A DNA stretch of 64,000 bases from Chryseobacterium gallinarum. GTDB lineage: Bacteria > Bacteroidota > Bacteroidia > Flavobacteriales > Weeksellaceae. Positions 1-64,000 of the stretch are shown here, in pieces; the first letter of the stretch is position 1; every line of letters begins with the position of its first letter. The translations under genes were made by a program, and so were the position numbers. The notes under the pieces are model-generated. The model saw nothing but the letters and a program-made list of their open reading frames with translations, did no database searches and was not told where the DNA came from. The DNA is taken from NCBI RefSeq assembly GCF_001021975.1, contig NZ_CP009928.1:620001-684000 (forward strand), written 5' to 3'.

Positions 1-179
1 ATCTGATAAATTTCCTCCTGCATTTCTTCTCTCATGCTATCATATTTCGGAGTCTTTTTAATATCACGGCTCGCTTCCAGAGTGAATTCAATAAAATTTT
101 TAAGTTTTTCAATTTTTCCAGCGATCGTCATTTTTACAAAATTCCTGATATCGCTTTTTTCAAATACAATCTTCTCCAT
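1..179 (-). CDS. Partial hypothetical protein (N-terminus only)
   Basis: The N-terminal 59 codons of a gene that runs off the left edge of the window. It starts at an ATG (MEKIVFEKSDIR) and stays open to base 1. The visible part is rich in Lys and Glu and predicted helical, with a stretch (KKTPKYDSMREEMQEE) that faintly recalls the small GreA/GreB-like proteins of flavobacteria; that resemblance is weak. Function cannot be assigned from this fragment. The start lies about 150 bases from the terminator of the next gene on the same strand, so it is probably transcribed separately. Confidence 0.55.
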   Translation of the reverse strand, partial: MEKIVFEKSDIRNFVKMTIAGKIEKLKNFIEFTLEASRDIKKTPKYDSMREEMQEEIYQ

Positions 180-292
180 ACATCGATTCTTTATATAAAG
201 ATAATATTTTTTGAAATAATATCTATAATTTTTACTTTTTATAAAACAATCAATTTTTATGCAAAAACAAAAGAATATCCGTATTTGTCCAT

Positions 293-322
293 AAAAAAAA
301 GCCTTGCAAAATAACAAGGCTT
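293..322 (-). terminator. Rho-independent terminator of the SRPBCC gene
   Basis: An 8-bp perfect stem (AAGCCTTG with CAAGGCTT, loop of 8) is followed on the minus strand by a run of T. It sits just beyond the stop codon at 329. Confidence 0.85.
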
Positions 323-328
323 CTATTT

Positions 329-853
329 TTATTTTTCTGTCAGTTTCTTAAGTTCTTCTAATCCCTGGCCAAACATTTTATCCATATTACTGTCCATCAT
401 CGGCTTCATCGGTTTCATCATGGTGGTTAATTCATTATCAATCATCCAGGTCACTTTTGTTCCGTTCCCGTCCGGGGTTAATACAATATTGCTTTTCGCC
501 TTTCCGTCAAAAGGTTTGATAAAGTGAAGCTGTGTACCCAATTTTTCATTGGGCACAATTTCGGTAACAGATTGCTCTCCCTCACTACCCTCTCCTTTCC
601 AATGGTAAGAATCACCTACTTTATCTCCTTCTCCCGAATAAGTAACAGAAAAGTTTTTGATCTCCTTCGAAAATGGGTCCCAGCTATTGTATGCCTTTAA
701 AGAACCTACATGCTGCCATACTTTTTCTTTTGGAGCATTAATGACAACAGATTTCTCATAATGATAATCTTTGCTGAAGAATAGTATGGCAATTACAGCG
801 TATACTACAACCAGCAGGATAATGATACCGATAATTTTCAAGAATGTTTTCAT
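329..853 (-). CDS. SRPBCC (polyketide cyclase/dehydrase-like) family protein
   Basis: A 174-residue protein with one N-terminal membrane helix (about residues 5-27) followed by a START/Bet v1-like domain. The domain opens with the usual pattern VVINAPKEKVWQHVGSL...SWDPF and contains SVTEIVPNEKLGTQL and a C-terminal helix, as in polyketide_cyc2 proteins. Such domains form a deep hydrophobic pocket for small ligands; the ligand here is unknown. The membrane anchor suggests attachment to the inner membrane. It is transcribed alone and ends in a strong terminator. Divergent from the M3 peptidase gene. Confidence 0.75.
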   Translation of the reverse strand: MKTFLKIIGIIILLVVVYAVIAILFFSKDYHYEKSVVINAPKEKVWQHVGSLKAYNSWDPFSKEIKNFSVTYSGEGDKVGDSYHWKGEGSEGEQSVTEIVPNEKLGTQLHFIKPFDGKAKSNIVLTPDGNGTKVTWMIDNELTTMMKPMKPMMDSNMDKMFGQGLEELKKLTEK

Positions 854-973
854 AGTTTATCTATTTAAAATTATTACTCGTAATGACGATGTCTCCAATC
901 TGTTTCCAAAATTAAATATTCACTCTGCATACTCTCTTTCCATATGACAAGATTAATTAAAGGTAAGGCATTT

Positions 974-1006
974 TTGTCACATCAGGATATTCAGGCATTA
1001 TTTTTG
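974..1006 (+). promoter_or_regulatory. Predicted promoter of the M3 peptidase gene
   Basis: TTG at 974-976 and TATTTTTG at 999-1006 with a 22-base spacer match the Bacteroidetes housekeeping consensus. The expected start of transcription is near 1011, giving a leader of about 57 bases. Confidence 0.5.
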
Positions 1007-1067
1007 AGCTTTGCAGTTCTGATTCACGATGAATCCTTACATTTACTCTAAATAAAATTTGAAAAAA

Positions 1068-3086
1068 ATGAATATTTTAATTGAAAAATTTAATACTCCA
1101 TACCACGCAGCTCCTTTTACCCATATTAAAAACGAAGATTATCTTCCTGCTTTCAAGGAATTAATTCAACAATCAGAAGAAGAAATCAATGCTATTGTTA
1201 ATAATCCGGAAGCCCCTACTTTTCAAAACGTCATTGAAGCATTAGCCTATTCGGGTGAGCAGCTGGACGTGGTTTCCAACATTTTTTTCAATTTAAATTC
1301 GGCTGAAACCAGCGATGAAATTCAGCAGATTGCACAGGAGGTTTCTCCTATCCTGACAGAGCACTCCTCAAAAATTTCCCAGAACGAAGCCCTTTTCAAC
1401 AAAATCAAAAAAGTATATGATGAAAGGGAGAAATATAACCTTAATGAGGAGCAAAAAATGCTTCTGGATGAAACGTATAAAGGTTTTGTGAGAAGCGGGG
1501 CATTATTGAATGAAGAAGACAAGGAAAAATTAAAGAAAATCAACATGGATCTTTCTTTAAAATCTTTACAATTCGGACAGAATGTGCTGGCTTCAACCAA
1601 TGCTTATTTCAAACATATCACCCGTAAGGAAGATCTGGCAGGGATTCCGGAAGCGATTATTGATCAGTACGCTGAAGAAGCCAAAGAAAGAAACTTAGAT
1701 GGATGGGTTATTACCCTGCAATATCCGAGCTACCTCCCTTTCATGACCTATGCTGAAAACCGTGAATTAAGGAAAGAACTGGCATTAGCCAATGGTAAAA
1801 AATCTTTTGATGGCGGAGAATATGACAACCAAAGCCTCATCAAAGAACTTCTTGATTTAAAACAGCAAAAAGCAGAGCTGTTAGGATATACCAATTATGC
1901 AGATTTCGTTCTTGAAGAAAGAATGGCAAAATCCCCGGCAAAAGTTTTTGATTTTTTAAATGAGCTTTTAACCAAAGCAAAGCCATATGCTGATAAAGAA
2001 ATTGAAGAATTAAAATCTTTAGCCAAAGCTGACGGAATTGAAGACATGCAAAGCTATGACCATGCCTACTATGCTGAAAAGCTCCGTAAACAGAAATTTG
2101 ACCTTAACGATGAGGAACTGAAACCTTATTTCCCGCTAAACCAGGTTCAGGATGCCGTTTTTGGACTGGCAGGGAAACTGTTCGGACTGACTTTTGAAGA
2201 AAGAACAGATATTCCTAAATACCACGAGGATGTAAAAGTCTATGAAGTGAAAGAAAACGGAACTTACAAATCGCTCCTGTATGTTGATTATTTTCCCAGA
2301 AAAGGAAAGAGAGCCGGCGCATGGATGACCAGCTATAAAAATCAGTACAAACAGAACGGTGAAAATTCACGTCCGCATATTTCTATTGTTTGCAACTTCA
2401 GCAAACCGACAAAAGATACTCCAAGCTTGCTGACTTTCCAGGAAGTTACCACATTGTTCCATGAGTTCGGGCATGCACTTCACGGAATGATGGCAGATAC
2501 TCAATATCCAACCCTTTCCGGAACTTCTGTGAAATGGGATTTCGTGGAACTTCCTTCCCAGTTCCTGGAAAACTTCTGCTACGAACCTGAATTCTTAAAA
2601 ACATTTGCAAAACATTATAAGACGGGAGAAGTTCTTCCCGACGAAAAAATTGAAAAAATCGAACAGTCTAAGAATTTCATGGAAGGATATCAGACCTTAA
2701 GACAGTTGGGTTTTGGCCTTCTGGATATGAACTACCATACGAAAGTAGCAGAATTAGAAAATGAGAGTATAAAAGAGTTCGAGGATAAGTACACCAAAGC
2801 CACCACCCTTTATCCCATCAACCCTGAAACTGCCATGAGCCCGAGTTTCTCCCATATTTTCCAGGGCGGATATTCTGCAGGATATTATTCCTATAAATGG
2901 GCTGAGGTTTTAGATGCTGATGCATTCCAGTATTTTAAAGAAAATGGCATTTTTAATCCTGAGATTGCTGCAAAATATAAAGTACTGCTTTCTTCAGGAG
3001 GAACCAAAGATCCTATGGAACTCTATAAAAACTTCAGAGGAAGTGAACCGAAAGTGGAAAGCTTATTGAAAAGAGCCTTTGGGTAA
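1068..3086 (+). CDS. M3 family metallopeptidase (oligopeptidase A / peptidyl-dipeptidase type)
   Basis: A 672-residue zinc oligopeptidase of the M3A family (thimet oligopeptidase, OpdA, Dcp). The zinc-binding motif HEFGH lies at residues 465-469, with the downstream glutamate in the WDFVELPSQFLENF segment; the family's C-terminal SAGYYSYKWAEVLDADAF block is complete. No signal peptide is visible, so a cytoplasmic role in degrading short peptides is expected. The start is set at ATG 1068 (MNILIEKFNTPYHAAPF), which aligns with family N-termini; an in-frame TTG three codons upstream is less likely. Followed directly by a small unknown gene. Confidence 0.93.
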   Translation: MNILIEKFNTPYHAAPFTHIKNEDYLPAFKELIQQSEEEINAIVNNPEAPTFQNVIEALAYSGEQLDVVSNIFFNLNSAETSDEIQQIAQEVSPILTEHSSKISQNEALFNKIKKVYDEREKYNLNEEQKMLLDETYKGFVRSGALLNEEDKEKLKKINMDLSLKSLQFGQNVLASTNAYFKHITRKEDLAGIPEAIIDQYAEEAKERNLDGWVITLQYPSYLPFMTYAENRELRKELALANGKKSFDGGEYDNQSLIKELLDLKQQKAELLGYTNYADFVLEERMAKSPAKVFDFLNELLTKAKPYADKEIEELKSLAKADGIEDMQSYDHAYYAEKLRKQKFDLNDEELKPYFPLNQVQDAVFGLAGKLFGLTFEERTDIPKYHEDVKVYEVKENGTYKSLLYVDYFPRKGKRAGAWMTSYKNQYKQNGENSRPHISIVCNFSKPTKDTPSLLTFQEVTTLFHEFGHALHGMMADTQYPTLSGTSVKWDFVELPSQFLENFCYEPEFLKTFAKHYKTGEVLPDEKIEKIEQSKNFMEGYQTLRQLGFGLLDMNYHTKVAELENESIKEFEDKYTKATTLYPINPETAMSPSFSHIFQGGYSAGYYSYKWAEVLDADAFQYFKENGIFNPEIAAKYKVLLSSGGTKDPMELYKNFRGSEPKVESLLKRAFG

Positions 3087-3099
3087 AATACTTTCTGTA

Positions 3100-3531
3100 A
3101 TGATTATACAAGAACTTAATACATTGGAAGCAGTTTTTAACGAGTCGTTAAAAACTGCTCTTCACAATATTCCTTCCGAAAATATTGATACTATTTTAGA
3201 TAACAGGGATGATGCCGGATTTTCAGACTTGTGGATGAAAGCTTATCAAGCTGTTGAAGGCCGGATAATGGACCTTAAAACTGAAGATAAGATCAGTGAG
3301 ATCCGAAAGGAAATATTTGTGTTAACTTTCAAAATAACAGGTTCATCAGATTTGCCGGCTTATATTTCTGATGACATAGGGCTAATATGTGCCTATTATG
3401 TTCATCATATGGACAACAGCTGGGTCACCGATTTGTTGTTCACTTACCTTAATGGCCAGATTCCGCAAGGAGAGCTGATGAAAACCGACAAGACAATGAA
3501 AGACCTGATCAGGCAATTCAGATATCACTGA
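3100..3531 (+). CDS. Hypothetical protein, 143 residues
   Basis: A small acidic, helix-rich protein that I do not recognise. The ATG at 3100 is 13 bases after the stop codon of the M3 peptidase, so the two are probably co-transcribed. An in-frame TTG at 3079 would overlap the peptidase gene and is less likely. No signal peptide, membrane segment or catalytic motif is apparent. Confidence 0.6.
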   Translation: MIIQELNTLEAVFNESLKTALHNIPSENIDTILDNRDDAGFSDLWMKAYQAVEGRIMDLKTEDKISEIRKEIFVLTFKITGSSDLPAYISDDIGLICAYYVHHMDNSWVTDLLFTYLNGQIPQGELMKTDKTMKDLIRQFRYH

Positions 3532-3565
3532 AAATCAGTATATTTATATTTTAAAATAATAAAGT

Positions 3566-3766
3566 ATGTTACTAGCCATTTTACTTCCGTTCTTGTCTTT
3601 TATGGTTCGTGGAAAAATCATCACAGGAATTATTTGCCTGATTTTACAGATCACATTGATCGGGTGGCTTCCGGCTGCTATCTGGGCTGTCTTATCCCTG
3701 AATAATGCAAGAGCAGACAAAAGAACTAACAGGTTAATTAAAGCGATGCAGGAAAATCAAAAGTAA
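3566..3766 (+). CDS. YqaE/Pmp3 family membrane protein
   Basis: A 66-residue protein with two membrane helices (about residues 1-18 and 20-45) and a basic C-terminal tail. The pattern of a first hydrophobic segment, then GKIITGIICLILQITLIGWLPAAIWAV and a polar tail, fits the YqaE/Pmp3 family, small inner-membrane proteins linked to membrane potential and stress in other organisms. It follows the unknown gene by 34 bases and may share its transcript. Confidence 0.75.
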   Translation: MLLAILLPFLSFMVRGKIITGIICLILQITLIGWLPAAIWAVLSLNNARADKRTNRLIKAMQENQK

Positions 3767-3845
3767 ATATGCTTACTCCTGATACGATAATCTTTAATTT
3801 TTAAAGAGTTTATCTGCTAATTAAAAACAACAGATTTACTGTATT

Positions 3846-4577
3846 ATGAAAGAAAATAAATACGACGATCCTTCTTTTTTTGATCAATATGAAAAAATGC
3901 TCCGGTCACAGCTGGGTCTGGAAGGTGCCGGAGAATGGCATACTTTGAGAACTATGCTGCCGGATTTTAAAGGAAAGAAAGTTCTTGATCTCGGCTGCGG
4001 CTTTGGTTGGCATTGCCGCTATGCCATAGAAAATGGAGCTACATCTGTTATCGGAATTGATCTGTCAGAAAAAATGCTGGCCAAAGCAAAAGATATCAAT
4101 CAGCTTGAAGGTATTCAATATGAAAGAATGGCCCTGGAGGATGTTACTTATCCAAGCAATAGCTTTGACCTGGTTTTGAGTTCACTAACGTTTCATTATA
4201 TAGAGTCCTTTGAAACGATTGCAGGAAATATTTATCAATGGCTGACTGCCGGAGGACATCTTGTGTTTTCAGTAGAGCATCCCGTGTTTACAGCTGAAGG
4301 CGGGCAGGACTGGGTTTATGACAAAGACGGACAGAAAACATGCTGGCCCGTTGACCGCTATTTTCTTGAAGGGAAAAGAAACACCACATTCCTGGGTGAA
4401 AATGTAATCAAATACCACAGAACGCTGACTTCTTATTTAAATACCTTACTAAAACATGGCTTCAAAATCAAAAAAATTGTCGAACCTCAACCAGGTCCGG
4501 AAATGCTGAAGGAAATTCCTGAGATGAAAGAAGAACTCCGACGCCCGATGATGTTAATTATCTCTGCCGAAAAATAA
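3846..4577 (+). CDS. Class I SAM-dependent methyltransferase
   Basis: A 243-residue Rossmann-fold methyltransferase. Motif I (VLDLGCGFGWHC) binds S-adenosylmethionine, the acidic residue after strand 2 is in GIDLSEKML, and motif IV is DLVLSSLTFHY, typical of the Methyltransf_11/25 group. The substrate is unknown. No membrane segment or signal. About 270 bases without a gene follow; that stretch holds only the control region of the next gene. Confidence 0.85.
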   Translation: MKENKYDDPSFFDQYEKMLRSQLGLEGAGEWHTLRTMLPDFKGKKVLDLGCGFGWHCRYAIENGATSVIGIDLSEKMLAKAKDINQLEGIQYERMALEDVTYPSNSFDLVLSSLTFHYIESFETIAGNIYQWLTAGGHLVFSVEHPVFTAEGGQDWVYDKDGQKTCWPVDRYFLEGKRNTTFLGENVIKYHRTLTSYLNTLLKHGFKIKKIVEPQPGPEMLKEIPEMKEELRRPMMLIISAEK

Positions 4578-4786
4578 CTTTTATTGAAATACAGATGTAC
4601 TTCCCCTATACTATAGTGACAAGGGGCCCATTATAAAAATTTTCAACATCAAACTTCTTTATTTCAGCAACGTACGGATGGTCTGCAAATGATTATTGGT
4701 AAGGTTTATCTGAGGGTATCTGCTTTAATAGTAAATCCGTAATATTTTAATAATAAATATTCTTCGTTATTATTAACAATACAAAC

Positions 4787-4808
4787 TACTATATTGTATA
4801 ACATAGTA
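4787..4808. promoter_or_regulatory. Imperfect 22-bp palindrome, candidate operator
   Basis: A dyad beginning TACTATATTGT and ending ATAGTA matches its own reverse complement at 18 of 22 positions. It lies 14 bases upstream of the likely -7 element of the serine hydrolase gene, where a repressor would cover the -33 region. The cognate regulator is unknown. Confidence 0.4.
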
Positions 4809-4822
4809 ATTAAAATAAATTA

Positions 4823-4830
4823 TATCTTTG
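4823..4830 (+). promoter_or_regulatory. -7 element (TATCTTTG) of the serine hydrolase gene
   Basis: TATCTTTG fits the TAnnTTTG element of Bacteroidetes promoters and lies 17 bases before the ATG at 4848. No good TTG is seen at the usual -33 distance, so activity may depend on a regulator. Confidence 0.5.
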
Positions 4831-4847
4831 CATAACAAAGTACAAAT

Positions 4848-5939
4848 ATGATTTTAAAAAAACTGACCACCGCCCTTATTGTACTTCCATTTTTTATAAA
4901 TACAATGGATGCACAGCAACTTGCCAAAAGCTATGAAAAGAAAATAGACAGCCTGATCCGGACTGAATTTGGAAATAAAAATGAACCTGGAGGTGTTTTT
5001 ATGATTACCAGAAAAGGCAAAAGTATTTACAAAAAGACCTTTGGAAAAGCAAATCTGGAACTTGATACTGATATGACCCCGGACCAGGTTTTTCAGATAG
5101 GTTCCATGACCAAACAGTTTACAGCTGTGGCTATTTTAATGCTGGAACAACAGGGGAAACTGAATGTGAATGATCCTGTTTCAAAATATAGTAAAGATTA
5201 TCCCAATGGTGACAAAATTACGATTCATCATTTGCTTACCCATACTTCAGGAATAAAGGATTTTACCAAAATGAAAGCACTTTCTTCCATTGCTCAAAAA
5301 GAAATGAAACCTGAAGCGATGGTAGATTTTTTCAAAAATGAGCCTGTTGATTTTGCTCCGGGTGAAAAGTTTGATTACAACAATTCGGGATACGTGTTGC
5401 TCGGTTATATTATAGAGCTCGTTTCCGGGGATACCTATGAGAATTTCATTCAAAAAAATATTTTTGACAAGGCAGGAATGACTCATTCATATTATGCTTC
5501 TGACAGAAAGGTTATTCCTAAAAGAGCCTATGGTTACCATAAAAAAGAACAGGGATTTGTCAACAGGACAGTTATCAGTTTCAGTATTCCTTATGCTTCC
5601 GGCTCATTGATGTCTACAGTGGATGATCTTTGGAAATGGCAACAGGCTTTAAATCAGAATCTCCTGCTCAATCCTGTGGAAACCCAAAAAGCCTTTCAGA
5701 AATATAGACTGAACAACGGTGAAGAGTTTACCTATGGATACGGATGGCATCTGAAAGAAATGGATGGAGCTCCGGACCGTGAACATGGCGGAAGTGTTTT
5801 CGGATTCAAAAGTATGGGCGTTTATATTCCCGGAGAAGATATTTACGTTATAGGCCTCAGTAACTGTGATTGCCACTCTCCTACTGAAATCACCAGAAAT
5901 ATTGCCAGAATAACGCTGAATGAATTGAAAATCCAGTAA
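4848..5939 (+). CDS. Secreted beta-lactamase-fold serine hydrolase
   Basis: A 363-residue member of the class C beta-lactamase/PBP4*-like hydrolases. A signal peptide (about residues 1-22, ending near MDAQQ) sends it to the periplasm. The catalytic motifs are present in order: SMTK at 86-89, YNN at 177-179 and HGG at 313-315. This family includes D-amino peptidases, esterases and peptidoglycan-remodelling enzymes; activity against antibiotics cannot be inferred from the motifs alone. The gene is solitary, with its own promoter and a candidate operator upstream. Confidence 0.87.
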   Translation: MILKKLTTALIVLPFFINTMDAQQLAKSYEKKIDSLIRTEFGNKNEPGGVFMITRKGKSIYKKTFGKANLELDTDMTPDQVFQIGSMTKQFTAVAILMLEQQGKLNVNDPVSKYSKDYPNGDKITIHHLLTHTSGIKDFTKMKALSSIAQKEMKPEAMVDFFKNEPVDFAPGEKFDYNNSGYVLLGYIIELVSGDTYENFIQKNIFDKAGMTHSYYASDRKVIPKRAYGYHKKEQGFVNRTVISFSIPYASGSLMSTVDDLWKWQQALNQNLLLNPVETQKAFQKYRLNNGEEFTYGYGWHLKEMDGAPDREHGGSVFGFKSMGVYIPGEDIYVIGLSNCDCHSPTEITRNIARITLNELKIQ

Positions 5940-5981
5940 AAAGCCTTAAGAAATAACTGTTTTTTATCCCAAACACAGCGC

Positions 5982-7388
5982 TTATTTCAGGTTTTTTCTT
6001 TTAGGCAATACATTATCCGGAACTCTGAGAACGGCAACGATTACAAAAAGCAGGCAGAGCACATTAATTAATACAGCAATGGAAAAGGCATGATGATAAT
6101 TTCCGGTTAAAGGCTGATCTCCGAGAGAATAATAAAAGAGGCCTCCTACGGCTACAATACCAATGATGGCTGCAATCTGCTGGAAGGTATTGTAAACGCC
6201 TGATGCATTTCCTGTCAGTTTTTCAGACATCCCGGATAACGCAATATTGGCGAGTGAAGGAATAACAGTACCTATTCCCAATCCATGTAAGAATAAAAGC
6301 AGGCAAAACATATAGAAGCCGGTTGATACCCTGAAAAGAAACATCTGAAGAACAAGAACAGCAATAATGACTATAAGCCCTGCTATCAGAGCATTTTTCC
6401 CATATTTTAAAATCAGCTGTACTGAAAATACTGATGCCAGTATAAATCCCAGCCCCTGAAAAACAATTATCTCACCAGCCATTAACGGACTGATCTTTAA
6501 TCCATCCTGAAAAAATACGGACAGAATATAAAAATAAGAATCCAGCATAATGAAAAAGAAAGAAACAGCGATGATGCCCAGATTGAAATTTTTAAGACTG
6601 AAGAGTTCAAAATCAATCAGATAGGATCTGTCTTTTTTCATCTTATTTTTTTGTTCTTTCACAAAGTATATTAATATTCCCGCTGAAACAGTCATCATTA
6701 TTCCATTTTGAAGATCCATTCCCTTCTCCTCAGAAGCTGTCAACGCATACGTTATAAGGAAAAGTCCTGCTGAAAGTACAAGAACACCCCAAATATCAAA
6801 GGACTTTTTGTTCCTCACCTTGGATTCTTCCAACTGCCTGAAACTGCAGAAAACGGCAATCAGACAAATAGGAATATTGATCAGGAAAATAAGTCTCCAT
6901 GGTTCTTCCCATCCTTTTAGTGAAGAAAAATATCCACCCAGAAATTGTCCCAGGATCGTTCCAATCCCAATCGTAATTCCATACCAGCCCATGGCTTTTG
7001 TTCTCTCTTCATGATCCGGAAATAAAACCTGGATGATCGACAAAACCTGCGGTGCCATTATTGCAGCACTGATTCCCTGTACAAATCTTGAAACAACAAG
7101 CAGAACAGCTCCGGATGAAAGTCCGCATGCTAACGAGCTAAGCATAAAAAAAAGCATTCCGGTGATAAATATTTTTTTGCGCCCGTACACATCCCCCAAT
7201 CTTCCGCCGGTGATCAGAAAAGAAGCAAAACCAATCAGGTAAGAGGTAATCATCATCTGCATTTCTCCGTTGGAAGCGTGAAGGTCCCTCTGAATGGAGG
7301 GAATGGAAACATTAAGGATAAAGATATCCATTATCGTAAGCAACTGGCCGGACAGCACCACGAACATTTTCAGTAATTTAGAATTCAT
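5982..7388 (-). CDS. MFS drug-efflux transporter, DHA2 (14-helix) type
   Basis: A 468-residue major facilitator with about 14 membrane helices. Typical signatures are GGRLGDVYGRKKIF after helix 2 and the start MNSKLLKMFVVLSGQLLTIMDIFILNVSIPSIQRDL, close to the EmrB/QacA group of proton-coupled multidrug exporters. It lies 39 bases downstream of a TetR gene on the same strand, a common arrangement for self-regulated efflux. A 14-bp palindrome (7395-7408) sits directly before its start codon and matches a second copy in front of the regulator. Substrates are unknown. Confidence 0.88.
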   Translation of the reverse strand: MNSKLLKMFVVLSGQLLTIMDIFILNVSIPSIQRDLHASNGEMQMMITSYLIGFASFLITGGRLGDVYGRKKIFITGMLFFMLSSLACGLSSGAVLLVVSRFVQGISAAIMAPQVLSIIQVLFPDHEERTKAMGWYGITIGIGTILGQFLGGYFSSLKGWEEPWRLIFLINIPICLIAVFCSFRQLEESKVRNKKSFDIWGVLVLSAGLFLITYALTASEEKGMDLQNGIMMTVSAGILIYFVKEQKNKMKKDRSYLIDFELFSLKNFNLGIIAVSFFFIMLDSYFYILSVFFQDGLKISPLMAGEIIVFQGLGFILASVFSVQLILKYGKNALIAGLIVIIAVLVLQMFLFRVSTGFYMFCLLLFLHGLGIGTVIPSLANIALSGMSEKLTGNASGVYNTFQQIAAIIGIVAVGGLFYYSLGDQPLTGNYHHAFSIAVLINVLCLLFVIVAVLRVPDNVLPKRKNLK

Positions 7389-7394
7389 TTCTAT

Positions 7395-7408
7395 ATAGAT
7401 ATATCTAT
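7395..7408. promoter_or_regulatory. TetR operator candidate before the MFS gene
   Basis: ATAGATATATCTAT is a perfect 14-bp palindrome, 6 bases upstream of the MFS start codon. It differs by one base from the site at 8023-8036 in front of the tetR gene. Confidence 0.65.
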
Positions 7409-7427
7409 TTTCTTATTTTTAAAAAAA

Positions 7428-7991
7428 TTAGGGTAATAAACCCTGAATTATTTTTTTGATCTGATCAAAAGAGTCATTTTTCCTGGTTATAGTGGAAGTC
7501 ACTACTGCGCCTTCCATTAACAGGAATATATTTTCAGTAATCAAAGCCGGATCAAAATTTTCTTTTAATTCTCCATATTCTTTCACGAGAGTAAAGATCA
7601 GTTCTTTTTGTTTTTCTTTATGCTTTTTTACAAAACCAGCAATAGCAGGATTACTTTCTCCTAATTCAGAAATAATTTTAATAAAGTGACATCCTGAAAA
7701 GTCAGAAGACCGCTGAAGTTTTTTCCTGTATTCTATAAGACTGAAAATTTTTTCCCTTGGATCGGAGCTATTGACAATATTGTTCTCAAATCCTTCAAAC
7801 CAATGCTGTTCTTCCCTGATAAGATAAGCCTGAAGCAAATCGTTTTTAGAAGGGAAATGATTGTACAATGACCCGATCGCAATATCTGCTTCAGCGATGA
7901 TCTGATTGATTCCTGTGGAATTATATCCTTGTTTGTAAAATAATTCAGAGGCTACCCTTAGAATTCTCTCTTTTGCCTTTTCTTTTTTCAT
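7428..7991 (-). CDS. TetR/AcrR family repressor of the MFS operon
   Basis: A 187-residue regulator with an N-terminal TetR helix-turn-helix (AKERILRVASELFYKQGY, then GINQIIAEADIAIGSLYNHFPSK, about residues 5-50) and a ligand-binding helical C-terminus. The start is set at ATG 7991 (MKKEKAKER) because a likely -7 element (minus strand TACCTTTG, 8014 to 8007) covers the alternative start at 8009. It precedes the MFS gene on the same strand; two nearly identical palindromes bracket it. It most likely represses both genes until an exported compound binds. Confidence 0.87.
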   Translation of the reverse strand: MKKEKAKERILRVASELFYKQGYNSTGINQIIAEADIAIGSLYNHFPSKNDLLQAYLIREEQHWFEGFENNIVNSSDPREKIFSLIEYRKKLQRSSDFSGCHFIKIISELGESNPAIAGFVKKHKEKQKELIFTLVKEYGELKENFDPALITENIFLLMEGAVVTSTITRKNDSFDQIKKIIQGLLP

Positions 7992-8006
7992 GACCGAAAA
8001 TTTTAA

Positions 8007-8014
8007 CAAAGGTA
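8007..8014 (-). promoter_or_regulatory. -7 element of the tetR-MFS operon
   Basis: The minus strand reads TACCTTTG, a match to TAnnTTTG. The palindrome at 8023-8036 occupies the spacer and -33 region, a classic repressor position. Confidence 0.5.
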
Positions 8015-8022
8015 TATAAAAA

Positions 8023-8036
8023 ATAGATAGATCTAT
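8023..8036. promoter_or_regulatory. TetR operator candidate before the tetR gene
   Basis: ATAGATAGATCTAT matches the palindrome at 7395-7408 in 13 of 14 bases and lies upstream of the -7 element of the tetR gene. Confidence 0.65.
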
Positions 8037-8225
8037 ATATTTTTATCTTTTAAATTATAATCCGTTTAATTTTCTTAGAATAAGCTTTTTTAAGCATGTC
8101 AATCAAACCATTTGATCAATAGCCGGCAATCAAGTACAATTCAGTGCATAATACTTTAAAAGTAAGTCTGTACATATTTTTGTATCTTTAATTACGATTC
8201 ATAAAAAAATATTCTGTAAAAAGCT

Positions 8226-8846
8226 ATGCCAGAAGAACTTTATTTCATCAAAACAAATCCTACTGTTGCCAAAATTAATTTGTACAATAAATTGTGTCGT
8301 GAAGAAGAAAATATTCTGAAGTTTTTACAAACGGATCGAAATACGAATCTTGAAATTATTAAGGATAAGGTAAAAGATTCGGTGGAAGAGCTGACCAAAG
8401 AAGAGCTCCTACATATTTTTTCCTGGTTCAGCACTCTTTACCCATCGGATCGTGAAGAAATCAAAACACAGCTTTTTATCAATGGAATTGATCTTTTTTA
8501 TGAGATTCCTTCAACGATACATGTAAACAGCTTTCTGGAGATTCTTTCAGATTATGAAAAAAATATGCACCAAGCCCTGGGATTTATTGTAAATGCTCAA
8601 CATTTCAATCAATTTCTGATCTATGGCATATTTCTTACAGAAATGGTTAATAAGCAACGGGGTGAAAATATTCTTTCAAGCTACCTTAAAACGGATTATG
8701 AATCTTTATACCGATTAGCTGAAAACCAGCTCAGCACCAAAAATATCGTGGAAAAGACCAGCCCTGAGCTTCAGCTTTATTTCACCGATTTGTATGATCT
8801 TACAAAATTTTATAAAGGCTCTATTATCCGGTTGGAAAACCAATAG
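8226..8846 (+). CDS. Hypothetical protein, 206 residues
   Basis: I do not recognise this protein. It appears soluble and almost entirely alpha-helical, with acidic N-terminal helices and a C-terminal half rich in Phe, Tyr and Leu. There is no signal peptide, membrane segment or clear catalytic motif. It stands alone between two regulator loci. The 216 bases before it contain TATCTTTA, a near match to a -7 element, and otherwise nothing recognisable. Confidence 0.6.
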   Translation: MPEELYFIKTNPTVAKINLYNKLCREEENILKFLQTDRNTNLEIIKDKVKDSVEELTKEELLHIFSWFSTLYPSDREEIKTQLFINGIDLFYEIPSTIHVNSFLEILSDYEKNMHQALGFIVNAQHFNQFLIYGIFLTEMVNKQRGENILSSYLKTDYESLYRLAENQLSTKNIVEKTSPELQLYFTDLYDLTKFYKGSIIRLENQ

Positions 8847-8973
8847 GAGAACCGTAAGGCTTTTATCAGCTTGTGTTGCTTCCGCTTGTTTAACATTTTC
8901 GGGGAAACAAGTTCATCTATCATAAAAAATTTTAAAACTGTCTTGTATAAAACCAAGTATGAACCGAAGATCG

Positions 8974-9336
8974 TTACTCATTTAAATGTGGTTTTGACTT
9001 CATTCTTTTTTGATAATAAGCCATTCCCCCAGCAAAATAGGCCAATACATCCAAAACATCTCCTGTAAAAACATCTGATAACAGGGGACATAATATTTCA
9101 AACAAAAAAGAAAGATAAACACAAGAAGTCAGTACAAACTTCAGATCAGGTTTCCACTGGTATCCCATGGTGTTATTCATGAGGTATTCTATCAGGTAAC
9201 AATACATGGGGACCGAAATAAGATCTGTACAATGATCATTGATAACCGGAATATAGACGCCATATTTTCTCAGCAGCAGAACAGCAATCCAAATTGCCAG
9301 ACCCAGTAAAAACCAATATGAGATTCCTTTTTTCAT
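8974..9336 (-). CDS. Small integral membrane protein, 120 residues
   Basis: A hydrophobic protein with three to four membrane helices (about residues 6-22, 36-52, 67-85 and 92-108) and a basic tail (YYQKRMKSKPH). The layout with acidic residues in loops near membrane faces resembles small VanZ-like proteins, but I cannot name the family. Its ATG overlaps the TAA stop of a 44-codon reading frame upstream (TAATG), so the two are translationally coupled. The pair is divergent from a TetR gene, with a long palindrome between them. Confidence 0.65.
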   Translation of the reverse strand: MKKGISYWFLLGLAIWIAVLLLRKYGVYIPVINDHCTDLISVPMYCYLIEYLMNNTMGYQWKPDLKFVLTSCVYLSFLFEILCPLLSDVFTGDVLDVLAYFAGGMAYYQKRMKSKPHLNE

Positions 9337-9470
9337 TACATATGCAGCACTGCCATGATAAAGCCTATGATTACCTGCAGGATTTTTGCCATCATGTCCT
9401 GCGTTGTATTTTCATTTTCCCTTTCGTTTTTTTCTGCAGACTCATAGTCAAATTTTCTTTTCACTTCCAT
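9336..9470 (-). CDS. Small 44-residue protein coupled to the downstream membrane protein
   Basis: A short frame starting MEVKRKFDYESAEKNE and ending in a hydrophobic stretch (AKILQVIIGFIMAVLHM) that could be a membrane anchor. The charged N-terminal half and hydrophobic C-terminus suggest a tail-anchored microprotein. Its stop overlaps the next start codon by TAATG. A -7 element (minus strand TATATTTG, 9498 to 9491) lies 20 bases upstream. Function unknown; it may also serve to set translation of its neighbour. Confidence 0.55.
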   Translation of the reverse strand: MEVKRKFDYESAEKNERENENTTQDMMAKILQVIIGFIMAVLHM

Positions 9471-9490
9471 TCTGATTAGATTTTCTGATA

Positions 9491-9498
9491 CAAATATA
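9491..9498 (-). promoter_or_regulatory. -7 element of the small membrane protein pair
   Basis: The minus strand reads TATATTTG. It lies just beside the 24-bp palindrome at 9502-9525, which would cover the spacer and -33 region. Confidence 0.5.
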
Positions 9499-9501
9499 AA
9501 T

Positions 9502-9525
9502 AAATTAGAACAATTGTTCTAATTT
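9502..9525. promoter_or_regulatory. 24-bp perfect palindrome, TetR operator candidate
   Basis: A perfect dyad centred on CAATTG with core TTAGAACAATTGTTCTAA and A/T-rich flanks. It sits in the 91-base space between the divergent small membrane genes and the TetR gene, close to the -7 elements of both. Confidence 0.75.
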
Positions 9526-9549
9526 TAGGAATGGTATTTAAAAGTCTCT

Positions 9550-9557
9550 TATATTTG
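9550..9557 (+). promoter_or_regulatory. -7 element of the second tetR gene
   Basis: TATATTTG ends four bases before the ATG at 9562, so transcription should begin at or next to the start codon (leaderless mRNA). Confidence 0.5.
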
Positions 9558-9561
9558 GAAC

Positions 9562-10182
9562 ATGAAAACCAAGGAAAAGATTCTGTCTAAGGCATTGGAA
9601 CTATTTAATGAAAGAGGCTACAATACCACTACCACACGCCATATTGCGGCTGAACTTAATATAAGTGCAGGAAACCTGCATTATCATTTTAAACATTCTG
9701 AGGATATTATTAAAATTCTCTTTTCAGCCCTTACCCTTAAAATGAATGACCAGATGAAAAAGATGAAAGAAACCGGGCATAAAACTTTGGACAATCTTTA
9801 CCAGTTTACTTTTTCCACTTTTGAGATCTTCTATGCTTACCGGTTCATTTTCATGAATTTTGTGGATATTTTAAAGAAGATCCCCGAGATCGAAAGTCAT
9901 TATGAGGCTATTAATGCAAGCAGAAAAGAGGAATTTCAGGAGATTTTCTCAAGCTTTCAAAAAAACAATATTATGAGAGATGATATTCCGGATTTCATTA
10001 TGGACAGTCTGACGGCGCAGGTGTTTTTGATAGCAGATAATTGGATCACCCATAACAGATTGATTTCCAAACTCACAGAAAAAGAAGCTATACAGCATTA
10101 TACCTTACTGCAGATGAATCTTTTCTACCCCCTGCTCACTACTGAACAGCAGGACATTTACCGACAGAAATACATTCAATAA
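9562..10182 (+). CDS. TetR/AcrR family regulator
   Basis: A 206-residue TetR-type repressor. The helix-turn-helix covers about residues 5-50 (KEKILSKALELFNERGYNTTTTRHIAAELNIS... with NLHYHFKH as the last helix). The C-terminal half is helical and rich in aromatic residues, as expected for a ligand pocket. It is divergent from the small membrane protein pair, and the palindrome at 9502-9525 lies between them; autoregulation and control of the pair are likely. Its start codon lies four bases after a -7 element, so its message may lack a leader. Confidence 0.87.
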   Translation: MKTKEKILSKALELFNERGYNTTTTRHIAAELNISAGNLHYHFKHSEDIIKILFSALTLKMNDQMKKMKETGHKTLDNLYQFTFSTFEIFYAYRFIFMNFVDILKKIPEIESHYEAINASRKEEFQEIFSSFQKNNIMRDDIPDFIMDSLTAQVFLIADNWITHNRLISKLTEKEAIQHYTLLQMNLFYPLLTTEQQDIYRQKYIQ

Positions 10183-10278
10183 CACATGAGCACCAGAACA
10201 GGAACATATCTGCGGGAAGTCCGGCAGTTTCTTATTTCACCATCAGTAAATAGTAAACGTTAATCTAAAATATAGCTT

Positions 10279-11103
10279 ATGCAGGATCTGCCTTCAGAAT
10301 ATCATGAATGTAAAATCACTGTTCCTGAAGAGTTTGAAAATATCTTCACTCATTTTTATTTTGCTGAAAATATTTCCCCGAATCCGGTGACCAAAACGCT
10401 GCTTCCTACCTACCAGACTATTTTATTGTTCTGTTTTGGAGAAAAAGCAATGATGACTACCCGTGAAAACATTAACCTGCATGTTGATCAATGCATGGTT
10501 TTCGGACCGGTAAGGCAAGCTTTTGACTATACGCTTCCTTCGAAAACCTCAATTCTGGTTGCCAACTTTAAACAGGATGCATTTTTCAGGTTTTTTGGGA
10601 AATTTCCTCCTGAAAACAAATCTGCGGTACATCCGGATCAATTGCTGAAAGAAAATTGCTTTACAGATTTATGGCATCAACTGGCGGACATTTCCTCTCC
10701 CCAGGACCGGGTGCATCATATCTTAGACTTCTGCAGACCTTATCTGCAGGCACAAGACCCAACAGGGCTCCTTCTGAGCCATTTCGGAAATAACCAGCTG
10801 AATCCTATTAAGGTAATTGCTGAGCAAACCCAACAGACTGAAAGAAATATTCAACGAAAGCAGAAAGAGCAATTTGGGTATTCTGTGAAAGAGATCAATC
10901 GTTATTACCGTTTTTTAAAAGCTATAAAGATCATAGAAGAAGAAACCGGGAAGCAAAATAAAATCCAATGGTTTTATATTATTGAACAATGCGGCTATTA
11001 CGATCAAAGCCAGCTCATTCATGATTTCAAACACTTCTTACATATTTCCCCCGCCCAATACCTGAAGTTCCAGCAGGCAATCTGCAATCCGGGAATTGAA
11101 TAA
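10279..11103 (+). CDS. AraC family transcriptional regulator
   Basis: A 274-residue protein with an N-terminal effector domain (about residues 1-165, with the pattern MVFGPVRQAFDYTLPSKTSILVANFK seen in many flavobacterial AraC proteins) and a C-terminal double helix-turn-helix (about 165-265) ending IIEQCGYYDQSQLIHDFKHFLHISPAQYL, the AraC signature. It precedes an NAD(P)H-quinone reductase-like gene by 75 bases on the same strand and may regulate it. Ligand unknown. Confidence 0.85.
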   Translation: MQDLPSEYHECKITVPEEFENIFTHFYFAENISPNPVTKTLLPTYQTILLFCFGEKAMMTTRENINLHVDQCMVFGPVRQAFDYTLPSKTSILVANFKQDAFFRFFGKFPPENKSAVHPDQLLKENCFTDLWHQLADISSPQDRVHHILDFCRPYLQAQDPTGLLLSHFGNNQLNPIKVIAEQTQQTERNIQRKQKEQFGYSVKEINRYYRFLKAIKIIEEETGKQNKIQWFYIIEQCGYYDQSQLIHDFKHFLHISPAQYLKFQQAICNPGIE

Positions 11104-11178
11104 CAGCTTTTCGTTTTCTTACAATTTTTAAACAACCTGCTGTTCTACATTTGTTCTGTTAATTTTAAAAACAGCACA

Positions 11179-11802
11179 ATGAAACATTTAATAATTTATG
11201 CTCACCCTAATGAAAGCAGCTTAAATCACCATCTTTTACATCATGTCATCAAAGTCCTTGAATCTGAAAAGCATGAGATTATAGTCCGGGATTTATATCA
11301 GATTCTTTTTGATCCGGTACTATCTCTGGCAGACATGCAGGGCCAATATGCAGGAAAAGTAACGGAAGACGTTGGTATTGAACAGGCTCATATTGCATGG
11401 GCTGATTATGTTACCTTTATTTATCCCATCTGGTGGACCGGGATGCCTGCCATGATGAAAGGATATATTGACCGGGTTTTCAGCTATGGGTTTGCCTACC
11501 GGTATGATCAGGGGATACAAAAAGGTCTTTTAAAAGGAAAAAAAGCAGTTATTATCAATACCCACGGGAAATCCCGGGAAGAGTATGAATCCTCCGGAAT
11601 GGATAAAGCTCTGTCATTAACTTCTGACAAAGGAATCTTCCTATATTCGGGTTTTGAAATTATACAACATTTCTTTTTTGACAAGGCCGATAGAGCAACT
11701 TCTGAAAACCTGGAAATATGGAAAGCGCAAATTCAGAATACCTATGATCAATCCGTTATGAACAAAGTAAGTGGAACCATTTTTAAAAAAGAAATAGTAT
11801 GA
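11179..11802 (+). CDS. Flavodoxin-fold NAD(P)H dehydrogenase (quinone) family protein
   Basis: A 207-residue flavoprotein of the NQO1/KefF/MdaB group. The N-terminus (IIYAHPNESSLNHHLL) binds the FMN/FAD phosphate and the motif FIYPIWWTGMPAMMKGYIDRVFSYGFAYRY is characteristic. Such enzymes carry out two-electron reduction of quinones or other electrophiles in the cytoplasm. The AraC gene directly upstream suggests inducible expression as part of a detoxification response (inference). Confidence 0.87.
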   Translation: MKHLIIYAHPNESSLNHHLLHHVIKVLESEKHEIIVRDLYQILFDPVLSLADMQGQYAGKVTEDVGIEQAHIAWADYVTFIYPIWWTGMPAMMKGYIDRVFSYGFAYRYDQGIQKGLLKGKKAVIINTHGKSREEYESSGMDKALSLTSDKGIFLYSGFEIIQHFFFDKADRATSENLEIWKAQIQNTYDQSVMNKVSGTIFKKEIV

Positions 11803-11892
11803 TACCTTCTTCAGGGATTATTTTATTATTTAAGGATTATATGGCATGGTATTCGCTTTAAAATCGTAAGTAAAATTGTTTTGAACCTTTAT

Positions 11893-11976
11893 TTTAAACC
11901 ATTAAGATTCATAAAAGGTTAAATTGATTAAGTCAAATCACCGGATATGTTCAAATTAATATCTTAATGGTTTAAA
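11893..11976. repeat. Inverted repeat with 16-bp perfect arms
   Basis: TTTAAACCATTAAGAT at 11893-11908 is repeated in reverse complement at 11961-11976, separated by 52 bases. It lies between the flavoprotein gene and the tyrS promoter. It could be a short mobile or dispersed intergenic repeat, or an RNA hairpin; no T-run follows it. Confidence 0.7.
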
Positions 11977-11978
11977 TA

Positions 11979-12010
11979 TTGGATCTCCCCGAAAAAACTT
12001 TTTATATTTG
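11979..12010 (+). promoter_or_regulatory. tyrS: Promoter of the tyrS leader
   Basis: TTG at 11979-11981 and TATATTTG at 12003-12010 are 21 bases apart, a good Bacteroidetes promoter. Transcription should start near 12015, a few bases before the leader peptide ATG at 12019. Confidence 0.7.
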
Positions 12011-12018
12011 CAACTGCA

Positions 12019-12117
12019 ATGAAACATCTCAACAGCATATTGCGTCTTCCATTCTTCAGTGAATATTATACTCCGGGCTATCGTTCGGGAAGACTTTCTA
12101 TATCTGTAATCCATTAA
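12019..12117 (+). CDS. Tyr-rich leader peptide of tyrS (32 residues)
   Basis: A 32-codon frame (MKHLNSILRLPFFSEYYTPGYRSGR and seven more residues) lies between the tyrS promoter and a terminator hairpin. It has two adjacent Tyr codons (12064-12069), a third Tyr codon at 12079 and two Phe codons just before. A ribosome waiting for Tyr-tRNA at these codons would cover or leave segment 1 of the RNA switch described at 12044-12168. This is the layout of a classic translation-coupled attenuator. The predicted 5' leader is only about four bases. Confidence 0.75.
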   Translation: MKHLNSILRLPFFSEYYTPGYRSGRLSISVIH

Positions 12118-12168
12118 AATCATCTAACATTATATATAGAGCCCGAACAGTACATGTCCGGGCTTTTT
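12044..12168 (+). promoter_or_regulatory. Transcription attenuator controlling tyrS
   Basis: Four complementary RNA segments are visible. Segment 1 (GTCTTCC, 12044-12050) pairs with the end of segment 2 (GGAAGAC, 12088-12094). Segment 2 (GTTCGGG, 12083-12089) also pairs with segment 3 (CCCGAAC, 12142-12148), an antiterminator. Segment 3 (AGCCCG, 12140-12145) alternatively pairs with segment 4 (CGGGCT, 12159-12164), which is followed by a T-run, a terminator. Stalling at the Tyr codons 12064-12069 should free segment 2 and allow read-through into tyrS. A second copy of TCCGGGCT at 12072-12079 could also compete for segment 3. Confidence 0.75.
12140..12168 (+). terminator. Terminator hairpin of the tyrS attenuator
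   Basis: AGCCCG pairs with CGGGCT; a one-base mismatch and a further 3 bp (ACA/TGT) extend the stem, and five T follow. It lies 20 bases before the tyrS start codon, inside the message leader. Confidence 0.85.
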
Positions 12169-12187
12169 CATTTTAAAATTATTCATC

Positions 12188-13387
12188 ATGATCCATACAT
12201 TACAAGAAAATGTTGCTATCATCCTGCCGGAAAACGGGCTGGAAGAAAAATTAGCACAGGCCCAAAAAGAAAACAGAAAATTATCCATCAAACTAGGTTT
12301 TGATCCTACTGCACCTGATCTTCATCTGGGTCATGCCGTGGTTCTCAAAAAGCTGAAACAGTTTCAGGACCTTGGCCATACAATCATTATTGTCGTAGGA
12401 AGCTTTACTGCAAGAATCGGTGATCCTACCGGAAAAAATAAAGCAAGAAAACCTTTAAGTGCAGAGGAAGTACATCATAATGCACAGACTTATATCAATC
12501 AGCTTTCCAGGGTGCTTGATATTGAAAGAACAGAAATTGTATTCAATTCCGATTGGCTGGATGCCCTTGACTTTTCAGAAGTTATTCAGCTGCTTTCAAA
12601 AGTGACCGTCGCCCAGCTGATGCATCGTAATGATTTTAATAAAAGATTTACAGAAAATACACCTATTGCCATGCATGAACTGGTATACCCGATTCTCCAG
12701 GGGTTCGATTCTGTGAAAATTGAATGCGATATTGAAATGGGAGGTACAGACCAGCTGTTCAACTGTACGATAGGCAGGCAGCTGCAGGAAATCTATGAAC
12801 GGCCTGCCCAGATCGTGATGTGTATGCCTTTGTTGAAAGGTCTTGACGGAAAAGAAAAAATGAGCAAATCTTTGAACAACATCATCGGGCTTACTGATGA
12901 GCCTAATGAAATGTTTGGTAAAACAATGTCTATTCCGGATGCTCTGATTGAGGAGTTTATAGATCTTACTACAAACTTTTCTGCTGAAGAGAAAAACAGT
13001 TTAAAATCTAAAATAGAGAATGGGGAAAATCCGATGAACATCAAAAAACTGATTGCCAAAAATATCATCAGCCAATACCATGATGATGAATCGGCTGAAA
13101 GTGCAGAACTGTTCTTCAATAATCAGTTTCAGAATAAAAATTTTGATGAGAAAAGTTTTGAACCTGTTTCAATCAGTACACTGAAACATGCTCAACATAC
13201 AATGACTGTTCTTGAACTTTGCCATCAACTGAAGAATGACCTCAGCAAATCAGCTGTCAGAAGACTCATCCAAAGCGGAGGAGTTCAGATCAATTCGGTG
13301 AAAGTCTCAGACCCCGACCAGAAAATTGAACTTTTAAAAGGGATTAAAATAAAACTTGGCAGAAGAAACTTCTTTCAGCTGGTATAA
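12188..13387 (+). CDS. tyrS: Tyrosine--tRNA ligase
   Basis: A 399-residue class I aminoacyl-tRNA synthetase that charges tRNA-Tyr. The HIGH-type motif is HLGH at residues 46-49, within the block IKLGFDPTAPDLHLGHAVVL, and the KMSKS motif is at 224-228. The tyrosine-binding region (GGTDQLFNCTIGRQL) and a C-terminal S4 RNA-binding domain (about 335-395) are present. The gene stands alone behind a leader-peptide attenuator, which would couple its expression to the supply of Tyr-tRNA. A terminator follows the stop codon. Confidence 0.96.
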   Translation: MIHTLQENVAIILPENGLEEKLAQAQKENRKLSIKLGFDPTAPDLHLGHAVVLKKLKQFQDLGHTIIIVVGSFTARIGDPTGKNKARKPLSAEEVHHNAQTYINQLSRVLDIERTEIVFNSDWLDALDFSEVIQLLSKVTVAQLMHRNDFNKRFTENTPIAMHELVYPILQGFDSVKIECDIEMGGTDQLFNCTIGRQLQEIYERPAQIVMCMPLLKGLDGKEKMSKSLNNIIGLTDEPNEMFGKTMSIPDALIEEFIDLTTNFSAEEKNSLKSKIENGENPMNIKKLIAKNIISQYHDDESAESAELFFNNQFQNKNFDEKSFEPVSISTLKHAQHTMTVLELCHQLKNDLSKSAVRRLIQSGGVQINSVKVSDPDQKIELLKGIKIKLGRRNFFQLV

Positions 13388-13396
13388 AAGGATATG

Positions 13397-13432
13397 AAAC
13401 CGGAAGAATACTATTGAGTACTTCCGGTTTTT
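13397..13432 (+). terminator. Terminator of tyrS
   Basis: AAACCGGAAG and CTTCCGGTTT form a 10-bp stem followed by T-rich sequence. Confidence 0.85.
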
Positions 13433-13499
13433 ATTTAAGCTTTCTTTATATGCTTTAGTCCAATTAAATCTATATATTCGTCCCTGTAAACTTAAAATA

Positions 13500-14048
13500 A
13501 TGGCGAAAAATGAAATCCCTAAGCAGATCAACGAAGAGCTATTGGAAGATCCTATGAATATGGAACTGAGCGAGCAGACAATGATCCGGCCCCATCCTGA
13601 GTCTGTGGAAAACACTGTATTCCCTCACCAAACAACGACCAATAACCATGGAGATACTGCGTGGTGGCAATGCAATGAAGCGGGAAAAGAGCAGGTTCAG
13701 ATCAGGCTCAGGGATAAAAAAATCCTTACCTGGAAACCTCCCGTAAGTACGCTGGAGCAGCCAACTTTCCGGGGCTGTCTTTTATACTTTTATGAAAATT
13801 ATCTGATTATAAAATACAAGGATAAGCATTATCAAAGGTTGTTTATTTTTAATATCCACACGTTGCGGAACGAAGAGATCTTGATCGATGCCCTTACCAT
13901 ACGGGTAAAAATAATAGGGAATGAATTATTTCTGGCAGGCTTTTACAGTGATGAAGAGTTGATAAAAATTACAATGCATCCGGATCATATTGAAAGAGAA
14001 AATATTGATGAAACTTATCTTCAGCAAAGAAATATTACATTTGATTAA
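13500..14048 (+). CDS. Hypothetical protein, 182 residues
   Basis: I do not recognise this protein. The N-terminal 60 residues are polar and probably disordered. From about residue 60 on, alternating short hydrophobic strands (RGCLLYFYENYLIIKYKDKHY, RLFIFNIHTLRNEEILI, IRVKIIGNELFLAGFY) suggest a beta-rich or beta-propeller-like fragment. No signal peptide or membrane segment. Another unknown gene follows 49 bases later; co-transcription is possible. Confidence 0.6.
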   Translation: MAKNEIPKQINEELLEDPMNMELSEQTMIRPHPESVENTVFPHQTTTNNHGDTAWWQCNEAGKEQVQIRLRDKKILTWKPPVSTLEQPTFRGCLLYFYENYLIIKYKDKHYQRLFIFNIHTLRNEEILIDALTIRVKIIGNELFLAGFYSDEELIKITMHPDHIERENIDETYLQQRNITFD

Positions 14049-14097
14049 GAAAAACCATAGAAAGTAAAGAAATTTCCAATATATATCAAACTAATTC

Positions 14098-14868
14098 ATG
14101 GGAAGACATACTTCAATTTATATGTTCAATAAAGAAAAAGCAGCGGCTAATCTTTATGAGGATCTTCAGCACAGAACTTATCACGCCGGAACATTTAAAA
14201 AGTTTATTGAAGACCGAAATAAGGAATTCAATACCTATAATATGAGCTTCAGCAGTATTCTGGAAATCATCAAAACCGATGCTAACCTTCTTACACCTGA
14301 TGATTTGTTTGAAATCACTCTATTTTTGAGCAATCATATCTATAACCTTTCTAAACAGGAAGACTGGAATACCTCAATGAAACAGATTGAAAGCTTATAC
14401 AATCATTATGGAATTATTGAACTTTTTAAACTTCCCACTAAAACAGTATGTACTGCTTATATGTTTCAATATGGAAATTATACTGAGTATTTTCCTCTTG
14501 ATGAAATAAAGGGAGATGATGGTGGTGCTAATATACTTTCCGAAGATTTTCTACGGTTCAATGATTATGTCATTCTCGTTATGAAAAGGATCATTGAAAG
14601 TAAGCTTAATGACAATGATGATCAACTGACTGATGAAGAAGAAAAAATTATTGAGGCCATTAAAATTGAAAATAAAGACAATTCTCACCTCTTTGAAGTC
14701 GTTGAAAATGAATTAAACTTCCTTATCGATATGGCCTCTAATGATAATGATGGGCCTTATTCACAAACCATTTACTATGCTAATGTTTTTCTAAGCAAAG
14801 CCATAGAAATGAAGTTAAAGATTGATATTGAAAAAAATTCCAGAATTGTCATTGTAGATTCTTATTGA
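14098..14868 (+). CDS. Hypothetical protein, 256 residues
   Basis: An acidic, predicted mostly helical protein that I cannot place in a family. It starts MGRHTSIYMFNKEKAAANLYEDL and is rich in Asp, Glu and Asn with no signal peptide or membrane helix. A helix-loop repeat-like region (NDNDDQLTDEEEKIIEAIK) is visible near residue 175. It lies between another unknown gene and a GNAT acetyltransferase, all on the plus strand. Confidence 0.6.
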   Translation: MGRHTSIYMFNKEKAAANLYEDLQHRTYHAGTFKKFIEDRNKEFNTYNMSFSSILEIIKTDANLLTPDDLFEITLFLSNHIYNLSKQEDWNTSMKQIESLYNHYGIIELFKLPTKTVCTAYMFQYGNYTEYFPLDEIKGDDGGANILSEDFLRFNDYVILVMKRIIESKLNDNDDQLTDEEEKIIEAIKIENKDNSHLFEVVENELNFLIDMASNDNDGPYSQTIYYANVFLSKAIEMKLKIDIEKNSRIVIVDSY

Positions 14869-14920
14869 TTTTTCTTCTCAACAGGGAAAGTATGGCCTGA
14901 AATTCGAATTCAAAAAAACT

Positions 14921-15361
14921 ATGAAAGCACCCGTTACCTATCAAAAAGCTACAGAAAAAGACATCGATTACCTTCTTGACCTCAGGATAAAAACCATGGT
15001 TCCGCATTATGCCGAATCCAATCTTCCTACAGACCGGGAAACAGCTCTCCAAAGGATTCTTTATCAGTTTGACAAGGCGAGTATTATCTTTCTGGACAAC
15101 CGTCCCATTGGCCTTCTGAAAGTGAACAGGGCCGATACCAATATCGATATTCTGCAACTCCAGATAGATCCCGGTCAACAGGGTAAAGGACTGGGAAGAA
15201 ATATTTTAATCCAAATCCTCCGTGAAGCATCTGAAACCGGAAGAATAGTAACCTTAAGTGTTTTAAAGACTAATAAAGCCCAAAATTTATATACCAGACT
15301 GGGATTCAGGATAGTGGGAGAAGATGAACATTCCTACTTTATGGAATTTTCAGGTTTATAA
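14921..15361 (+). CDS. GNAT family N-acetyltransferase
   Basis: A 146-residue acetyl-CoA-dependent acyltransferase. The acetyl-CoA-binding motif A is IDPGQQGKGLGRNIL (Q-x-x-G-x-G type), followed by SVLKTNKAQNLYTRLGF, which forms the motif B region. The length matches single-domain GNAT enzymes. The acceptor is unknown; it could be a protein terminus, an amine or a drug. Confidence 0.87.
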   Translation: MKAPVTYQKATEKDIDYLLDLRIKTMVPHYAESNLPTDRETALQRILYQFDKASIIFLDNRPIGLLKVNRADTNIDILQLQIDPGQQGKGLGRNILIQILREASETGRIVTLSVLKTNKAQNLYTRLGFRIVGEDEHSYFMEFSGL

Positions 15362-15409
15362 ATGATTAAATAAATAGTAAAGGGATTAAAAAGGTGCAAC
15401 CGGCTTACA

Positions 15410-16087
15410 TTAATTTGAGTATGTGTAGTGCTGTTTCAGAATATCAATGAAATTATCTGTAGAATGAGGTTCGCCTAGTGCGCGGAATTTCCAGTCCCCG
15501 TTGTGACGGTATGCTTCTGCAAAAACCAAGGCACACATTCCGTTCATGCCGGCACCACCTGAAAGGCTGTATTTTGTAATTTCTTTTCCCCGGGCATCTA
15601 CAGCACGGATAAATGCATTTTCAATCATTCCAAAATGCTGGTTATTCCTTCTCCCCTGATAAATGGTCACCAGAAACACTATTCTCTGGTAGCTTTGATC
15701 CAGCTGGTCCAATTTAACAATAATTTGTTCATCATCTCCCTCTCCGGCACCGGTTCTGTTATCTCCTGTTAGCCATATATTTCCGCTTGGGTGCTGCATC
15801 GAATTGAAGAAAACAATGTCCCCCTGATACAGTCCTACTTGCCTTCCATCGCTGGTTTGTACTGTTTTTCCCAGATTGGCTACTTTTCCATTGCCATCCA
15901 AAAGAAATGCTACTGCATCCAGATCATATTCGGCTTCTTTACTGAATAATTTTCCAAAGAATCCTCCTCCTTGCTTTCTTACATCCCATCCCAAACCGAT
16001 TGTTACTTTGGAAAGATCATAAACACTTTCTCCACGATCGTTTTTTCTTAAATCTATCGTCTGTCCTTTCTGTAAATTAATTGCCAT
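15410..16087 (-). CDS. TerD family protein (long form)
   Basis: A 225-residue TerD-domain protein beginning MAINLQKGQTIDLRKNDRGE. The calcium-binding acidic loops of TerD are present (EYDLDAVAFLL; TGDNRTGAGEGDDEQIIVKLDQLD). Compared with its neighbour it has about 20 extra residues near the N-terminus (GGGFFGKLFSKEAE), as in some TerD paralogues of stress and tellurite-resistance loci. It lies 20 bases downstream of the other terD-like gene and is surely co-transcribed with it. Role: stress-related calcium binding, exact function unknown. Confidence 0.88.
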   Translation of the reverse strand: MAINLQKGQTIDLRKNDRGESVYDLSKVTIGLGWDVRKQGGGFFGKLFSKEAEYDLDAVAFLLDGNGKVANLGKTVQTSDGRQVGLYQGDIVFFNSMQHPSGNIWLTGDNRTGAGEGDDEQIIVKLDQLDQSYQRIVFLVTIYQGRRNNQHFGMIENAFIRAVDARGKEITKYSLSGGAGMNGMCALVFAEAYRHNGDWKFRALGEPHSTDNFIDILKQHYTYSN

Positions 16088-16107
16088 AATTATCGTTTTG
16101 TGAATGG

Positions 16108-16683
16108 TTATTTAATGATCTGTCCTTTATAATATTTTTCAAGGAAAAAACCCAGGTCTGCCCTGTATCCTATTCCCGAAGCTTCAAACTTCCAGTTTCC
16201 GTTTCTTTTGTACAATCTTCCAAACTCTACTCCTGTTTCAATAGAAAAGTCTTCATCCAATTCATATTTTGCAATTTCCTGGTTGGTCTGGTTATCCACT
16301 ACTCTGATGTATGAATTTCTTACCTGTCCGAAATTCTGTCGTCTTCTTTCAAAATCTTCTATAGTGACTACAAAAAGGATTTCCTGTACTCTTGGATCTA
16401 CTTTATCCAGGTCTACAATAATGGCTTCATCATCATCACCGTCACTATTTTTTCCGTTAGGGTCATCTCCTGTATGGATAAGTGCACCATCCGGAGAGTT
16501 CAGGTTATTATAAAAAACAAAATATTCTTCACCCACTAATTTCCTGTCGGAACCGATCATAATAGCAGAAGCATCCAGGTCAAAATCATAGCCCGTTCCT
16601 TCATTAGGATCCCAGCCAAGCCCTATCGTCATTTTAGTCAACCCTATTTCAATCTTTTGTCCTTTCTGTAAATTAATTGCCAT
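16108..16683 (-). CDS. TerD family protein (short form)
   Basis: A 191-residue TerD-domain protein with the classic motifs GLGWDPN, YDFDLDASAIMI and the acidic loop NGKNSDGDDDEAIIVDLDKVDP. First gene of a two-gene operon with the longer paralogue, and probably the product of a tandem duplication: both begin MAINLQKGQ. No TerB, TerC or TerA genes are in this window. Confidence 0.9.
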   Translation of the reverse strand: MAINLQKGQKIEIGLTKMTIGLGWDPNEGTGYDFDLDASAIMIGSDRKLVGEEYFVFYNNLNSPDGALIHTGDDPNGKNSDGDDDEAIIVDLDKVDPRVQEILFVVTIEDFERRRQNFGQVRNSYIRVVDNQTNQEIAKYELDEDFSIETGVEFGRLYKRNGNWKFEASGIGYRADLGFFLEKYYKGQIIK

Positions 16684-16804
16684 ATTGTTTATGCTATAAA
16701 TTATTTTTTGCCTTAAGATAAATCCGATTTATGAATTAACCAAATCATTTATTAAAAATATCATCAATACTATATTTCCCGGGAATTAAAAAATTGCAAT
16801 AAAA

Positions 16805-16828
16805 AAGTCCGGTCACAAAACCGGACTT
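16805..16828 (-). terminator. Terminator of the panD-flippase operon
   Basis: AAGTCCGGT and ACCGGACTT form a 9-bp stem with T-rich sequence after it on the minus strand, 28 bases beyond the stop at 16856. Confidence 0.85.
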
Positions 16829-16855
16829 AAAAAATATAATGTATTGCTTCAGTAA

Positions 16856-17878
16856 TTAAAAATCTTTATCTGCAACAGCGGCATTACGTGCCTTTGCCAG
16901 CATAGGGATAGAAATAAGTCCCATTACCAGCATGATTACAATCTGAAGCGGTAAAGAAATAAATGAATAGGTAAGTCCCATTTCTCCCCCCAGATCAGCG
17001 CTTTTACCCACCGAGAGGAATAGTGCCATAAAGCCATATTTCATGGCCAGGTTATAAGCTCCAATCCCTCCACTTGCCGGGATAATCATCCCTAAGGTAC
17101 CCACTACAATGATAAAAAAACCATCTGCCAGGGTAAATTGTGACGTTTCAGGAAGTGCAAAGCATACCAGATAGGCTGCAAAATAATAAGAAATCCAGAT
17201 GGCTAGTGTGTACAGTATGAACTTTCCTTTCTCCTTCAGCTTAAAAATTGTAGCCAGTCCCTGGAAAATTCCATCGATAAACCCTACTATTTTACCTAAA
17301 AAGGGAACACCTGCAAGTTTCTTTTTATACACGAAAAAAAGAACACTCCCTACTGCCAGGATCAAAAGTACCAGCAAAATCTTATTAGGATTAATCTGAA
17401 TACCGGAGTTTTTATAAAAAGACAAAATAGCATCGTATTTAAACAGCAGGGTCAGCCCTAAGAACCCCAACATACAAACTAAATCTACCACTCTTTCCAG
17501 AATAATTGTTCCGAAAGATTTATCTACAGGAACTTTTTCTACCCCATATAAAGCGGTTGCCCTTGCCACCTCTCCACTTCGGGGAATGGTAAGGTTCATC
17601 AGATACCCGAATGATATAGACCAAAGTGCATTGGAATCGGAAATTTTATGCCCCATAGGTTCCAGCATCAGATTCCAGCGGATCGCCCTGAACCAATAGG
17701 CCAGAAGCCCGAATACTGCAGCAAACAATACCCAGAGATAGTTGGCCTTAGCTAATGACGCCCGGATTACTTTAAAATCCAGTCCCTTTAAAGCAAGCCA
17801 TAAAAAAAAGCCTGCAAAAGCAAGCGATATTACGATTGTAAGTATTGACTTTAAAGGACTTTTTGATGTTTTATCCAT
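16856..17878 (-). CDS. Lysylphosphatidylglycerol synthetase-type transmembrane (flippase-like) protein
   Basis: A 340-residue membrane protein with about eight helices and the UPF0104/LPG_synthase_TM signatures (WNLMLEPMGHKISD; LWSISFGYLMNLTIPRSGEVARA; IIPASGGIGAYNLAMKYG). The domain matches the lipid-flipping half of MprF but there is no synthetase half. A role in moving lipids or lipid-linked sugars across the inner membrane is inferred. It follows panD by three bases and shares its transcript. Confidence 0.87.
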   Translation of the reverse strand: MDKTSKSPLKSILTIVISLAFAGFFLWLALKGLDFKVIRASLAKANYLWVLFAAVFGLLAYWFRAIRWNLMLEPMGHKISDSNALWSISFGYLMNLTIPRSGEVARATALYGVEKVPVDKSFGTIILERVVDLVCMLGFLGLTLLFKYDAILSFYKNSGIQINPNKILLVLLILAVGSVLFFVYKKKLAGVPFLGKIVGFIDGIFQGLATIFKLKEKGKFILYTLAIWISYYFAAYLVCFALPETSQFTLADGFFIIVVGTLGMIIPASGGIGAYNLAMKYGFMALFLSVGKSADLGGEMGLTYSFISLPLQIVIMLVMGLISIPMLAKARNAAVADKDF

Positions 17879-17881
17879 GGA

Positions 17882-18232
17882 TTAGGTAAGAAGGTTTGTT
17901 TTTTCGTCCGGGAAAACTATTTTAGGCTGGAAATCCTTCGCCTCTTCAGGAGTCATCTGTGCATAAGCAATAATGATAATAATATCATCTTTCTGTACCT
18001 TTCTTGCTGCAGGTCCGTTCAGACATACTTCTCCTGATTTTCTTTTTCCTTTGATAACATAGGTATCAAAACGTTCTCCGTTATTTACGTTCACGATATA
18101 GACTCTTTCTCCCACTACCAATCCGGCAGCTTCTATAAGATCTTCATCAATCGTTATACTTCCTATATAATTAAGGTCTGAGGCTGTTACTCTTACCCTG
18201 TGGATTTTGGATTTGAAAACTTCTATTAACAT
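17882..18232 (-). CDS. panD: Aspartate 1-decarboxylase
   Basis: A 116-residue pyruvoyl enzyme that makes beta-alanine for pantothenate and coenzyme A. The self-cleavage site is Gly24-Ser25 ([12 protein letters not shown]) and [21 protein letters not shown] is the conserved C-terminal block. Length agrees with the family. The -7 element (minus strand TAAATTTG, 18244 to 18237) ends four bases before the ATG, predicting a leaderless message. The flippase-like gene follows in the same operon. Confidence 0.96.
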
Positions 18233-18236
18233 ACTG

Positions 18237-18244
18237 CAAATTTA
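18237..18244 (-). promoter_or_regulatory. panD: -7 element of panD
   Basis: The minus strand reads TAAATTTG, then CAGT and the ATG. Confidence 0.5.
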
Positions 18245-18567
18245 TTAATAAAAATTCATAAAACAGACTTTCCCTATTATTTATAAACTCCCATCAACAC
18301 AGCAGTTTAATTTTGCGAAACATAAAAATTTTGAATTTTACTTATAAAATTAACAACCATATCCTTAAAAACATTAATACTTTATACACAATTTAGGATT
18401 TAATAAATACAGGAAACAATATTAACTTTTCGCTAAAGTCAATACACATAAGCATTTGGCATGATTTTAGTAACCGGTAACGTAGATTTTTCGTGAAAAA
18501 CGGAATTATCATATTTTAACTGTTTTCACTGAAAAGTAAAAAAATTGTATAAGTTTTAATAAAAAAA

Positions 18568-18597
18568 TTGCACAATTAGAAAATAGTATTATATTTG
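18568..18597 (+). promoter_or_regulatory. Promoter of the HU gene
   Basis: TTG at 18568-18570 and TATATTTG at 18590-18597 with a 19-base spacer are a near-ideal Bacteroidetes promoter. The rest of the 399-base space between panD and HU is AT-rich with nothing else I can name. Confidence 0.8.
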
Positions 18598-18631
18598 CTA
18601 TAATTACGAACTAACTTTAATATTAAAAATT

Positions 18632-18922
18632 ATGAACAAGTCTGAATTAATCGACGCAATCGCAAAAGATGCAGGAATCACTAAAGTTGCAGCAAAAGCT
18701 GCTTTAGAATCCTTTATTTCTAACGTAACTTCTACTTTAAAGAAAAAAGACGGAAAAGTTTCTTTAGTAGGATTCGGTACTTTCTCAGTAGCTGAGAGAG
18801 CTGCCAGACAAGGTATCAACCCTGCAACTAAAAAACCAATTAAAATTGCTGCTAAAAAAGTTGCTAAATTCAAAGCTGGAGCTGATTTATCCAATGCAGT
18901 TTCCGGAGCTAAGAAAAAATAA
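18632..18922 (+). CDS. HU family DNA-binding protein
   Basis: A 96-residue nucleoid protein. It has the HU start MNKSELIDAIAKDAGITKVAAKAALESF, the turn VGFGTFSVAERAARQGINPATKKPIKI that forms the DNA-gripping arms, and a Lys-rich C-terminus. It binds and bends DNA as a dimer. It has a strong promoter and a strong terminator, as expected for an abundant protein. Confidence 0.95.
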   Translation: MNKSELIDAIAKDAGITKVAAKAALESFISNVTSTLKKKDGKVSLVGFGTFSVAERAARQGINPATKKPIKIAAKKVAKFKAGADLSNAVSGAKKK

Positions 18923-18944
18923 TCATTCAGATTACAAAAATTCA

Positions 18945-18973
18945 AAAGGCTGTTTCTTAGAAACGGCCTTTTT
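18945..18973 (+). terminator. Terminator of the HU gene
   Basis: AAAGGCTGTTTC and GAAACGGCCTTT form a 12-bp stem (one G-T pair) with a three-base loop and a T-run. Confidence 0.9.
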
Positions 18974-19032
18974 AGTACATAACAACCAGCTATACAGATA
19001 TTAGTACACAAAATACAATAAGCAGGCAAAAA

Positions 19033-19352
19033 GGATCAAGCGCAAAATCTGGGGCTTATACTATTTAGATCTATTTAATTTTTAAAATTCACGCAAAGAT
19101 TTCTTTTTGATTACTCTTTATTTTAAGTAAGCTAAGAAATGAATCGATCTTCAATCGATTCTGATGAAGCGAAGACTTTGCATGCGCTTAGTCAGCAGCT
19201 ATGCTGCCTTCTTTGCCTACTTAAAATGGAACATTATTTTTTTAAAACTTTGCGTGAAAAACGATCTCAATAATTTTGATGCTAATCAATAATGAAAGAA
19301 TTTCTTATATTCAGACCCCAATTTATTATATCCAATTTTTGAGACTGATCCG
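19033..19352. repeat. Structured tandem repeat, copy 1
   Basis: First of three copies of a roughly 320-bp unit. It begins GGATCAAGCGCAAAA and ends GACTGATCCG. Inside are inverted arms TTCACGCAAAG (19088-19098) and CTTTGCGTGAA (19248-19257 region), nested arms ATTTTAAGTAAGC and GCCTACTTAAAAT, and two small hairpins: GAATCGA/TCGATTC (19141-19161) and GCAGC/GCTGC (19195-19207). No reading frame of useful length is present. This copy is the most divergent and is followed by about 24 extra bases. Confidence 0.9.
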
Positions 19353-19375
19353 CTATTGTTTATTAATCTTTTTTT

Positions 19376-19692
19376 AGATCAAGCGCAAAAGTTGGGGGCA
19401 TATAATATTTAGATCTATTTAATTTTAAAATTCACGCAAAGATTTCTTTTTGATTACTCTTTATTTTAAGTAAGCTAAGAATGAATCGATCTTCAATCGA
19501 TTCTGATGAAGCGAAGACTTTGCATGCGCTTAGTCAGCAGCTATGCTGCTTTCTTTGCCTACTTGAAATGGAACATTATTTTTTTTAAACTTTGCGTGAA
19601 AAACGATCTCAATAATTTTGACATTAATCAATAATGAACAGAATTCTTATATTCAGACCCAATTTATTATGTTCCCAACTTTTACTCCTGAT
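19376..19692. repeat. Structured tandem repeat, copy 2
   Basis: Begins AGATCAAGCGCAAAA. Inverted arms lie at 19431-19441 and 19590-19600. It shares with copy 3, but not copy 1, the variants GCCTACTTGAAATGG and TTTTGACATTAATCAATAATG, so copies 2 and 3 come from a later duplication. Confidence 0.9.
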
Positions 19693-19699
19693 CCATAAG

Positions 19700-20020
19700 G
19701 GATCAAGTGCAAAATTGTGGTCTTATAATATTTAGATCTATTTAATTTTTAAAATTCACGCAAAGATTTCTTTTTGATTACTCTTTATTTTAAGTAAGCT
19801 AAGAAATGAATCGATCTTCAATCGATTCTGATGAAGCGAAGACTTTGCATGCGCTTAGTTAGCAGCTATGCTGCTTTCTTTGCCTACTTGAAATGGAACA
19901 TTATTTTTTTTAAACTTTGCGTGAAAAACGATCTCAATAATTTTGACATTAATCAATAATGAACAGAATTTTTATATTCAGACCCAATTTATTATGTCTC
20001 CAACTTTTACTCCTGATCCG
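19700..20020. repeat. Structured tandem repeat, copy 3
   Basis: Begins GGATCAAGTGCAAAA and ends TCCTGATCCG. Inverted arms lie at 19755-19765 and 19915-19925. Nearly identical to copy 2. The array ends 66 bases before the pdxH stop codon. Confidence 0.9.
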
Positions 20021-20085
20021 GCAAAAGCCTGCTTTTATTGATATAGTGTTTTTAAAACATGATTCTTCTAACCTTCAAATCCGGA

Positions 20086-20727
20086 TTAAGGTGCCAATCT
20101 GGAGATTTTCCAATCCAGGTCTTCCAGTTGATAGATAATTCTGTCATGTAACCGATTAGGTCTTCCCTGCCAGAATTCGATTTCGTATGGTTTTGCTATA
20201 TATCCTCCCCAGTGCCCGGGTCTTGGAACTTCAGTATTTTCATATTCTTTTTCGAGTTCTTTCAGCTTTTTTTCTAAAAAATCCCTGTCAGGAATCACTT
20301 CACTTTGCGGAGAAACCACAGCTCCAAGCTGGCTCCCTTTAGGTCTTGAGTGAAAATAGCCATCGCTCAGATTATCAGCAACTTTTTCCAGGTTAGCTTT
20401 AATAATAATTTGTCTTTCCAGATTCGGCCAGAAAAAGTGAAGACAGGCTTTATGATTGTTTTCAATAGCCTTCCCCTTCCTGCTGTTATAATTGGTATAA
20501 AAAATAAAACCTTCATGGGTATAGGCTTTAAGCAAAACCATTCTGGTTCTCGGACACCCATCTTCTTCTATTGTAGAAACGGCCATTGCATTTGCTTCGG
20601 AAATCATATCGCTTTCACTTGCTTCCAAAAACCAGTCTCTAAACTGCTCAATCGGATTTTGTTTGATCTCACTTTCAATAAGTTGGGCTTTACCGTAAAC
20701 TTTTCTTTTATCATGCAGGTTTTCCAT
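20086..20727 (-). CDS. pdxH: Pyridoxamine 5'-phosphate oxidase
   Basis: A 213-residue FMN enzyme that oxidises pyridoxine or pyridoxamine 5'-phosphate to pyridoxal 5'-phosphate. Conserved blocks are PRTRMVLLKAYTHEGFIFYTNYNSRKGKAIENN (FMN binding), YFHSRPKGSQLGAVVSPQS and the C-terminal EFWQGRPNRLHDRIIY. Length and ending (ISRLAP) agree with the family. Divergent from yqgE with only 24 bases between the two start codons. Confidence 0.96.
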   Translation of the reverse strand: MENLHDKRKVYGKAQLIESEIKQNPIEQFRDWFLEASESDMISEANAMAVSTIEEDGCPRTRMVLLKAYTHEGFIFYTNYNSRKGKAIENNHKACLHFFWPNLERQIIIKANLEKVADNLSDGYFHSRPKGSQLGAVVSPQSEVIPDRDFLEKKLKELEKEYENTEVPRPGHWGGYIAKPYEIEFWQGRPNRLHDRIIYQLEDLDWKISRLAP

Positions 20728-20740
20728 AAATATTTTTTAT

Positions 20741-20748
20741 TAAATTTG
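20741..20748 (+). promoter_or_regulatory. -7 element of the yqgE gene
   Basis: TAAATTTG ends three bases before the ATG at 20752, predicting a leaderless message. Confidence 0.45.
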
Positions 20749-20751
20749 AGT

Positions 20752-21300
20752 ATGAATCACTCATACAAAGGTAAAATATTAATCTCCACCCCTGACATTT
20801 CCGGTGATATTTTTTCAAGATCGGTAGTATTGGTCATTGAACATAATGAAAGTGGTGCATTTGGTTTGATACTGAATAAAAAAAACAGCCAGATGAGTAA
20901 TAAATTCAAAGATTTTTTTGATTTCAAAATTGAAGTATATGATGGTGGGCCAGTGGAAAATGATAAAGTTTTTTTTATTGTAAAAGGGAAAAAAGTGACT
21001 GATATTTACACTGAAATCACCGATGAATACTATCTTACCGAAGATATTGAGCATATCATTAATGCCGTTTTAAGTAATGATCTCGACATACACCAGGTGA
21101 AAATATTCTCAGGATATTCAGGATGGGCTTCTAATCAACTGGATGCTGAAGTTCAGCGAAAAATGTGGACAGTAGTGGATGTTTATAATCTTGACTATAC
21201 GCTTCCCAATGACCAGACCCTTTGGAAATCAATTATGCAGAATCTTGGCGGCGAATTTCTTCTCTGGGCTAATTCTCCTGAGGATATTTCATTAAACTAA
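20752..21300 (+). CDS. YqgE/AlgH family protein
   Basis: A 182-residue DUF179 protein of unknown biochemical role. The typical start MNHSYKGKILISTPDISGDIFSRSVVLVIEHNESGAFGLILNK and the block IFSGYSGWASNQLDAEVQRKMW are present. The start is set at ATG 20752, since the open frame further upstream overlaps pdxH in antisense and carries no family sequence. Confidence 0.92.
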   Translation: MNHSYKGKILISTPDISGDIFSRSVVLVIEHNESGAFGLILNKKNSQMSNKFKDFFDFKIEVYDGGPVENDKVFFIVKGKKVTDIYTEITDEYYLTEDIEHIINAVLSNDLDIHQVKIFSGYSGWASNQLDAEVQRKMWTVVDVYNLDYTLPNDQTLWKSIMQNLGGEFLLWANSPEDISLN

Positions 21301-21405
21301 TTATTTCGTTCAAAACTCCGCAACATAATTAACAAAATTTAAGATTATCTTAACCAATTTTAAAGAAAGTTTTCCCGTTATTTGAAAAAACAAATTACTA
21401 ATAAA

Positions 21406-21990
21406 ATGAAAGGGATTAAACTACTTACTTTATCAGTGTTTTCTACGGTTCTTTTATCTTCATTTGTTCCTGTAAACAAAAAATATATTGTCATAGATGC
21501 TGGTCACGGCGGTAACGATCATGGAGTTGTATTTGGTCAATTCTCTGAAAAAGATATTTCATTGGATATTGCCAGGGAAATTCAGAAGATCAATCGAAAT
21601 CAGGATGCATATGAGATTATTTTAACCCGGGATGGTGATAGCCATCCAACCCTTTCTGAAAGGACTGATCAAATCAATAAACTGAATCCTGAGATGGTTA
21701 TTTCCCTTCATGTGAACAGGTCTCCACAGGAAGAAACTCCTAACCATGGAGTTGAAGTATTTGTTCAAAATTCTGAAGACTCAAAGAAGCTTGCAGGAAA
21801 AATCTATAAAAAATTCAACGTCCGTAAAATTGAAGAGCGTAATCTCCATATACTGAGAGAAACCAAGGCACCTGCCGTACTGGTAGAGCTTGGATTTATC
21901 AATAATTCTTCAGACAGAGCCTATATTACCAGTAAAAAAGGGCAACAGGAAATTGCACAAAAATTCGTTGAAATTATCAATGAAAACTAA
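21406..21990 (+). CDS. N-acetylmuramoyl-L-alanine amidase (Amidase_3)
   Basis: A 194-residue secreted zinc amidase that cuts the bond between muramic acid and the stem peptide. A signal peptide (about residues 1-22, LTLSVFSTVLLSSFV) is followed by the catalytic domain with zinc ligands in DAGHGG, E in FSEKDISL and H in MVISLHVNR; the catalytic Glu is in VLVELGFINN. The start is set at ATG 21406 rather than an in-frame TTG at 21382. Ends at a bidirectional terminator. Confidence 0.9.
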   Translation: MKGIKLLTLSVFSTVLLSSFVPVNKKYIVIDAGHGGNDHGVVFGQFSEKDISLDIAREIQKINRNQDAYEIILTRDGDSHPTLSERTDQINKLNPEMVISLHVNRSPQEETPNHGVEVFVQNSEDSKKLAGKIYKKFNVRKIEERNLHILRETKAPAVLVELGFINNSSDRAYITSKKGQQEIAQKFVEIINEN

Positions 21991-22021
21991 ATAAGAAACA
22001 ATTTCTGATTTACTCAGAATA

Positions 22022-22065
22022 AAACCCGGTAAAGGACTTTCGGAACTTTGTTGTTTACCGGGTTT
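22022..22065. terminator. Bidirectional terminator between the amidase and the class IV aminotransferase-like gene
   Basis: AAACCCGGTAAA and TTTACCGGGTTT form a perfect 12-bp stem with a 20-base loop between two convergent genes. Confidence 0.75.
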
Positions 22066-22072
22066 GTCAATT

Positions 22073-22897
22073 TTAATTAAAACTTTTCTTCCAGCTTTCT
22101 ACGAGTTTCAAGAAACGGGTATTGTCAAAAGTTTTATTTCTAATTTTACCAACAGAAAATATGCCTTTCTCATCAGAAATCAATAAAATTTCTTCTGCTT
22201 TTTGAGATTCAAATGCAATAATCTCGTGTTCCTGTATGTCTGCAAGGTTATTTTTATGCAGGAAAGTCACAAAATTTTCCATTAACGGAGAAATGTAGGC
22301 CCCTTCTGTCTGCTTTGGAATTTTAATAACATCTCCTTCGAGAAACAATAAATTTCCTGTGGTAGTACGGGCAATCCTTTTGTTAGGGTTAAGCAGGATA
22401 ACATCATCCAGATCATTTTCCTGAGCATAGATCCCTCCATAAATATTTTCCGGACAATGAACCCTGATATTACTCAACAGGTTATTGTTTACATTGATTT
22501 CTTTAATCAAATCCAATTCCAGTGGCCTCTGGTGAACAGTAAGCACATCTTCCATTTCCGTTATTTCATAAAAATAGGAAACTGAAGATTTTGCCAGGGT
22601 AGGCCCATCATTATTTCTGAAAACCAGGAAATTGATAATTCCGTTTTTTATTCCTTTCCCTTCTATACTTTCTTTTTGGAAAAGTGATTGAAAAAACTCC
22701 AGGGTATAAGTCAGGGGGATATTCATTCTCATCTTTCTCATGGAAGCCATCAGGAAGAAATAACATTCTTCATCCATGATTAATTCTCCGTCTTTCACAA
22801 AGAAAGATACCTTCACTGAGTCTCCCCAAAGAAAGGCTCTGTTCTTTACATTTAATTCGTCCGATGTAAAATATTGATTTTCCAATTTTTGATGCAA
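22073..22897 (-). CDS. Aminotransferase class IV-like protein, catalytic lysine apparently lost
   Basis: A 274-residue protein with the class IV fold (branched-chain aminotransferase / aminodeoxychorismate lyase type): N-terminal NRAFLWGDSVKVSFFVKDG, and the C-terminal block YAQENDLDDVILLNPNKRIARTTTGNLLF. Aligned by eye with family members, the position of the PLP-binding Lys (in the usual KTTN block) is Ile144 (SNIRVH) and the Glu before the GNLF motif is Arg177. A working aminotransferase would need both, so it may be a non-catalytic relative. Followed by a START-like gene upstream on the same strand. Confidence 0.75.
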   Translation of the reverse strand: MHQKLENQYFTSDELNVKNRAFLWGDSVKVSFFVKDGELIMDEECYFFLMASMRKMRMNIPLTYTLEFFQSLFQKESIEGKGIKNGIINFLVFRNNDGPTLAKSSVSYFYEITEMEDVLTVHQRPLELDLIKEINVNNNLLSNIRVHCPENIYGGIYAQENDLDDVILLNPNKRIARTTTGNLLFLEGDVIKIPKQTEGAYISPLMENFVTFLHKNNLADIQEHEIIAFESQKAEEILLISDEKGIFSVGKIRNKTFDNTRFLKLVESWKKSFN

Positions 22898-22963
22898 TTT
22901 ATTTACAAAAAAATAATGAACGATAAATCGTTCATCAGTTTTATCATTTAATACAGACCAGCA

Positions 22964-23350
22964 TTATGCTGCACCTAATTTTATTCTGAGATTCTCAATA
23001 AGATTTTCCCAATACATTGCGTTTTCTTCTTCATCTCCATCTTCACAGAAATCTGTAATATTAAGAGACAAGTCTTCTGTAATATCATCTATTACGATAG
23101 TCATTTCAAAGAAGTTCTTAGTGCCTTCGTCTTCTTCCCATCTGAAACGCACGAAACCTTCAGGCTTATATCTGATCAAAGTGGCCTTTTCAGCAGGGCC
23201 TCCTCCCCAGCTAAAAAAGAAATCATCGCCTTTCTCTGTTACCTCATCCGCAAACCATTCAGACAATCCCTCCGCAGTGGCCAGATATTCATACAAAATC
23301 TCTGATAAACAATGCATTGGAAATTCGTAATGGACTTTATGTTTCGCCAT
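22964..23350 (-). CDS. START-like domain protein
   Basis: A 128-residue SRPBCC-fold protein of the START_2 type common in Bacteroidetes: MAKHKVHYEFPMHCLSEILYEYLATAEGLSEWFADEV, then FSWGGGPAEKATLI and VRFRWEEDEGTKNFFEM. The start is set at ATG 23350; an upstream in-frame start would add 21 residues with no family similarity. Cytoplasmic, ligand unknown. It is upstream of the class IV aminotransferase-like gene on the same strand, separated by 66 bases. Confidence 0.83.
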   Translation of the reverse strand: MAKHKVHYEFPMHCLSEILYEYLATAEGLSEWFADEVTEKGDDFFFSWGGGPAEKATLIRYKPEGFVRFRWEEDEGTKNFFEMTIVIDDITEDLSLNITDFCEDGDEEENAMYWENLIENLRIKLGAA

Positions 23351-23510
23351 ATAATCTTTGTTTTTATCGTCCCGCAATATATAAATTAATTTTTTTATTA
23401 CACAAAAAAGCAATTATTTTTTTAAGGGATCTGCATGATATTTATCAGAGATTTTAAATATGTATTATGTTAAGTATGAACCATTAAAACTAGCATGCAA
23501 TACATAAAAA

Positions 23511-23533
23511 AATCTCTCCGGTGGGGAGAGATT
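23511..23533 (-). terminator. Terminator of the class III aminotransferase gene
   Basis: AATCTCTCC and GGAGAGATT form a 9-bp stem with a 5-base loop and a T-run on the minus strand. Confidence 0.85.
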
Positions 23534-23539
23534 TTATAT

Positions 23540-24721
23540 TTAATTTTCGTTAAGAATATCAAGGATGATTTGACAACCTTGTCTGATTTCCTCCAGGGAT
23601 ATGGTAAGCGGGGGAGAGATTCTCAGATATTCATTTCGATAAAGCTGCCAGAATACGATCAGTCCTTTATCCATGCATTTTTTTGCAACGTCTAAAGTAT
23701 ATTCAGGACTTCCGAGATTTACGGCCAGCATCAATCCTTTCCCGTTAATGTTTTTAATCTTTGGATGGATCAGTAATTCCCTGAATAATTTTTCTTTTTC
23801 TGCAACTTCATCCATTAAACCGCTTTCTATAACTTCTTTTAAGGTAGCATAGCTTGCCGCTGCAATCAGAGGGTTTCCACCAAAGGTAGTAATGTGTCCA
23901 AGCTTCGGAGAATGGGACAGGGTCTCCATAATTTCCCGGGAACTCATAAAAGCCCCCACAGGCACTCCACCTCCCATTCCTTTCCCCATCACCAAAATAT
24001 CCGGAACGATTCCGAAATGTTCAAAAGAAAACAGCTTTCCGGTTCTTCCGAATCCCGGCTGAATTTCATCAAGAATTAAAAGGGCACCTACTTCTTCACA
24101 TCTTTTTTTCAGTTTAATCAGATAGTCATTATCAGGCACCAGAAATCCTGCCGCTCCCTGAATGGTTTCCAGGATAACACATGCTGTCTTCTCTGTAATT
24201 TTATCAAAATCATGTTCATTATTGAATTCAATAAATGTAACCATAGGCAGTAGGGGACGGAATTCCCGTTTATGAGTTTCGTTTCCGGACACACTTAGTG
24301 CCCCGTGGGTATTTCCATGATATGAATTTTTAAAAGAAACAATTTCTTCTCTTCCCGTATATCTTTTTGCCAGCTTTAAACTTCCGTCAATTGCTTCTGC
24401 CCCACTGTTCACCAGGTAAGTAATTTCTAAAGGATTCGGTGTTGCTTCCGCCAGCAGCTTACACAATGCAACAGGCTTTTCCTGTGCATATTCGCCATAT
24501 ACCATAACGTGAAGATATTTATCTGCCTGTTCTTTGATAGCATTAACAACCTTCGGGTGCGAGTGTCCCAATGTATTGGCTGAAACTCCGGCTACAAAAT
24601 CCAGATATTGTTTACCGTCTGTCCCATAGATATAGCTTCCTTCAGCTTTTTCAACTTCAAAGCCGGCTGCAAATTTTGTGGTTTGCGCCTGATATATAAA
24701 GAAATCTTTTTGCATTTCCAT
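23540..24721 (-). CDS. Class III (acetylornithine/ornithine-type) aminotransferase
   Basis: A 393-residue PLP enzyme of the aspartate aminotransferase superfamily, fold type I, class III. Motifs: NSGAEAIDGSLKLAKRYTGR, SYHGNTHGALS, LDEIQPGFGRTGKLF, and the PLP lysine K247 in MGKGMGGGVPVGAF. Substrate within the omega-aminotransferase group is not certain. The start is set at 24721 (MEMQKDFF) because a -7 element (minus strand TAGCTTTG, 24747 to 24740) overlaps the more upstream start at 24742. Single gene with its own terminator. Confidence 0.88.
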   Translation of the reverse strand: MEMQKDFFIYQAQTTKFAAGFEVEKAEGSYIYGTDGKQYLDFVAGVSANTLGHSHPKVVNAIKEQADKYLHVMVYGEYAQEKPVALCKLLAEATPNPLEITYLVNSGAEAIDGSLKLAKRYTGREEIVSFKNSYHGNTHGALSVSGNETHKREFRPLLPMVTFIEFNNEHDFDKITEKTACVILETIQGAAGFLVPDNDYLIKLKKRCEEVGALLILDEIQPGFGRTGKLFSFEHFGIVPDILVMGKGMGGGVPVGAFMSSREIMETLSHSPKLGHITTFGGNPLIAAASYATLKEVIESGLMDEVAEKEKLFRELLIHPKIKNINGKGLMLAVNLGSPEYTLDVAKKCMDKGLIVFWQLYRNEYLRISPPLTISLEEIRQGCQIILDILNEN

Positions 24722-24739
24722 CGTCTTCAAAAATTTCAG

Positions 24740-24747
24740 CAAAGCTA
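24740..24747 (-). promoter_or_regulatory. -7 element of the class III aminotransferase gene
   Basis: The minus strand reads TAGCTTTG, about 18 bases before the chosen start codon. Confidence 0.4.
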
Positions 24748-24996
24748 TAAAAGATTCTGCAAATCCCGAAATAATAACCTTGAATAAGCTTCAAATGAAA
24801 ATTTTCTATTGATTATAATTTACCTTAAAAAGCATTTCTATTAATATTTAATCACCATACATAGATATAAGTAAATTATTTTTTAAAATTAATCTGAATT
24901 ATAAAACACCAACTAGAATTGACATTATTTAACACGCCGGAGCATTTAGAGGCAATAGTTAATTCTCTAACTTAGTAATATAAAAAATCACATATT

Positions 24997-26622
24997 ATGA
25001 AAAATCTATTCTTAAGTATTTTAGTATTGGCCGGTATGATAACGGCAAGATCTCAATGGAATCCTGATACTGGTCAGAATGTAAAGGTAGTTGATACCAA
25101 CTCCGAAGTTTTTGGATTTCCAACGGCAATGAGCGACGGGAAAACATATGTGACCTACTGGAAGAAAGTAAATGCTCCTGTAAATTATGAATTATGGCTT
25201 CAGATTCTGGACCAGAACGGAAATAAGCAGCTGGGAAATAACGGCATCATGATCAGCAATCAAATTCCGATGTCTACGTATTTTGCTGTAGAAGGAACCG
25301 CGATCGATTCTTCCGACAATTTATATATTGGGGTAACGGGAACGGGAGCAGGAAACGCCGGATATGTATTTAAAATAACCCCGCAAGGAAATTCGGTATG
25401 GCCTAACGGTATTATGCTGGGAGAAGCTGCCCTGCCCAAGATTCTGCCTTTATCAGGAGGGGATATTATGGTAGCTTACGCTCCCATAACTCAAAAATAT
25501 ACAAAAGTACAACGCTTTAATTCAAACGGACAAGCTGTATGGCAAGCACCCGTTGACATCAAGTCTGATGACTTCTCTAAAGAAACCAATCCGGTAGGTC
25601 TTTTTAAAGTCTCTGACAATGAATATGAAATCATTTTTAATCAATCAATCGGTGGAACAAATGCTTACTTATTTGCCCAAAAAATCAATCATGAAGGTAC
25701 TATTCTTTGGAACGCTCCTAAACAGGTTTCAACAAAAGTAACGTCGTCAGTCGGGGAATATAATAGCATTGTTGTTGACGGAACAACTGTTTACTGTGCT
25801 TATATCGGATCAGATAATAATGCCTTGTATGGTTACCTTCAAAAGATCAATTCCGACGGAACTCTTCCATGGGGTGCGGATGGAGTTAATTTCACGACCG
25901 ACCCTTCTAATTTCCAGCTAGGAATCAAAGCGGCAATGACTCCCGGCGCACCACATGTATGGGCTATTGCACATTATGCTAATCCAAGCCAGAATCTAGG
26001 TGGTGAATTTATTCAGAAATTTGATAAGAATACCGGAGCAAGACTCCTGACCAATACCGCAAAACAGATATATCCGATAGATAGTAGCCTCAGGCATCAC
26101 GCAGGAAATTTATACCTGATCAATGACAATCCGTTTTTTATCATACAAAAAAATACAGATCCCAACTCTAATGCAATTTCCCTGAATGTGGTATCATTGA
26201 ATAACTCCGGTGATTTCAGCTGGGCCCAGGAACATTTCCCAATGGCAACCTATCCTGCCACAAAATCCGGCATTACCAGTCTTGCCCCTGTTAACGGACA
26301 AAATGTAATTGTATTCCATGAAAAAAAGGCTTCGGATTCAGAAGAAAGCATTTATGCTCAGAATTTTAAGTTTTCAGCCCTTAACACCCAAGAAACCCAA
26401 GGAAACCAGTTATCAGATATTATTTATCCTAACCCTGCCAAAGATGTTATCAGCATTAAGGGGATGAAAGATCAAAAATATGACATTTACAATACTACAG
26501 GCCAACTGATACAGTCAGGAAATATCAAGGGCAGCAAAATATCTGTTCAGAACCTGTTAAAAGGAGTTTATTATTTAAAAATCAAAGACCGGAACTATAC
26601 CCATACATTCAGTAAGGAATAA
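24997..26622 (+). CDS. Secreted protein with a type IX secretion C-terminal domain
   Basis: A 541-residue exported protein. A signal peptide covers about residues 1-19. The middle is made of repeated beta-strands with WNP, YVTYWKK and similar segments that look like a beta-propeller of unknown function. The last 75 residues (IIYPNPAKDVISIKG, YDIYNTTGQLIQSG, LLKGVYYLKI) form the T9SS type A sorting domain, which directs the protein across the outer membrane of Bacteroidetes. Single gene, ending at a terminator. Confidence 0.88.
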   Translation: MKNLFLSILVLAGMITARSQWNPDTGQNVKVVDTNSEVFGFPTAMSDGKTYVTYWKKVNAPVNYELWLQILDQNGNKQLGNNGIMISNQIPMSTYFAVEGTAIDSSDNLYIGVTGTGAGNAGYVFKITPQGNSVWPNGIMLGEAALPKILPLSGGDIMVAYAPITQKYTKVQRFNSNGQAVWQAPVDIKSDDFSKETNPVGLFKVSDNEYEIIFNQSIGGTNAYLFAQKINHEGTILWNAPKQVSTKVTSSVGEYNSIVVDGTTVYCAYIGSDNNALYGYLQKINSDGTLPWGADGVNFTTDPSNFQLGIKAAMTPGAPHVWAIAHYANPSQNLGGEFIQKFDKNTGARLLTNTAKQIYPIDSSLRHHAGNLYLINDNPFFIIQKNTDPNSNAISLNVVSLNNSGDFSWAQEHFPMATYPATKSGITSLAPVNGQNVIVFHEKKASDSEESIYAQNFKFSALNTQETQGNQLSDIIYPNPAKDVISIKGMKDQKYDIYNTTGQLIQSGNIKGSKISVQNLLKGVYYLKIKDRNYTHTFSKE

Positions 26623-26719
26623 AGGAGCAACTACAAAGAAGCAAGGAAATTAGAATATAATTGCTGATTCATTTAAACTTATACAATTTTAATACGGGAC
26701 AACAACGCATGATTATAAA

Positions 26720-26745
26720 AAGAACCGCTGTATCAAGCGGTTCTT
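26720..26745. terminator. Bidirectional terminator after the T9SS protein gene
   Basis: AAGAACCGCT and AGCGGTTCTT form a 10-bp stem with T-rich and A-rich flanks between convergent genes. Confidence 0.88.
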
Positions 26746-26748
26746 TTA

Positions 26749-28488
26749 TTATTTTCTTACTCTCTTCGGCTTTTTAGCCTCTTCTTTCGCTCTTTCTTTT
26801 TCCACAGCTTCCTGGGCTTTATCATAGAGCTCGGTATCGGCAGAGTATTTTATTTCTTCGTAATTAGGACTATCGACAAGAATATCCTGCCATTTTCTGA
26901 TTCTATCTTTGGTATTCCAGTTAAAATCCGGGAATTTTCTTCTGGCCGGTTCTATTTTGCTCATCGGATAGGTATCTGAAGTTGCACCTATACTACAGGA
27001 AATAATTTGCAGGGCCCTTTCTTCAAACAAGGCACCTATAATCCCGCAAGCAGACAGGGTAATTCCGATTCTTTCGGGCTTCTTTGTTTCCTGATCCGTA
27101 TCATCTACATACACGATAGATTGCGCATTTCCGATAACCTTCGCTTCTTTGATCGCATTTTTCTCATAGTAAACCGTCATGAATTTTCCTTTCACCTGGT
27201 TGAATTCATCTTTTAATGTTAAAGAATCCACTTTGCTGATCGCAAAGGCATTACCAATAACTTTTAAAGAGTCTATGTCTTCAGTTTTGGTATTGAAATA
27301 AGCTTCTACTTTGTCTCCGGTCACTTGTTTTTCTCCACTCCACAGAATGGGCTGGGTATACATATGCATGATTCCATCTGTTTCATTAAAGGCAATGGAA
27401 TCTGCTCTTCCCTGAGCATTGGATTTATAGACACGCGCTTTTTTATATGCTCTCAAATAGCTTTTTTTCACCTTGATATCTGATGAATCCGGTCTTTGAT
27501 AAGAGATAATTTTTTCTGCAGCAAAATAGATGGAATCTTTTTCCATTACTTTTACCGCATAAGGATTTTTAGTCATCATGGCAGAGTCTTTTTTCTCAAA
27601 AACCTCTCCATAGCCTCCTTTGATATACCTTTTTTCTTTCGGGTCATCCAGCATTACATTTCCGGTTGCTTTTCCAAAGCCACTCAGCTGATTATAATAC
27701 ATATCGTCCCCTGTAAGGATTTTATCATTATAAAAAATCTTGGAATTTTTATTAAGGAAGGCTTCCTTGGTTTCCATCTTATAAGTTCCTCTTTCCGTGT
27801 ATACCCTGTTTTTTGGATTAGCCTTGTTGGTAATGGTTGTTGGTCCGGTAAAGTCGGCAACCTTTGTATTTTGATTCTGTTTGATATTAGGTCCTTCAAT
27901 AATGTACTGCGGAGTATCTATCTTTACGTTTCCGGTAAGATCTACTATTTTGGTATTGAGAAAATACGTAGCCGATTTGGTATAGGTTATATTCTGTCCG
28001 TCCGAGATTGTACCTCCGGTATTAAAATAGGCCTGATTGGAGATCCTGTCATAATACAGGATATCTGTCTTAATGGTTTGTTTCGGATCTGTAAGCACTA
28101 CATTTTTCCGGGCAACCCCTTTCTGGGTATTCCCGTCATATTCCATCTCTCCTGCAGTAATTACGGAGCCGTCGGTATTCTGAAGTCTTGTATTTCCGAT
28201 TGCTTTTACAAAGTTTTCCTCATTATACAGGATGACTTCATCTGCTGTAAGAACAGAGCCCTGGTGTTCAATCTGAACATTTCCTGTGAAGTACTGATTG
28301 CCTTCATATTTTTCAGGGTCTTTTATAATTTTATCTGCGTGGATGATTTTTACTTTATCTTCAGGCTTTGTCTGGACAGGCCGGGCCGATGAAGGAGTCT
28401 GCAGATAGGGATCTCTCTTCACGGGAGTTTTATCCTGCGCAAAACTGAGCGTAGAGATAAGAAGTAACAGAAAAAGGATTATTCTCAT
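26749..28488 (-). CDS. OstA/LptA-like envelope protein
   Basis: A 579-residue exported protein with a signal peptide (about residues 1-17, LLLLISTLSFAQ) and an N-terminal OstA-like domain made of repeated short strands (IIHADKIIKDPEKYEGNQYFTGNVQIEHQGSVLTADEVILYNEENFVKAIGN). This beta-jellyroll family carries lipopolysaccharide across the periplasm (LptA, LptC, LptD N-terminus). The long C-terminal part and Lys/Glu-rich tail are typical of the Bacteroidetes version. It starts three bases after the Fur-family gene and shares its transcript. Confidence 0.85.
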   Translation of the reverse strand: MRIILFLLLLISTLSFAQDKTPVKRDPYLQTPSSARPVQTKPEDKVKIIHADKIIKDPEKYEGNQYFTGNVQIEHQGSVLTADEVILYNEENFVKAIGNTRLQNTDGSVITAGEMEYDGNTQKGVARKNVVLTDPKQTIKTDILYYDRISNQAYFNTGGTISDGQNITYTKSATYFLNTKIVDLTGNVKIDTPQYIIEGPNIKQNQNTKVADFTGPTTITNKANPKNRVYTERGTYKMETKEAFLNKNSKIFYNDKILTGDDMYYNQLSGFGKATGNVMLDDPKEKRYIKGGYGEVFEKKDSAMMTKNPYAVKVMEKDSIYFAAEKIISYQRPDSSDIKVKKSYLRAYKKARVYKSNAQGRADSIAFNETDGIMHMYTQPILWSGEKQVTGDKVEAYFNTKTEDIDSLKVIGNAFAISKVDSLTLKDEFNQVKGKFMTVYYEKNAIKEAKVIGNAQSIVYVDDTDQETKKPERIGITLSACGIIGALFEERALQIISCSIGATSDTYPMSKIEPARRKFPDFNWNTKDRIRKWQDILVDSPNYEEIKYSADTELYDKAQEAVEKERAKEEAKKPKRVRK

Positions 28489-28491
28489 TAA

Positions 28492-28965
28492 TTAGTCATT
28501 CTTAGTGCCATAAAAATATAGCGAATGAGAATCAATTTTTACGCCAAATGCATCTTCAATGGCTTCTTTGATTCCTTGAATTCTGGGGTCACAGAATTCA
28601 ATAATTTCTTCAATTTCTTTATCGGAGTCTTTTTTGTAGATTACCAGATGGTCATGCTGTTTATCAAAATAAGACTTTTCATAAGATGAAGAGGTCAGTG
28701 TTTTTTCTCCGAACTGATGTTTACGGATCAGGCCCGCATCCAGGAAAATTTCAATAGTGTTGTAAATTGTAGCTTTGGAAACATGATATTTTTTCTGCAT
28801 CATCAGAAGGTACAGATCATCAACATTGAAGTGATGATCCATATTATAAATCTCTTCTAATATCGTATATCTTTCAGGGGTGTTTCTAAACCCTTTTTCC
28901 AGTAAGTAGTTTCTTAAAACATCCTTGATCAAAGCTATATTTTTTTCTTTTTGTATTGTATCCAT
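28492..28965 (-). CDS. Fur family transcriptional regulator
   Basis: A 157-residue regulator. The winged helix covers about residues 15-95 (YHVSKATIYNTIEIFLDAGLIRKHQFGEKTL), followed by the metal-binding dimer domain (KQHDHLVIYKKDSDKEIEEIIEFCDP, then HSLYFYGTK). The HDH ligand set is present, but the usual structural CxxC pairs are absent, with one Cys (EFCDP). Metal specificity therefore cannot be read directly. A -7 element (minus strand TAAATTTG, 28988 to 28981) lies upstream. It heads an operon with the OstA-like gene. Confidence 0.88.
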   Translation of the reverse strand: MDTIQKEKNIALIKDVLRNYLLEKGFRNTPERYTILEEIYNMDHHFNVDDLYLLMMQKKYHVSKATIYNTIEIFLDAGLIRKHQFGEKTLTSSSYEKSYFDKQHDHLVIYKKDSDKEIEEIIEFCDPRIQGIKEAIEDAFGVKIDSHSLYFYGTKND

Positions 28966-28980
28966 TAAAAAAATTATCTA

Positions 28981-28988
28981 CAAATTTA
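28981..28988 (-). promoter_or_regulatory. -7 element of the fur-ostA operon
   Basis: The minus strand reads TAAATTTG, 15 bases before the start codon of the Fur-family gene. Confidence 0.5.
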
Positions 28989-29025
28989 TTGATTTTTATT
29001 TAAATAGATATCATGCTCAGATACT

Positions 29026-31026
29026 CTAGGAGTTGTGACGGAAATACCCGGATTGCTCGATCTTATTATCATAAACGGTAAGTTCCGTAATAGGAGCAGA
29101 CTCTACCTCAACATTATGCGAAGATACTCCCCAGGCTTTAAAATCATCACTTCCGATATACTTCACAAAATTGTAAATATTAAGAGTAATTTTCTGTTTA
29201 ACCGTCAAAAGAATATCGTTGATATAGGTATTATCTATAATCACATACTTAAGATCCGGCGGGATATTGTGAGCTCTTAAAGACGGATGGCTGCTTCTTG
29301 ACGGAATGGTCCCATCAGCCATTAAATCTTTTAAAACCATATTGAAGTAATCGTTAATTCTCCGGTCTACTTTAAATCCAAGAAGGAAGTTTATTTTATA
29401 AACAGTTCCGGGAAGAATTTCGTCTACGGTATATTTAAAGGTGTACGGATCTTCCTGGTTTACAATACTTAGGATAAAGTAATGATCTGCTCTTTTCGGC
29501 TGTTTTTTAATAATGGAATAAATAATTTTAGATTCCACTTCATCATTTCTTTTCGCCCTGCTCAGGTAAGCAAGATTTGTTGCATATTTAGGAATGGTTT
29601 CGTCCAGCTTCATATCTTTAAGAATAGAAACATATTTTTCTATTTTCACATACTGGATAAAGTTGGCCTTAATTAATCGTCCGTTATACCAGGCATACAT
29701 ACAAACTGCAATAAATCCTCCTAACACCATTGTCAGCCAACCTCCGTCTACAAATTTGATCACATTTGCGTAGAAGAAACCTGATTCAAGGAACAGATAA
29801 ACAATGGCAAAACCTATAATAAAAATTTTGCTCACCCTTGTTCTGCTCAGCCAGAATAAAAGGAGAATGGTTGTCATGAGCATGGTAATGGTAATCGTCA
29901 ATCCATAAGCGGCTTCCATGCGTTCTGACTTCTGGAAGAATACAACGACGATAAAACAAAAAGCCATTAATCCCCAGTTGATTCTTGGAATATACATCTG
30001 TCCTTTAATCCCTGAAGGATATTCAATATGCTGATTAGGCCAGAAAGAAATAGACATTGCCTCCGAGAACATGGTAAATGACCCGGTGATAACCGCCTGA
30101 CTCGCAATAATAGCTGCTGCTGTGGCCAGGATTACACTTGGTAAAACGGCCCATTCAGGCATTATTCCAAAGAAAGGATTTACTCCGTTGTGCACCTGGT
30201 GATAATTATCAAGCAGCCATGAACCTTGTCCCAAATAGTTTAAAATAAGCATCAGCTTAACAAATACCCAGCTGATTCTGATATTCTTTGCACCACAATG
30301 CCCCAGATCCGAATACAAAGCTTCTGCTCCCGTTGTACAAAGGAAAACAGCCCCCATAATAACAATGGCACTTGAAGAGTGGGTGATCAGGTTATAGGCA
30401 TATATCGGGTTGAATGCTCTAAGAATTTCAATGTGATCAAAGATGTGAAGAGATCCGGAAACTCCTAAAACCAGGAACCACGTCACCATAACAGGGCCGA
30501 AAAACTTTCCGATGGAAGCGGTTCCAAACTGCTGTACGACAAAAATCACAAATAAAATCACCAATGTAATAAGAACAACAGGCGTTTCGGGATTGTAGAT
30601 TTTCAGACCTTCAATAGCGGACATCACCGTTAAGGAAGGAGTGATAACACTATCGGCTACCAATGTGGATGCTCCTATAATGGCGACCACATACAGCCAT
30701 TTTTTCTTCAGTTTTTTTACTAATGAATAAAGAGCAAGGATTCCACCTTCCCCTTTGTTATCTGCTTTAAGAGCAATGATTACATATTTGAGGGTAGTCT
30801 GAAGCGTCAACGTCCAGATGATACACGATAAAGCTCCTTCAATGTATTCATCAAACGGCATAGCGGCGCCTTCTTTTCTTGCGTTCACAATTGCTTTCAT
30901 TACGTAAAGCGGTGACGTACCAATATCTCCGAAAACGATTCCAAGAGAAACTATAACGCCTACAAATGAAAGCTTCTTTAAGTCAAAATGATGACCGCCT
31001 TCTGTAACTTCTGCCATATCAGCCAA
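29026..31026 (-). CDS. kup: Potassium uptake protein, KUP family
   Basis: A 666-residue potassium/proton symporter. About 12 membrane helices fill residues 20-460 and a soluble C-terminal domain follows. Family signatures include VIVSLGIVFGDIGTSPLYV, ADNKGEGGILALYSL and TTGAEALYSDLGHCG. Length and domain order agree with bacterial Kup proteins. A -7 element (minus strand TAAATTTG, 31052 to 31045) precedes it. Confidence 0.94.
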   Translation of the reverse strand: MADMAEVTEGGHHFDLKKLSFVGVIVSLGIVFGDIGTSPLYVMKAIVNARKEGAAMPFDEYIEGALSCIIWTLTLQTTLKYVIIALKADNKGEGGILALYSLVKKLKKKWLYVVAIIGASTLVADSVITPSLTVMSAIEGLKIYNPETPVVLITLVILFVIFVVQQFGTASIGKFFGPVMVTWFLVLGVSGSLHIFDHIEILRAFNPIYAYNLITHSSSAIVIMGAVFLCTTGAEALYSDLGHCGAKNIRISWVFVKLMLILNYLGQGSWLLDNYHQVHNGVNPFFGIMPEWAVLPSVILATAAAIIASQAVITGSFTMFSEAMSISFWPNQHIEYPSGIKGQMYIPRINWGLMAFCFIVVVFFQKSERMEAAYGLTITITMLMTTILLLFWLSRTRVSKIFIIGFAIVYLFLESGFFYANVIKFVDGGWLTMVLGGFIAVCMYAWYNGRLIKANFIQYVKIEKYVSILKDMKLDETIPKYATNLAYLSRAKRNDEVESKIIYSIIKKQPKRADHYFILSIVNQEDPYTFKYTVDEILPGTVYKINFLLGFKVDRRINDYFNMVLKDLMADGTIPSRSSHPSLRAHNIPPDLKYVIIDNTYINDILLTVKQKITLNIYNFVKYIGSDDFKAWGVSSHNVEVESAPITELTVYDNKIEQSGYFRHNS

Positions 31027-31044
31027 TTTATTTTTTTAAAAGCG

Positions 31045-31052
31045 CAAATTTA
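31045..31052 (-). promoter_or_regulatory. kup: -7 element of kup
   Basis: The minus strand reads TAAATTTG, 18 bases before the start codon. Confidence 0.45.
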
Positions 31053-31102
31053 TATCAATTTTATGACCCTAAGAACTTTTCTTCATGAATATAATAAATG
31101 AA

Positions 31103-31124
31103 AAAACTTCCTTTCGGAAGTTTT
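31103..31124 (-). terminator. Terminator of pdhB
   Basis: AAAACTTCC and GGAAGTTTT form a 9-bp stem with a TTTC loop and a T-run on the minus strand. Confidence 0.85.
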
Positions 31125-31133
31125 TCTCTATAA

Positions 31134-32114
31134 TTATTTCACGTACATCGCTTTTTTGATTTCTTCTTTTACTTTTTCAAGTTTTGGGAACCATTCTGCA
31201 AACAATGCTGCTGAGTAAGGTGCAGGCGCATCAGGAGTAGTAATTCTCTTGATAGGAGCATCTAAATAATCAAATGCTTTTTGCTGTACCATATAAGTAA
31301 TTTCTGAAGATACTGAACCAAACGGCCATGCTTCTTCCAGGATAACCAGTCTGTTTGTTTTCTTCACTGATTCTAAAATTGTATCGAAATCAAGAGGGCG
31401 AACTGTTCTAAGGTCGATCACTTCTACAGAGATACCTTCTTTAGCCATATCTTCAGCAGCCTGGATAGCCAGCTTCATGATTTTACCGAAAGAAACCAAG
31501 GTAACATCTGTACCTTCTTTTTTGATATCTGCTTTTCCTATTGGTAAGTAATATTCTTCTTCAGGAATTTCCATTTTATCTCCATACATCTGCTCAGATT
31601 CCATGAAAATAACAGGGTCATTATCCTGGATTGCTGTTTTCAATAATCCTTTTGCATCATAAGGGTTGGAAGGTACCACTACTTTAAGCCCCGGGCAGTT
31701 GGCATACCAACTTTCAAAGGCCTGAGAGTGTGTAGCTCCCAATTGTCCTGCTGAAGCGGTAGGACCACGGAAAACGATTGGACAGTTCCACTGTCCACCA
31801 CTCATCTGACGGATTTTCGCTGCATTATTGATAATCTGATCAATTCCTACTAGTGAAAAATTGAATGTCATAAATTCTACGATCGGTCTGCTTCCATTCA
31901 TTGCAGCTCCCACGGAGATTCCTGCAAATCCAAGCTCTGCAATCGGAGTATCGATTACTCTTTTCGGACCAAATTCATCCAGCATTCCTTTTGAAGCTTT
32001 ATATGCACCATTATATTCTGCAACTTCCTCCCCCATCAGGTAGATGGATTCGTCTTTACGCATTTCCTCGCTCATTGCCTGTGCAATTACCTCACGAAAA
32101 GTATATTCTGCCAT
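31134..32114 (-). CDS. pdhB: Pyruvate dehydrogenase E1 component, beta subunit
   Basis: A 326-residue protein: MAEYTFREVIAQAMSEEMRKDESIYLMGEEVAEYNGAYK is the conserved N-terminus of E1 beta, followed by TPIAELGFAGISVGAAMNGSRPIVEFMTFNF and DAPIKRITTPDAPAPYS. With the alpha subunit it forms the TPP-dependent decarboxylase of the pyruvate dehydrogenase complex. The alpha and E2 genes are not adjacent in this window. A -7 element (minus strand TATTTTTG, 32145 to 32138) is upstream. The related branched-chain enzyme is a less likely alternative. Confidence 0.9.
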   Translation of the reverse strand: MAEYTFREVIAQAMSEEMRKDESIYLMGEEVAEYNGAYKASKGMLDEFGPKRVIDTPIAELGFAGISVGAAMNGSRPIVEFMTFNFSLVGIDQIINNAAKIRQMSGGQWNCPIVFRGPTASAGQLGATHSQAFESWYANCPGLKVVVPSNPYDAKGLLKTAIQDNDPVIFMESEQMYGDKMEIPEEEYYLPIGKADIKKEGTDVTLVSFGKIMKLAIQAAEDMAKEGISVEVIDLRTVRPLDFDTILESVKKTNRLVILEEAWPFGSVSSEITYMVQQKAFDYLDAPIKRITTPDAPAPYSAALFAEWFPKLEKVKEEIKKAMYVK

Positions 32115-32137
32115 ATTTTCTTGAAAAATTTAGAGTA

Positions 32138-32145
32138 CAAAAATA
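32138..32145 (-). promoter_or_regulatory. pdhB: -7 element of pdhB
   Basis: The minus strand reads TATTTTTG, 23 bases before the start codon. Confidence 0.45.
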
Positions 32146-32327
32146 GTGTTTTTTTATTATACACATAACAAAAAGGCATCTCATTTGAACAAGACGCTCC
32201 AATATTAAGAATAATTCAAGACGTGATGTTTAAAACAGACAAGTTATTGAAGCATAAAGAACGTTAACCTATACTTCTATTATTTTTAGAAATTTCCTTG
32301 CAGCGTAGTTCTTAGTAGTTTTCATAA

Positions 32328-32361
32328 AAAGATGACATTTCATTGCTGAAATGCCATCTTT
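32328..32361 (-). terminator. Terminator of the DUF2147 gene
   Basis: AAAGATGACATTTCA pairs with TGAAATGCCATCTTT (one mismatch), with a four-base loop and T-run on the minus strand. Confidence 0.85.
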
Positions 32362-32381
32362 AAAATTCTATTTAAACTTGA

Positions 32382-32801
32382 TTAGTTTGCTTTTTCCCAA
32401 ACCTGGGTTCTTCCTAATAATGATAATCCCAGATATCCTCTTACATTAAGCTTATCACCGCTTCTTGTAATCGTGCATTTGTAGGTTTTCCCTGTTTTAG
32501 GATCGGTAATACTACCCCCGGTAAATTCATCCCCTTCTTTTTTCAGCCCTCTGATGATTTCCAATCCTACAATCGGTTTCCCTTTTCTGTCATCTTTACA
32601 AGCTGTACAATTAGGATCAGCCGGCTTTATCAGTAACTGTGAAACTTTTCCGTAATATTTTCCGTCTGATTTTTTAAATATCTCAACAATGGATTTAGCC
32701 TGCTTTGTTTCATCATCTATAGTCTTCCACTTTCCTTCTATCTGTGCAAAGGTAAGCACACTGAACAGGGAAAGGACGAATGTTAACATTATTTTTTTCA
32801 T
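32382..32801 (-). CDS. DUF2147 family secreted protein
   Basis: A 139-residue protein with a signal peptide (MKKIMLTFVLSLFSVLTFAQ) and a lipocalin-like DUF2147 domain: IEGKWKTIDDETKQAKSIVEIF, then CTACKDDRKGKPIVGLEIIRGLKKEGDEFTGGSITDPKTGKTYKC and LNVRGYLGLSLLGRTQVWEK. The domain may bind a small ligand in the periplasm; the exact role is unknown. The start is set at ATG 32801, which begins the signal peptide. Confidence 0.9.
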   Translation of the reverse strand: MKKIMLTFVLSLFSVLTFAQIEGKWKTIDDETKQAKSIVEIFKKSDGKYYGKVSQLLIKPADPNCTACKDDRKGKPIVGLEIIRGLKKEGDEFTGGSITDPKTGKTYKCTITRSGDKLNVRGYLGLSLLGRTQVWEKAN

Positions 32802-33009
32802 ATTTCTTATCGTTTTAATTTTATACAATATTCTTTTATAAGTATTGATAAAAATATAAATTAATTTTCAACAAACAAAAACTTTTATTATACAAAGCAT
32901 AAAGGAAGCAAAGAAGGCAGGAAAAGCAGTGATAAAAAATCCAAATTCCGGATGATAAACAGTCAGACATTTTATCAAAAAGTTATCATCCTCATTCTTC
33001 CTCCTCTTT

Positions 33010-34938
33010 CTAATTCAATTTCCTGTTGATTACCCTATCCATATAATCCTGATACCAGGCTTTCGCTACCTGTTTTCCTTTTTCAACTTCGGCAGTTTTC
33101 AGCTGGTCTATCAGATTTTTTTCAAGTCCCAGATCACTTTTATCATAGACTCCGAGGATTTGTTTTCCGTCAAAACGGTACATATAGTTTCCGATAATAA
33201 ACTGTTCGGTGCTTCCATCAGAATTTACAACAATAGAGGGATAGTTTTTGTTGCTTACCAGGCTTCTCCCCCAGCTTCTGATAGGTTTATTATAGCCGAT
33301 AAGGTCTGCCAGTGTCGGATAAATATCTGCCTGTTGTGCTGTTTCCTGGCTGATTCCCTTGAGCTGATAATCAGGGTTGGGGGAATAAAAGATCAAAGGA
33401 ACAGCATACCGGTTCATTGCCCGTTCATATTCAGAATAATACACCTGGTTGGTATGATCCCCGGTGAAAACGAAAATCGTATTGTGGAACCAGGGCTGCT
33501 TTTCAGCGGTCTCAAAATACTTTTTAATGGCATAGTCCGTGTACTGGATCGGCTCATGCATTTCTATTCTGCCTTTTTTAAATTTCCCGTTGTATTTTGC
33601 AGGGATTTTAAAAGGATGATGTGAGGAAGCGGTAAATACTGTAGCCATGAAAGGTTGTTTTTTTCCTACATTTTTAGCAAAATACTGAAGGAAGGGCTCA
33701 TCCCATATTGCCCACATTCCATCAAAATCCTCATCATGATTATATTCTGTTTTTCCAAAATAATGTTTGAATCCCAGGATATTTCCGAATCCGAGGAAAC
33801 CCATCGATCCGTTGGGTGCCCCGTGGTAAAAAGAGGTATCATACCCCAGATCATTACAAACGGAAACAATAGACTGAATTTTCTGATTGGAATACGGAGA
33901 TCCTGTAAAAGCATCTGTAAGGCTCGGAATTCCTGCCAGTACACTGCTCATTCCGTGAATAGACTGTCTTCCATTGGCAAAAGTGTTGGGAAAAATAAGA
34001 CTTTGAGTGGCCAGACTATCTATAAACGGAGTGTAGGAAACGTAATCTTTAATATTCTTATCTTTATTAAAAGCTCCGGAATATTCTCTTCCGAAAGATT
34101 CTACGATGAAAATAACAATATTAGGACGATTTTCAACTTTTCTTTCATATACCTTGTAGGGAAATACATGATCTTCAATATATTTTTCATCTACAAAATG
34201 AACTTCTTTAAAATTATTCGTATTTAAAGTTCTGAAAAAAGAAAATGTACTATTGAGAACCATGTTCCCCTGTAACGGATTTGTTACAAAACGGGTAGCA
34301 TCCACCATATTGATAGGTCTTGTGCTATGCTTGAAGTCCCCTCTGATCCCTCCTACAACCAAAACGGCCGTAATGCATAAGGTAACAATCGAATACAGAA
34401 AGTAAGGAAGCAGTTTTACCGGTTTTTTATCTTCAACCTTTACTTTTTTATAAAGGAAAACCCATACCACCATTAAAACAATATACCAGATCAGTACAAA
34501 AGGATGTTGCCCGATGGAAATCATTAATGTTTTTGAAACGTTTGACTCATGCTCTGCCACCTGAAATACTGCTGAAGTAAGCCTTGCCTGGGAAAATTTA
34601 TAATAAATAAAATCCCCGAAGTTCATTGCATAGGCCAATCCGTTGGTCAAAAAATAAAGCCAGAAAAGAACTTTCTGAAAGCCTTTTTTAGTATTGATCA
34701 CCAATGGCAGCAGGCTGAGAAGGATAAATAAGGCATTCACATATAAAATAGCCGTTGTATCGAAAGCTGTACCGTGATAGGCTAATTTTATATATTCCGA
34801 AACGGTATCCACTTTAATAAGGTCTTTATTAAAATACCAGAACAAAAGTCTGGCAATCTGATAAAAAACATATGCTAAAAAAATTCTGTAAAGCAATACC
34901 AGAACTTCCTGTTTTCTAAATCCTTTTAAAAATTTCAT
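33010..34938 (-). CDS. LTA synthase-like sulfatase-fold membrane enzyme
   Basis: A 642-residue protein with about five N-terminal membrane helices (residues 1-200) and a periplasmic alkaline phosphatase-superfamily domain. Metal and catalytic motifs are visible: IVESFGREYSG (Glu), ANGRQSIHGMSSVLAG (Ser in the nucleophile position), and FTGDHTNQVYY (Asp-His). Relatives transfer glycerol phosphate or phosphoethanolamine to lipids or glycans. In a Gram-negative cell a lipid- or glycan-modifying role is inferred. The -7 element (minus strand TAAATTTG) ends four bases before the ATG. Confidence 0.85.
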   Translation of the reverse strand: MKFLKGFRKQEVLVLLYRIFLAYVFYQIARLLFWYFNKDLIKVDTVSEYIKLAYHGTAFDTTAILYVNALFILLSLLPLVINTKKGFQKVLFWLYFLTNGLAYAMNFGDFIYYKFSQARLTSAVFQVAEHESNVSKTLMISIGQHPFVLIWYIVLMVVWVFLYKKVKVEDKKPVKLLPYFLYSIVTLCITAVLVVGGIRGDFKHSTRPINMVDATRFVTNPLQGNMVLNSTFSFFRTLNTNNFKEVHFVDEKYIEDHVFPYKVYERKVENRPNIVIFIVESFGREYSGAFNKDKNIKDYVSYTPFIDSLATQSLIFPNTFANGRQSIHGMSSVLAGIPSLTDAFTGSPYSNQKIQSIVSVCNDLGYDTSFYHGAPNGSMGFLGFGNILGFKHYFGKTEYNHDEDFDGMWAIWDEPFLQYFAKNVGKKQPFMATVFTASSHHPFKIPAKYNGKFKKGRIEMHEPIQYTDYAIKKYFETAEKQPWFHNTIFVFTGDHTNQVYYSEYERAMNRYAVPLIFYSPNPDYQLKGISQETAQQADIYPTLADLIGYNKPIRSWGRSLVSNKNYPSIVVNSDGSTEQFIIGNYMYRFDGKQILGVYDKSDLGLEKNLIDQLKTAEVEKGKQVAKAWYQDYMDRVINRKLN

Positions 34939-34942
34939 GCCG

Positions 34943-34950
34943 CAAATTTA
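34943..34950 (-). promoter_or_regulatory. -7 element of the sulfatase-fold gene
   Basis: The minus strand reads TAAATTTG, then CGGC and the ATG, predicting a leaderless message. Confidence 0.5.
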
Positions 34951-34990
34951 CATCAAAATCACTATAATGCATTTTTTAGTCCATATTATT

Positions 34991-35022
34991 TTGAGCTGTA
35001 ATTTTTAAAAACTGTAATTTTG
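34991..35022 (+). promoter_or_regulatory. pssA: Promoter of pssA
   Basis: TTG at 34991-34993 and TAATTTTG at 35015-35022 with a 21-base spacer. The ATG at 35028 is five bases further on, so the message is probably leaderless or nearly so. Confidence 0.6.
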
Positions 35023-35027
35023 TGGTT

Positions 35028-35741
35028 ATGGATTTTATAAAGAATAATCTGGCCAACGCTTTGACCCTAGCTAATTTATTTGCAGGTTCCATAGGTGCTA
35101 TACATCTTATTTCAGGAGACTATCAGACCACAGCCCTTTGTCTTGTTCTCTCCGCAGTTTTTGACTTTTTTGACGGTTTTGTTGCCAGAGCCCTGAAATC
35201 AAACTCTAACCTCGGGCTTCAGCTTGATTCTCTTGCGGATATGGTGAGTTTTGGATTGATTCCCGGCCTTACGATGTATAAAGCCCTGGAGCCTTTCGGA
35301 ACTGAGCTGCTGGGAATGCATTTACCTTTTGAAATCAAATATACAGGTTTACTGGTTACCGTATTTTCCTGTCTGAGACTTGCCATTTTTAACCTTGATG
35401 AAGAACAGCGTTATTATTTCAAAGGTCTAAATACTCCTACCAACACCGTTTTACTTTTCGGTTTGTATTACGCTTTTAAAGAAACCGGTAACTTCAGCTT
35501 TCTGTTTGAGAATGCCTTGTTATTGATTTTACTCACCATCCTTACCTCCTGGCTTTTGATCAGTCCGATAAAAATGATGGCTATGAAATTCAAATCCAGG
35601 CAATTAAAAGATAATTACCCCAAACTTGTTTTATTGATAGGCGGCATTATTATTATTGCCTTATTTAAAGTGGTGGGAATACCGATACTAGTCCTTTATT
35701 ATATGCTGGTATCATTAGTTTTTCAAAACCAGTTAAAATAA
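35028..35741 (+). CDS. pssA: CDP-diacylglycerol--serine O-phosphatidyltransferase
   Basis: A 237-residue integral membrane enzyme with several helices. The CDP-alcohol phosphotransferase motif D-G-x2-A-R-x8-G-x3-D-x3-D is complete (DGFVARALKSNSNLGLQLD, then SLAD). The N-terminus NALTLANLFAGSIGAIHLI is typical of phosphatidylserine synthase. It makes phosphatidylserine, the precursor of phosphatidylethanolamine. The start is set at ATG 35028 since the in-frame GTG at 35022 overlaps the -7 element. Confidence 0.9.
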   Translation: MDFIKNNLANALTLANLFAGSIGAIHLISGDYQTTALCLVLSAVFDFFDGFVARALKSNSNLGLQLDSLADMVSFGLIPGLTMYKALEPFGTELLGMHLPFEIKYTGLLVTVFSCLRLAIFNLDEEQRYYFKGLNTPTNTVLLFGLYYAFKETGNFSFLFENALLLILLTILTSWLLISPIKMMAMKFKSRQLKDNYPKLVLLIGGIIIIALFKVVGIPILVLYYMLVSLVFQNQLK

Positions 35742-35841
35742 AAGCTTCAGGTATCGGAAGATAAAAAATACATATGAGACTAAAATAAATACACAATCTC
35801 ATTTTCAAATTAAAACACATTTCAAATTATTAATCAACAAC

Positions 35842-36606
35842 ATGAATTTAAAACTCCATAAACCGCTTTGTATTTTTGACCTGGAAACTACAGGTACAAA
35901 TATCGGAAAAGACAGAATCGTTGAGATCTGTATCTTAAAGGTAAATCCTGATGCTTCCAGGGAGAGCAAGACATGGCGTATAAATCCGGAAATGCCCATT
36001 CCAAAAGAATGCAGCGAAATTCACGGAATTTATGATGAAGATGTAAAGGATGCTCCTACCTTCAAAGAAATTGCTCCCAAAATTATGGAAATGATTACCG
36101 GAAGTGATCTGGGAGGCTTTAATTCAAACAGGTTTGACGTTCCTCTTTTGGCAGAAGAGCTGTTACGGGTGGGAATGGATTTCGATCTTAGCAAATTCAG
36201 ATTAGTGGACGCGCAGACTATTTTCCACAAAAAAGAACCCAGAAACCTGGGAGCGGCCTACCAGTTCTATTGTGGAAAAACATTGGAAAATGCCCATTCT
36301 GCAGAAGCTGATGTGATGGCCACATTTGAGGTATTGGATGCCCAGGTGGGAAAATATGATGATATTCCTAATGAAATAGGCCCTTTAAGTGAATTTACCT
36401 TCCATAATAAACATGCGGACCTTGCCGGATTTATCGGATACAATGAGAAACTTGAAGAAGTTTTTAATTTTGGAAAATATAAGGGACAATGTGTAAAGGT
36501 AATATTCCAGAAAGATTTAGGATATTTCGGGTGGCTTCAGAATGCCGATTTCCCGCTGTATACTAAGAAAGTATTTACTAAAATTCAATTATCTGCTAAA
36601 TTTTAA
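35842..36606 (+). CDS. 3'-5' exonuclease, DnaQ-like (DEDDh)
   Basis: A 254-residue exonuclease. The DEDDh motifs are Exo I in FDLETTGTNIGKDRIVEI, Exo II in GFNSNRFDVPLLAEEL and Exo III in HSAEADVMAT. It resembles the epsilon proofreading subunit of DNA polymerase III but lacks clear clamp or alpha-binding segments; it may act in repair. The C-terminal 60 residues (HKHADLAGFIGYNEKLEEVFNFGKYKGQCVKVIF) include a small domain common in flavobacterial forms. Two bases before the DUF2007 gene. Confidence 0.9.
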   Translation: MNLKLHKPLCIFDLETTGTNIGKDRIVEICILKVNPDASRESKTWRINPEMPIPKECSEIHGIYDEDVKDAPTFKEIAPKIMEMITGSDLGGFNSNRFDVPLLAEELLRVGMDFDLSKFRLVDAQTIFHKKEPRNLGAAYQFYCGKTLENAHSAEADVMATFEVLDAQVGKYDDIPNEIGPLSEFTFHNKHADLAGFIGYNEKLEEVFNFGKYKGQCVKVIFQKDLGYFGWLQNADFPLYTKKVFTKIQLSAKF

Positions 36607-36608
36607 GA

Positions 36609-37007
36609 ATGTCTGATCTTGTCCGTTTTAAATTTTATGAAACTGCCCTTGAAGCCAACAGGGACAAACAGATACTGGCTGAAAACGGAATCAACAGTTT
36701 CATTGCGAATGAACAGCTTATCCAATCGGATTGGCTGCTTTCTCAAGCTGTAGGCGGCATCCAGCTTCAGGTTTTTGAAGATGATATAGAGCAGGCAAAA
36801 AAAGTCCTTCAGGAATACCATGATAATGAAAAATTTGCCCTGGAGGTAGAACACACCATTGATCATCCCGGATTTGATTTTGTATGTCCCCGATGCGGCT
36901 CCAATCATATTTACAGGGACGACAGTGCAACCAGCTTCTTTGGGATTTCCTTTCTGACAAGCCATACATTTAAATGTTATTATTGTGGAAATGAATTTAC
37001 CCGTTAG
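36609..37007 (+). CDS. DUF2007 protein with a C-terminal zinc ribbon
   Basis: A 132-residue protein. Residues 1-75 match the DUF2007 putative signalling domain (FKFYETALEANRDKQILAENGI, NSFIANEQLI). The C-terminus has CPRCGSNH and CYYCGNEF, two CxxC pairs forming a zinc ribbon. It starts two bases after the exonuclease stop, so the two genes are co-transcribed. Function unknown; nucleic acid or protein binding is possible. Confidence 0.87.
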   Translation: MSDLVRFKFYETALEANRDKQILAENGINSFIANEQLIQSDWLLSQAVGGIQLQVFEDDIEQAKKVLQEYHDNEKFALEVEHTIDHPGFDFVCPRCGSNHIYRDDSATSFFGISFLTSHTFKCYYCGNEFTR

Positions 37008-37088
37008 TCCTCAAAAATTATATGAGTCTGTTTTTTAAATAAAAGTGTTTCGATCAGATGGTCAATATCTGAAATAAAATAAAAAATT

Positions 37089-37694
37089 ATGAAAATTATC
37101 TGCATAGGAAGAAACTACAGTGAACATGCCAAAGAATTAGGAAACGAGATTCCGGAACAGCCTGTCATTTTTATAAAGCCTGATACAGCAGTTTTAAAAG
37201 GAAATGATTTTTACCTTCCCGAATTTTCCAATGATATCCACTATGAGCTGGAAGTTGTGGTTAAGATTTCAAAAGGCGGAAAATATATCCGGAAAGAAAC
37301 CGCTCACAAACATTATGAAGAACTTAGCCTTGGAATCGATTTTACAGCACGGGATCTTCAAAGTGAATTAAAGTCCAAAGGACTTCCGTGGGAGCTTGCC
37401 AAGGGTTTTGACGGCTCAGCTGTGGTAGGTAATTTCTTCAAAAAAGAAAATTATGACCTTGAAAAACTGTCTTTTTCACTCTTGAAAAACAAAGAAAAGG
37501 TGCAGGATGGAAATACAAAAGATATGATATTTAATATTGATGATATTATTGCCTTTGCTTCTCAGTATTTTACCTTAAGGGTAGGTGATCTTATTTTCAC
37601 GGGAACTCCGAAAGGAGTAGGAAAAGTAAATGAAAATGATATCCTGGAAGCTTACCTTCAGGATGAAAAAATTCTTGATATCCGAATATTATAA
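37089..37694 (+). CDS. Fumarylacetoacetate hydrolase family protein
   Basis: A 201-residue FAH-domain enzyme. Metal-binding acidic residues are in the blocks HYELEVVVKIS and GIDFTARDLQ, and FTGTPKGVGKV is the conserved C-terminal motif. Members hydrolyse or decarboxylate beta-keto acids such as acylpyruvates or oxaloacetate. Cytoplasmic; substrate uncertain. The universal stress protein gene follows 59 bases later. Confidence 0.9.
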   Translation: MKIICIGRNYSEHAKELGNEIPEQPVIFIKPDTAVLKGNDFYLPEFSNDIHYELEVVVKISKGGKYIRKETAHKHYEELSLGIDFTARDLQSELKSKGLPWELAKGFDGSAVVGNFFKKENYDLEKLSFSLLKNKEKVQDGNTKDMIFNIDDIIAFASQYFTLRVGDLIFTGTPKGVGKVNENDILEAYLQDEKILDIRIL

Positions 37695-37753
37695 GTATTT
37701 AACATAAAAGTCTGGTAAATTTTTCCTATCTTTAGGTAACAAAATGAAAGGTT

Positions 37754-38191
37754 ATGATCAATATTATATTACCCGTAGATTTTGGGGACAAAACAGACCA
37801 ATTGGTAGATGGTGCCATAAAATTTGCAAAACAGATTAACGGCAGAATCTATCTGATCCATGTAGCACCATCAGACATTGGCTTTGCTATCGGTGATATG
37901 GGATTCCAGTATTTTCCGGAAGTGGAAGCCAACGAGATCAGAGAGGAACTTATTCAGCTTAATAAAATTGAGCAGAGGATAATTGCCCATGATATTGATT
38001 GTGAGCACCTTTTAAAACAAGGTCTTGCCAAAGATATCATTCTGGAATATGCCAAAGCAAAAAATGCAGATTATATTGTGATGGGATCACACGGAAGAAG
38101 CGGAATTTATGATGTATTTGTCGGAAGCTTAACTAAAGGGCTGACCAAAAGTTCGCCTGTTCCGGTGTTAGTACTGCCTATTCATGCTTAA
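37754..38191 (+). CDS. Universal stress protein (UspA family)
   Basis: A 145-residue UspA-fold protein. The ATP-binding motif G-x2-G-x9-GS is visible as MGSHGRSGIYDVFVGSLTKG near the C-terminus. The N-terminal strand INIILPVDFGDKTDQLVDGAIKFAKQ is characteristic. Ends in a strong bidirectional terminator. Confidence 0.92.
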   Translation: MINIILPVDFGDKTDQLVDGAIKFAKQINGRIYLIHVAPSDIGFAIGDMGFQYFPEVEANEIREELIQLNKIEQRIIAHDIDCEHLLKQGLAKDIILEYAKAKNADYIVMGSHGRSGIYDVFVGSLTKGLTKSSPVPVLVLPIHA

Positions 38192-38220
38192 AAACAGAAA
38201 ATTTTAATCGTTAGTAATAA

Positions 38221-38256
38221 AAAAACCGATCAAATAAATTATTTGATCGGTTTTTT
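38221..38256. terminator. Bidirectional terminator after the UspA gene
   Basis: AAAAACCGATCAAAT and ATTTGATCGGTTTTT form a 15-bp stem with a five-base loop between convergent genes. Confidence 0.93.
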
Positions 38257-38273
38257 ACTATATAACCAATTAA

Positions 38274-38507
38274 TTAACCTTCTTTTTTATAGATATTCGG
38301 ATCATAGTAAGGATGCTTACCTTCCGTTGGAGAATAATAGTCTTTATCCTTGTCACCACCTAGTGTAACCACCAGAACATAGCACCAATATGTAAATAAT
38401 ACACAGCAAACAATAAATAGGATCCAGTTTAAAACATTACCGAAAGCATCAAAGAAACCGAAAGACCATTTGAAAACTTTGCTTAAGAATAGAAAGAAAG
38501 ACGTCAT
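38274..38507 (-). CDS. DUF6341-like small membrane protein
   Basis: A 77-residue protein with one or two membrane helices (about residues 24-50) and a C-terminal tail rich in Tyr, Pro and Asp. It resembles the DUF6341 family of flavobacteria, which is found next to DUF6427 genes as here (divergent neighbour). Function unknown. Confidence 0.72.
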   Translation of the reverse strand: MTSFFLFLSKVFKWSFGFFDAFGNVLNWILFIVCCVLFTYWCYVLVVTLGGDKDKDYYSPTEGKHPYYDPNIYKKEG

Positions 38508-38525
38508 TATTTTCCTTTTTTAAAT

Positions 38526-38543
38526 TAACTTTGTACAAATTTA
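38526..38543. promoter_or_regulatory. Face-to-face -7 elements of divergent genes
   Basis: TAACTTTG on the plus strand (38526-38533) and TAAATTTG on the minus strand (38543 to 38536) lie within 18 bases between the divergent DUF6341-like and DUF6427 genes. Each promoter would place its -33 element close to or inside the other gene's 5' end. Confidence 0.45.
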
Positions 38544-38549
38544 TAAAAA

Positions 38550-39455
38550 ATGTTTAAATTACTTTCAAAAGAAAGCAATATTTTTTCAATCCCTGTTTAT
38601 ATTGGTTGCCTTCTTTTAGTAGTCGTAATATTTAACATACTGAATTTCAATACTTACGAAGCAATTGTTGCCGGGATTACTTTTCTGGGAATTGCTTTGG
38701 GATATTTTTGTTTTCACAGTATTGCGCTTAATTATCAGACCCATCTTCCTTTGTTCCTGTACACCTTTTTTATTTTTGGGCTGTATCCGGGGAATTTAGA
38801 TATAGGAATTGCGGTTTCCCTGCTTACCAATTCTTTTCTTATTCTTCTTTTGACGAGTGCAGATGAAGATATCAGGAAGAAGTCATATGTACTGGTGGGA
38901 GCTATTGTTGCCCTGAATTTTATCTTCCTCCCTACCACCTGGCCTATGGCCGTTTTTGTGATCATTCACGTAGTGGCTACTTCTGCCAGAATAGGGCTGA
39001 ACCTTTTCAGGTTTCTTTTGGGGATTATTCTGATCACATTCAGCTATTTCTCCGTGATGTATTTTGTACAGTTTACTTCCTGGAATATAGATTATTTCCC
39101 ATTCGGAAAAATGAAACCTGTGACAGATTATACAGAATTATTACCTTTGATTCCTGTAGTGCTGATGCTGATCTATGCAGTATATGATCATTTTAAAAAT
39201 TACAACAAAAAAAGCCCGATCAGCAGATATAAATACACCTTTCTGCTTGTATTTTCTGTTGCTCAGCTGATCACGATTATTCTGTATATGAATAAAAACT
39301 ATGAATATTTGCTGCTGTTGGCATTTCCATCGAGTATTATCCTGAGCAGAATGATGAGATTTTTACCGAAGTACTGGATGCAGGAAGCCAGCCTATGGCT
39401 TATCATTATCAGCTTGCTGACCTTCAAGGCCGGTACCGTTTTTGACTTATTTTAA
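38550..39455 (+). CDS. DUF6427 family integral membrane protein
   Basis: A 301-residue protein with about nine membrane helices (first MFKLLSKESNIFSIPVYIGCLLLVVVIFNIL) and a few charged loops. It matches the flavobacterial DUF6427 family, conserved and usually next to a DUF6341 gene. No biochemical role is established. The DUF3109 gene follows after six bases, so they form an operon. Confidence 0.8.
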   Translation: MFKLLSKESNIFSIPVYIGCLLLVVVIFNILNFNTYEAIVAGITFLGIALGYFCFHSIALNYQTHLPLFLYTFFIFGLYPGNLDIGIAVSLLTNSFLILLLTSADEDIRKKSYVLVGAIVALNFIFLPTTWPMAVFVIIHVVATSARIGLNLFRFLLGIILITFSYFSVMYFVQFTSWNIDYFPFGKMKPVTDYTELLPLIPVVLMLIYAVYDHFKNYNKKSPISRYKYTFLLVFSVAQLITIILYMNKNYEYLLLLAFPSSIILSRMMRFLPKYWMQEASLWLIIISLLTFKAGTVFDLF

Positions 39456-39461
39456 AAAATT

Positions 39462-40046
39462 ATGATTCAGATAGACGATAAATTGATTTCTGAGGAAATC
39501 TTTTCCGAAGAATTTGTTTGCAACCTTACCAAGTGTAAAGGTGCATGTTGTGTGGAAGGAGATGTAGGGGCTCCGTTGGATAAAAACGAGCTGGAAATAC
39601 TGGACAGTATTTTCGACAAAATAAAACCTTATCTGACCCAGGAAGGTATTAAAGCCCTTGAAGAACAAGGAACATGGACTACTGATCCACACGACGGAAT
39701 GTATGTTACTCCCATGGTGGAAGACCGGGAGTGTGCTTATGTGACTTTCGATGAGAAAGGAATTACCAAATGTGGTATTGAAAAAGCATATGAAGACGGT
39801 GCTGTAGACTGGCAAAAGCCTATTTCGTGCCATCTTTATCCTATCAGAGTTACAGAATATTCTGCATTCACGGCTTTAAACTACCATGAATGGAACGTAT
39901 GCAGTGATGCCTGCACTCTTGGAAAAGAACTTCAGGTTCCGGTTTATAAATTCTTAAAAACTCCACTGATAAGAAAATATGGAGAAGAATTTTATACCGT
40001 TCTGAGCGAAGCTGCCGATGAATGGAAAAAAGAGTATGGTTCTTAA
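39462..40046 (+). CDS. DUF3109 (YkgJ-like cysteine cluster) protein
   Basis: A 194-residue protein. Conserved cysteines occur as CNLTKCKGACCVEGDVGAPL, MVEDRECAY, KCGIE, ISCHLYP and CSDACTLG, a layout that suggests binding of a metal cofactor such as zinc or an iron-sulfur cluster. Belongs to the DUF3109 family of Bacteroidetes. Cytoplasmic. Function unknown. Confidence 0.9.
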   Translation: MIQIDDKLISEEIFSEEFVCNLTKCKGACCVEGDVGAPLDKNELEILDSIFDKIKPYLTQEGIKALEEQGTWTTDPHDGMYVTPMVEDRECAYVTFDEKGITKCGIEKAYEDGAVDWQKPISCHLYPIRVTEYSAFTALNYHEWNVCSDACTLGKELQVPVYKFLKTPLIRKYGEEFYTVLSEAADEWKKEYGS

Positions 40047-40072
40047 CCAGTCAGGATTTGAATGAAATAATA

Positions 40073-40098
40073 AAAACCGTAGTATGTACTACGGTTTT
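40073..40098. terminator. Terminator after the DUF3109 gene
   Basis: AAAACCGTAGTA and TACTACGGTTTT form a perfect 12-bp stem with a two-base gap. Confidence 0.87.
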
Positions 40099-40249
40099 GC
40101 TATATTGATACATTGCACTAATCTTCCCTAATCAATTTTACAGGCAGCTAACCTACAAAGCCACACATTAAATTAAAAAAAATATAATTTACTATAACAA
40201 AGCACTTAAATATAATAAAAATTAATCCCATAGATTTGATTTATATTTT

Positions 40250-40257
40250 TATATTTG
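40250..40257 (+). promoter_or_regulatory. -7 element of the Tae4-like gene
   Basis: TATATTTG lies 22 bases before the ATG at 40280. No convincing TTG is found at the right distance. Confidence 0.5.
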
Positions 40258-40279
40258 ATAGTATACTAAAACTTATATT

Positions 40280-40723
40280 ATGGTACGATTTGACGAGCTA
40301 TGGAAAAATCATCCGGGAAAAGGCTCCCATCCCTGTAATATAGCATTATTTCCGAACCAGTGTGCAATCAGGATGAGTGAAGCTCTTCATAAATCAGGTG
40401 TTGATTTAATGTCCTTTAAAGGAGTAAAATGCTGGGAGAAACATAAAGATGGTTTTAAGCATATACTGAGGGCTCAAGAGCTGGCTGATTGGATTTACAT
40501 GCATCCCGAAATATTTGGGAACAGATTGAAACTGGAGAGAAAAAAATACCCCAAAATGGGCAATAAATCCTTTAAGAATGGAAAGGGAATAATTTTTATT
40601 AAAGATGGGTGGTCAGGAGGCACAGATCACATCGACATTTGGAATGGAATATCTTTAAAAGGTGGAGATGCTTTAGATTATTTGTGGAGAGGAACAGAAA
40701 TCTGGTTTTGGGCTTTAATATAA
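40280..40723 (+). CDS. Tae4-type peptidoglycan amidase effector
   Basis: A 147-residue protein matching type VI secretion amidase effector 4. The start (VRFDELWKNHPGKGSHPCNI), the catalytic block FPNQCAIRMSEALHKSG with Cys28, and DHIDIWNG with His117 and Asp119 are the family's NlpC/P60-like catalytic residues. Such enzymes cut the DD-crosslink/stem peptide of peptidoglycan in rival cells. No signal peptide is present, as expected for a T6SS cargo. A lipoprotein gene follows after five bases, probably the immunity partner. No other T6SS gene lies in this window, so this is an orphan effector pair. Confidence 0.88.
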   Translation: MVRFDELWKNHPGKGSHPCNIALFPNQCAIRMSEALHKSGVDLMSFKGVKCWEKHKDGFKHILRAQELADWIYMHPEIFGNRLKLERKKYPKMGNKSFKNGKGIIFIKDGWSGGTDHIDIWNGISLKGGDALDYLWRGTEIWFWALI

Positions 40724-40728
40724 CTATT

Positions 40729-41238
40729 ATGAAAAATACTTGCCTTGTACTCATCATATCTTTAATATCTTTTTCCTGTAAAAAAAATCAGGAAAAAGGA
40801 TACACTCAACCTATTACTAAAAAAAGTGCAGTAATAGTAACTGATACAGCCATTATTGATGGAGTATTATTGGAATTAACAAATGACAATGGAAAGGCTG
40901 AATTAAGCATTAACTCCAAAAAATATAAATTATCCGGTAATATAAAAATTAAGCCACCATGTTATTTTTTACGAAGGGATAAAAATAAAGTTGAAAATTT
41001 CTCTTATCCAGATGTAGGAGTAAAACATACTTTGATTATTCTTGGAAACATGGCAACACAGGACGAAAGAAAAATTTTTGGTGCAGAAAACAGCAATACT
41101 ATATGTGGAACAGGTATGCAAGGTATTTTATTTAAAAAAGACAGTATCATTATTACAAATAAAACTTTAACACACTCATTTGTATGTGCTGATACAGGTA
41201 CTGATGAAAAAGATTTTAATGGTTTTGCTCATGATTAA
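40729..41238 (+). CDS. Putative immunity lipoprotein for the Tae4-like toxin
   Basis: A 169-residue protein with a lipoprotein signal (MKNTCLVLIISLISFSCKK; the lipobox ends ISFSC, Cys17), so the mature form sits in the periplasm, where a Tae4 toxin acts. The rest is polar and beta-rich with two further Cys (TICGTG, SFVCAD). It starts five bases after the toxin stop codon. I do not recognise its family; the immunity role is inferred from location and pairing. The frame extends upstream as an overlap with the toxin gene, but the ATG at 40729 starts the signal peptide. Confidence 0.7.
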   Translation: MKNTCLVLIISLISFSCKKNQEKGYTQPITKKSAVIVTDTAIIDGVLLELTNDNGKAELSINSKKYKLSGNIKIKPPCYFLRRDKNKVENFSYPDVGVKHTLIILGNMATQDERKIFGAENSNTICGTGMQGILFKKDSIIITNKTLTHSFVCADTGTDEKDFNGFAHD

Positions 41239-41295
41239 GATTTCTATATCAGAAATATTTCCCCACATTTAAATATAGAAAAGCTCAATATTATA

Positions 41296-41335
41296 ATAAT
41301 AAAAAACCGCAGCATATGCTGCGGTTTTTTATTAT
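41296..41335. terminator. Bidirectional terminator, 40-bp perfect palindrome
   Basis: The sequence is centred on GCATATGC with arms ending in six A or six T plus further matching A/T, perfect over 40 bp. It separates the convergent toxin/lipoprotein genes and the M16 peptidase gene and can stop transcription from both sides. Confidence 0.9.
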
Positions 41336-41350
41336 AAACAAGGCTAAAAA

Positions 41351-44209
41351 CTATTGTTTCACAACCGTTGCTCCTGTAACTTCTGCTTTTGCATCAGTTT
41401 TCTTAACTTTTTCCCAGCCATCTTCCGGCATAAGCATTGCGATTACTTTTCCTTTGGAAAGATACTTTTTAGCCACATCCTGAAGATCTTTTACCGTAAG
41501 AGCTTTAACTTTATCCTGATAGTTCAGGATATCATATTTATCACTTCCATCTAACTGGTTCCTGGCGATAGAATTCAGCCAGAACATATTATCTTTAAGC
41601 TCGGTTTTATTGTCATTATATTCTCCTTCTTTATATTTATCCAGGTCCTTCTGCTCAGGTCCTTTATCAATTAATTTCTGAAGTTCGGCAATAGCGCTCT
41701 TTGTCAGTTTTTCAGCATTTTCAGGACCACATGGGAAACTGATACTGAAATTATAGTTGCTGTAAGGAACTTTACTCATACCTCCTCTTGCTCCACCACC
41801 GTAGATACCGCTTTCATCTTCTCTCAGTTTTTCGATCACTTTGATGGTTGCCACTTCCCCAAGAGCTGATAAAGCAAGTGCTTCCTTCTCATTATAAGGA
41901 GCTTCTCCACTGTAAGAGATAGTCACCATACTCTTAGGATCTTTTCCTTTTTTATACACTTTTGTATAGTCTCCGGTCAACTGTCTGTATCCGGTATCCT
42001 TAAAAGCTGTAGTCTTTCCTGATGATGGCAAGCTTGCAATATACTGTAAGACTTCATTTTTAAATTTCGCTTCATCTATATTTCCCACAAAATAAAACTG
42101 GAAGTTTCCGGCATTGGCAAATTTTTCTTTATAAATATCATATGCTTTTTTGTAATCTGTATTCGCCCAGTCCTTTTCCATGGGGAATAATCCGATAAAT
42201 CTTGGATTTTTCTGATTCATGAACTTGGCATGCTCATTAGAAAAGTAGGCTTGTGGGTTAGACAATAGATTGTTAAGCATGGCAGATTGCTTATCCTTGT
42301 AAGCATTGAAAGCCGCCGGGTTATAGTTCAGGCTGGTAAAATAGGCATACATCAGTTCCATTGCCGTTCCTAAGTCCTTTTGGTTCGTTCTTCCTGAAAT
42401 TCCTTCATACAGGGTTCCTACTGAAGGGTTCACGCTCACCTGCTTTCCTGCCAGATAGTTGGTAAGATCAGCTTTAGAGAACCCTCCTACTCCTGCTTCT
42501 GTCAAAGCTGAAAAAGCGAACTGGGTTTTATTAAAATCTGCATCCGGAATCAGAGAACTTCCTCCCAAGCTTCTTGCTGTAAACACGATTTCATCATCTT
42601 TGAAATCAGTTTTTTTGAAGGTTACTTTAGCGCCGTTGCTCAATGTCCAGGTGGTTGTTCCCAGCTTGTCATCTGTCTCTGTTTTAGCAATTTTCCCTTC
42701 TGATTTGAAAGGTTTCACTAAATTTTTAATAGTTGCTTTCTCTTCATATGGCTTAAGATCTGCCATTTTCACGGTTTCAAAGGTATTAAGAACCATGGCT
42801 TCTGTTGGCATAGAGATATTATCTTTCTTAGGACCGGTGATGACAATTACCCTGCTGTCATCTTTTACCATTTTCTTGATGACCTCATTGGTTTGTGCAA
42901 GCGTTACTGTTGGAAGGAAGGATTTGGTATCTTCATATTCCCAGGCAATCCCCGGCATAGGTTCCTGCTCCAGGAAATTTCTTACATATTCATCTACCAA
43001 CATATCGCTTTCCGTTTTATCCCTGTTATTATAAGATCTTTCCAGATTGGAAAGCATCTGCGCCTTTGCCCTGTCAAGCTCAGATTGTGTAAACCCGAAT
43101 CTCTTTGCCCTTTCCACTTCTTCCAGTAACACTTTCAGTGCATTAAGCTGATTCCCTTCTTTCACCATGGCAAATCCCTGAAACGCTTCTTTACTTCTGG
43201 CATACGTTCCGCCATGATATACGGATCCGAAAGTAAAAGGAGGATTGGTAGAATTGATAAGTTCTTTCAGCCTGTTATTCAGCATAGTGGTGGAAAGCCC
43301 TTCCACAATACTTTGATTATATTGCTCAATGGTTACATCGGGTTTATAAGCCTCTGCATCTTTCATGATAAACTGCACCATAGAGTTGGTAGCGTCCGGA
43401 TCAGTTTCAATGGCCACTAATGTTTCTTTATGGTTAGGAAGGTCAAAAGTCTTTCTTTCTCTGGGCTTTGACGGGTTTTTATATTTACTGAAGTTATCTT
43501 TGATTTTCTTTTCAACTTCATCCACATTGATATCTCCTACCACTACAATGGCCATCAGATCCGGTCTGTACCAATCCTGGTGAAACTTCCTGATAACATC
43601 CGGTTTAAAGTTTTCGAGCACTTCTTTTTTTCCGATTGGAAGCCTGTTGGCATATTGAGAGTTGTACAAAAGTTTCGGAAGATACTTATCAGCCATTCTT
43701 TTATCAGCTCCTAAGCCAAGCCTTAATTCTTCCAAAACAACGCCTCTTTCTTTATTGATTTGTTCATCCGAAAGTGTAGCATTAAACGCCCAGTCTTCCA
43801 TCACTTTCAGCCCTGCATCCAGATTACCGGGTTTATCCAGAGGAACGGGAAGCATATAAACCGTTTCATCAAAGCTGGTATAAGCGTTAAGGTGTTGTCC
43901 GAATTTTACACCGATAGATTGCAGGAAGTCAACTAGTTTATTGTCAGGAAAATTTTTCGTCCCATTGAAGTTCATATGCTCCATAAAATGGGCCAGACCT
44001 CTTTGATTTTCGTCTTCAAGAATAGATCCGGCATTAATAGCCAGGCGAAAATCCACTTTCTTTTCAGGTAATGTATTTTTCTTAATATAGTACTTCATTC
44101 CGTTGGAAAGGGTACCGATTCTTACAGAAGGATCTACAGGGATATTCTGTGCAAAAACATTTGAAGACATTAAAACAATGACTGCAAATGAGGATAAAAC
44201 GTTTTTCAT
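41351..44209 (-). CDS. Secreted M16 family zinc peptidase (two-domain, pitrilysin-like)
   Basis: A 952-residue protein with a signal peptide (about residues 1-20, VFAQN at the cut). The inverted zinc motif HFMEH lies at 74-78 (RGLAHFMEHMNFNGT), with the distal Glu in the ERGVVLEEL region. Two M16 halves are present, each with the usual peptidase and non-catalytic domains. Exported zinc peptidases of this type are widespread in Bacteroidetes. The gene encoding a lipoprotein-sorting-like protein is just upstream (start 45046) and may share function; a terminator lies between them. Confidence 0.92.
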   Translation of the reverse strand: MKNVLSSFAVIVLMSSNVFAQNIPVDPSVRIGTLSNGMKYYIKKNTLPEKKVDFRLAINAGSILEDENQRGLAHFMEHMNFNGTKNFPDNKLVDFLQSIGVKFGQHLNAYTSFDETVYMLPVPLDKPGNLDAGLKVMEDWAFNATLSDEQINKERGVVLEELRLGLGADKRMADKYLPKLLYNSQYANRLPIGKKEVLENFKPDVIRKFHQDWYRPDLMAIVVVGDINVDEVEKKIKDNFSKYKNPSKPRERKTFDLPNHKETLVAIETDPDATNSMVQFIMKDAEAYKPDVTIEQYNQSIVEGLSTTMLNNRLKELINSTNPPFTFGSVYHGGTYARSKEAFQGFAMVKEGNQLNALKVLLEEVERAKRFGFTQSELDRAKAQMLSNLERSYNNRDKTESDMLVDEYVRNFLEQEPMPGIAWEYEDTKSFLPTVTLAQTNEVIKKMVKDDSRVIVITGPKKDNISMPTEAMVLNTFETVKMADLKPYEEKATIKNLVKPFKSEGKIAKTETDDKLGTTTWTLSNGAKVTFKKTDFKDDEIVFTARSLGGSSLIPDADFNKTQFAFSALTEAGVGGFSKADLTNYLAGKQVSVNPSVGTLYEGISGRTNQKDLGTAMELMYAYFTSLNYNPAAFNAYKDKQSAMLNNLLSNPQAYFSNEHAKFMNQKNPRFIGLFPMEKDWANTDYKKAYDIYKEKFANAGNFQFYFVGNIDEAKFKNEVLQYIASLPSSGKTTAFKDTGYRQLTGDYTKVYKKGKDPKSMVTISYSGEAPYNEKEALALSALGEVATIKVIEKLREDESGIYGGGARGGMSKVPYSNYNFSISFPCGPENAEKLTKSAIAELQKLIDKGPEQKDLDKYKEGEYNDNKTELKDNMFWLNSIARNQLDGSDKYDILNYQDKVKALTVKDLQDVAKKYLSKGKVIAMLMPEDGWEKVKKTDAKAEVTGATVVKQ

Positions 44210-44315
44210 GGTATTAATTATTTACGGCTTAAAACTACCAATTATTCATAAGGTAAGGAAATCACCGAATCTATTTTTATAGTTAAAGTTGAGTTAAAAG
44301 TTATTAATATATTAA

Positions 44316-44340
44316 AAAAACCGGGTAATGCCCGGTTTTT
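44316..44340 (-). terminator. Terminator of the 44360-45046 gene
   Basis: AAAACCGGG and CCCGGTTTT form a stem with a five-base loop and T-run on the minus strand. Confidence 0.87.
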
Positions 44341-44359
44341 ATATCTTAAAAAAGTAATT

Positions 44360-45046
44360 TTATTTAAAATCAGCGTCCGTAACTCCGGAGTTGATGACCA
44401 CTTTGGTAGTTTTGATATTCACCTTCTGGCCTCCTCCTTCTGCATCTACTTCTGCCGGAAACTGTAATCCGTCTACGGTCATATAACTTTTCACTATTAC
44501 ATTACCTTCACCTGCCATTGTTTTATATAAAAGTCCTGTAGCCGCATCGAAATAAAACTTCCCTTTATCAGAAGAAAGTACATTATAATCTTTTCCGTCT
44601 AGTTTTTCAACGGTTACGTTCTGGAAATTAGCAGGATCAAAGGCCAATGCTTCTATGGGTTTTGCTTTTTTCAAATCAGCTATTTTGTCAGCAGGAATAT
44701 CTGTCTTATTTCCCATCTGTTCAAAATATCCTTTTTCCCCATCAAAAAGCTGAACCATCTGCTGTCCCATTACCGACTGTACAGATTTGAATTTATTTCC
44801 CATCTTTTTAGTGGTCATTGTAATTTCCATTCCCTGTACGCTTAGCGTGTTATCTGTAACGATAGACTTTACAGCTTCCAATTTATCTTTTCCTCCTAAA
44901 GCTTTGAAGTAATTATCAATAACTTCTTTAGCCGTTAATTTTGATTTTACGGCTTCTGTCTTAGCAGAAACAGCTTCTTTTTTCTGAGCAGCTGCCGGAA
45001 CGGAAAAAAGTACAGCGCAGAAAAATGGAATGATGATCTTTTTCAT
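44360..45046 (-). CDS. Exported protein resembling LolA-type lipoprotein carriers
   Basis: A 228-residue protein with a signal peptide (about residues 1-20, ending AAAQ). The rest is beta-rich: a helix (ELVIDNYFKALGGKDKLEAVKSI-like segment, about 40-60), then strands with GMEITMTTKKMGNKF and MYFDAATGLLYK-like segments. This matches the DUF of small periplasmic proteins often found beside M16 peptidases, with a LolA/LolB-like fold. Exact function unknown; it lies immediately upstream of the M16 gene. The start is set at ATG 45046, where the signal peptide begins. Confidence 0.65.
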   Translation of the reverse strand: MKKIIIPFFCAVLFSVPAAAQKKEAVSAKTEAVKSKLTAKEVIDNYFKALGGKDKLEAVKSIVTDNTLSVQGMEITMTTKKMGNKFKSVQSVMGQQMVQLFDGEKGYFEQMGNKTDIPADKIADLKKAKPIEALAFDPANFQNVTVEKLDGKDYNVLSSDKGKFYFDAATGLLYKTMAGEGNVIVKSYMTVDGLQFPAEVDAEGGGQKVNIKTTKVVINSGVTDADFK

Positions 45047-45117
45047 ATACATAATAGTTTAGGGGATAAATATATGAATATTGGCTGACATATATACCTA
45101 CGTTTATTAAAATAAAA

Positions 45118-45139
45118 AAACCGTCAATATTGACGGTTT
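45118..45139 (-). terminator. Terminator of the trigger factor gene
   Basis: A perfect 22-bp palindrome (AAACCGTCAAT and its complement) followed by T on the minus strand. Confidence 0.87.
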
Positions 45140-45159
45140 AATATTATATCTGTGTATAA

Positions 45160-46494
45160 TTATTTTTTAAGCTCTTCTAAAAATTCGTCGTGGGAAATTT
45201 TAGTTTCTTTTTTGCTTGCTTTTTCAAGAATTACATCTTTTAATTTAGCCATAGCTACTTCTGAAGAGATTTGTCTCACCTGCTCCTGATCTTTCAGCAT
45301 TTCAACAGCATATTTCTGAATTTCTTCATCTCCCAGGTGGTGAATTCCATAGATGGCCAATTGGTTTTTCACCAATTGCTCAGCCTGTGCCAATACATCA
45401 GCATAATCTAACTGGATTTCGTTATCCGTCATTAGCTTACCTTCGATGATCTGATATCTCAACTGGTTTTTCTCTGCTTCAAGAATTTCTTTAGCCTGCT
45501 CTTCAGACTGGATATTCTGGTTAGAGAACATTAACCATTTTACAAGGAAAGCTTCAGGAAGTGTTACTTCTTCTTTTTCTGTAATCTGCTCCAATACTTT
45601 ATTCACAAAGTGAACATCAGCATTTTGCTGGAAGTATTCATCCAGTTCTGATTTTACTTTTTCTTTAAGTTCTTCTTCAGTCTTGATGTTTCCTTCTCCG
45701 TATACTTTATCGAATAATTCTTCGTTTAATTCAGCTAAGTTTAATGAATAGAAATCTTTTACTTTTACTTCTACTTCATTGTGGTGCAGGTGCTCTACTT
45801 CTTCTTTGCTGAATCCTAATTCCTTAGCTAATTCTTCATCTCCGGCTAGAGTTTCTTTAGACACTTTTACAGATCCGTCCATTTTCAAACCTTTTACCAA
45901 TTTGAAAGCTTCTTTGTTTTCAGCTGTAATGGTAATGTTTTTTGGATGGTGGTGGTGTTCCCCTTCAGCATCTTCTTCTACAACCTGGGAAACTTCTAAA
46001 GCGATATAAGAATCTTTAGTGATTTTATCTTGAGGAACCTGCTCTGCGAAACGCTTCTGCATGTTTTCAATGCTCTTGTTGATTTCTTTTTCAGAAGCTT
46101 CTACTTTATAGTGAGGGGCTTCATATTTAGCTAAATCTATAGTGAATTCAGGCTCATACCCAACTTCAAAAGCAACTTCCAGCTGATCAGCATTGTAATC
46201 GAATTCGTTTACGGGCTGAGGAATTGGCTGACCAACTAATCTTAATTTGTTTTCATTAACATAGTTGTTCAAAGCATCAGAAACCTGTTTGTTGATTTCT
46301 TCAAATGCAATACCAGCTTCATATTGTTTTTTAACCATACTCAAAGGCACTTTCCCTTTTCTGAATCCAGGAACTTGCGCATTTTTAGCATAATTAATCA
46401 ATTGCTTTTCTACTCTTTCTTTGTAGTCAGATTTCTCCAATGTTACTGTAAGTAATGCACTTACGTTATCATGGTTTTGTGCGGTAACCTTCAT
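45160..46494 (-). CDS. tig: Trigger factor
   Basis: A 444-residue ribosome-bound chaperone. The ribosome-binding signature GFRKGKVPLSMVKKQY lies at about residues 43-58, the middle is a PPIase-like domain and the C-terminus is helical (about 260-440). The middle domain carries a short His cluster (EGEHHHHPKNITIT) and a second one (EVEHLHHNEVEV), not seen in most trigger factors I know. A -7 element (minus strand TATTTTTG, 46524 to 46517) precedes the gene. Confidence 0.93.
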   Translation of the reverse strand: MKVTAQNHDNVSALLTVTLEKSDYKERVEKQLINYAKNAQVPGFRKGKVPLSMVKKQYEAGIAFEEINKQVSDALNNYVNENKLRLVGQPIPQPVNEFDYNADQLEVAFEVGYEPEFTIDLAKYEAPHYKVEASEKEINKSIENMQKRFAEQVPQDKITKDSYIALEVSQVVEEDAEGEHHHHPKNITITAENKEAFKLVKGLKMDGSVKVSKETLAGDEELAKELGFSKEEVEHLHHNEVEVKVKDFYSLNLAELNEELFDKVYGEGNIKTEEELKEKVKSELDEYFQQNADVHFVNKVLEQITEKEEVTLPEAFLVKWLMFSNQNIQSEEQAKEILEAEKNQLRYQIIEGKLMTDNEIQLDYADVLAQAEQLVKNQLAIYGIHHLGDEEIQKYAVEMLKDQEQVRQISSEVAMAKLKDVILEKASKKETKISHDEFLEELKK

Positions 46495-46516
46495 TATTGA
46501 TTAAAATTTTAGGTTG

Positions 46517-46524
46517 CAAAAATA
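46517..46524 (-). promoter_or_regulatory. tig: -7 element of tig
   Basis: The minus strand reads TATTTTTG, 22 bases before the start codon. Confidence 0.45.
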
Positions 46525-46590
46525 GGAAATTTTTATGAAAATCACTCATTTAAAATCAACTTAAAACGTCAAAAATTGTTAAATAAAAAA

Positions 46591-46609
46591 CCACTGAATA
46601 AATCAGTGG
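46591..46609 (-). terminator. Terminator of the TonB receptor operon
   Basis: CCACTGA and TCAGTGG form a 7-bp stem with a five-base loop and T-run on the minus strand. Confidence 0.75.
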
Positions 46610-46671
46610 CTTTCCACATTACATATAACTACATATGTTCTATTGACAGTGTAGCTTATTTTTGATAAATA

Positions 46672-47226
46672 TTAGTGAAAATCTATAAAGATATCCACAT
46701 CACTCTCACCGCCTACAGTACTTCCAAGCTGATTGTCTGCCGAAGGGGAATTATCATTCACAGAGGAAGGCCCGTGTACAAGAGTAATATTAGCTTTACC
46801 AGTGGCCGCAGCTGCTACTGTCCATTCAGTTTTAAGCCCTAGTTTTTTACCATCTGTTCTTATAATGTCATCCGCCGTTCTTTTTACTTTTATATCAGCA
46901 CCTGAAAATTTATAGGTGATAAAGTGCATATCTTTTTCTTCCAGTATCTCATCTGAACTATGATAGTGGTCATCATGTTTGATTTGAAAATCAAGAGCTA
47001 CCGTATAGGTTTGGCCCTGATCAAGGTGAAGATGGTCGGCCGTTTCTCCATTGACTACATTGACCGTCTGTACATTTCCATTCGCTTTATTGGTTACGGT
47101 TACCACCACTTTTCCTATTTCTTCATGTTCGTGGATATCTTCAGGAATATCGCTGCTTCCGTCACGACATGAGAATAATAAAATGGCTGCCAATAATAAT
47201 AGTGATATGTTGAAAAATTTTTTCAT
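46672..47226 (-). CDS. Histidine-rich periplasmic lipoprotein
   Basis: A 184-residue protein with a lipoprotein signal (LLLLAAILLFSC, Cys20) and many His and acidic residues near the N-terminus (IPEDIHEHEEIGK, then DHLHLDQGQ, KHDDHYHSSDE). It has two beta-rich halves. I recall flavobacterial proteins of this kind being labelled as a type 1 periplasmic binding fold superfamily protein, found next to TonB receptors. The histidines suggest zinc or copper binding (inference). It is downstream of the TonB receptor with 26 bases between and ends at a terminator. Confidence 0.7.
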   Translation of the reverse strand: MKKFFNISLLLLAAILLFSCRDGSSDIPEDIHEHEEIGKVVVTVTNKANGNVQTVNVVNGETADHLHLDQGQTYTVALDFQIKHDDHYHSSDEILEEKDMHFITYKFSGADIKVKRTADDIIRTDGKKLGLKTEWTVAAAATGKANITLVHGPSSVNDNSPSADNQLGSTVGGESDVDIFIDFH

Positions 47227-47252
47227 TTTAATTTAATTTTAAATATTAATAA

Positions 47253-49637
47253 TTAGAAATTGTATTTAAGAGTAAGCACTACATTTCTTCCCGATTCCGG
47301 CATATAATACCTCAATCTGTTAAGATATTCTCTGTACTCTTTATTGAAAATATTATTGATTCTGAAATTCAGATTCAGATTTTTGAATAGGTCTGCACCT
47401 ATGGACGCATTAAATATGGAATAAGCTGCCGGTGTGGAACTATAATCAATGACTCTCGTCACCAATTCTTTATCCTCGATAAACTGCACCGTTTGGTCCC
47501 TGATTGGGAAACGATTCTGCTTAAATACATTTTCATTTTCCAGTCTAACGTAGAAATTGTAAGGTTTGTTCAGTTTAAATTCTAATGAATTTCTCAGGTT
47601 CATCGGCATCATCAGGATCAATGGTTCATTTTTTGTAAGGTCGTCCCCCCTTAATGCACTGAATCCGGTTGTCCATTTCAAATTATCCAGAATGTTAAGC
47701 TGTGCATCTGCATCAATTCCGTAAATTCTGGCTTTTACCTGCTGGTACTCCCATACCGCAAAACTTCCCCTGGTTGTATTCTGAAAGTCTACCGGCATTT
47801 GATTAATAAATCCATCCGAAAACATAATGTACGGATTGGCTTCTATCTGTAATCCTTTCAGTACATTCAATCTTCCTGTAAGCGACAGGTTGGCATTATA
47901 TACTTCTTCCTGTCTGATTCTTAGATCTCCTTTTTCAATAATTGCGGCAGAATGGTGAAGCCCGTCTGCAAATAACTCTGCGGGATTCGGGGTTCTGCTG
48001 ATTCTTGAAAAATTAAATTTAAGATCAAAATCTTTAGAAGGTTTATAATTCAAACCGATATTGGCTGAAAAATTATGATAATCAAATATAGGACGCGCTA
48101 AAATTCTGCTGTCATTCTTCTGTACATAGAACTGCGGAAATACAGAGGCGTACTTATCATTCCATTCTTTGGCATCATAATATTTGTAGGCGTCATATCT
48201 GCTGAAATCATATCTTATTCCGGCTTCTGCATTCAACACAGGGCTGAAACGATATTTAAATACAGAAAATACTCCTGCATCATACCGGTAGTAGTCAGGG
48301 ATTAAACGCCTTGCTTTCGTAGCAGGATTGGGATAGTTATCCTGAAATCCGGCAGAAATTCCACTTTCCAGACTCCAGTTTGCCCGTTCCAGAAGATGAG
48401 TTAAAGAAGCTGAATGTGTTATCAGCCTCAAATCCATGGAAGGAATATCTTTCAGATCACCTTTTCTGATGTCATATTCCTTACGTCTGTTCAGCTGAAA
48501 GCTATATTGGAATGTAATTTTCCCAAAATCTGCAAAACGCTTGTAGGCGGAAAGTTTTATAATATGATGCTCTACATTTTGTTTGGGATTACCAATATCG
48601 TAACTGAAATCATCCAGAAAATAAGGTTGTCCGAAGTTCATCGCCATATAAGCATCATAGTTATTTCCTAGATGTGCTCCCTTATAAATTCCGAACTCCT
48701 GGTTAATACCATTGTAAGAGATATCAAATCCTTGCATAAAGCTATGATTTCCAAAAGAAAAATTAAAGGAATTTACTTCTGCTCCGGTATTCTGGAGCGT
48801 ATGATGCGGAATATAAAGGTCTCCGAGCTTTTTATAGCTTCCTCCGGCTTTAACAAACCATTGGTTTTTCCAGGCCTTCAAGGCATTTGCCGAGATTTCC
48901 CCTCCTCTTCCATTAGAAATACCGGAAAGCTTCACATTTCCCATTAAAGTATCTTTCTTAGGAGGCAGTAACGGCTCCAAAAGGACTACTCCGGCCACTC
49001 CATCGTTCCCGTATTTCAATGCAGATGCACCTTTAATAACATCTATATGTTCAAAATCATTGACATCCACATTAGGAGCATGTTCAGCACCCCATTCCTG
49101 TTCTGCCATTTTCACCCCATTATTCATAATGGAGATACGGCTTCCGTAGAGACCATGAATCACAGGTTTAGTAATGTTATTCCCTGTCTTCAGTACAGCT
49201 ACTCCTGAAATTTTAGAAAGAATATTTCCCAGATTTTCTGTAGAATTCCTTTCAATATCAGCTTTATCCAGTGTTTTCATTACCACAGAGCCTTTAGATT
49301 TGTGGCTTCCATGCAAGGTTATGGTTTCGATATCACCGGTATGGTGCTCTAAGGTGATGGCTAAGTGGATATCCCGATCAACTCCTATATTTTCAGTATA
49401 ATCATTGCAATCAGGATGCTGTGCAATGAGGGTATACTTTCCTGCAGGGATTTTATCAAAAGAAAATTTACCTTCCTTATTGGTTCTGGATGTAAAGCTT
49501 CCGATTTTAATAACTGCATTTTCCAACATGGCCTTATCGTGAAAGTCCTGGACGGTTCCCTCTACAGTATACGTTTTTTGTGCGCTTGTAAATACTGATC
49601 CACAAAAGATCAGCAACAGGCAATATATCAATTTCAT
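47253..49637 (-). CDS. TonB-dependent outer membrane receptor
   Basis: A 794-residue receptor. A signal peptide (MKLIYCLLLIFCGSVFTSAQ) is followed by a carboxypeptidase-D regulatory-like domain (about residues 22-95, YTVEGTVQDFHDKAMLENAVIKIG), a plug domain (about 110-220) with the HGLYGSRISIMNNG block, and a 22-strand barrel ending in ...VVLTLKYNF. It takes up a substrate driven by TonB. His-rich and Cys-rich partners on both sides point to a metal or metal chelate (inference). The start is set at ATG 49637, where the signal peptide begins; an upstream ATG at 49676 would add 13 residues. Confidence 0.88.
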   Translation of the reverse strand: MKLIYCLLLIFCGSVFTSAQKTYTVEGTVQDFHDKAMLENAVIKIGSFTSRTNKEGKFSFDKIPAGKYTLIAQHPDCNDYTENIGVDRDIHLAITLEHHTGDIETITLHGSHKSKGSVVMKTLDKADIERNSTENLGNILSKISGVAVLKTGNNITKPVIHGLYGSRISIMNNGVKMAEQEWGAEHAPNVDVNDFEHIDVIKGASALKYGNDGVAGVVLLEPLLPPKKDTLMGNVKLSGISNGRGGEISANALKAWKNQWFVKAGGSYKKLGDLYIPHHTLQNTGAEVNSFNFSFGNHSFMQGFDISYNGINQEFGIYKGAHLGNNYDAYMAMNFGQPYFLDDFSYDIGNPKQNVEHHIIKLSAYKRFADFGKITFQYSFQLNRRKEYDIRKGDLKDIPSMDLRLITHSASLTHLLERANWSLESGISAGFQDNYPNPATKARRLIPDYYRYDAGVFSVFKYRFSPVLNAEAGIRYDFSRYDAYKYYDAKEWNDKYASVFPQFYVQKNDSRILARPIFDYHNFSANIGLNYKPSKDFDLKFNFSRISRTPNPAELFADGLHHSAAIIEKGDLRIRQEEVYNANLSLTGRLNVLKGLQIEANPYIMFSDGFINQMPVDFQNTTRGSFAVWEYQQVKARIYGIDADAQLNILDNLKWTTGFSALRGDDLTKNEPLILMMPMNLRNSLEFKLNKPYNFYVRLENENVFKQNRFPIRDQTVQFIEDKELVTRVIDYSSTPAAYSIFNASIGADLFKNLNLNFRINNIFNKEYREYLNRLRYYMPESGRNVVLTLKYNF

Positions 49638-49655
49638 TGTAAATAGATTGATTGC

Positions 49656-49674
49656 GTACCTTTTCAACAGGTAC
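49656..49674. promoter_or_regulatory. Small dyad upstream of the TonB receptor gene
   Basis: GTACCT and AGGTAC flank TTTCAAC. The dyad lies 19 bases before the receptor start codon and may be an operator or a leader hairpin. Confidence 0.35.
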
Positions 49675-49875
49675 ATTTTCGTTAAAATTTATGAAAGGGG
49701 TGTTAATTATACAAAGTATGAGGAATTAGGAGCTAGAATTAGAGCTGATTGAGGTTTTTATTATATAAATACCAACTAGCAGCTAAAAAGCAATCGTGTT
49801 GCCAACAGCTTTAAACCTTAAACTTGTAACATTAAACTTAAGGCACTGCACCTTAAACCCTGTAGAAACTGTGAA

Positions 49876-50229
49876 TTATGAAATTGCGGGAGGCCCCCGA
49901 AGCTGAAAAGTGAATTTGGTCTGAGACCAGATTTTCTCCTGAATAGCAATAATCTGCTTTACTTCATGAGTATAGTGCTCTAAAGTAAAACTGAAGTCTT
50001 CAGGAGCTAATGAATGTCCGGTAGCCAAAAAGTGGCAGGCCAGACAGTCGCCGGCTTTCTCTTTAGTAGCGGCTTTCGTCATTGTGTTCTCTGTTTTTTT
50101 AAGGTTAAAAGCCTTAAAATAATCCACAGAGTCATGATGGTGAAAGCTTTGAGAAAGCAGCGCGAGGAAATACACTCCAAACAATAGCCTGGAGATAAAA
50201 CTCTTAAAATTTCTGCTTTCTTTAATCAT
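49876..50229 (-). CDS. Small exported protein with a CxxCH-type motif
   Basis: A 117-residue protein with an N-terminal membrane helix or signal (SRLLFGVYFLALLSQSF), then HHHDSVDYF and a GDCLACHFLATGHSL segment, i.e. a Cys pair with nearby His that could bind a metal. It lies upstream of the TonB receptor on the same strand with about 240 bases between. I do not recognise the family. Together with the His-rich lipoprotein it suggests a metal-handling group. Confidence 0.55.
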   Translation of the reverse strand: MIKESRNFKSFISRLLFGVYFLALLSQSFHHHDSVDYFKAFNLKKTENTMTKAATKEKAGDCLACHFLATGHSLAPEDFSFTLEHYTHEVKQIIAIQEKIWSQTKFTFQLRGPPAIS

Positions 50230-50333
50230 GCTTCAAAATTATGAAAATAATTTAATTGTCAGGCCAAACTTGTATTAAATTACTTATATGATTACGGACA
50301 ATATGTATAAATGATTCATAACAAGTTACAAAA

Positions 50334-50361
50334 AATGCTTCATAATTGAGTATGAAGCATT
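50334..50361 (-). terminator. Terminator of the ABC-F gene
   Basis: AATGCTTCATA and TATGAAGCATT form an 11-bp stem with a six-base loop and T-run on the minus strand. Confidence 0.87.
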
Positions 50362-50368
50362 GATATCA

Positions 50369-52300
50369 TTAATCTAATTGGGTTCCAAGATATTCCCATT
50401 CCTGTAAAGCTGTATCCAGCTCTTCTTTAGCTTTATTGTATTTCTCTAAAGTTTCTTCGGAAGGATTCTCTTTGGCAAAAGAAGCTTCCATCTCTTCTAT
50501 TTTAATTTCGAGATCGGAAATTCTTTCTTCAACTTTTTTTATTTTATTCTGAATATTTTTTTGTTCTTTACTGATGATACCAGAAGTCTGGTTACTGCTG
50601 ACAACAGGTTTTTCTTCAGCTTTCTTTGGCTCTGCCTTTACTTCTTCATGATGAAGTTTAGCTTTTTCAGCAGAAATTTCTCTGATGGTTTCCTTTTGTC
50701 TGTATTCAAGATACTCATTGATATCCCCTAGGAATTCTTTCATTTTTCCATCACGGAATTCATATATTTTATCACAAAGACCCTGAAGGAATTCCCTGTC
50801 GTGAGAAATCACAATTAATGTGCCTTCAAAATTCTGTAATGCCAGCTTAATGATTTCTTTAGACTGAATATCCAGGTGGTTGGTAGGTTCGTCCATAATC
50901 AGTGTATTAAAAGGACGAAGCAATAATTTACAAAGGGCCAGACGGTTCCTTTCTCCTCCGGAAAGAACTTTTGTTTTCTTGGAAACGGCATCTCCCTGGA
51001 ACAGGAAAGATCCTAATAAATCCCTTACTCTGGGTCTCGTTTCTTCGGTTGCAGCATCTTCTGCTTCTTCCAAAACTGTTTTATTCGGGGTCAGTACTTC
51101 TTCCTGATTCTGGGCAAAATATCCGATGTTTACGTTATGTCCAAGATTCCAGGTTCCTGAGTAATCTTTAATATCTCCCGCCAAAATTTTGGCCAGTGTT
51201 GTTTTTCCCTGCCCGTTCTGCCCTAAAAGTGCAATTCTGTCTCCTCTTTGAACAATAAAGTCCACATTATCAAAAATTTGCTTATTACCATAAGCTTTTC
51301 CAAGGTTTTCCGCTTCAAAAATCACCTTCCCCGGAACCATAGATTGTACAAAACGGATATTGAATTTTGAAACATCTTCATTATCCACTTCGATACGTTC
51401 AATTTTATCTAATTTTTTGATCAGGGACTGGGCAAATGATGCTTTGGTAGCACTTGCACGGAATTTATTGATATTATCTTCCATTTGTTTGATCTCCGCA
51501 TCCTGGTTCTTTTTAGCCTGAATCAGTTTTTCGCGGCGATCTTCTCTCATGATCAGATATTTTGAATAATTGGCTTTGTAGTCATCCACCTTTTTGTTGT
51601 TGATATCAAAAGTACGGTTACATACTGCCGTCATAAACTGCTTATCGTGGCTTACCAGGACAATAGCCCCCGGATAGTCTTTCAGGAAGTTTTCCAGCCA
51701 GATGATAGATTCCATATCAAGGTGGTTGGTAGGCTCATCGAGAAGCATGATGTCATTCTTTTGAAGAAGTAATTTTGCCAGTTCAATTCTCATTCTCCAA
51801 CCTCCTGAAAACTCATCAGTAATTTTATGAAAGTCATCAGCCTTAAATCCTAGCCCAAACAAAACTTTTTCCATGTCTCCTTCCAGATTGTAGGCATCAT
51901 GGTTCATTAAAAGATCATTCAGCTCGGTCATTTTATTAATCAGATCGGTATAAGAATCACTTTCATAGTCGGTTCTTGTTGCCATTTGATGGTTAACCTC
52001 CTCAAGTTCATTTTTCCATGCATTGATCTGCTCAAAGGCCTGCATGGTTTCATCCCAGACAGTCCTCCCTTTTACAAAATCAAGGTCCTGTTTCAGGAAA
52101 CCGATGGTAATACTTCCTTCGGTTACCACATCCCCTTCGTAGAAATTGATTTCCCCGGAAAGCATCTTCAACAAAGTAGATTTTCCTGCTCCATTTTTCC
52201 CCACCAAACCTACTTTATCATCCTTTTTGATGGTGAAATTTACATTTTGAAATAAATAATTTCCCGAATGATGTAATCCTAAACCTTGAACCGAAAGCAT
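50369..52300 (-). CDS. ABC-F family ATP-binding protein
   Basis: A 643-residue soluble protein with two ABC domains. First: Walker A GLVGKNGAGKSTLLKML, signature FSGGWRMRIELAKLL, Walker B MLLDEPTNHLD. Second: Walker A ALLGQNGQGKTTLAKIL, signature LSGGERNRLALCKLL, IMDEPTNHLD. A linker (about residues 230-315) and a C-terminal coiled coil (about 550-640, Lys/Glu-rich) fit the Uup-like subgroup. Members act on ribosomes rather than in transport. A -7 element (minus strand TATTTTTG, 52350 to 52343) is upstream. Confidence 0.92.
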   Translation of the reverse strand: MLSVQGLGLHHSGNYLFQNVNFTIKKDDKVGLVGKNGAGKSTLLKMLSGEINFYEGDVVTEGSITIGFLKQDLDFVKGRTVWDETMQAFEQINAWKNELEEVNHQMATRTDYESDSYTDLINKMTELNDLLMNHDAYNLEGDMEKVLFGLGFKADDFHKITDEFSGGWRMRIELAKLLLQKNDIMLLDEPTNHLDMESIIWLENFLKDYPGAIVLVSHDKQFMTAVCNRTFDINNKKVDDYKANYSKYLIMREDRREKLIQAKKNQDAEIKQMEDNINKFRASATKASFAQSLIKKLDKIERIEVDNEDVSKFNIRFVQSMVPGKVIFEAENLGKAYGNKQIFDNVDFIVQRGDRIALLGQNGQGKTTLAKILAGDIKDYSGTWNLGHNVNIGYFAQNQEEVLTPNKTVLEEAEDAATEETRPRVRDLLGSFLFQGDAVSKKTKVLSGGERNRLALCKLLLRPFNTLIMDEPTNHLDIQSKEIIKLALQNFEGTLIVISHDREFLQGLCDKIYEFRDGKMKEFLGDINEYLEYRQKETIREISAEKAKLHHEEVKAEPKKAEEKPVVSSNQTSGIISKEQKNIQNKIKKVEERISDLEIKIEEMEASFAKENPSEETLEKYNKAKEELDTALQEWEYLGTQLD

Positions 52301-52342
52301 TTTTTTAATTAATAGTTAATACTGAGTATGAATTTCCGGGTG

Positions 52343-52350
52343 CAAAAATA
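52343..52350 (-). promoter_or_regulatory. -7 element of the ABC-F gene
   Basis: The minus strand reads TATTTTTG, 42 bases before the start codon. Confidence 0.4.
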
Positions 52351-52534
52351 CGGAAAAAGAAATGAATAGGAGAATCTGACGGATATATATCTTTAATTCA
52401 GAATTTATTCATTACCTCCAATTATTTACCTGTCATCCATCAGCATCCTGGCAATATTAATAAATTTTATTCTCATTTTAGTGAAAAAACAATAATTATC
52501 AATTATCTTTATAGGATACACAAATATCTATATC

Positions 52535-53665
52535 ATGAAAAACTTGACACCAGAAGACAAAAACAGAATTGATGAATTAAAAAATCATTTGCAAGAAAGA
52601 AAAAATCATCTATTGGGATATCCTGTAACACTTAACTTTGATTATTCTTTGCTTTATAAATTCCTTCAATATCCTGTAAACAACGCCGGAGATCCGTTTT
52701 ATATGGACGGGTCTCACCATATGAATACGCATTCTATAGAAAGAGAGGTCATCCATTTTTTTGCCAATTTACTAAAGGCGCCGGAAAATAATTATTGGGG
52801 GTACGTTACCAATGGCAGCTCAGAAGGTAATCTTTATGCACTTTATTTAGCCAAGCGTTTATATCCCGGAGGGGTGGTTTACTTTTCTGAAGAATCCCAT
52901 TACAGTATTGAAAAAAATATTGATATATTAGGCTTAAATTATCAAAAAGTAAAATCCCAGCCTCACGGAGAGATAGATTATAAAGATTTTGAAGAGAAAA
53001 TCTTGCTCCATCAGGATCAGCCTGCAATCATCATTGCCAATATTGGGACCACCTTCAAGGAGGCAAAGGATGATATCAAACCTATCCAGGACATTTTAGG
53101 CAAATGCAAAGTAAAAAAATATTATATCCACTGTGATGCTGCATTTTGTGGGAGTTATGCCCAGTTTTTATCTCCAAAACCGCATTTTGATTTTAGTGAA
53201 GGAGCGGATTCTATTATTGTAAGCGGACATAAATTTCTAGGGTCCCCTATTCCCTGTGGAATAATCATTGTACTAAAGCACAATAAAGAAAGAATTTCAA
53301 ATTATGTGGATGTTCTGGACAGTTTAGATGATACGATTACCGGATCACGTAATGCCATTACTCCTCTGATAATATGGTATATGATCAGAACCGTTGGTAC
53401 AGAAGGAATTCATCATCAGCTTAATGAGTGTCTTAATTTAGCGGCGTATACCCAGATCAAAATAAACCATCTTGGAATTAAAGCCTTGCGCAATCCGAAC
53501 GCCCTTACAATAATTTTTCCCCGCGTAAGCAAGGCACTCCAGTATAAATGGCAATTGGCAGCTCATGGTGCATTCAGCCACCTCATTATCAGACCGGGAA
53601 TCACAAAAGATATGATAGATTCTTTTATTACAGATTTAAAGAACGACGTCAATTATCGGAAATAA
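52535..53665 (+). CDS. hdc: PLP-dependent histidine decarboxylase
   Basis: A 376-residue group II decarboxylase that converts histidine to histamine. The PLP lysine is K233 (IIVSGHKFLG), the PLP-binding Asp201 is in HCDAAFCGSYAQ, and H122 in EESHYSIEK stacks on the cofactor. Length (376) and these positions agree with bacterial PLP-type histidine decarboxylases such as that of Morganella and the siderophore-linked Acinetobacter enzyme. No siderophore or histidine transport gene is adjacent, so the physiological role is open. Confidence 0.9.
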   Translation: MKNLTPEDKNRIDELKNHLQERKNHLLGYPVTLNFDYSLLYKFLQYPVNNAGDPFYMDGSHHMNTHSIEREVIHFFANLLKAPENNYWGYVTNGSSEGNLYALYLAKRLYPGGVVYFSEESHYSIEKNIDILGLNYQKVKSQPHGEIDYKDFEEKILLHQDQPAIIIANIGTTFKEAKDDIKPIQDILGKCKVKKYYIHCDAAFCGSYAQFLSPKPHFDFSEGADSIIVSGHKFLGSPIPCGIIIVLKHNKERISNYVDVLDSLDDTITGSRNAITPLIIWYMIRTVGTEGIHHQLNECLNLAAYTQIKINHLGIKALRNPNALTIIFPRVSKALQYKWQLAAHGAFSHLIIRPGITKDMIDSFITDLKNDVNYRK

Positions 53666-53709
53666 ACTGGTTCAAAAAAAATCATAGTTGCGTTGTAAAA
53701 ATATCACAA

Positions 53710-53735
53710 AACGGTTCTAGGATGGAGCCGTTTTT
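53710..53735 (+). terminator. Terminator of hdc
   Basis: AACGGTTC and GAGCCGTT form an 8-bp stem with one G-T pair, a seven-base loop and a run of seven T. Confidence 0.8.
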
Positions 53736-53770
53736 TTATAGATATTAAACCAGAGGCCAAGGCTAAAAAA

Positions 53771-53796
53771 AGAGACACCCTTAAAAAGGTGCCCCT
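53771..53796 (-). terminator. Weak terminator of the DUF2235 gene
   Basis: CACC(C)TT and AAGGTG form a short bulged stem, with GAG/CTC at its base and a T-run on the minus strand. Confidence 0.45.
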
Positions 53797-53835
53797 CATA
53801 ACCTAAATTTAAAATTGAAAAGTACTAACACATAT

Positions 53836-55191
53836 TTATTGGATTACTTTTTGGGTAACCGTACTTTTTACAATAGAACGGATCCAGATATCGTTATTAG
53901 GAACATTGGTTCCATACAGGAAATCTGCAACAAAACTATCTTCGGGTAAGTGAAGCTCTACAGAAAGTCTTGTCTGGTTATCTTTGTTCAGAACCGTGCT
54001 GCTGGAAACATTCAGTCCGTTATTGATCAGTTCTGCATTAATTTCCTGATGAGATTTCTTCAGCAAAGCTTCACTATACAGTCCGAAATTGGAAGAAATA
54101 TGGATATAATTTGTAAATTTTTCATAGTCGTATACAGGTTTCATTTCCGGCAACAGGTATTTTGCATAGTTTCTGAGCTCTGTATAAAAATGGCTAAGAA
54201 AGGCATGTTTTCCACTGCCCTGTTCAAAGTACAGACCAGTATCTGTACTAAAAACTACTGATGTGTCATTGGTTTCTTCAAGCATGAGTTTTCCATATAC
54301 CTTCGAGAGATCATGGTAAACTTTATCCCTGGTAATATAAGCCTGAGAATAGGTGTCTCCTTTCTTAATCCGGTAACCGGAAAGCAAGGCATCCCAGATC
54401 CGGATTCCTCCTGCATCGGTTTTGGCATTTCTGATATCCGAAATATAGTTCCTCACATCTTCAGCATTGATAAAATCTGTTGAAATAAACACTGATTGCG
54501 GCCCATCCAGGTATCCTCCGCCTACGTCAGCATGAGCACCGGGAACAAAGATTTCTTTCCATACGACATCACCACTTCGGTATTGCTGATCCAGCATGGC
54601 TTTTGAATTTTCAAAAAAACCGGTGAGCGGAAAAAAGAACCTGGATTCATTAACGGCACAAAGATGCAGTGAACGTTCTACCTTCTGAGACAGGCTCAGA
54701 TCATAGGTATTGAAAGGCTTGGATTCTACTGTATCGAAAACTCCCAAAAACCTGATTTTGATATATTCTGTAGAATAATGAGCTAACAACCGATTACAAA
54801 AAGTTCTCACCAGCATTCCTCCCCTGCCAAATCCGTAGAGATAAAAATGATATTCCCCATGGCCCCTGCTGAATATTTCCTGCACAAAATTTTCTGCTTT
54901 CTGGAGTTTATCATCAGAAGAATAGCCATTACCATAAGGTGGATTAGCACAGGTTGCCATGGCAAAATTATTATCTTCGCTTCCTGTTACCGTTCCAATT
55001 CCTTCAATATATAATCTTTCATCTCCAATAAATAAACTGTATAACTTGTAAATATTAGTAAAAGCACCATAATAGCTTTCATTATTATCCAATAGTTTAT
55101 CCGGAGACAGGACGTTCATGCCATTGTTGCCTGTATCATCAAAAAAAATACCTACAGAAATCACACTGTTATCATCACTATTTTTATTCAT
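53836..55191 (-). CDS. DUF2235 (Tle1-like) protein with altered nucleophile elbow
   Basis: A 451-residue protein of the DUF2235 alpha/beta-hydrolase family, which includes T6SS phospholipase effectors (Tle1). The N-terminus IFFDDTGNNG and the block PGAHADVGGGYLDG are hallmark motifs. The nucleophile elbow, normally G-F-S-R-G, reads GFGRG (residues 120-124): the serine is Gly122 (codon GGC, one base from Ser AGC). Unless another residue serves, it is inactive as a lipase. No signal peptide. Last gene of a six-gene same-strand group with a two-component system. Confidence 0.78.
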   Translation of the reverse strand: MNKNSDDNSVISVGIFFDDTGNNGMNVLSPDKLLDNNESYYGAFTNIYKLYSLFIGDERLYIEGIGTVTGSEDNNFAMATCANPPYGNGYSSDDKLQKAENFVQEIFSRGHGEYHFYLYGFGRGGMLVRTFCNRLLAHYSTEYIKIRFLGVFDTVESKPFNTYDLSLSQKVERSLHLCAVNESRFFFPLTGFFENSKAMLDQQYRSGDVVWKEIFVPGAHADVGGGYLDGPQSVFISTDFINAEDVRNYISDIRNAKTDAGGIRIWDALLSGYRIKKGDTYSQAYITRDKVYHDLSKVYGKLMLEETNDTSVVFSTDTGLYFEQGSGKHAFLSHFYTELRNYAKYLLPEMKPVYDYEKFTNYIHISSNFGLYSEALLKKSHQEINAELINNGLNVSSSTVLNKDNQTRLSVELHLPEDSFVADFLYGTNVPNNDIWIRSIVKSTVTQKVIQ

Positions 55192-55304
55192 ATCCTGCTT
55201 GTGTTTTTATAGATCAATTCTATTTAAAATTCCCCTATAGGGAAAACGTTCAAAATAACTGAAGAAAAAAAAGCCAGGCTAGAGTGAAAAGTACTAAATA
55301 AAAA

Positions 55305-55324
55305 ATTCCGTATTTCTACGGAAT
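55305..55324 (-). terminator. Terminator of the response regulator gene
   Basis: ATTCCGTA and TACGGAAT form a perfect 8-bp stem with a TTTC loop and T-run on the minus strand. Confidence 0.87.
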
Positions 55325-55329
55325 CTCCA

Positions 55330-56007
55330 TTATATTTTTTCTAAAGGATGGATATTATTAACGATAGCATAAATAACAATGCCTACTGTATTTCTGGCAC
55401 CAATTTTTTCAAGAATACGCTGCCGGTGGCTTTCTACAGTTCTGGGACTGATAAATAATTTTTCTCCGATTTCATTGTTGGTAAATTCCTGGCAGATTAA
55501 TTTTACTACGTCTTTTTCACGCTCAGACAATTCATCTTCGCTTTCAAAGAGTGAGTTTTTCTTGGCAGAACCATTCATATAAGTAAACAGCATCTGATGG
55601 TCTTCCGCTGTAAAAAACACACCGTTTTTATCTACCATTGTGATCGCATCAATAAAAGTTTTCCTGTTTGAATTTTTAGGAAGGAAGGCAGAGACTCCCA
55701 GCTTCACCATATAACCAAGAATAGATGTCTTATAGTGGGAAGAAAGGATAATGATTTTAAGATCCGGGTATTTTTCTTTCAGAATCTCTACCAGCTCAAA
55801 GCCGTTCATTGGTTTCATCTGAACATCTACAAGGGCAATATCCGGGAAATCATGTTTTGAAAGTTTGTCCAGTGATTCTATAAAACTGGACCCGTTATCT
55901 GAGGTGAGGCATACTGATATATTTTTTTCATTTGACAGCAGCATTTTCACTCCTTCCAGGATCAGCTGTTCATCATCAATCAGGGCTATTTTAATTTGGG
56001 AACTCAT
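55330..56007 (-). CDS. LuxR/NarL family response regulator
   Basis: A 225-residue regulator. The receiver domain has acidic residues D11 and D12, phosphoacceptor D61 (ALVDVQMKP) and the conserved Lys in FLPKNSNRK. The C-terminal LuxR helix-turn-helix is LSEREKDVVKLICQEFTNNEIGEKLFISPRTVESHRQRILEK. The ATG overlaps the stop codon of the histidine kinase (TAATG), so the two are translationally coupled. A terminator follows, so the DUF2235 gene downstream may be a separate unit or depend on read-through. Confidence 0.93.
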   Translation of the reverse strand: MSSQIKIALIDDEQLILEGVKMLLSNEKNISVCLTSDNGSSFIESLDKLSKHDFPDIALVDVQMKPMNGFELVEILKEKYPDLKIIILSSHYKTSILGYMVKLGVSAFLPKNSNRKTFIDAITMVDKNGVFFTAEDHQMLFTYMNGSAKKNSLFESEDELSEREKDVVKLICQEFTNNEIGEKLFISPRTVESHRQRILEKIGARNTVGIVIYAIVNNIHPLEKI

Positions 56008-56708
56008 TATGTTTTGGGAATTTTTATGATTAGACGGCTTCCTTTATTTAAAAAAGTATTTTTCCATTTATGGGCAGCATTCATAGACTTGATACGGGAT
56101 TCAATATTCTTGATTCCCATTCCTTTTTTCACCTGTTCATAATCGAAGCCCTGGCCGTTATCTGAGATTACAACCGCCATATTCTGCGGGTAATCTTTTA
56201 TATAGATCCATACATCTGTTGCTGTGGAATGCCTGATAACATTTGTAGTAAACTCCTGGATAATCCGGTATAGCTGTACTTCTATAAAAAGATCTTTCTT
56301 TTCGTATCCGGGCATTACCTGTAAAGAAATATTGATTTTATGGGAAAGGTTAGCGATCAGTTCTTCCACATACAATACCAGCCCTACAGATTCGAGGTTG
56401 ACGGGATACAGGGTATGGGAAATGCTTCTGGCTGCATCAATCAGGGAAGACATCTGGGTATAAATATTTTTCTTAATCAGTTCATCTCCTTTTGTATCCA
56501 GGTTATTGAGCCATAAAGAAAGAATGTTTAGCCGGTTTCCGATATCATCATGAATCATCACCGCTATTCTCTTTCGCTCTTCTTCCTGGGCCCTTATATT
56601 TTCCAGTACCAGCTTTTTCTGATGAAGGACCTCAGCCTTATGCCGGGTATTTTTCTCTTGTATGATCCTGCTGATAAAAGCTCTGTACGCGAGCAAAATA
56701 AAAGACAC
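56007..56708 (-). CDS. Sensor histidine kinase (HisKA_3 type)
   Basis: At least 233 residues: a coiled-coil linker, H-box RIAVMIHDDIGNRLNILSLWL (His53 from the GTG start), N-box QEFTTNVIRHST and G-box ISDNGQGF...GMGIKNIESR. It should phosphorylate the coupled response regulator. The first in-frame GTG is at 56708, but the frame continues upstream through a clear membrane helix (NLLILIIVTIAIIVSF) without any ATG, GTG or TTG; CTG at 56744 or ATT at 56750 could be the true start. If so, the protein is a single-helix membrane kinase. Confidence 0.87.
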   Translation of the reverse strand: MSFILLAYRAFISRIIQEKNTRHKAEVLHQKKLVLENIRAQEEERKRIAVMIHDDIGNRLNILSLWLNNLDTKGDELIKKNIYTQMSSLIDAARSISHTLYPVNLESVGLVLYVEELIANLSHKINISLQVMPGYEKKDLFIEVQLYRIIQEFTTNVIRHSTATDVWIYIKDYPQNMAVVISDNGQGFDYEQVKKGMGIKNIESRIKSMNAAHKWKNTFLNKGSRLIIKIPKT

Positions 56709-56758
56709 TATAATTGCTATGGTAACAATTATAAGTATCAGCAGGTTAATATTTAAAG

Positions 56759-57382
56759 TTACTTCTTTAATTTGATAAAAATATATAAAAATGAACAGTA
56801 CAAAATACTTGAAAGAACATTATTGGCACTGAGAATAATAAGATAATCATCTTCAGACAGATGGGCAATCTGATGCTGAACAATAAAAAAGAATACAGAA
56901 ACAGAGTAATAGAAAAAAATACAGGCATCTGCCGGTAAAAATCGGTTTTGAGAAGGACTGTCTTTAATTTCCCTGATTAAAATGGCTCCTGAAAGACAAA
57001 TGATGATGATGTTGGAAATTACTTTTACAATGTCTGCATTCGCAGGGATGCCTGCTCCATATTTTAAAATCATAAAACCTGAAGCAAGGGCGGCGGCCAG
57101 AAGAAGGTAGTATTTAGGCACGTTCAGTTTCCTGATAAATAAGGCTGTCAATAAGAAAAATTCTCCGGCAATGTAAAAAGGATAAATAAATGAAGTATCA
57201 TTAAGGTTGAAAATATAAGGCAAAATAAGGTTCAGCAATTCAATAAAAAAAAGAAAAGCAATATAATGAAAATAGGGCTTCTCCTTATTGTTTAAAATGC
57301 GATACTTCACTGCTCCCAGTAGTATAACAGACAGGAGCAGTCCATAGTTCAGGAATAAGATTGCCCTATAAAGATCAGCCAT
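56759..57382 (-). CDS. Multi-helix membrane protein next to the two-component system
   Basis: A 207-residue protein with about six membrane helices and short loops, no signal peptide and no catalytic motif. Its stop codon lies inside the 5' region of the histidine kinase reading frame, so the genes overlap or touch. Flavobacterial HisKA_3 kinases often have such a partner, which may sense the signal (inference). Function unknown. Confidence 0.65.
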   Translation of the reverse strand: MADLYRAILFLNYGLLLSVILLGAVKYRILNNKEKPYFHYIAFLFFIELLNLILPYIFNLNDTSFIYPFYIAGEFFLLTALFIRKLNVPKYYLLLAAALASGFMILKYGAGIPANADIVKVISNIIIICLSGAILIREIKDSPSQNRFLPADACIFFYYSVSVFFFIVQHQIAHLSEDDYLIILSANNVLSSILYCSFLYIFIKLKK

Positions 57383-57395
57383 CCTTACACTCTAA

Positions 57396-58169
57396 TTACC
57401 AATTATTCATTCCTGCATCCGGTATACGGCATACAGGCGGACATGGTTTTGCCCAGTCATATGTATTGGAGATGATTTCAGCACTCTCAGCATTTTGAAG
57501 ATCCACACGGAAGGAGATAAAAATCAGGGTAACCAGCATTTTCCCATAAATATCATTGTATCTTAGTCCAAAAGAACATGTAATCCCTGTTAATGTTGAA
57601 TCCGAAAGGCATAAATCAGCTGTAGGAACATAGAATTTTTTAAATATTCCTTCACCATTATTCTCTTTATATTCTCTGTAAAGCCAGTCCAGTCCTTCAT
57701 ATCTCCATTTTTCAATCGCTTCTATCGCTTTATCCTGCGGCAAAACAGGTTGCGCAGAAACAGGAAAGGCCATATCTGCATTTTTATTAATATTCTGAAG
57801 ATCTTTGGAAAGGATTGCATTTTTAACAATCGTATATTGCTGGGTTTCCTGCAGTTTCAGATCTTGCCCTAGTTCACAAAGGTTGTTATACGGATAGCTT
57901 TCCAGCGGAATTCTTACTCCTTTTTCATCCATCGGATAAAGAATCAGGATCAGCTTATTACTATATATACCCATTGCAGCACAAAACTCCGGATATTCTT
58001 TAAATCCGGTCATCCATTGAAGGTGTTCTGCGGAAATCTCAAAAACATAATGGGTGGGAATCAAATTTTTCATTCTGAGAAAATCAGAGCAGCATTTGCT
58101 CCATTCATCTGCTGCATCCTGACAATCTTTTGCAGAAAGCATAGAATCTACGATGTTTAATGTTGTCAT
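57396..58169 (-). CDS. Hypothetical protein, 257 residues
   Basis: I do not recognise this protein. It is soluble, without a signal peptide, with several Cys (DEWSKCCSDF, YNNLCELG, CPPVCRIPD) and many aromatic residues. The start is set at ATG 58169; an upstream in-frame start would add 17 residues that look like leader sequence. It sits between the membrane protein gene and a peptidase-like gene in the same-strand group and may be a cargo, adaptor or immunity protein (inference). Confidence 0.6.
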   Translation of the reverse strand: MTTLNIVDSMLSAKDCQDAADEWSKCCSDFLRMKNLIPTHYVFEISAEHLQWMTGFKEYPEFCAAMGIYSNKLILILYPMDEKGVRIPLESYPYNNLCELGQDLKLQETQQYTIVKNAILSKDLQNINKNADMAFPVSAQPVLPQDKAIEAIEKWRYEGLDWLYREYKENNGEGIFKKFYVPTADLCLSDSTLTGITCSFGLRYNDIYGKMLVTLIFISFRVDLQNAESAEIISNTYDWAKPCPPVCRIPDAGMNNW

Positions 58170-58232
58170 GTAGGTAGTTTTTAGTTTTATAAAAATAAAT
58201 AAACTAAAAATCCTACGCAAGTAAGATTTTAA

Positions 58233-58853
58233 TTAATAATTCCTTACAGTAATATGATAACAACTTTGTTGCTTTTCTTTTATGTAATAAATTCTACCAG
58301 CATTCACATAATACTTTAAAACTTTCTCCAACGCCGCTTCCATTTTCGGATTATATTTAAGAACATTATTGAATCTTATATAGGAAATATCAAATGAATT
58401 TCCATAGTTATGTGAGCTTATTCCCAGTGAAGCATTCGAATTCACCTTTCTCAGCCTGCACTGGTCTTCAAGAGTCCGCGTAATGGAAGAAACTGTAAAT
58501 GTTCCGCCTTTCGTGTCTTTGCTGAATCTGGCCCCTATCTTTTCGAGGGTAGCTTTAGCTTTAGAAACCATATAAGCTCTGCTGTAATCAAGCTTCAGAA
58601 CACGGTATCCCTTTCCGGTCTTTTTAATCTTGTGAAACTTCCCGTTATTGATATATTTCTGAACTGTTTTAGAATCTTTCAACAATTGTACCCCAAAGCT
58701 CTTCGACGCATCAATATGAGGCCTATATAAAGCTGTTGGTTCCACTTTCAATACCGATGTAAGATCATAGCAGGGAAAAGCTTTTTTGGCTGTCTGCGAA
58801 TAATGTAAGTTATAAATAAAAGGCACAAAGACCACACAAAGCAACTTTCTCAT
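58233..58853 (-). CDS. DUF5715 family protein, M15-like peptidoglycan peptidase
   Basis: A 206-residue exported protein with a signal peptide (about residues 1-18, VVFVPFIYNLHYSQ). The block SSHNYGNSFDIS has the S-x-H-x6-D zinc motif of M15 (VanY/D-Ala-D-Ala carboxypeptidase-like) enzymes and CYHITVRN gives the third ligand. It fits the DUF5715 family. A role in cell wall modification or as a cell wall-targeting effector is inferred. The start is set at ATG 58853 to begin the signal peptide. First gene of the group ending with the DUF2235 gene. Confidence 0.78.
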   Translation of the reverse strand: MRKLLCVVFVPFIYNLHYSQTAKKAFPCYDLTSVLKVEPTALYRPHIDASKSFGVQLLKDSKTVQKYINNGKFHKIKKTGKGYRVLKLDYSRAYMVSKAKATLEKIGARFSKDTKGGTFTVSSITRTLEDQCRLRKVNSNASLGISSHNYGNSFDISYIRFNNVLKYNPKMEAALEKVLKYYVNAGRIYYIKEKQQSCYHITVRNY

Positions 58854-59038
58854 TAACCATCCTTTTAAATTACTAACGAAAGATAAAACATTTATGTTGT
58901 ATCTTTCAGTTTCTATCATAATATTATCTGAACAAATCCCAAACAAACATTAAACCAATTTATTGAATTTACAATCTTTGTTCTCTTATTTTTGAAATAT
59001 TTTTTCAGATTTATCTTTTTATTTTAAGATATAAATTC

Positions 59039-59046
59039 TACATTTG
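59039..59046 (+). promoter_or_regulatory. -7 element of the aquaporin gene
   Basis: TACATTTG lies 24 bases before the ATG at 59071. Confidence 0.4.
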
Positions 59047-59070
59047 AGATACATTTTAAAAATAAACAAT

Positions 59071-59790
59071 ATGATAAAAAAACTTTTTGCTGAATTTTTC
59101 GGCACATTTTGGCTTGTTTTCGGAGGTTGTGGAAGTGCTGTCTTTGCAGCCGGCGTTCCCGACATTGGCATTGGACTTTTGGGAGTTGCCTTAGCTTTTG
59201 GTCTCACTGTTCTTACAATGGCTTATGCTGTAGGGCACATTTCCGGAGGCCATTTCAATCCCGCTGTTTCTTTCGGACTTCTGGCAGGCGGCAGATTTCC
59301 GGCAAAAGACCTTATCCCTTATATTGTAGCCCAGTGTCTGGGAGCTATCGTTGCAGCGGCTTGCCTATACACCATCCTTAATGGTGCCGGAGCAGTTGAC
59401 TTCTCACAACCGGGAGCGTTTGCAACCAATTTTTACGGAGAAGCTGTTTACAACGGAAAGGCGTTCAGTATGGGAGCAGCATTCCTTGCTGAGTTTTTAT
59501 TAACAGCCTTTTTCCTTATTGTGATTATGGGGGCAACAGACAGATGGGCTAATGGTAAGTTTGCCGGTATTGCTATCGGGCTTGCACTTACTTTAATTCA
59601 CCTGATCTCCATCCCGATTACCAACACTTCTGTAAACCCCGCAAGATCTCTGTCACAGGCAGTTTTCACAGGCGGGCTTGCCATGTCGCAGCTTTGGCTG
59701 TTCTGGGCAGCTCCTATTTTAGGGGGAGTAGTAGGTGGATTGATTTACAAATTCTTACTTCAAAGAGATACCGCTGAAATAACAGATTAA
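59071..59790 (+). CDS. aqpZ: Aquaporin Z
   Basis: A 239-residue MIP channel with six membrane helices. Both NPA motifs are present ([11 protein letters not shown] and TSVNPARSL); the Arg after the second NPA and the His in the IHLIS segment fit the water-selective aquaporin filter. The start is set at ATG 59071 ([21 protein letters not shown]), which agrees with the family. Confidence 0.94.
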
Positions 59791-59812
59791 ATAAAAAAAT
59801 AATAACAACTAA

Positions 59813-59837
59813 AAAATCCTGTCTTCGGCAGGATTTT
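59813..59837. terminator. Bidirectional terminator after aqpZ
   Basis: AAAATCCTG and CAGGATTTT form a perfect 9-bp stem with a seven-base loop between convergent genes. Confidence 0.88.
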
Positions 59838-60381
59838 ATTTTATCTTTTTAATATCAAAAGGATTTTTAAAAATAAGTTCCTCATGTTTCCCCTTAATTT
59901 CCATTTTCCGCTGAAGCAGATTAAGAGCCATTTTCCTGATGAAAAGATCTTTATCATTCAGCTTCCAGTATGAATCTTCGTGAAGTTTTTTAGGCTCACG
60001 AACAGGGTAAAACTCCGTTTCCCAGGTATCTGCATTGTGATAAAATTCAATAATTCCGCAATGCCCGGGAATCATCGCCGGGTCTACCATACCCATAGGA
60101 AGCAAAAAACTGAAGGCATTACAGACATAATCCCCGCAGGAAATTTTATCATGTTTTAAAAACTGATCGCCGGTTTCCTTATTGATATATGATTTTTTAA
60201 AATCATTTTTAAAATCACTTTTTGAAAGCTTGATTTCAATTTCATGGCTGAATCCGGCAGCATCAATGATCAGCATGTCTGCCTCCCAATCACCCTGAAA
60301 ATAATTCGTCAATACAATTTCTCTTTCAAAATCACAATGGGAATAAATATAGGCGTGAACAAGTTCTTCAATTTTGATCAT
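59836..60381 (-). CDS. MmcB-like protein (PD-(D/E)xK-type fold)
   Basis: A 181-residue protein. The block WEADMLIIDAAGFSHEIEIKLSKSDFKNDFKKS has the E-x-K and S-x-x-D-F pattern of the MmcB (DUF1052) family, implicated in DNA repair in other bacteria. The remaining C-terminus is charged. No signal peptide. Related restriction-like folds are an alternative reading. Confidence 0.6.
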   Translation of the reverse strand: MIKIEELVHAYIYSHCDFEREIVLTNYFQGDWEADMLIIDAAGFSHEIEIKLSKSDFKNDFKKSYINKETGDQFLKHDKISCGDYVCNAFSFLLPMGMVDPAMIPGHCGIIEFYHNADTWETEFYPVREPKKLHEDSYWKLNDKDLFIRKMALNLLQRKMEIKGKHEELIFKNPFDIKKIK

Positions 60382-60454
60382 TGTTTACAGGTTGTATAAT
60401 ATTTGTTTAGAGTTAACAATAAATGTCAGGCTTTCCTGGTATTCCAATACACTT

Positions 60455-61435
60455 TCAACTCACCAGAAGGCTGCAACCCCTGATATCCGAGTGATCTATT
60501 CTTCCTAATACCTGGAATTTATTTCCTGTTATTTTCCCCAGATCCTGAGTCGCAATAAAAGCACAGGAATGGATATTGGCCAGGTCAATAATATTAATAG
60601 CTCCCGTTCTTCCTTCTTTTTCGTATGAAAAAGGATCTTCTGCGTTCCTGATCATGATTCTCATCCAGGCAGGACATTCGTATTCGTTATTTCCAAGGGA
60701 ATAGGCTTGTGATAAAAGCTCTGTCATAGAATATTCGGAATAAATCCTATGGGTTTTAAAACCATCCTGAAGAATCTTCAGAAGCTCATCTTTTGTCATC
60801 TCCTCTTTTCTGCCTTTCATTCCACCGGTTTCAATAACTACTAAATTTTCCAGAAAACTGAATGATTTATCACTTTGCAGACAATAATCCAAAAAGTCTA
60901 ACAGCGCAAAAGAAACCCCGAAAAGAATAACCTTTTGACCCTGCAGGGAATTTAAAAGGTCAAAAAGATCGGCATGATTATAAAGAAAATATCCGTTCTC
61001 CGGCCTGTCAGACTTTTTCATCAGATAGTCTACCATGTAAATCAATGATGAATTTTGTCTCTCCAGGTAACTTGGAAGCAGCCCAAGGAAAATAAAGTCT
61101 TCAGGTTTGCCGATAAACTGTTCAAAACTTTTATAAATACTTTCTTCATATAAGCCCTGGTCCGCAATGAAATGTCTGGAAAGATTCATCCGGGTCGTTC
61201 CCGAACTCTGAAAGAAAAGATCAGCTGTTACATTTTTATCCAGAATCTGATGATTTTTAAACATTTCTATCGGGAGAAACGGTATTTTTTCCAAACCATC
61301 TACCTCATCAGGATTAATTTTCAAAAAATCAACAAACTTCCTGTATATTTCAACATGATCATACTGATAACGAAACGTTTTCAGTGATTCAGCTAAGAAG
61401 TCCTGTTCTGTCTGTATATTGAATATATTTTTCAA
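60455..61435 (-). CDS. LuxE/PaaK-like acyl-protein synthetase
   Basis: A 326-residue protein of the LuxE family of adenylate-forming enzymes. Typical blocks are DLFFQSSGTTRMNLSRHFI (nucleotide loop), YSEYSMTELLSQAYSLG and a C-terminal ATQDLGKITGNKFQVLGRIDHSDIRG. Relatives activate fatty acids as acyl-AMP. In Bacteroidetes LuxE-like proteins often act in surface glycan or lipid biosynthesis; no light-production genes are near. Single gene. Confidence 0.85.
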   Translation of the reverse strand: MKNIFNIQTEQDFLAESLKTFRYQYDHVEIYRKFVDFLKINPDEVDGLEKIPFLPIEMFKNHQILDKNVTADLFFQSSGTTRMNLSRHFIADQGLYEESIYKSFEQFIGKPEDFIFLGLLPSYLERQNSSLIYMVDYLMKKSDRPENGYFLYNHADLFDLLNSLQGQKVILFGVSFALLDFLDYCLQSDKSFSFLENLVVIETGGMKGRKEEMTKDELLKILQDGFKTHRIYSEYSMTELLSQAYSLGNNEYECPAWMRIMIRNAEDPFSYEKEGRTGAINIIDLANIHSCAFIATQDLGKITGNKFQVLGRIDHSDIRGCSLLVS

Positions 61436-61577
61436 TGGTATAAATTTTTTATCATCTTATAACTTCATTATAAGACAATTATCTATAAAAATATTTTTAT
61501 TTAATATTTTTTTAATATTGAAGTCATACTTTGGTAACAATTTTGCAATTATTTATTCGGAATATGGATTAAAAACA

Positions 61578-61628
61578 GAATGGGCTTCGGCTCATTCGAA
61601 ATTACCTCTTTTCAGGGGTAATTTTTTT
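61578..61628. terminator. Double hairpin between convergent genes, possible small RNA 3' end
   Basis: GAATGGGC/GCTCATTC with a TTCG tetraloop (61578-61597) is followed by AAATTACC/GGTAATTT (61599-61624) with a run of T on the plus strand. On the minus strand the first hairpin is followed by TGTTTTT, so it can also terminate the LpxH-like gene. The strong plus-strand signal has no plus-strand gene before it. Confidence 0.55.
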
Positions 61629-61631
61629 ATG

Positions 61632-62402
61632 TTATTTTCCGAACACCTTCAGCTCAAAATCTTCGTCGAAAACCCCGTAAGTAAAGTAAGAAATCCAGTC
61701 ACCGAGATTAATGTACTTTGAACCGGGCTCCAGATCCAACACCATTGGAAGATGACGGTGCCCATAGATGAAATAATCAATTTTTTCCGTCTTCAGCTTT
61801 TCTTTGGAATAAATAATTAAAAATTCTTTTTCTTCTCCTAAGAAAGCCTTGTCTTCTTCCCCTGAAATCATTTTATTTTTTTGGGAAAGATACAATGCGA
61901 TCTTCATGGCAATATCCGGGTGAAGCCATTTAAAAAGCCACTGGGCCACAGGATTGGTGAATAATTTTTTCATCCTTTTATATCCTTTGTCTCCGGGGCC
62001 TAATCCATCACCATGGGCCAGCAAAAACTGCTTTCCTCCCATTTCGAAGTATTGCTTCTGATAAAAAACAGTACATCCTATTTCTTCTTCCAGATAATCC
62101 TTCATCCACAGATCATGATTTCCTACGAAGAAATAAATATGAATTCCCCGGTCTTTCAGTTCTGCAATTTTTCCCAGAACACGAACATATCCTTTTGGAA
62201 CTACATGCTTCCATTCATGCCAAAAGTCAAAGAGATCACCCATTAAAAACAAAACCTGGGCATCTTCTTTGATTTCATCCATCCAGCGTATAAATTTTTC
62301 TTCACGCACTTTGCTTGCCTGAGGAGTTGGCGCTCCAAAATGCTGGTCTGAAGCAAAATAGACTTTTTTTCCGGGTTCTAGATTGATTGTTGTTTTTAAC
62401 AC
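61632..62402 (-). CDS. UDP-2,3-diacylglucosamine diphosphatase (LpxH-like metallophosphoesterase)
   Basis: A 256-residue metallophosphoesterase. Motifs in order: FASDQHFG, MGDLFDFWHEW, FVGNHDLWM, LAHGDGLGPGD and IYGHRHLPM, which form the two-metal site of the LpxH family. Pathway: removes UMP from UDP-2,3-diacylglucosamine in lipid A synthesis. Follows the QueD-like gene by 23 bases and is probably in the same transcript. Confidence 0.9.
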   Translation of the reverse strand: MLKTTINLEPGKKVYFASDQHFGAPTPQASKVREEKFIRWMDEIKEDAQVLFLMGDLFDFWHEWKHVVPKGYVRVLGKIAELKDRGIHIYFFVGNHDLWMKDYLEEEIGCTVFYQKQYFEMGGKQFLLAHGDGLGPGDKGYKRMKKLFTNPVAQWLFKWLHPDIAMKIALYLSQKNKMISGEEDKAFLGEEKEFLIIYSKEKLKTEKIDYFIYGHRHLPMVLDLEPGSKYINLGDWISYFTYGVFDEDFELKVFGK

Positions 62403-62425
62403 CGCCTGAATTTTGTAGGATAAAG

Positions 62426-62872
62426 TTATTGGTTATCTTCTGCAAACCATTCTCCATAAGAATTCTCAGTCTCATGAAGTTTAAGATAAGCTAAAGAAAT
62501 TCCGTCCGGAAGTTTTGATTTTATTTTGGCTGCTATAGCGTACAACATATTTTCGCAGGTTGGCTGGAAACTGCAGTAGATCACTTTATGTCCTCTGGTT
62601 TCAAGATCATCACCCAACTCTTTATGTGGAGACAAAGCATTCACAAGAACCGCATGGTCCCATACATCTACAATTTCAGATTTTACGATACTTTTGATAT
62701 CTCCAAAATCAACCACCATCCCGTTTTTAGGGTTTTCTATATCATTAATGGGTCTTCCTTTTACTGTCACAAACAGCTTATAGGAATGTCCATGCATATT
62801 TTTACATTTCCCATCGTAGTTGTACAGTACGTGAGCTGTTTCGAATGTAAAAATTTTTGTAATACGTATCAT
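62426..62872 (-). CDS. queD: 6-carboxytetrahydropterin synthase (QueD/PTPS family)
   Basis: A 148-residue enzyme of the 6-pyruvoyltetrahydropterin synthase fold. The zinc ligands are in FETAHVLYNYDGKCKNMHGHSYK, WDHAVLVN and HETENSYGEW supplies the catalytic and substrate-binding residues. In most bacteria this protein makes 6-carboxytetrahydropterin for queuosine and related 7-deazaguanines. The start is set at ATG 62872 since the -7 element (minus strand TATCTTTG, 62884 to 62877) overlaps the upstream start at 62890. Confidence 0.9.
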   Translation of the reverse strand: MIRITKIFTFETAHVLYNYDGKCKNMHGHSYKLFVTVKGRPINDIENPKNGMVVDFGDIKSIVKSEIVDVWDHAVLVNALSPHKELGDDLETRGHKVIYCSFQPTCENMLYAIAAKIKSKLPDGISLAYLKLHETENSYGEWFAEDNQ

Positions 62873-62876
62873 AATG

Positions 62877-62884
62877 CAAAGATA
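62877..62884 (-). promoter_or_regulatory. queD: -7 element of queD
   Basis: The minus strand reads TATCTTTG, then CATT and the ATG, predicting a leaderless message. Confidence 0.5.
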
Positions 62885-62989
62885 TGACAAAACAGTTTAA
62901 CAAAGAAAAGACAGTTTCTATTGTAACGATTTCAACAGGGCTTTAATATATCACATAAGCCAATCCGGATTTTAAACGATAACCAAGGC

Positions 62990-64000
62990 TTATTTTACAA
63001 CTTTTTCAAAACAGCTGATCACTTTGTAATTCCTGTCTTTAATAATCATTTCATACTTTCCTTTATTCAAAATCAGAAAATGGCTATCCTTTGAATCTTT
63101 AAGTTCCAGGATATCAGCGGGAATACCTTTTTTTTCAAACTCTCCTTTACGATATGCCAAAATCAAAGCCGGATATTGAGTAACTGCAGAAGCCGGAATT
63201 TCTACAAATTTTCGGTTTTCATTAAGCATCCAGCCGGGTCTCCCTTTTATATATTTTGTAACAGGATGAATAATTTTAACATCGGTAAATAGTTCTTTAT
63301 CTTCTCCATTATATACCGACTGATCAGGATTGGTCAGGATAACAGATTCTGCATTTTTCATCCATCTCAGCAATGGCTCGTTATATTTCGGAAGGCTTTT
63401 TTCAGAAAACTGAACCTGGTCAATAGTGAAAGGATTAAGTCCCGTCAGATCAGAAAGTCTCCCTGCCATTGTTTTCTCCCATGATGTATGAACTCCTTCA
63501 TAGACATGCTCATAACCACAGTAAATCAGATATTTTCCTTCCTTGTTTTTTTGCATAAAATCATAAATGTTTTTAGCCTGCCCGATTTCCCTTTCCTTTC
63601 CATTTCCTTCACTCTCATAGGGAAAAAGCTTAAAACCGGTTTTCAGTGCATGGTAAATAAAGTTTCCGAATTCGGGTTCCTGAGAATAAAACCCGCTATT
63701 ACTATCTGCAAATTTTGTAGTGTTTAAAGAGTCATTCTGTAATGTTTCAATTCCCAGGTATCTGTAGCCACGTTCATACAACCCTTTGAGCAACGAGGAT
63801 ACAAAATTCCTATGACTTGCATTGTGATGGGCTTCGTTAATAATGATTATTTTTTCATGGGAGGCCCGGTCCATAATATAATCTTTTGCATTGACCGGGA
63901 TGAGTTTTGTTAACTTCAGGCTATCGGCAGCACTCAGTTTTTTAACCCTTCCGAAAGTGATATCCCAGCTCTCCAGAGCCTTTTTATATTGCCCGCTTAT
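62990..64000 (-). CDS. Partial protein with an EreA/ChaN-like domain
   Basis: The C-terminal 336 residues of a gene whose 5' end lies beyond the right edge; the frame is open to base 64000, so the Met at 63874 is internal. The block IIIINEAHHNASHRNFVSSLLKGLYERGYRYLGIETL has the His and Glu typical of the erythromycin-esterase/ChaN/TIKI superfamily, and YLIYCGYEHVYEG is a second conserved block. Relatives bind haem or hydrolyse esters or peptides; the substrate here is unknown. Confidence 0.65.
   Translation of the reverse strand: MSGQYKKALESWDITFGRVKKLSAADSLKLTKLIPVNAKDYIMDRASHEKIIIINEAHHNASHRNFVSSLLKGLYERGYRYLGIETLQNDSLNTTKFADSNSGFYSQEPEFGNFIYHALKTGFKLFPYESEGNGKEREIGQAKNIYDFMQKNKEGKYLIYCGYEHVYEGVHTSWEKTMAGRLSDLTGLNPFTIDQVQFSEKSLPKYNEPLLRWMKNAESVILTNPDQSVYNGEDKELFTDVKIIHPVTKYIKGRPGWMLNENRKFVEIPASAVTQYPALILAYRKGEFEKKGIPADILELKDSKDSHFLILNKGKYEMIIKDRNYKVISCFEKVVK

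Follow-up and report, generated by a model that had tools for sequence, protein, structure and literature searches.

In the 64,000-nucleotide stretch of the Chryseobacterium gallinarum genome analysed here (the window), a gene for a tyrosyl-tRNA synthetase (TyrRS) is preceded by a short open reading frame with two adjacent Tyr codons, which raises the question of whether translation of this leader decides whether the gene is transcribed. An earlier note on this DNA had proposed attenuation of the trp or pheST type and had described a 32-codon frame with tandem Tyr codons and a third Tyr codon (codon 21, 12079-12081); all of these coordinates are exact in the sequence (Table 1). Based on the comparisons described below, the gene, which encodes an accessory enzyme (TyrRS-2, gene tyrS2), is very probably controlled by ribosome-mediated transcription attenuation, which would make the enzyme an inducible backup. 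The logic proposed earlier for tyrS is thus supported by the kept Tyr codons and by compensatory changes in two of the RNA pairings, with its target amended to the second TyrRS.

Table 1. Positions of the leader, its pairing segments and the flanking elements of tyrS2 in the window.
Feature	Position	Strand	Remarks
Bacteroidota-type promoter	11979..12010	+	TTGG at 11979-11982; -7-like box TATATTTG at 12003-12010; spacer 20
Leader ORF	12019..12117	+	32 codons, MKHLNSILRLPFFSEYYTPGYRSGRLSISVIH; nearly leaderless mRNA predicted
Codons 7-13, ILRLPFF, conserved nascent-peptide motif	12037..12057	+	79 synonymous versus 8 nonsynonymous changes
Segment 1	12044..12050	+	GTCTTCC; 5' arm of 1:2, anti-antiterminator, lineage-specific
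Control codons Tyr16-Tyr17	12064..12069	+	kept in 81/81 leaders and 16/17 further leaders
Segment 2	12083..12094	+	12083-12089 pairs with segment 3; 12088-12094 pairs with segment 1
Segment 3	12140..12149	+	common to antiterminator and terminator
Segment 4 and T run of intrinsic terminator	12155..12168	+	
tyrS2, 399-aa tyrosyl-tRNA synthetase	12188..13387	+	TIGR00234 tyrS, 347.8 bits; accessory copy of two
Terminator-like hairpin 3' of tyrS2	13396..13431	+	-16.9 kcal/mol, z -5.64

The nearest solved relatives of the tyrS2 product are 6bqy, 6byq and 1h3e, the last of which we take to be the Thermus enzyme. The window's TyrRS is an accessory second enzyme: another TyrRS is encoded elsewhere in the genome (C1:2969112-2970302), is 29% identical over the match and, as read by eye, has no similar leader in the 300 bases upstream of its gene. 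Among 39 relatives, 20 genomes (the window's own included) carry a full-length TyrRS-2 and G021 shows a partial match; the other TyrRS is also present in all 20, which places TyrRS-2 as a second synthetase beside a housekeeping one. Three genomes of the same genus in this set lack TyrRS-2, and it was found in none of the 15 genomes of other families, one of which (G027) is 76% complete. In wider samples, TyrRS-2 is present in 75 of 246 family genomes (the match in G733 holds a stop codon) and, at E <= 1e-60, in one of 395 class genomes, the window's own. Many genomes from other classes in the phylum sample (148 genomes) have, among the matches listed, an enzyme that is 39-49% identical, and this type of TyrRS is therefore common outside the class. 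A midpoint-rooted FastTree phylogeny of TyrRS-2 places the copy of L062, a record labelled Chryseobacterium tagetis, together with the enzymes of Gelidibacter mesophilus, Arenibacter, Profundicola and Oceanihabitans (support 0.917), and a Telluribacter copy is 70% identical. These two observations suggest that TyrRS-2 has probably spread by horizontal transfer. Because a terminator-like hairpin, absent from the list of a simple terminator scan, sits 3' of tyrS2, the gene is probably transcribed alone, as a single-gene transcript.

For comparison of the leaders, relatives were found via the enzyme alone, with one genome per species, and the best 80 of 181 were used; the resulting set comprises 81 leaders, the window's and 80 others that were fetched through the enzyme and not through the leader. 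A start codon (ATG in 80, GTG in one), an open frame and a stop codon are present in all 81, as expected of a translated short leader. Retention of the Tyr codons in relatives, which the earlier note had named as a check, is complete: codons 16 and 17 both encode Tyr in every leader of the set, so that tandem codons cognate to the downstream gene, as in an attenuator, are general. Codon 16 is TAT in all 81 leaders (12064-12066 in the window), and codon 17 is split between TAT (47 leaders) and TAC (34); the invariance of codon 16 may reflect codon choice, decoding or a constraint on the RNA. The spacing between codon 16 and the TCGG core, which belongs to segment 2, measures 21 nt in 62 leaders, 23 nt in 18 and 20 nt in one. 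Of the Tyr codons proposed to exert control, the tandem pair stands and the third is dropped: codon 21 encodes Tyr in 46 of the 81 leaders, a ribosome halted there would, judging by its footprint, cover segment 2, and this codon is probably irrelevant to control.

A covariance model (R1) built from the alignment of these leaders (A1) matched 82 of the 246 family genomes at E <= 1e-3, 76 of them strongly (E <= 5.8e-11). Each of the 75 family tyrS2 genes, without exception, is directly preceded by a strong leader match in the same orientation, at -3 to 15 nt from the match to the enzyme. The 76th strong leader (L134/L154, G751:C3:248995-249164) is intact and stands before a truncated tyrS2, of which only residues 1-86 occur in the 2.8 kb fetched. 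Twenty leaders were then fetched, three of which were already in A1; the other 17, which were chosen through R1 and are not an unbiased sample of leader sequence, all keep LR[LV]PFF and Tyr16, 16 of them keep the tandem Tyr codons, and the four-pair cores of both 2:3 and 3:4 hold in all 17. Over both sets, the tandem Tyr codons are thus present in 97 of 98 leaders. A natural control-codon variant is seen in L138 (G589:C1:2084020-2084330), where Tyr-Leu-Leu replaces the tandem Tyr and both LRVPFF and pairing 2:3 are kept. At the level of the order, 21 of 346 sampled genomes gave a match to R1; 19 matches were read as true leaders, all from the same genus, and those in G678 and G927 were rejected by eye as other terminators, the latter after another gene. 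Nineteen weak matches in family genomes (E 1e-5 to 1e-3) were also set aside by eye as mostly terminators after other genes, with one before an apparent pheA. A wider family of ILRLPFF leaders within the genome was likewise discarded, as a pattern search gave three places and the two others are not leaders by eye.

The earlier note had further described four RNA segments that form mutually exclusive hairpins. In the window, pairing 1:2 joins GTCTTCC (12044-12050) to GGAAGAC (12088-12094), pairing 2:3 joins GTTCGGG (12083-12089) to CCCGAAC (12142-12148), and pairing 3:4 joins AGCCCG (12140-12145) to CGGGCT (12159-12164), followed by T5. Both the fold of 12015-12174 (z -3.28) and the terminator fold (-14.6 kcal/mol, z -5.45) are above chance; a simple terminator scan of 11500-13700, which requires loops of 3-8, listed none. 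Covariation was scored on A1 against 500 shuffles, with the reservation that related species are not independent. For 2:3, 88.6% of cells are paired versus 85.9% in the shuffles, a value reached by 0 of 500. Six inner pairs are standard in all 81 leaders, one of them as U-A in 62 and C-G in 19; the innermost pair is standard in 61 of 81 and the outermost pair tried in 27 of 81. Two of the five measures for 2:3, namely both-sided change (reached by 349 of 500 shuffles) and pair types (473 of 500), are not above the shuffles. For 3:4, 98.0% of cells are paired (reached by 0 of 500), five pairs have changed on both sides and 13 further pair types occur, values that 0-3 of 500 shuffles reach. An intrinsic terminator with a co-varying stem and a T run therefore lies upstream of the gene, and it is exclusive with the antiterminator, as segment 3 is common to the two and the antiterminator shows the compensatory U-A to C-G exchange.

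Pairing 1:2 is the part of the four-segment scheme that does not extend beyond the close lineage. This protecting hairpin is good in the window and weak as a single helix over the 81 leaders: 85.5% of cells are paired, a value attained in 44 of 500 shuffles, and the covariation score is attained in 19 of 500 and the number of cells changed on both sides in 0 of 500. A single conserved 1:2 helix is accordingly not supported for the whole set, in which it also folds weakly. Segment 2 is nevertheless paired upstream in 80 of 81 leaders before segment 3 is made, with partners that vary by lineage; pairing 1:2 as first described is specific to Chryseobacterium-like leaders, and other lineages pair segment 2 otherwise upstream. 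The window is the sole one of the 81 leaders with an A-C mismatch in the terminator stem (12146 and 12158), and in the antiterminator the same A pairs with U, where 61 of 81 leaders have G-U. This mismatch may shift this strain towards read-through.

The behaviour of these pairings as a switch was modelled by folding the 81 leaders in several scenarios, with a threshold of P>0.5 and a ribosome footprint taken from E. coli toeprints. Before segment 4 has been transcribed, and with the 5' part hidden by a ribosome placed at codon 16, 2:3 passes the threshold in all 81 leaders; in the full free leader, 3:4 does so in 79 and 1:2 in 51. When all of the RNA is present, 3:4 wins in 80 of 81 despite the stalled ribosome and 2:3 passes in none, and antitermination would therefore have to be kinetic, with 2:3 formed before segment 4. 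Other attenuators likewise depend on an antiterminator that forms ahead of segment 4. In leaders that carry no ribosome and still lack segment 4, 2:3 passes in 36 of 81 and 1:2 in 32. Because 2:3 is this frequent in the ribosome-free leaders, the folding suggests that the off state may need a translating ribosome.

A further alternative is a direct interaction of the RNA with tRNA or another ligand, as in a T-box. The Bacillus subtilis tyrS is a T-box gene, and Rfam includes a T-box family. In the window, neither this family nor any other in Rfam was matched at gathering score, and the 15 weak matches near the leader fall far below the gathering scores, which makes such an RNA barely credible here.

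Based on its pattern of substitution, the leader is conserved as a protein ahead of the Tyr codons, where it reads MKxLNxILRLPFF. In codons 7-13, synonymous changes outnumber nonsynonymous ones by 79 to 8 on the TyrRS-2 tree, compared with the 71-75% of nonsynonymous changes expected under neutrality; this bias indicates that the leader ORF is translated. Over codons 2-17, 169 synonymous and 52 nonsynonymous changes were counted; such protein-level conservation before the predicted stall site, strongest in codons 7-13, is what an arrest peptide would show. Pairwise pN/pS over all 81 leaders is 0.13 for codons 2-17 and 0.052 for codons 7-13. Strict residues (synonymous:nonsynonymous) are Leu8 (18:0), Pro11 (15:0), Phe13 (7:0) and Tyr17 (14:0), and Tyr16 is without any change on the tree. 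Comparison across the two leader types (1260 pairs) gives an identity of 96% for residues 7-13 and 82% for residues 2-17, against 74% for TyrRS-2. The pN/pS of the leader versus that of the enzyme is 0.130 versus 0.184 for all 81 and 0.083 versus 0.158 for 60 Chryseobacterium-type leaders; in the other 21, the values of 0.203 and 0.191 amount to about equal constraint, not more. In codons 18-30, pN/pS is 1.28 (pS 0.139, pN 0.178) among 50 Chryseobacterium-type leaders of at least 31 codons. Judged by these ratios, what is preserved in the first half of the ORF is the peptide and, in the second half of Chryseobacterium-type leaders, the RNA.

Protein-level conservation could also mean that the ORF encodes a functional small protein, with the hairpin as a plain terminator between it and tyrS2. 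This is very improbable, given that the constraint lies in the first half, that codons 18-30 have the pN/pS above 1 just described, and that the antiterminator is kept with compensatory change. Conservation of the peptide upstream of the Tyr codons is not required by the trp or phe logic. With a ribosome stalled at the Tyr codons, residues 1-15 would all sit inside the exit tunnel, and a nascent-chain role is for this reason the natural inference: the most likely effect of the conserved peptide would be to slow or stabilise the ribosome at these codons.

The same residues within the tunnel would be expected if the leader were an arrest peptide in the sense of TnaC or SpeFL, in which the ILRLPFF chain senses free tyrosine or a drug directed at the ribosome or at TyrRS and the Tyr codons only mark the stall site. 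The invariant TAT at codon 16, while codon 17 varies between TAT and TAC, fits this alternative, as does L138, which keeps LRVPFF and Tyr16 without Tyr17. We regard it as unlikely, since a pair of Tyr codons ahead of a gene for a Tyr synthetase, as found in nearly every leader, is the classical signature of attenuation and since no ligand is known. Leaders of the TnaC class share with this one a peptide conserved as protein and short enough to act inside the ribosome, and differ from it in that here tandem cognate codons are present and there is no known ligand. Phe12-Phe13 could alternatively be a second set of control codons, so that a shortage of either aromatic amino acid turns on tyrS2. 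Phe13 occurs in 81 of 81 leaders and Phe12 in 78, and a ribosome stalled at the Phe codons would, from its footprint, also free segment 2. This double control leaves the equally strict Leu8, Arg9, Leu10 and Pro11 unexplained, Phe12 is replaced by Tyr in 3 of 81, and it appears decidedly unlikely.

Leaders of other amino-acid operons served as controls for the conservation of the peptide. In the his leaders of six genomes outside the genus (of 29 his loci), no common peptide motif before the His codons was seen by eye. Of 23 his loci from within the genus, 16 fitted the search pattern, with a pN/pS of 0.334 (pS 0.284, pN 0.095) for codons 2-8, a value from a small and nucleotide-conserved sample. 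A scan for Phe-rich ORFs found one in 8 of 30 pheA loci; of the six loci outside the genus, three (L196, L201 and L206) look real and have no common motif before their Phe/Tyr runs, and the other three gave no such ORF. These controls are imperfect, since tyrS2 has probably been transferred, and the time over which its leaders diverged may be shorter than that for the species. Against so short a divergence stand the nearly saturated synonymous sites (pS 0.69) and an enzyme that has diverged to 74%. As separate observations, an ordinary-looking his leader (MKPTFLALHHYHHHLC) stands before hisG in the window's genome (G000:C1:3993675-3994214, L112), and His-rich leaders also occur in six genomes of other families; that the genus carries a his leader of ordinary attenuator form also speaks for attenuation of tyrS2. 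Phe/Tyr-rich leader-like ORFs precede prephenate dehydratase genes in L131 (G600, by eye), L196, L201 and L206 and are likely pheA attenuators.

The promoter was read against the Bacteroidota consensus for the -7 and -33 elements. In 73 of the 81 leaders, a -7-like box, TANNTT[TG][GA], ends 3-10 nt 5' of the start codon of the leader ORF; its strict TANNTTTG form lies at most 12 nt from the start codon in 49, and TTG falls within the -33 zone in 47. A simple promoter scan of 11500-13700, which models sigma-70 and not the Bacteroidota type, gave six promoter-like sites, none of them on the + strand just upstream of the leader. The position of the box makes near-leaderless translation of the leader ORF likely. 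A TAnnTTTG promoter element is named in PMC9723704.

Comparative support for attenuation covers the leader, its Tyr codons, pairings 2:3 and 3:4, the fixed spacing and the linkage to TyrRS-2, from which we infer how the switch would work. RNA polymerase would start a few bases 5' of the leader ATG, with a ribosome trailing it. While Tyr-tRNA is plentiful, this ribosome would pass codons 16-17 and segment 2 would be covered or paired upstream, which would let the 3:4 terminator form and bring transcription to an end near 12168. When Tyr-tRNA is scarce, through a shortage of tyrosine or a block of the other TyrRS, the ribosome would stop at codon 16 or 17, covering segment 1 and freeing segment 2; 2:3 would then form before segment 4 is made, and tyrS2 would be transcribed by read-through. 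A pause caused by the nascent chain possibly assists this attenuation.

With the trp, his and pheST attenuators, the locus shares a leader ORF with tandem cognate codons, an exclusive antiterminator and terminator, and a spacing that would free segment 2 upon stalling. It differs from them in that the target is a tyrosyl-tRNA synthetase gene, a near-leaderless start is predicted, the peptide is conserved as protein and 1:2 is not conserved. Vecchione and Sello reportedly described in 2010 a Streptomyces coelicolor gene, trpRS1, for an auxiliary, antibiotic-resistant TrpRS under ribosome-mediated attenuation. There, as would be the case here, a second aminoacyl-tRNA synthetase gene is switched on via cognate leader codons; here the amino acid is Tyr, not Trp, and the phylum is another. 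Attenuators have also been predicted before trpS2 (also given as trpS) and leuS in Streptomyces (PMC1262725), that is, classical attenuators before synthetase genes as in this locus, for other amino acids and in another phylum. In Flavobacterium psychrophilum, which belongs to the same phylum, strong clues for leader-peptide attenuation, the same class of mechanism, were described before amino-acid operons, together with structured 5' regions of aminoacyl-tRNA synthetase mRNAs (PMC9723704). The conserved elements named in the portion of that paper drawn on here stand before pheA, hisG, ftsY, acsA, alaS and rimP, not before tyrS (PMC9723704). In Bacteroides thetaiotaomicron, long 5' regions contain short ORFs that resemble attenuator leader peptides (PMC7366714). 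In the open-licence literature, no tyrosyl-tRNA synthetase gene of Bacteroidota was found described as controlled by a leader-peptide attenuator, an absence that is weak evidence. The kind of mechanism is known and was suspected in 2021 in flavobacterial amino-acid operons (PMC9723704); the target, an accessory and probably transferred TyrRS, and the protein-level conservation of the leader look new.

The locus offers a clean and experimentally easy case of leader-peptide attenuation for Bacteroidota, a phylum whose ribosomes work without relying on Shine-Dalgarno sequences, and its target is a gene for a tyrosyl-tRNA synthetase. A broader and tentative reading, which we hold to be somewhat short of an even chance, is a hybrid switch that joins a trp-type attenuator to the pausing peptide MKxLNxILRLPFF, such that mRNA pairing and the nascent chain act jointly; the leader and TyrRS-2 would then form one self-regulated cassette that moves between Bacteroidota lineages and comes to the cell's rescue upon starvation or poisoning of the housekeeping TyrRS. 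If the conserved peptide does matter, cognate-codon attenuation and nascent-chain arrest, which are usually treated apart, would be linked, and this link is directly testable. Finally, a patchily distributed second TyrRS with its own switch may point to a natural threat to TyrRS.
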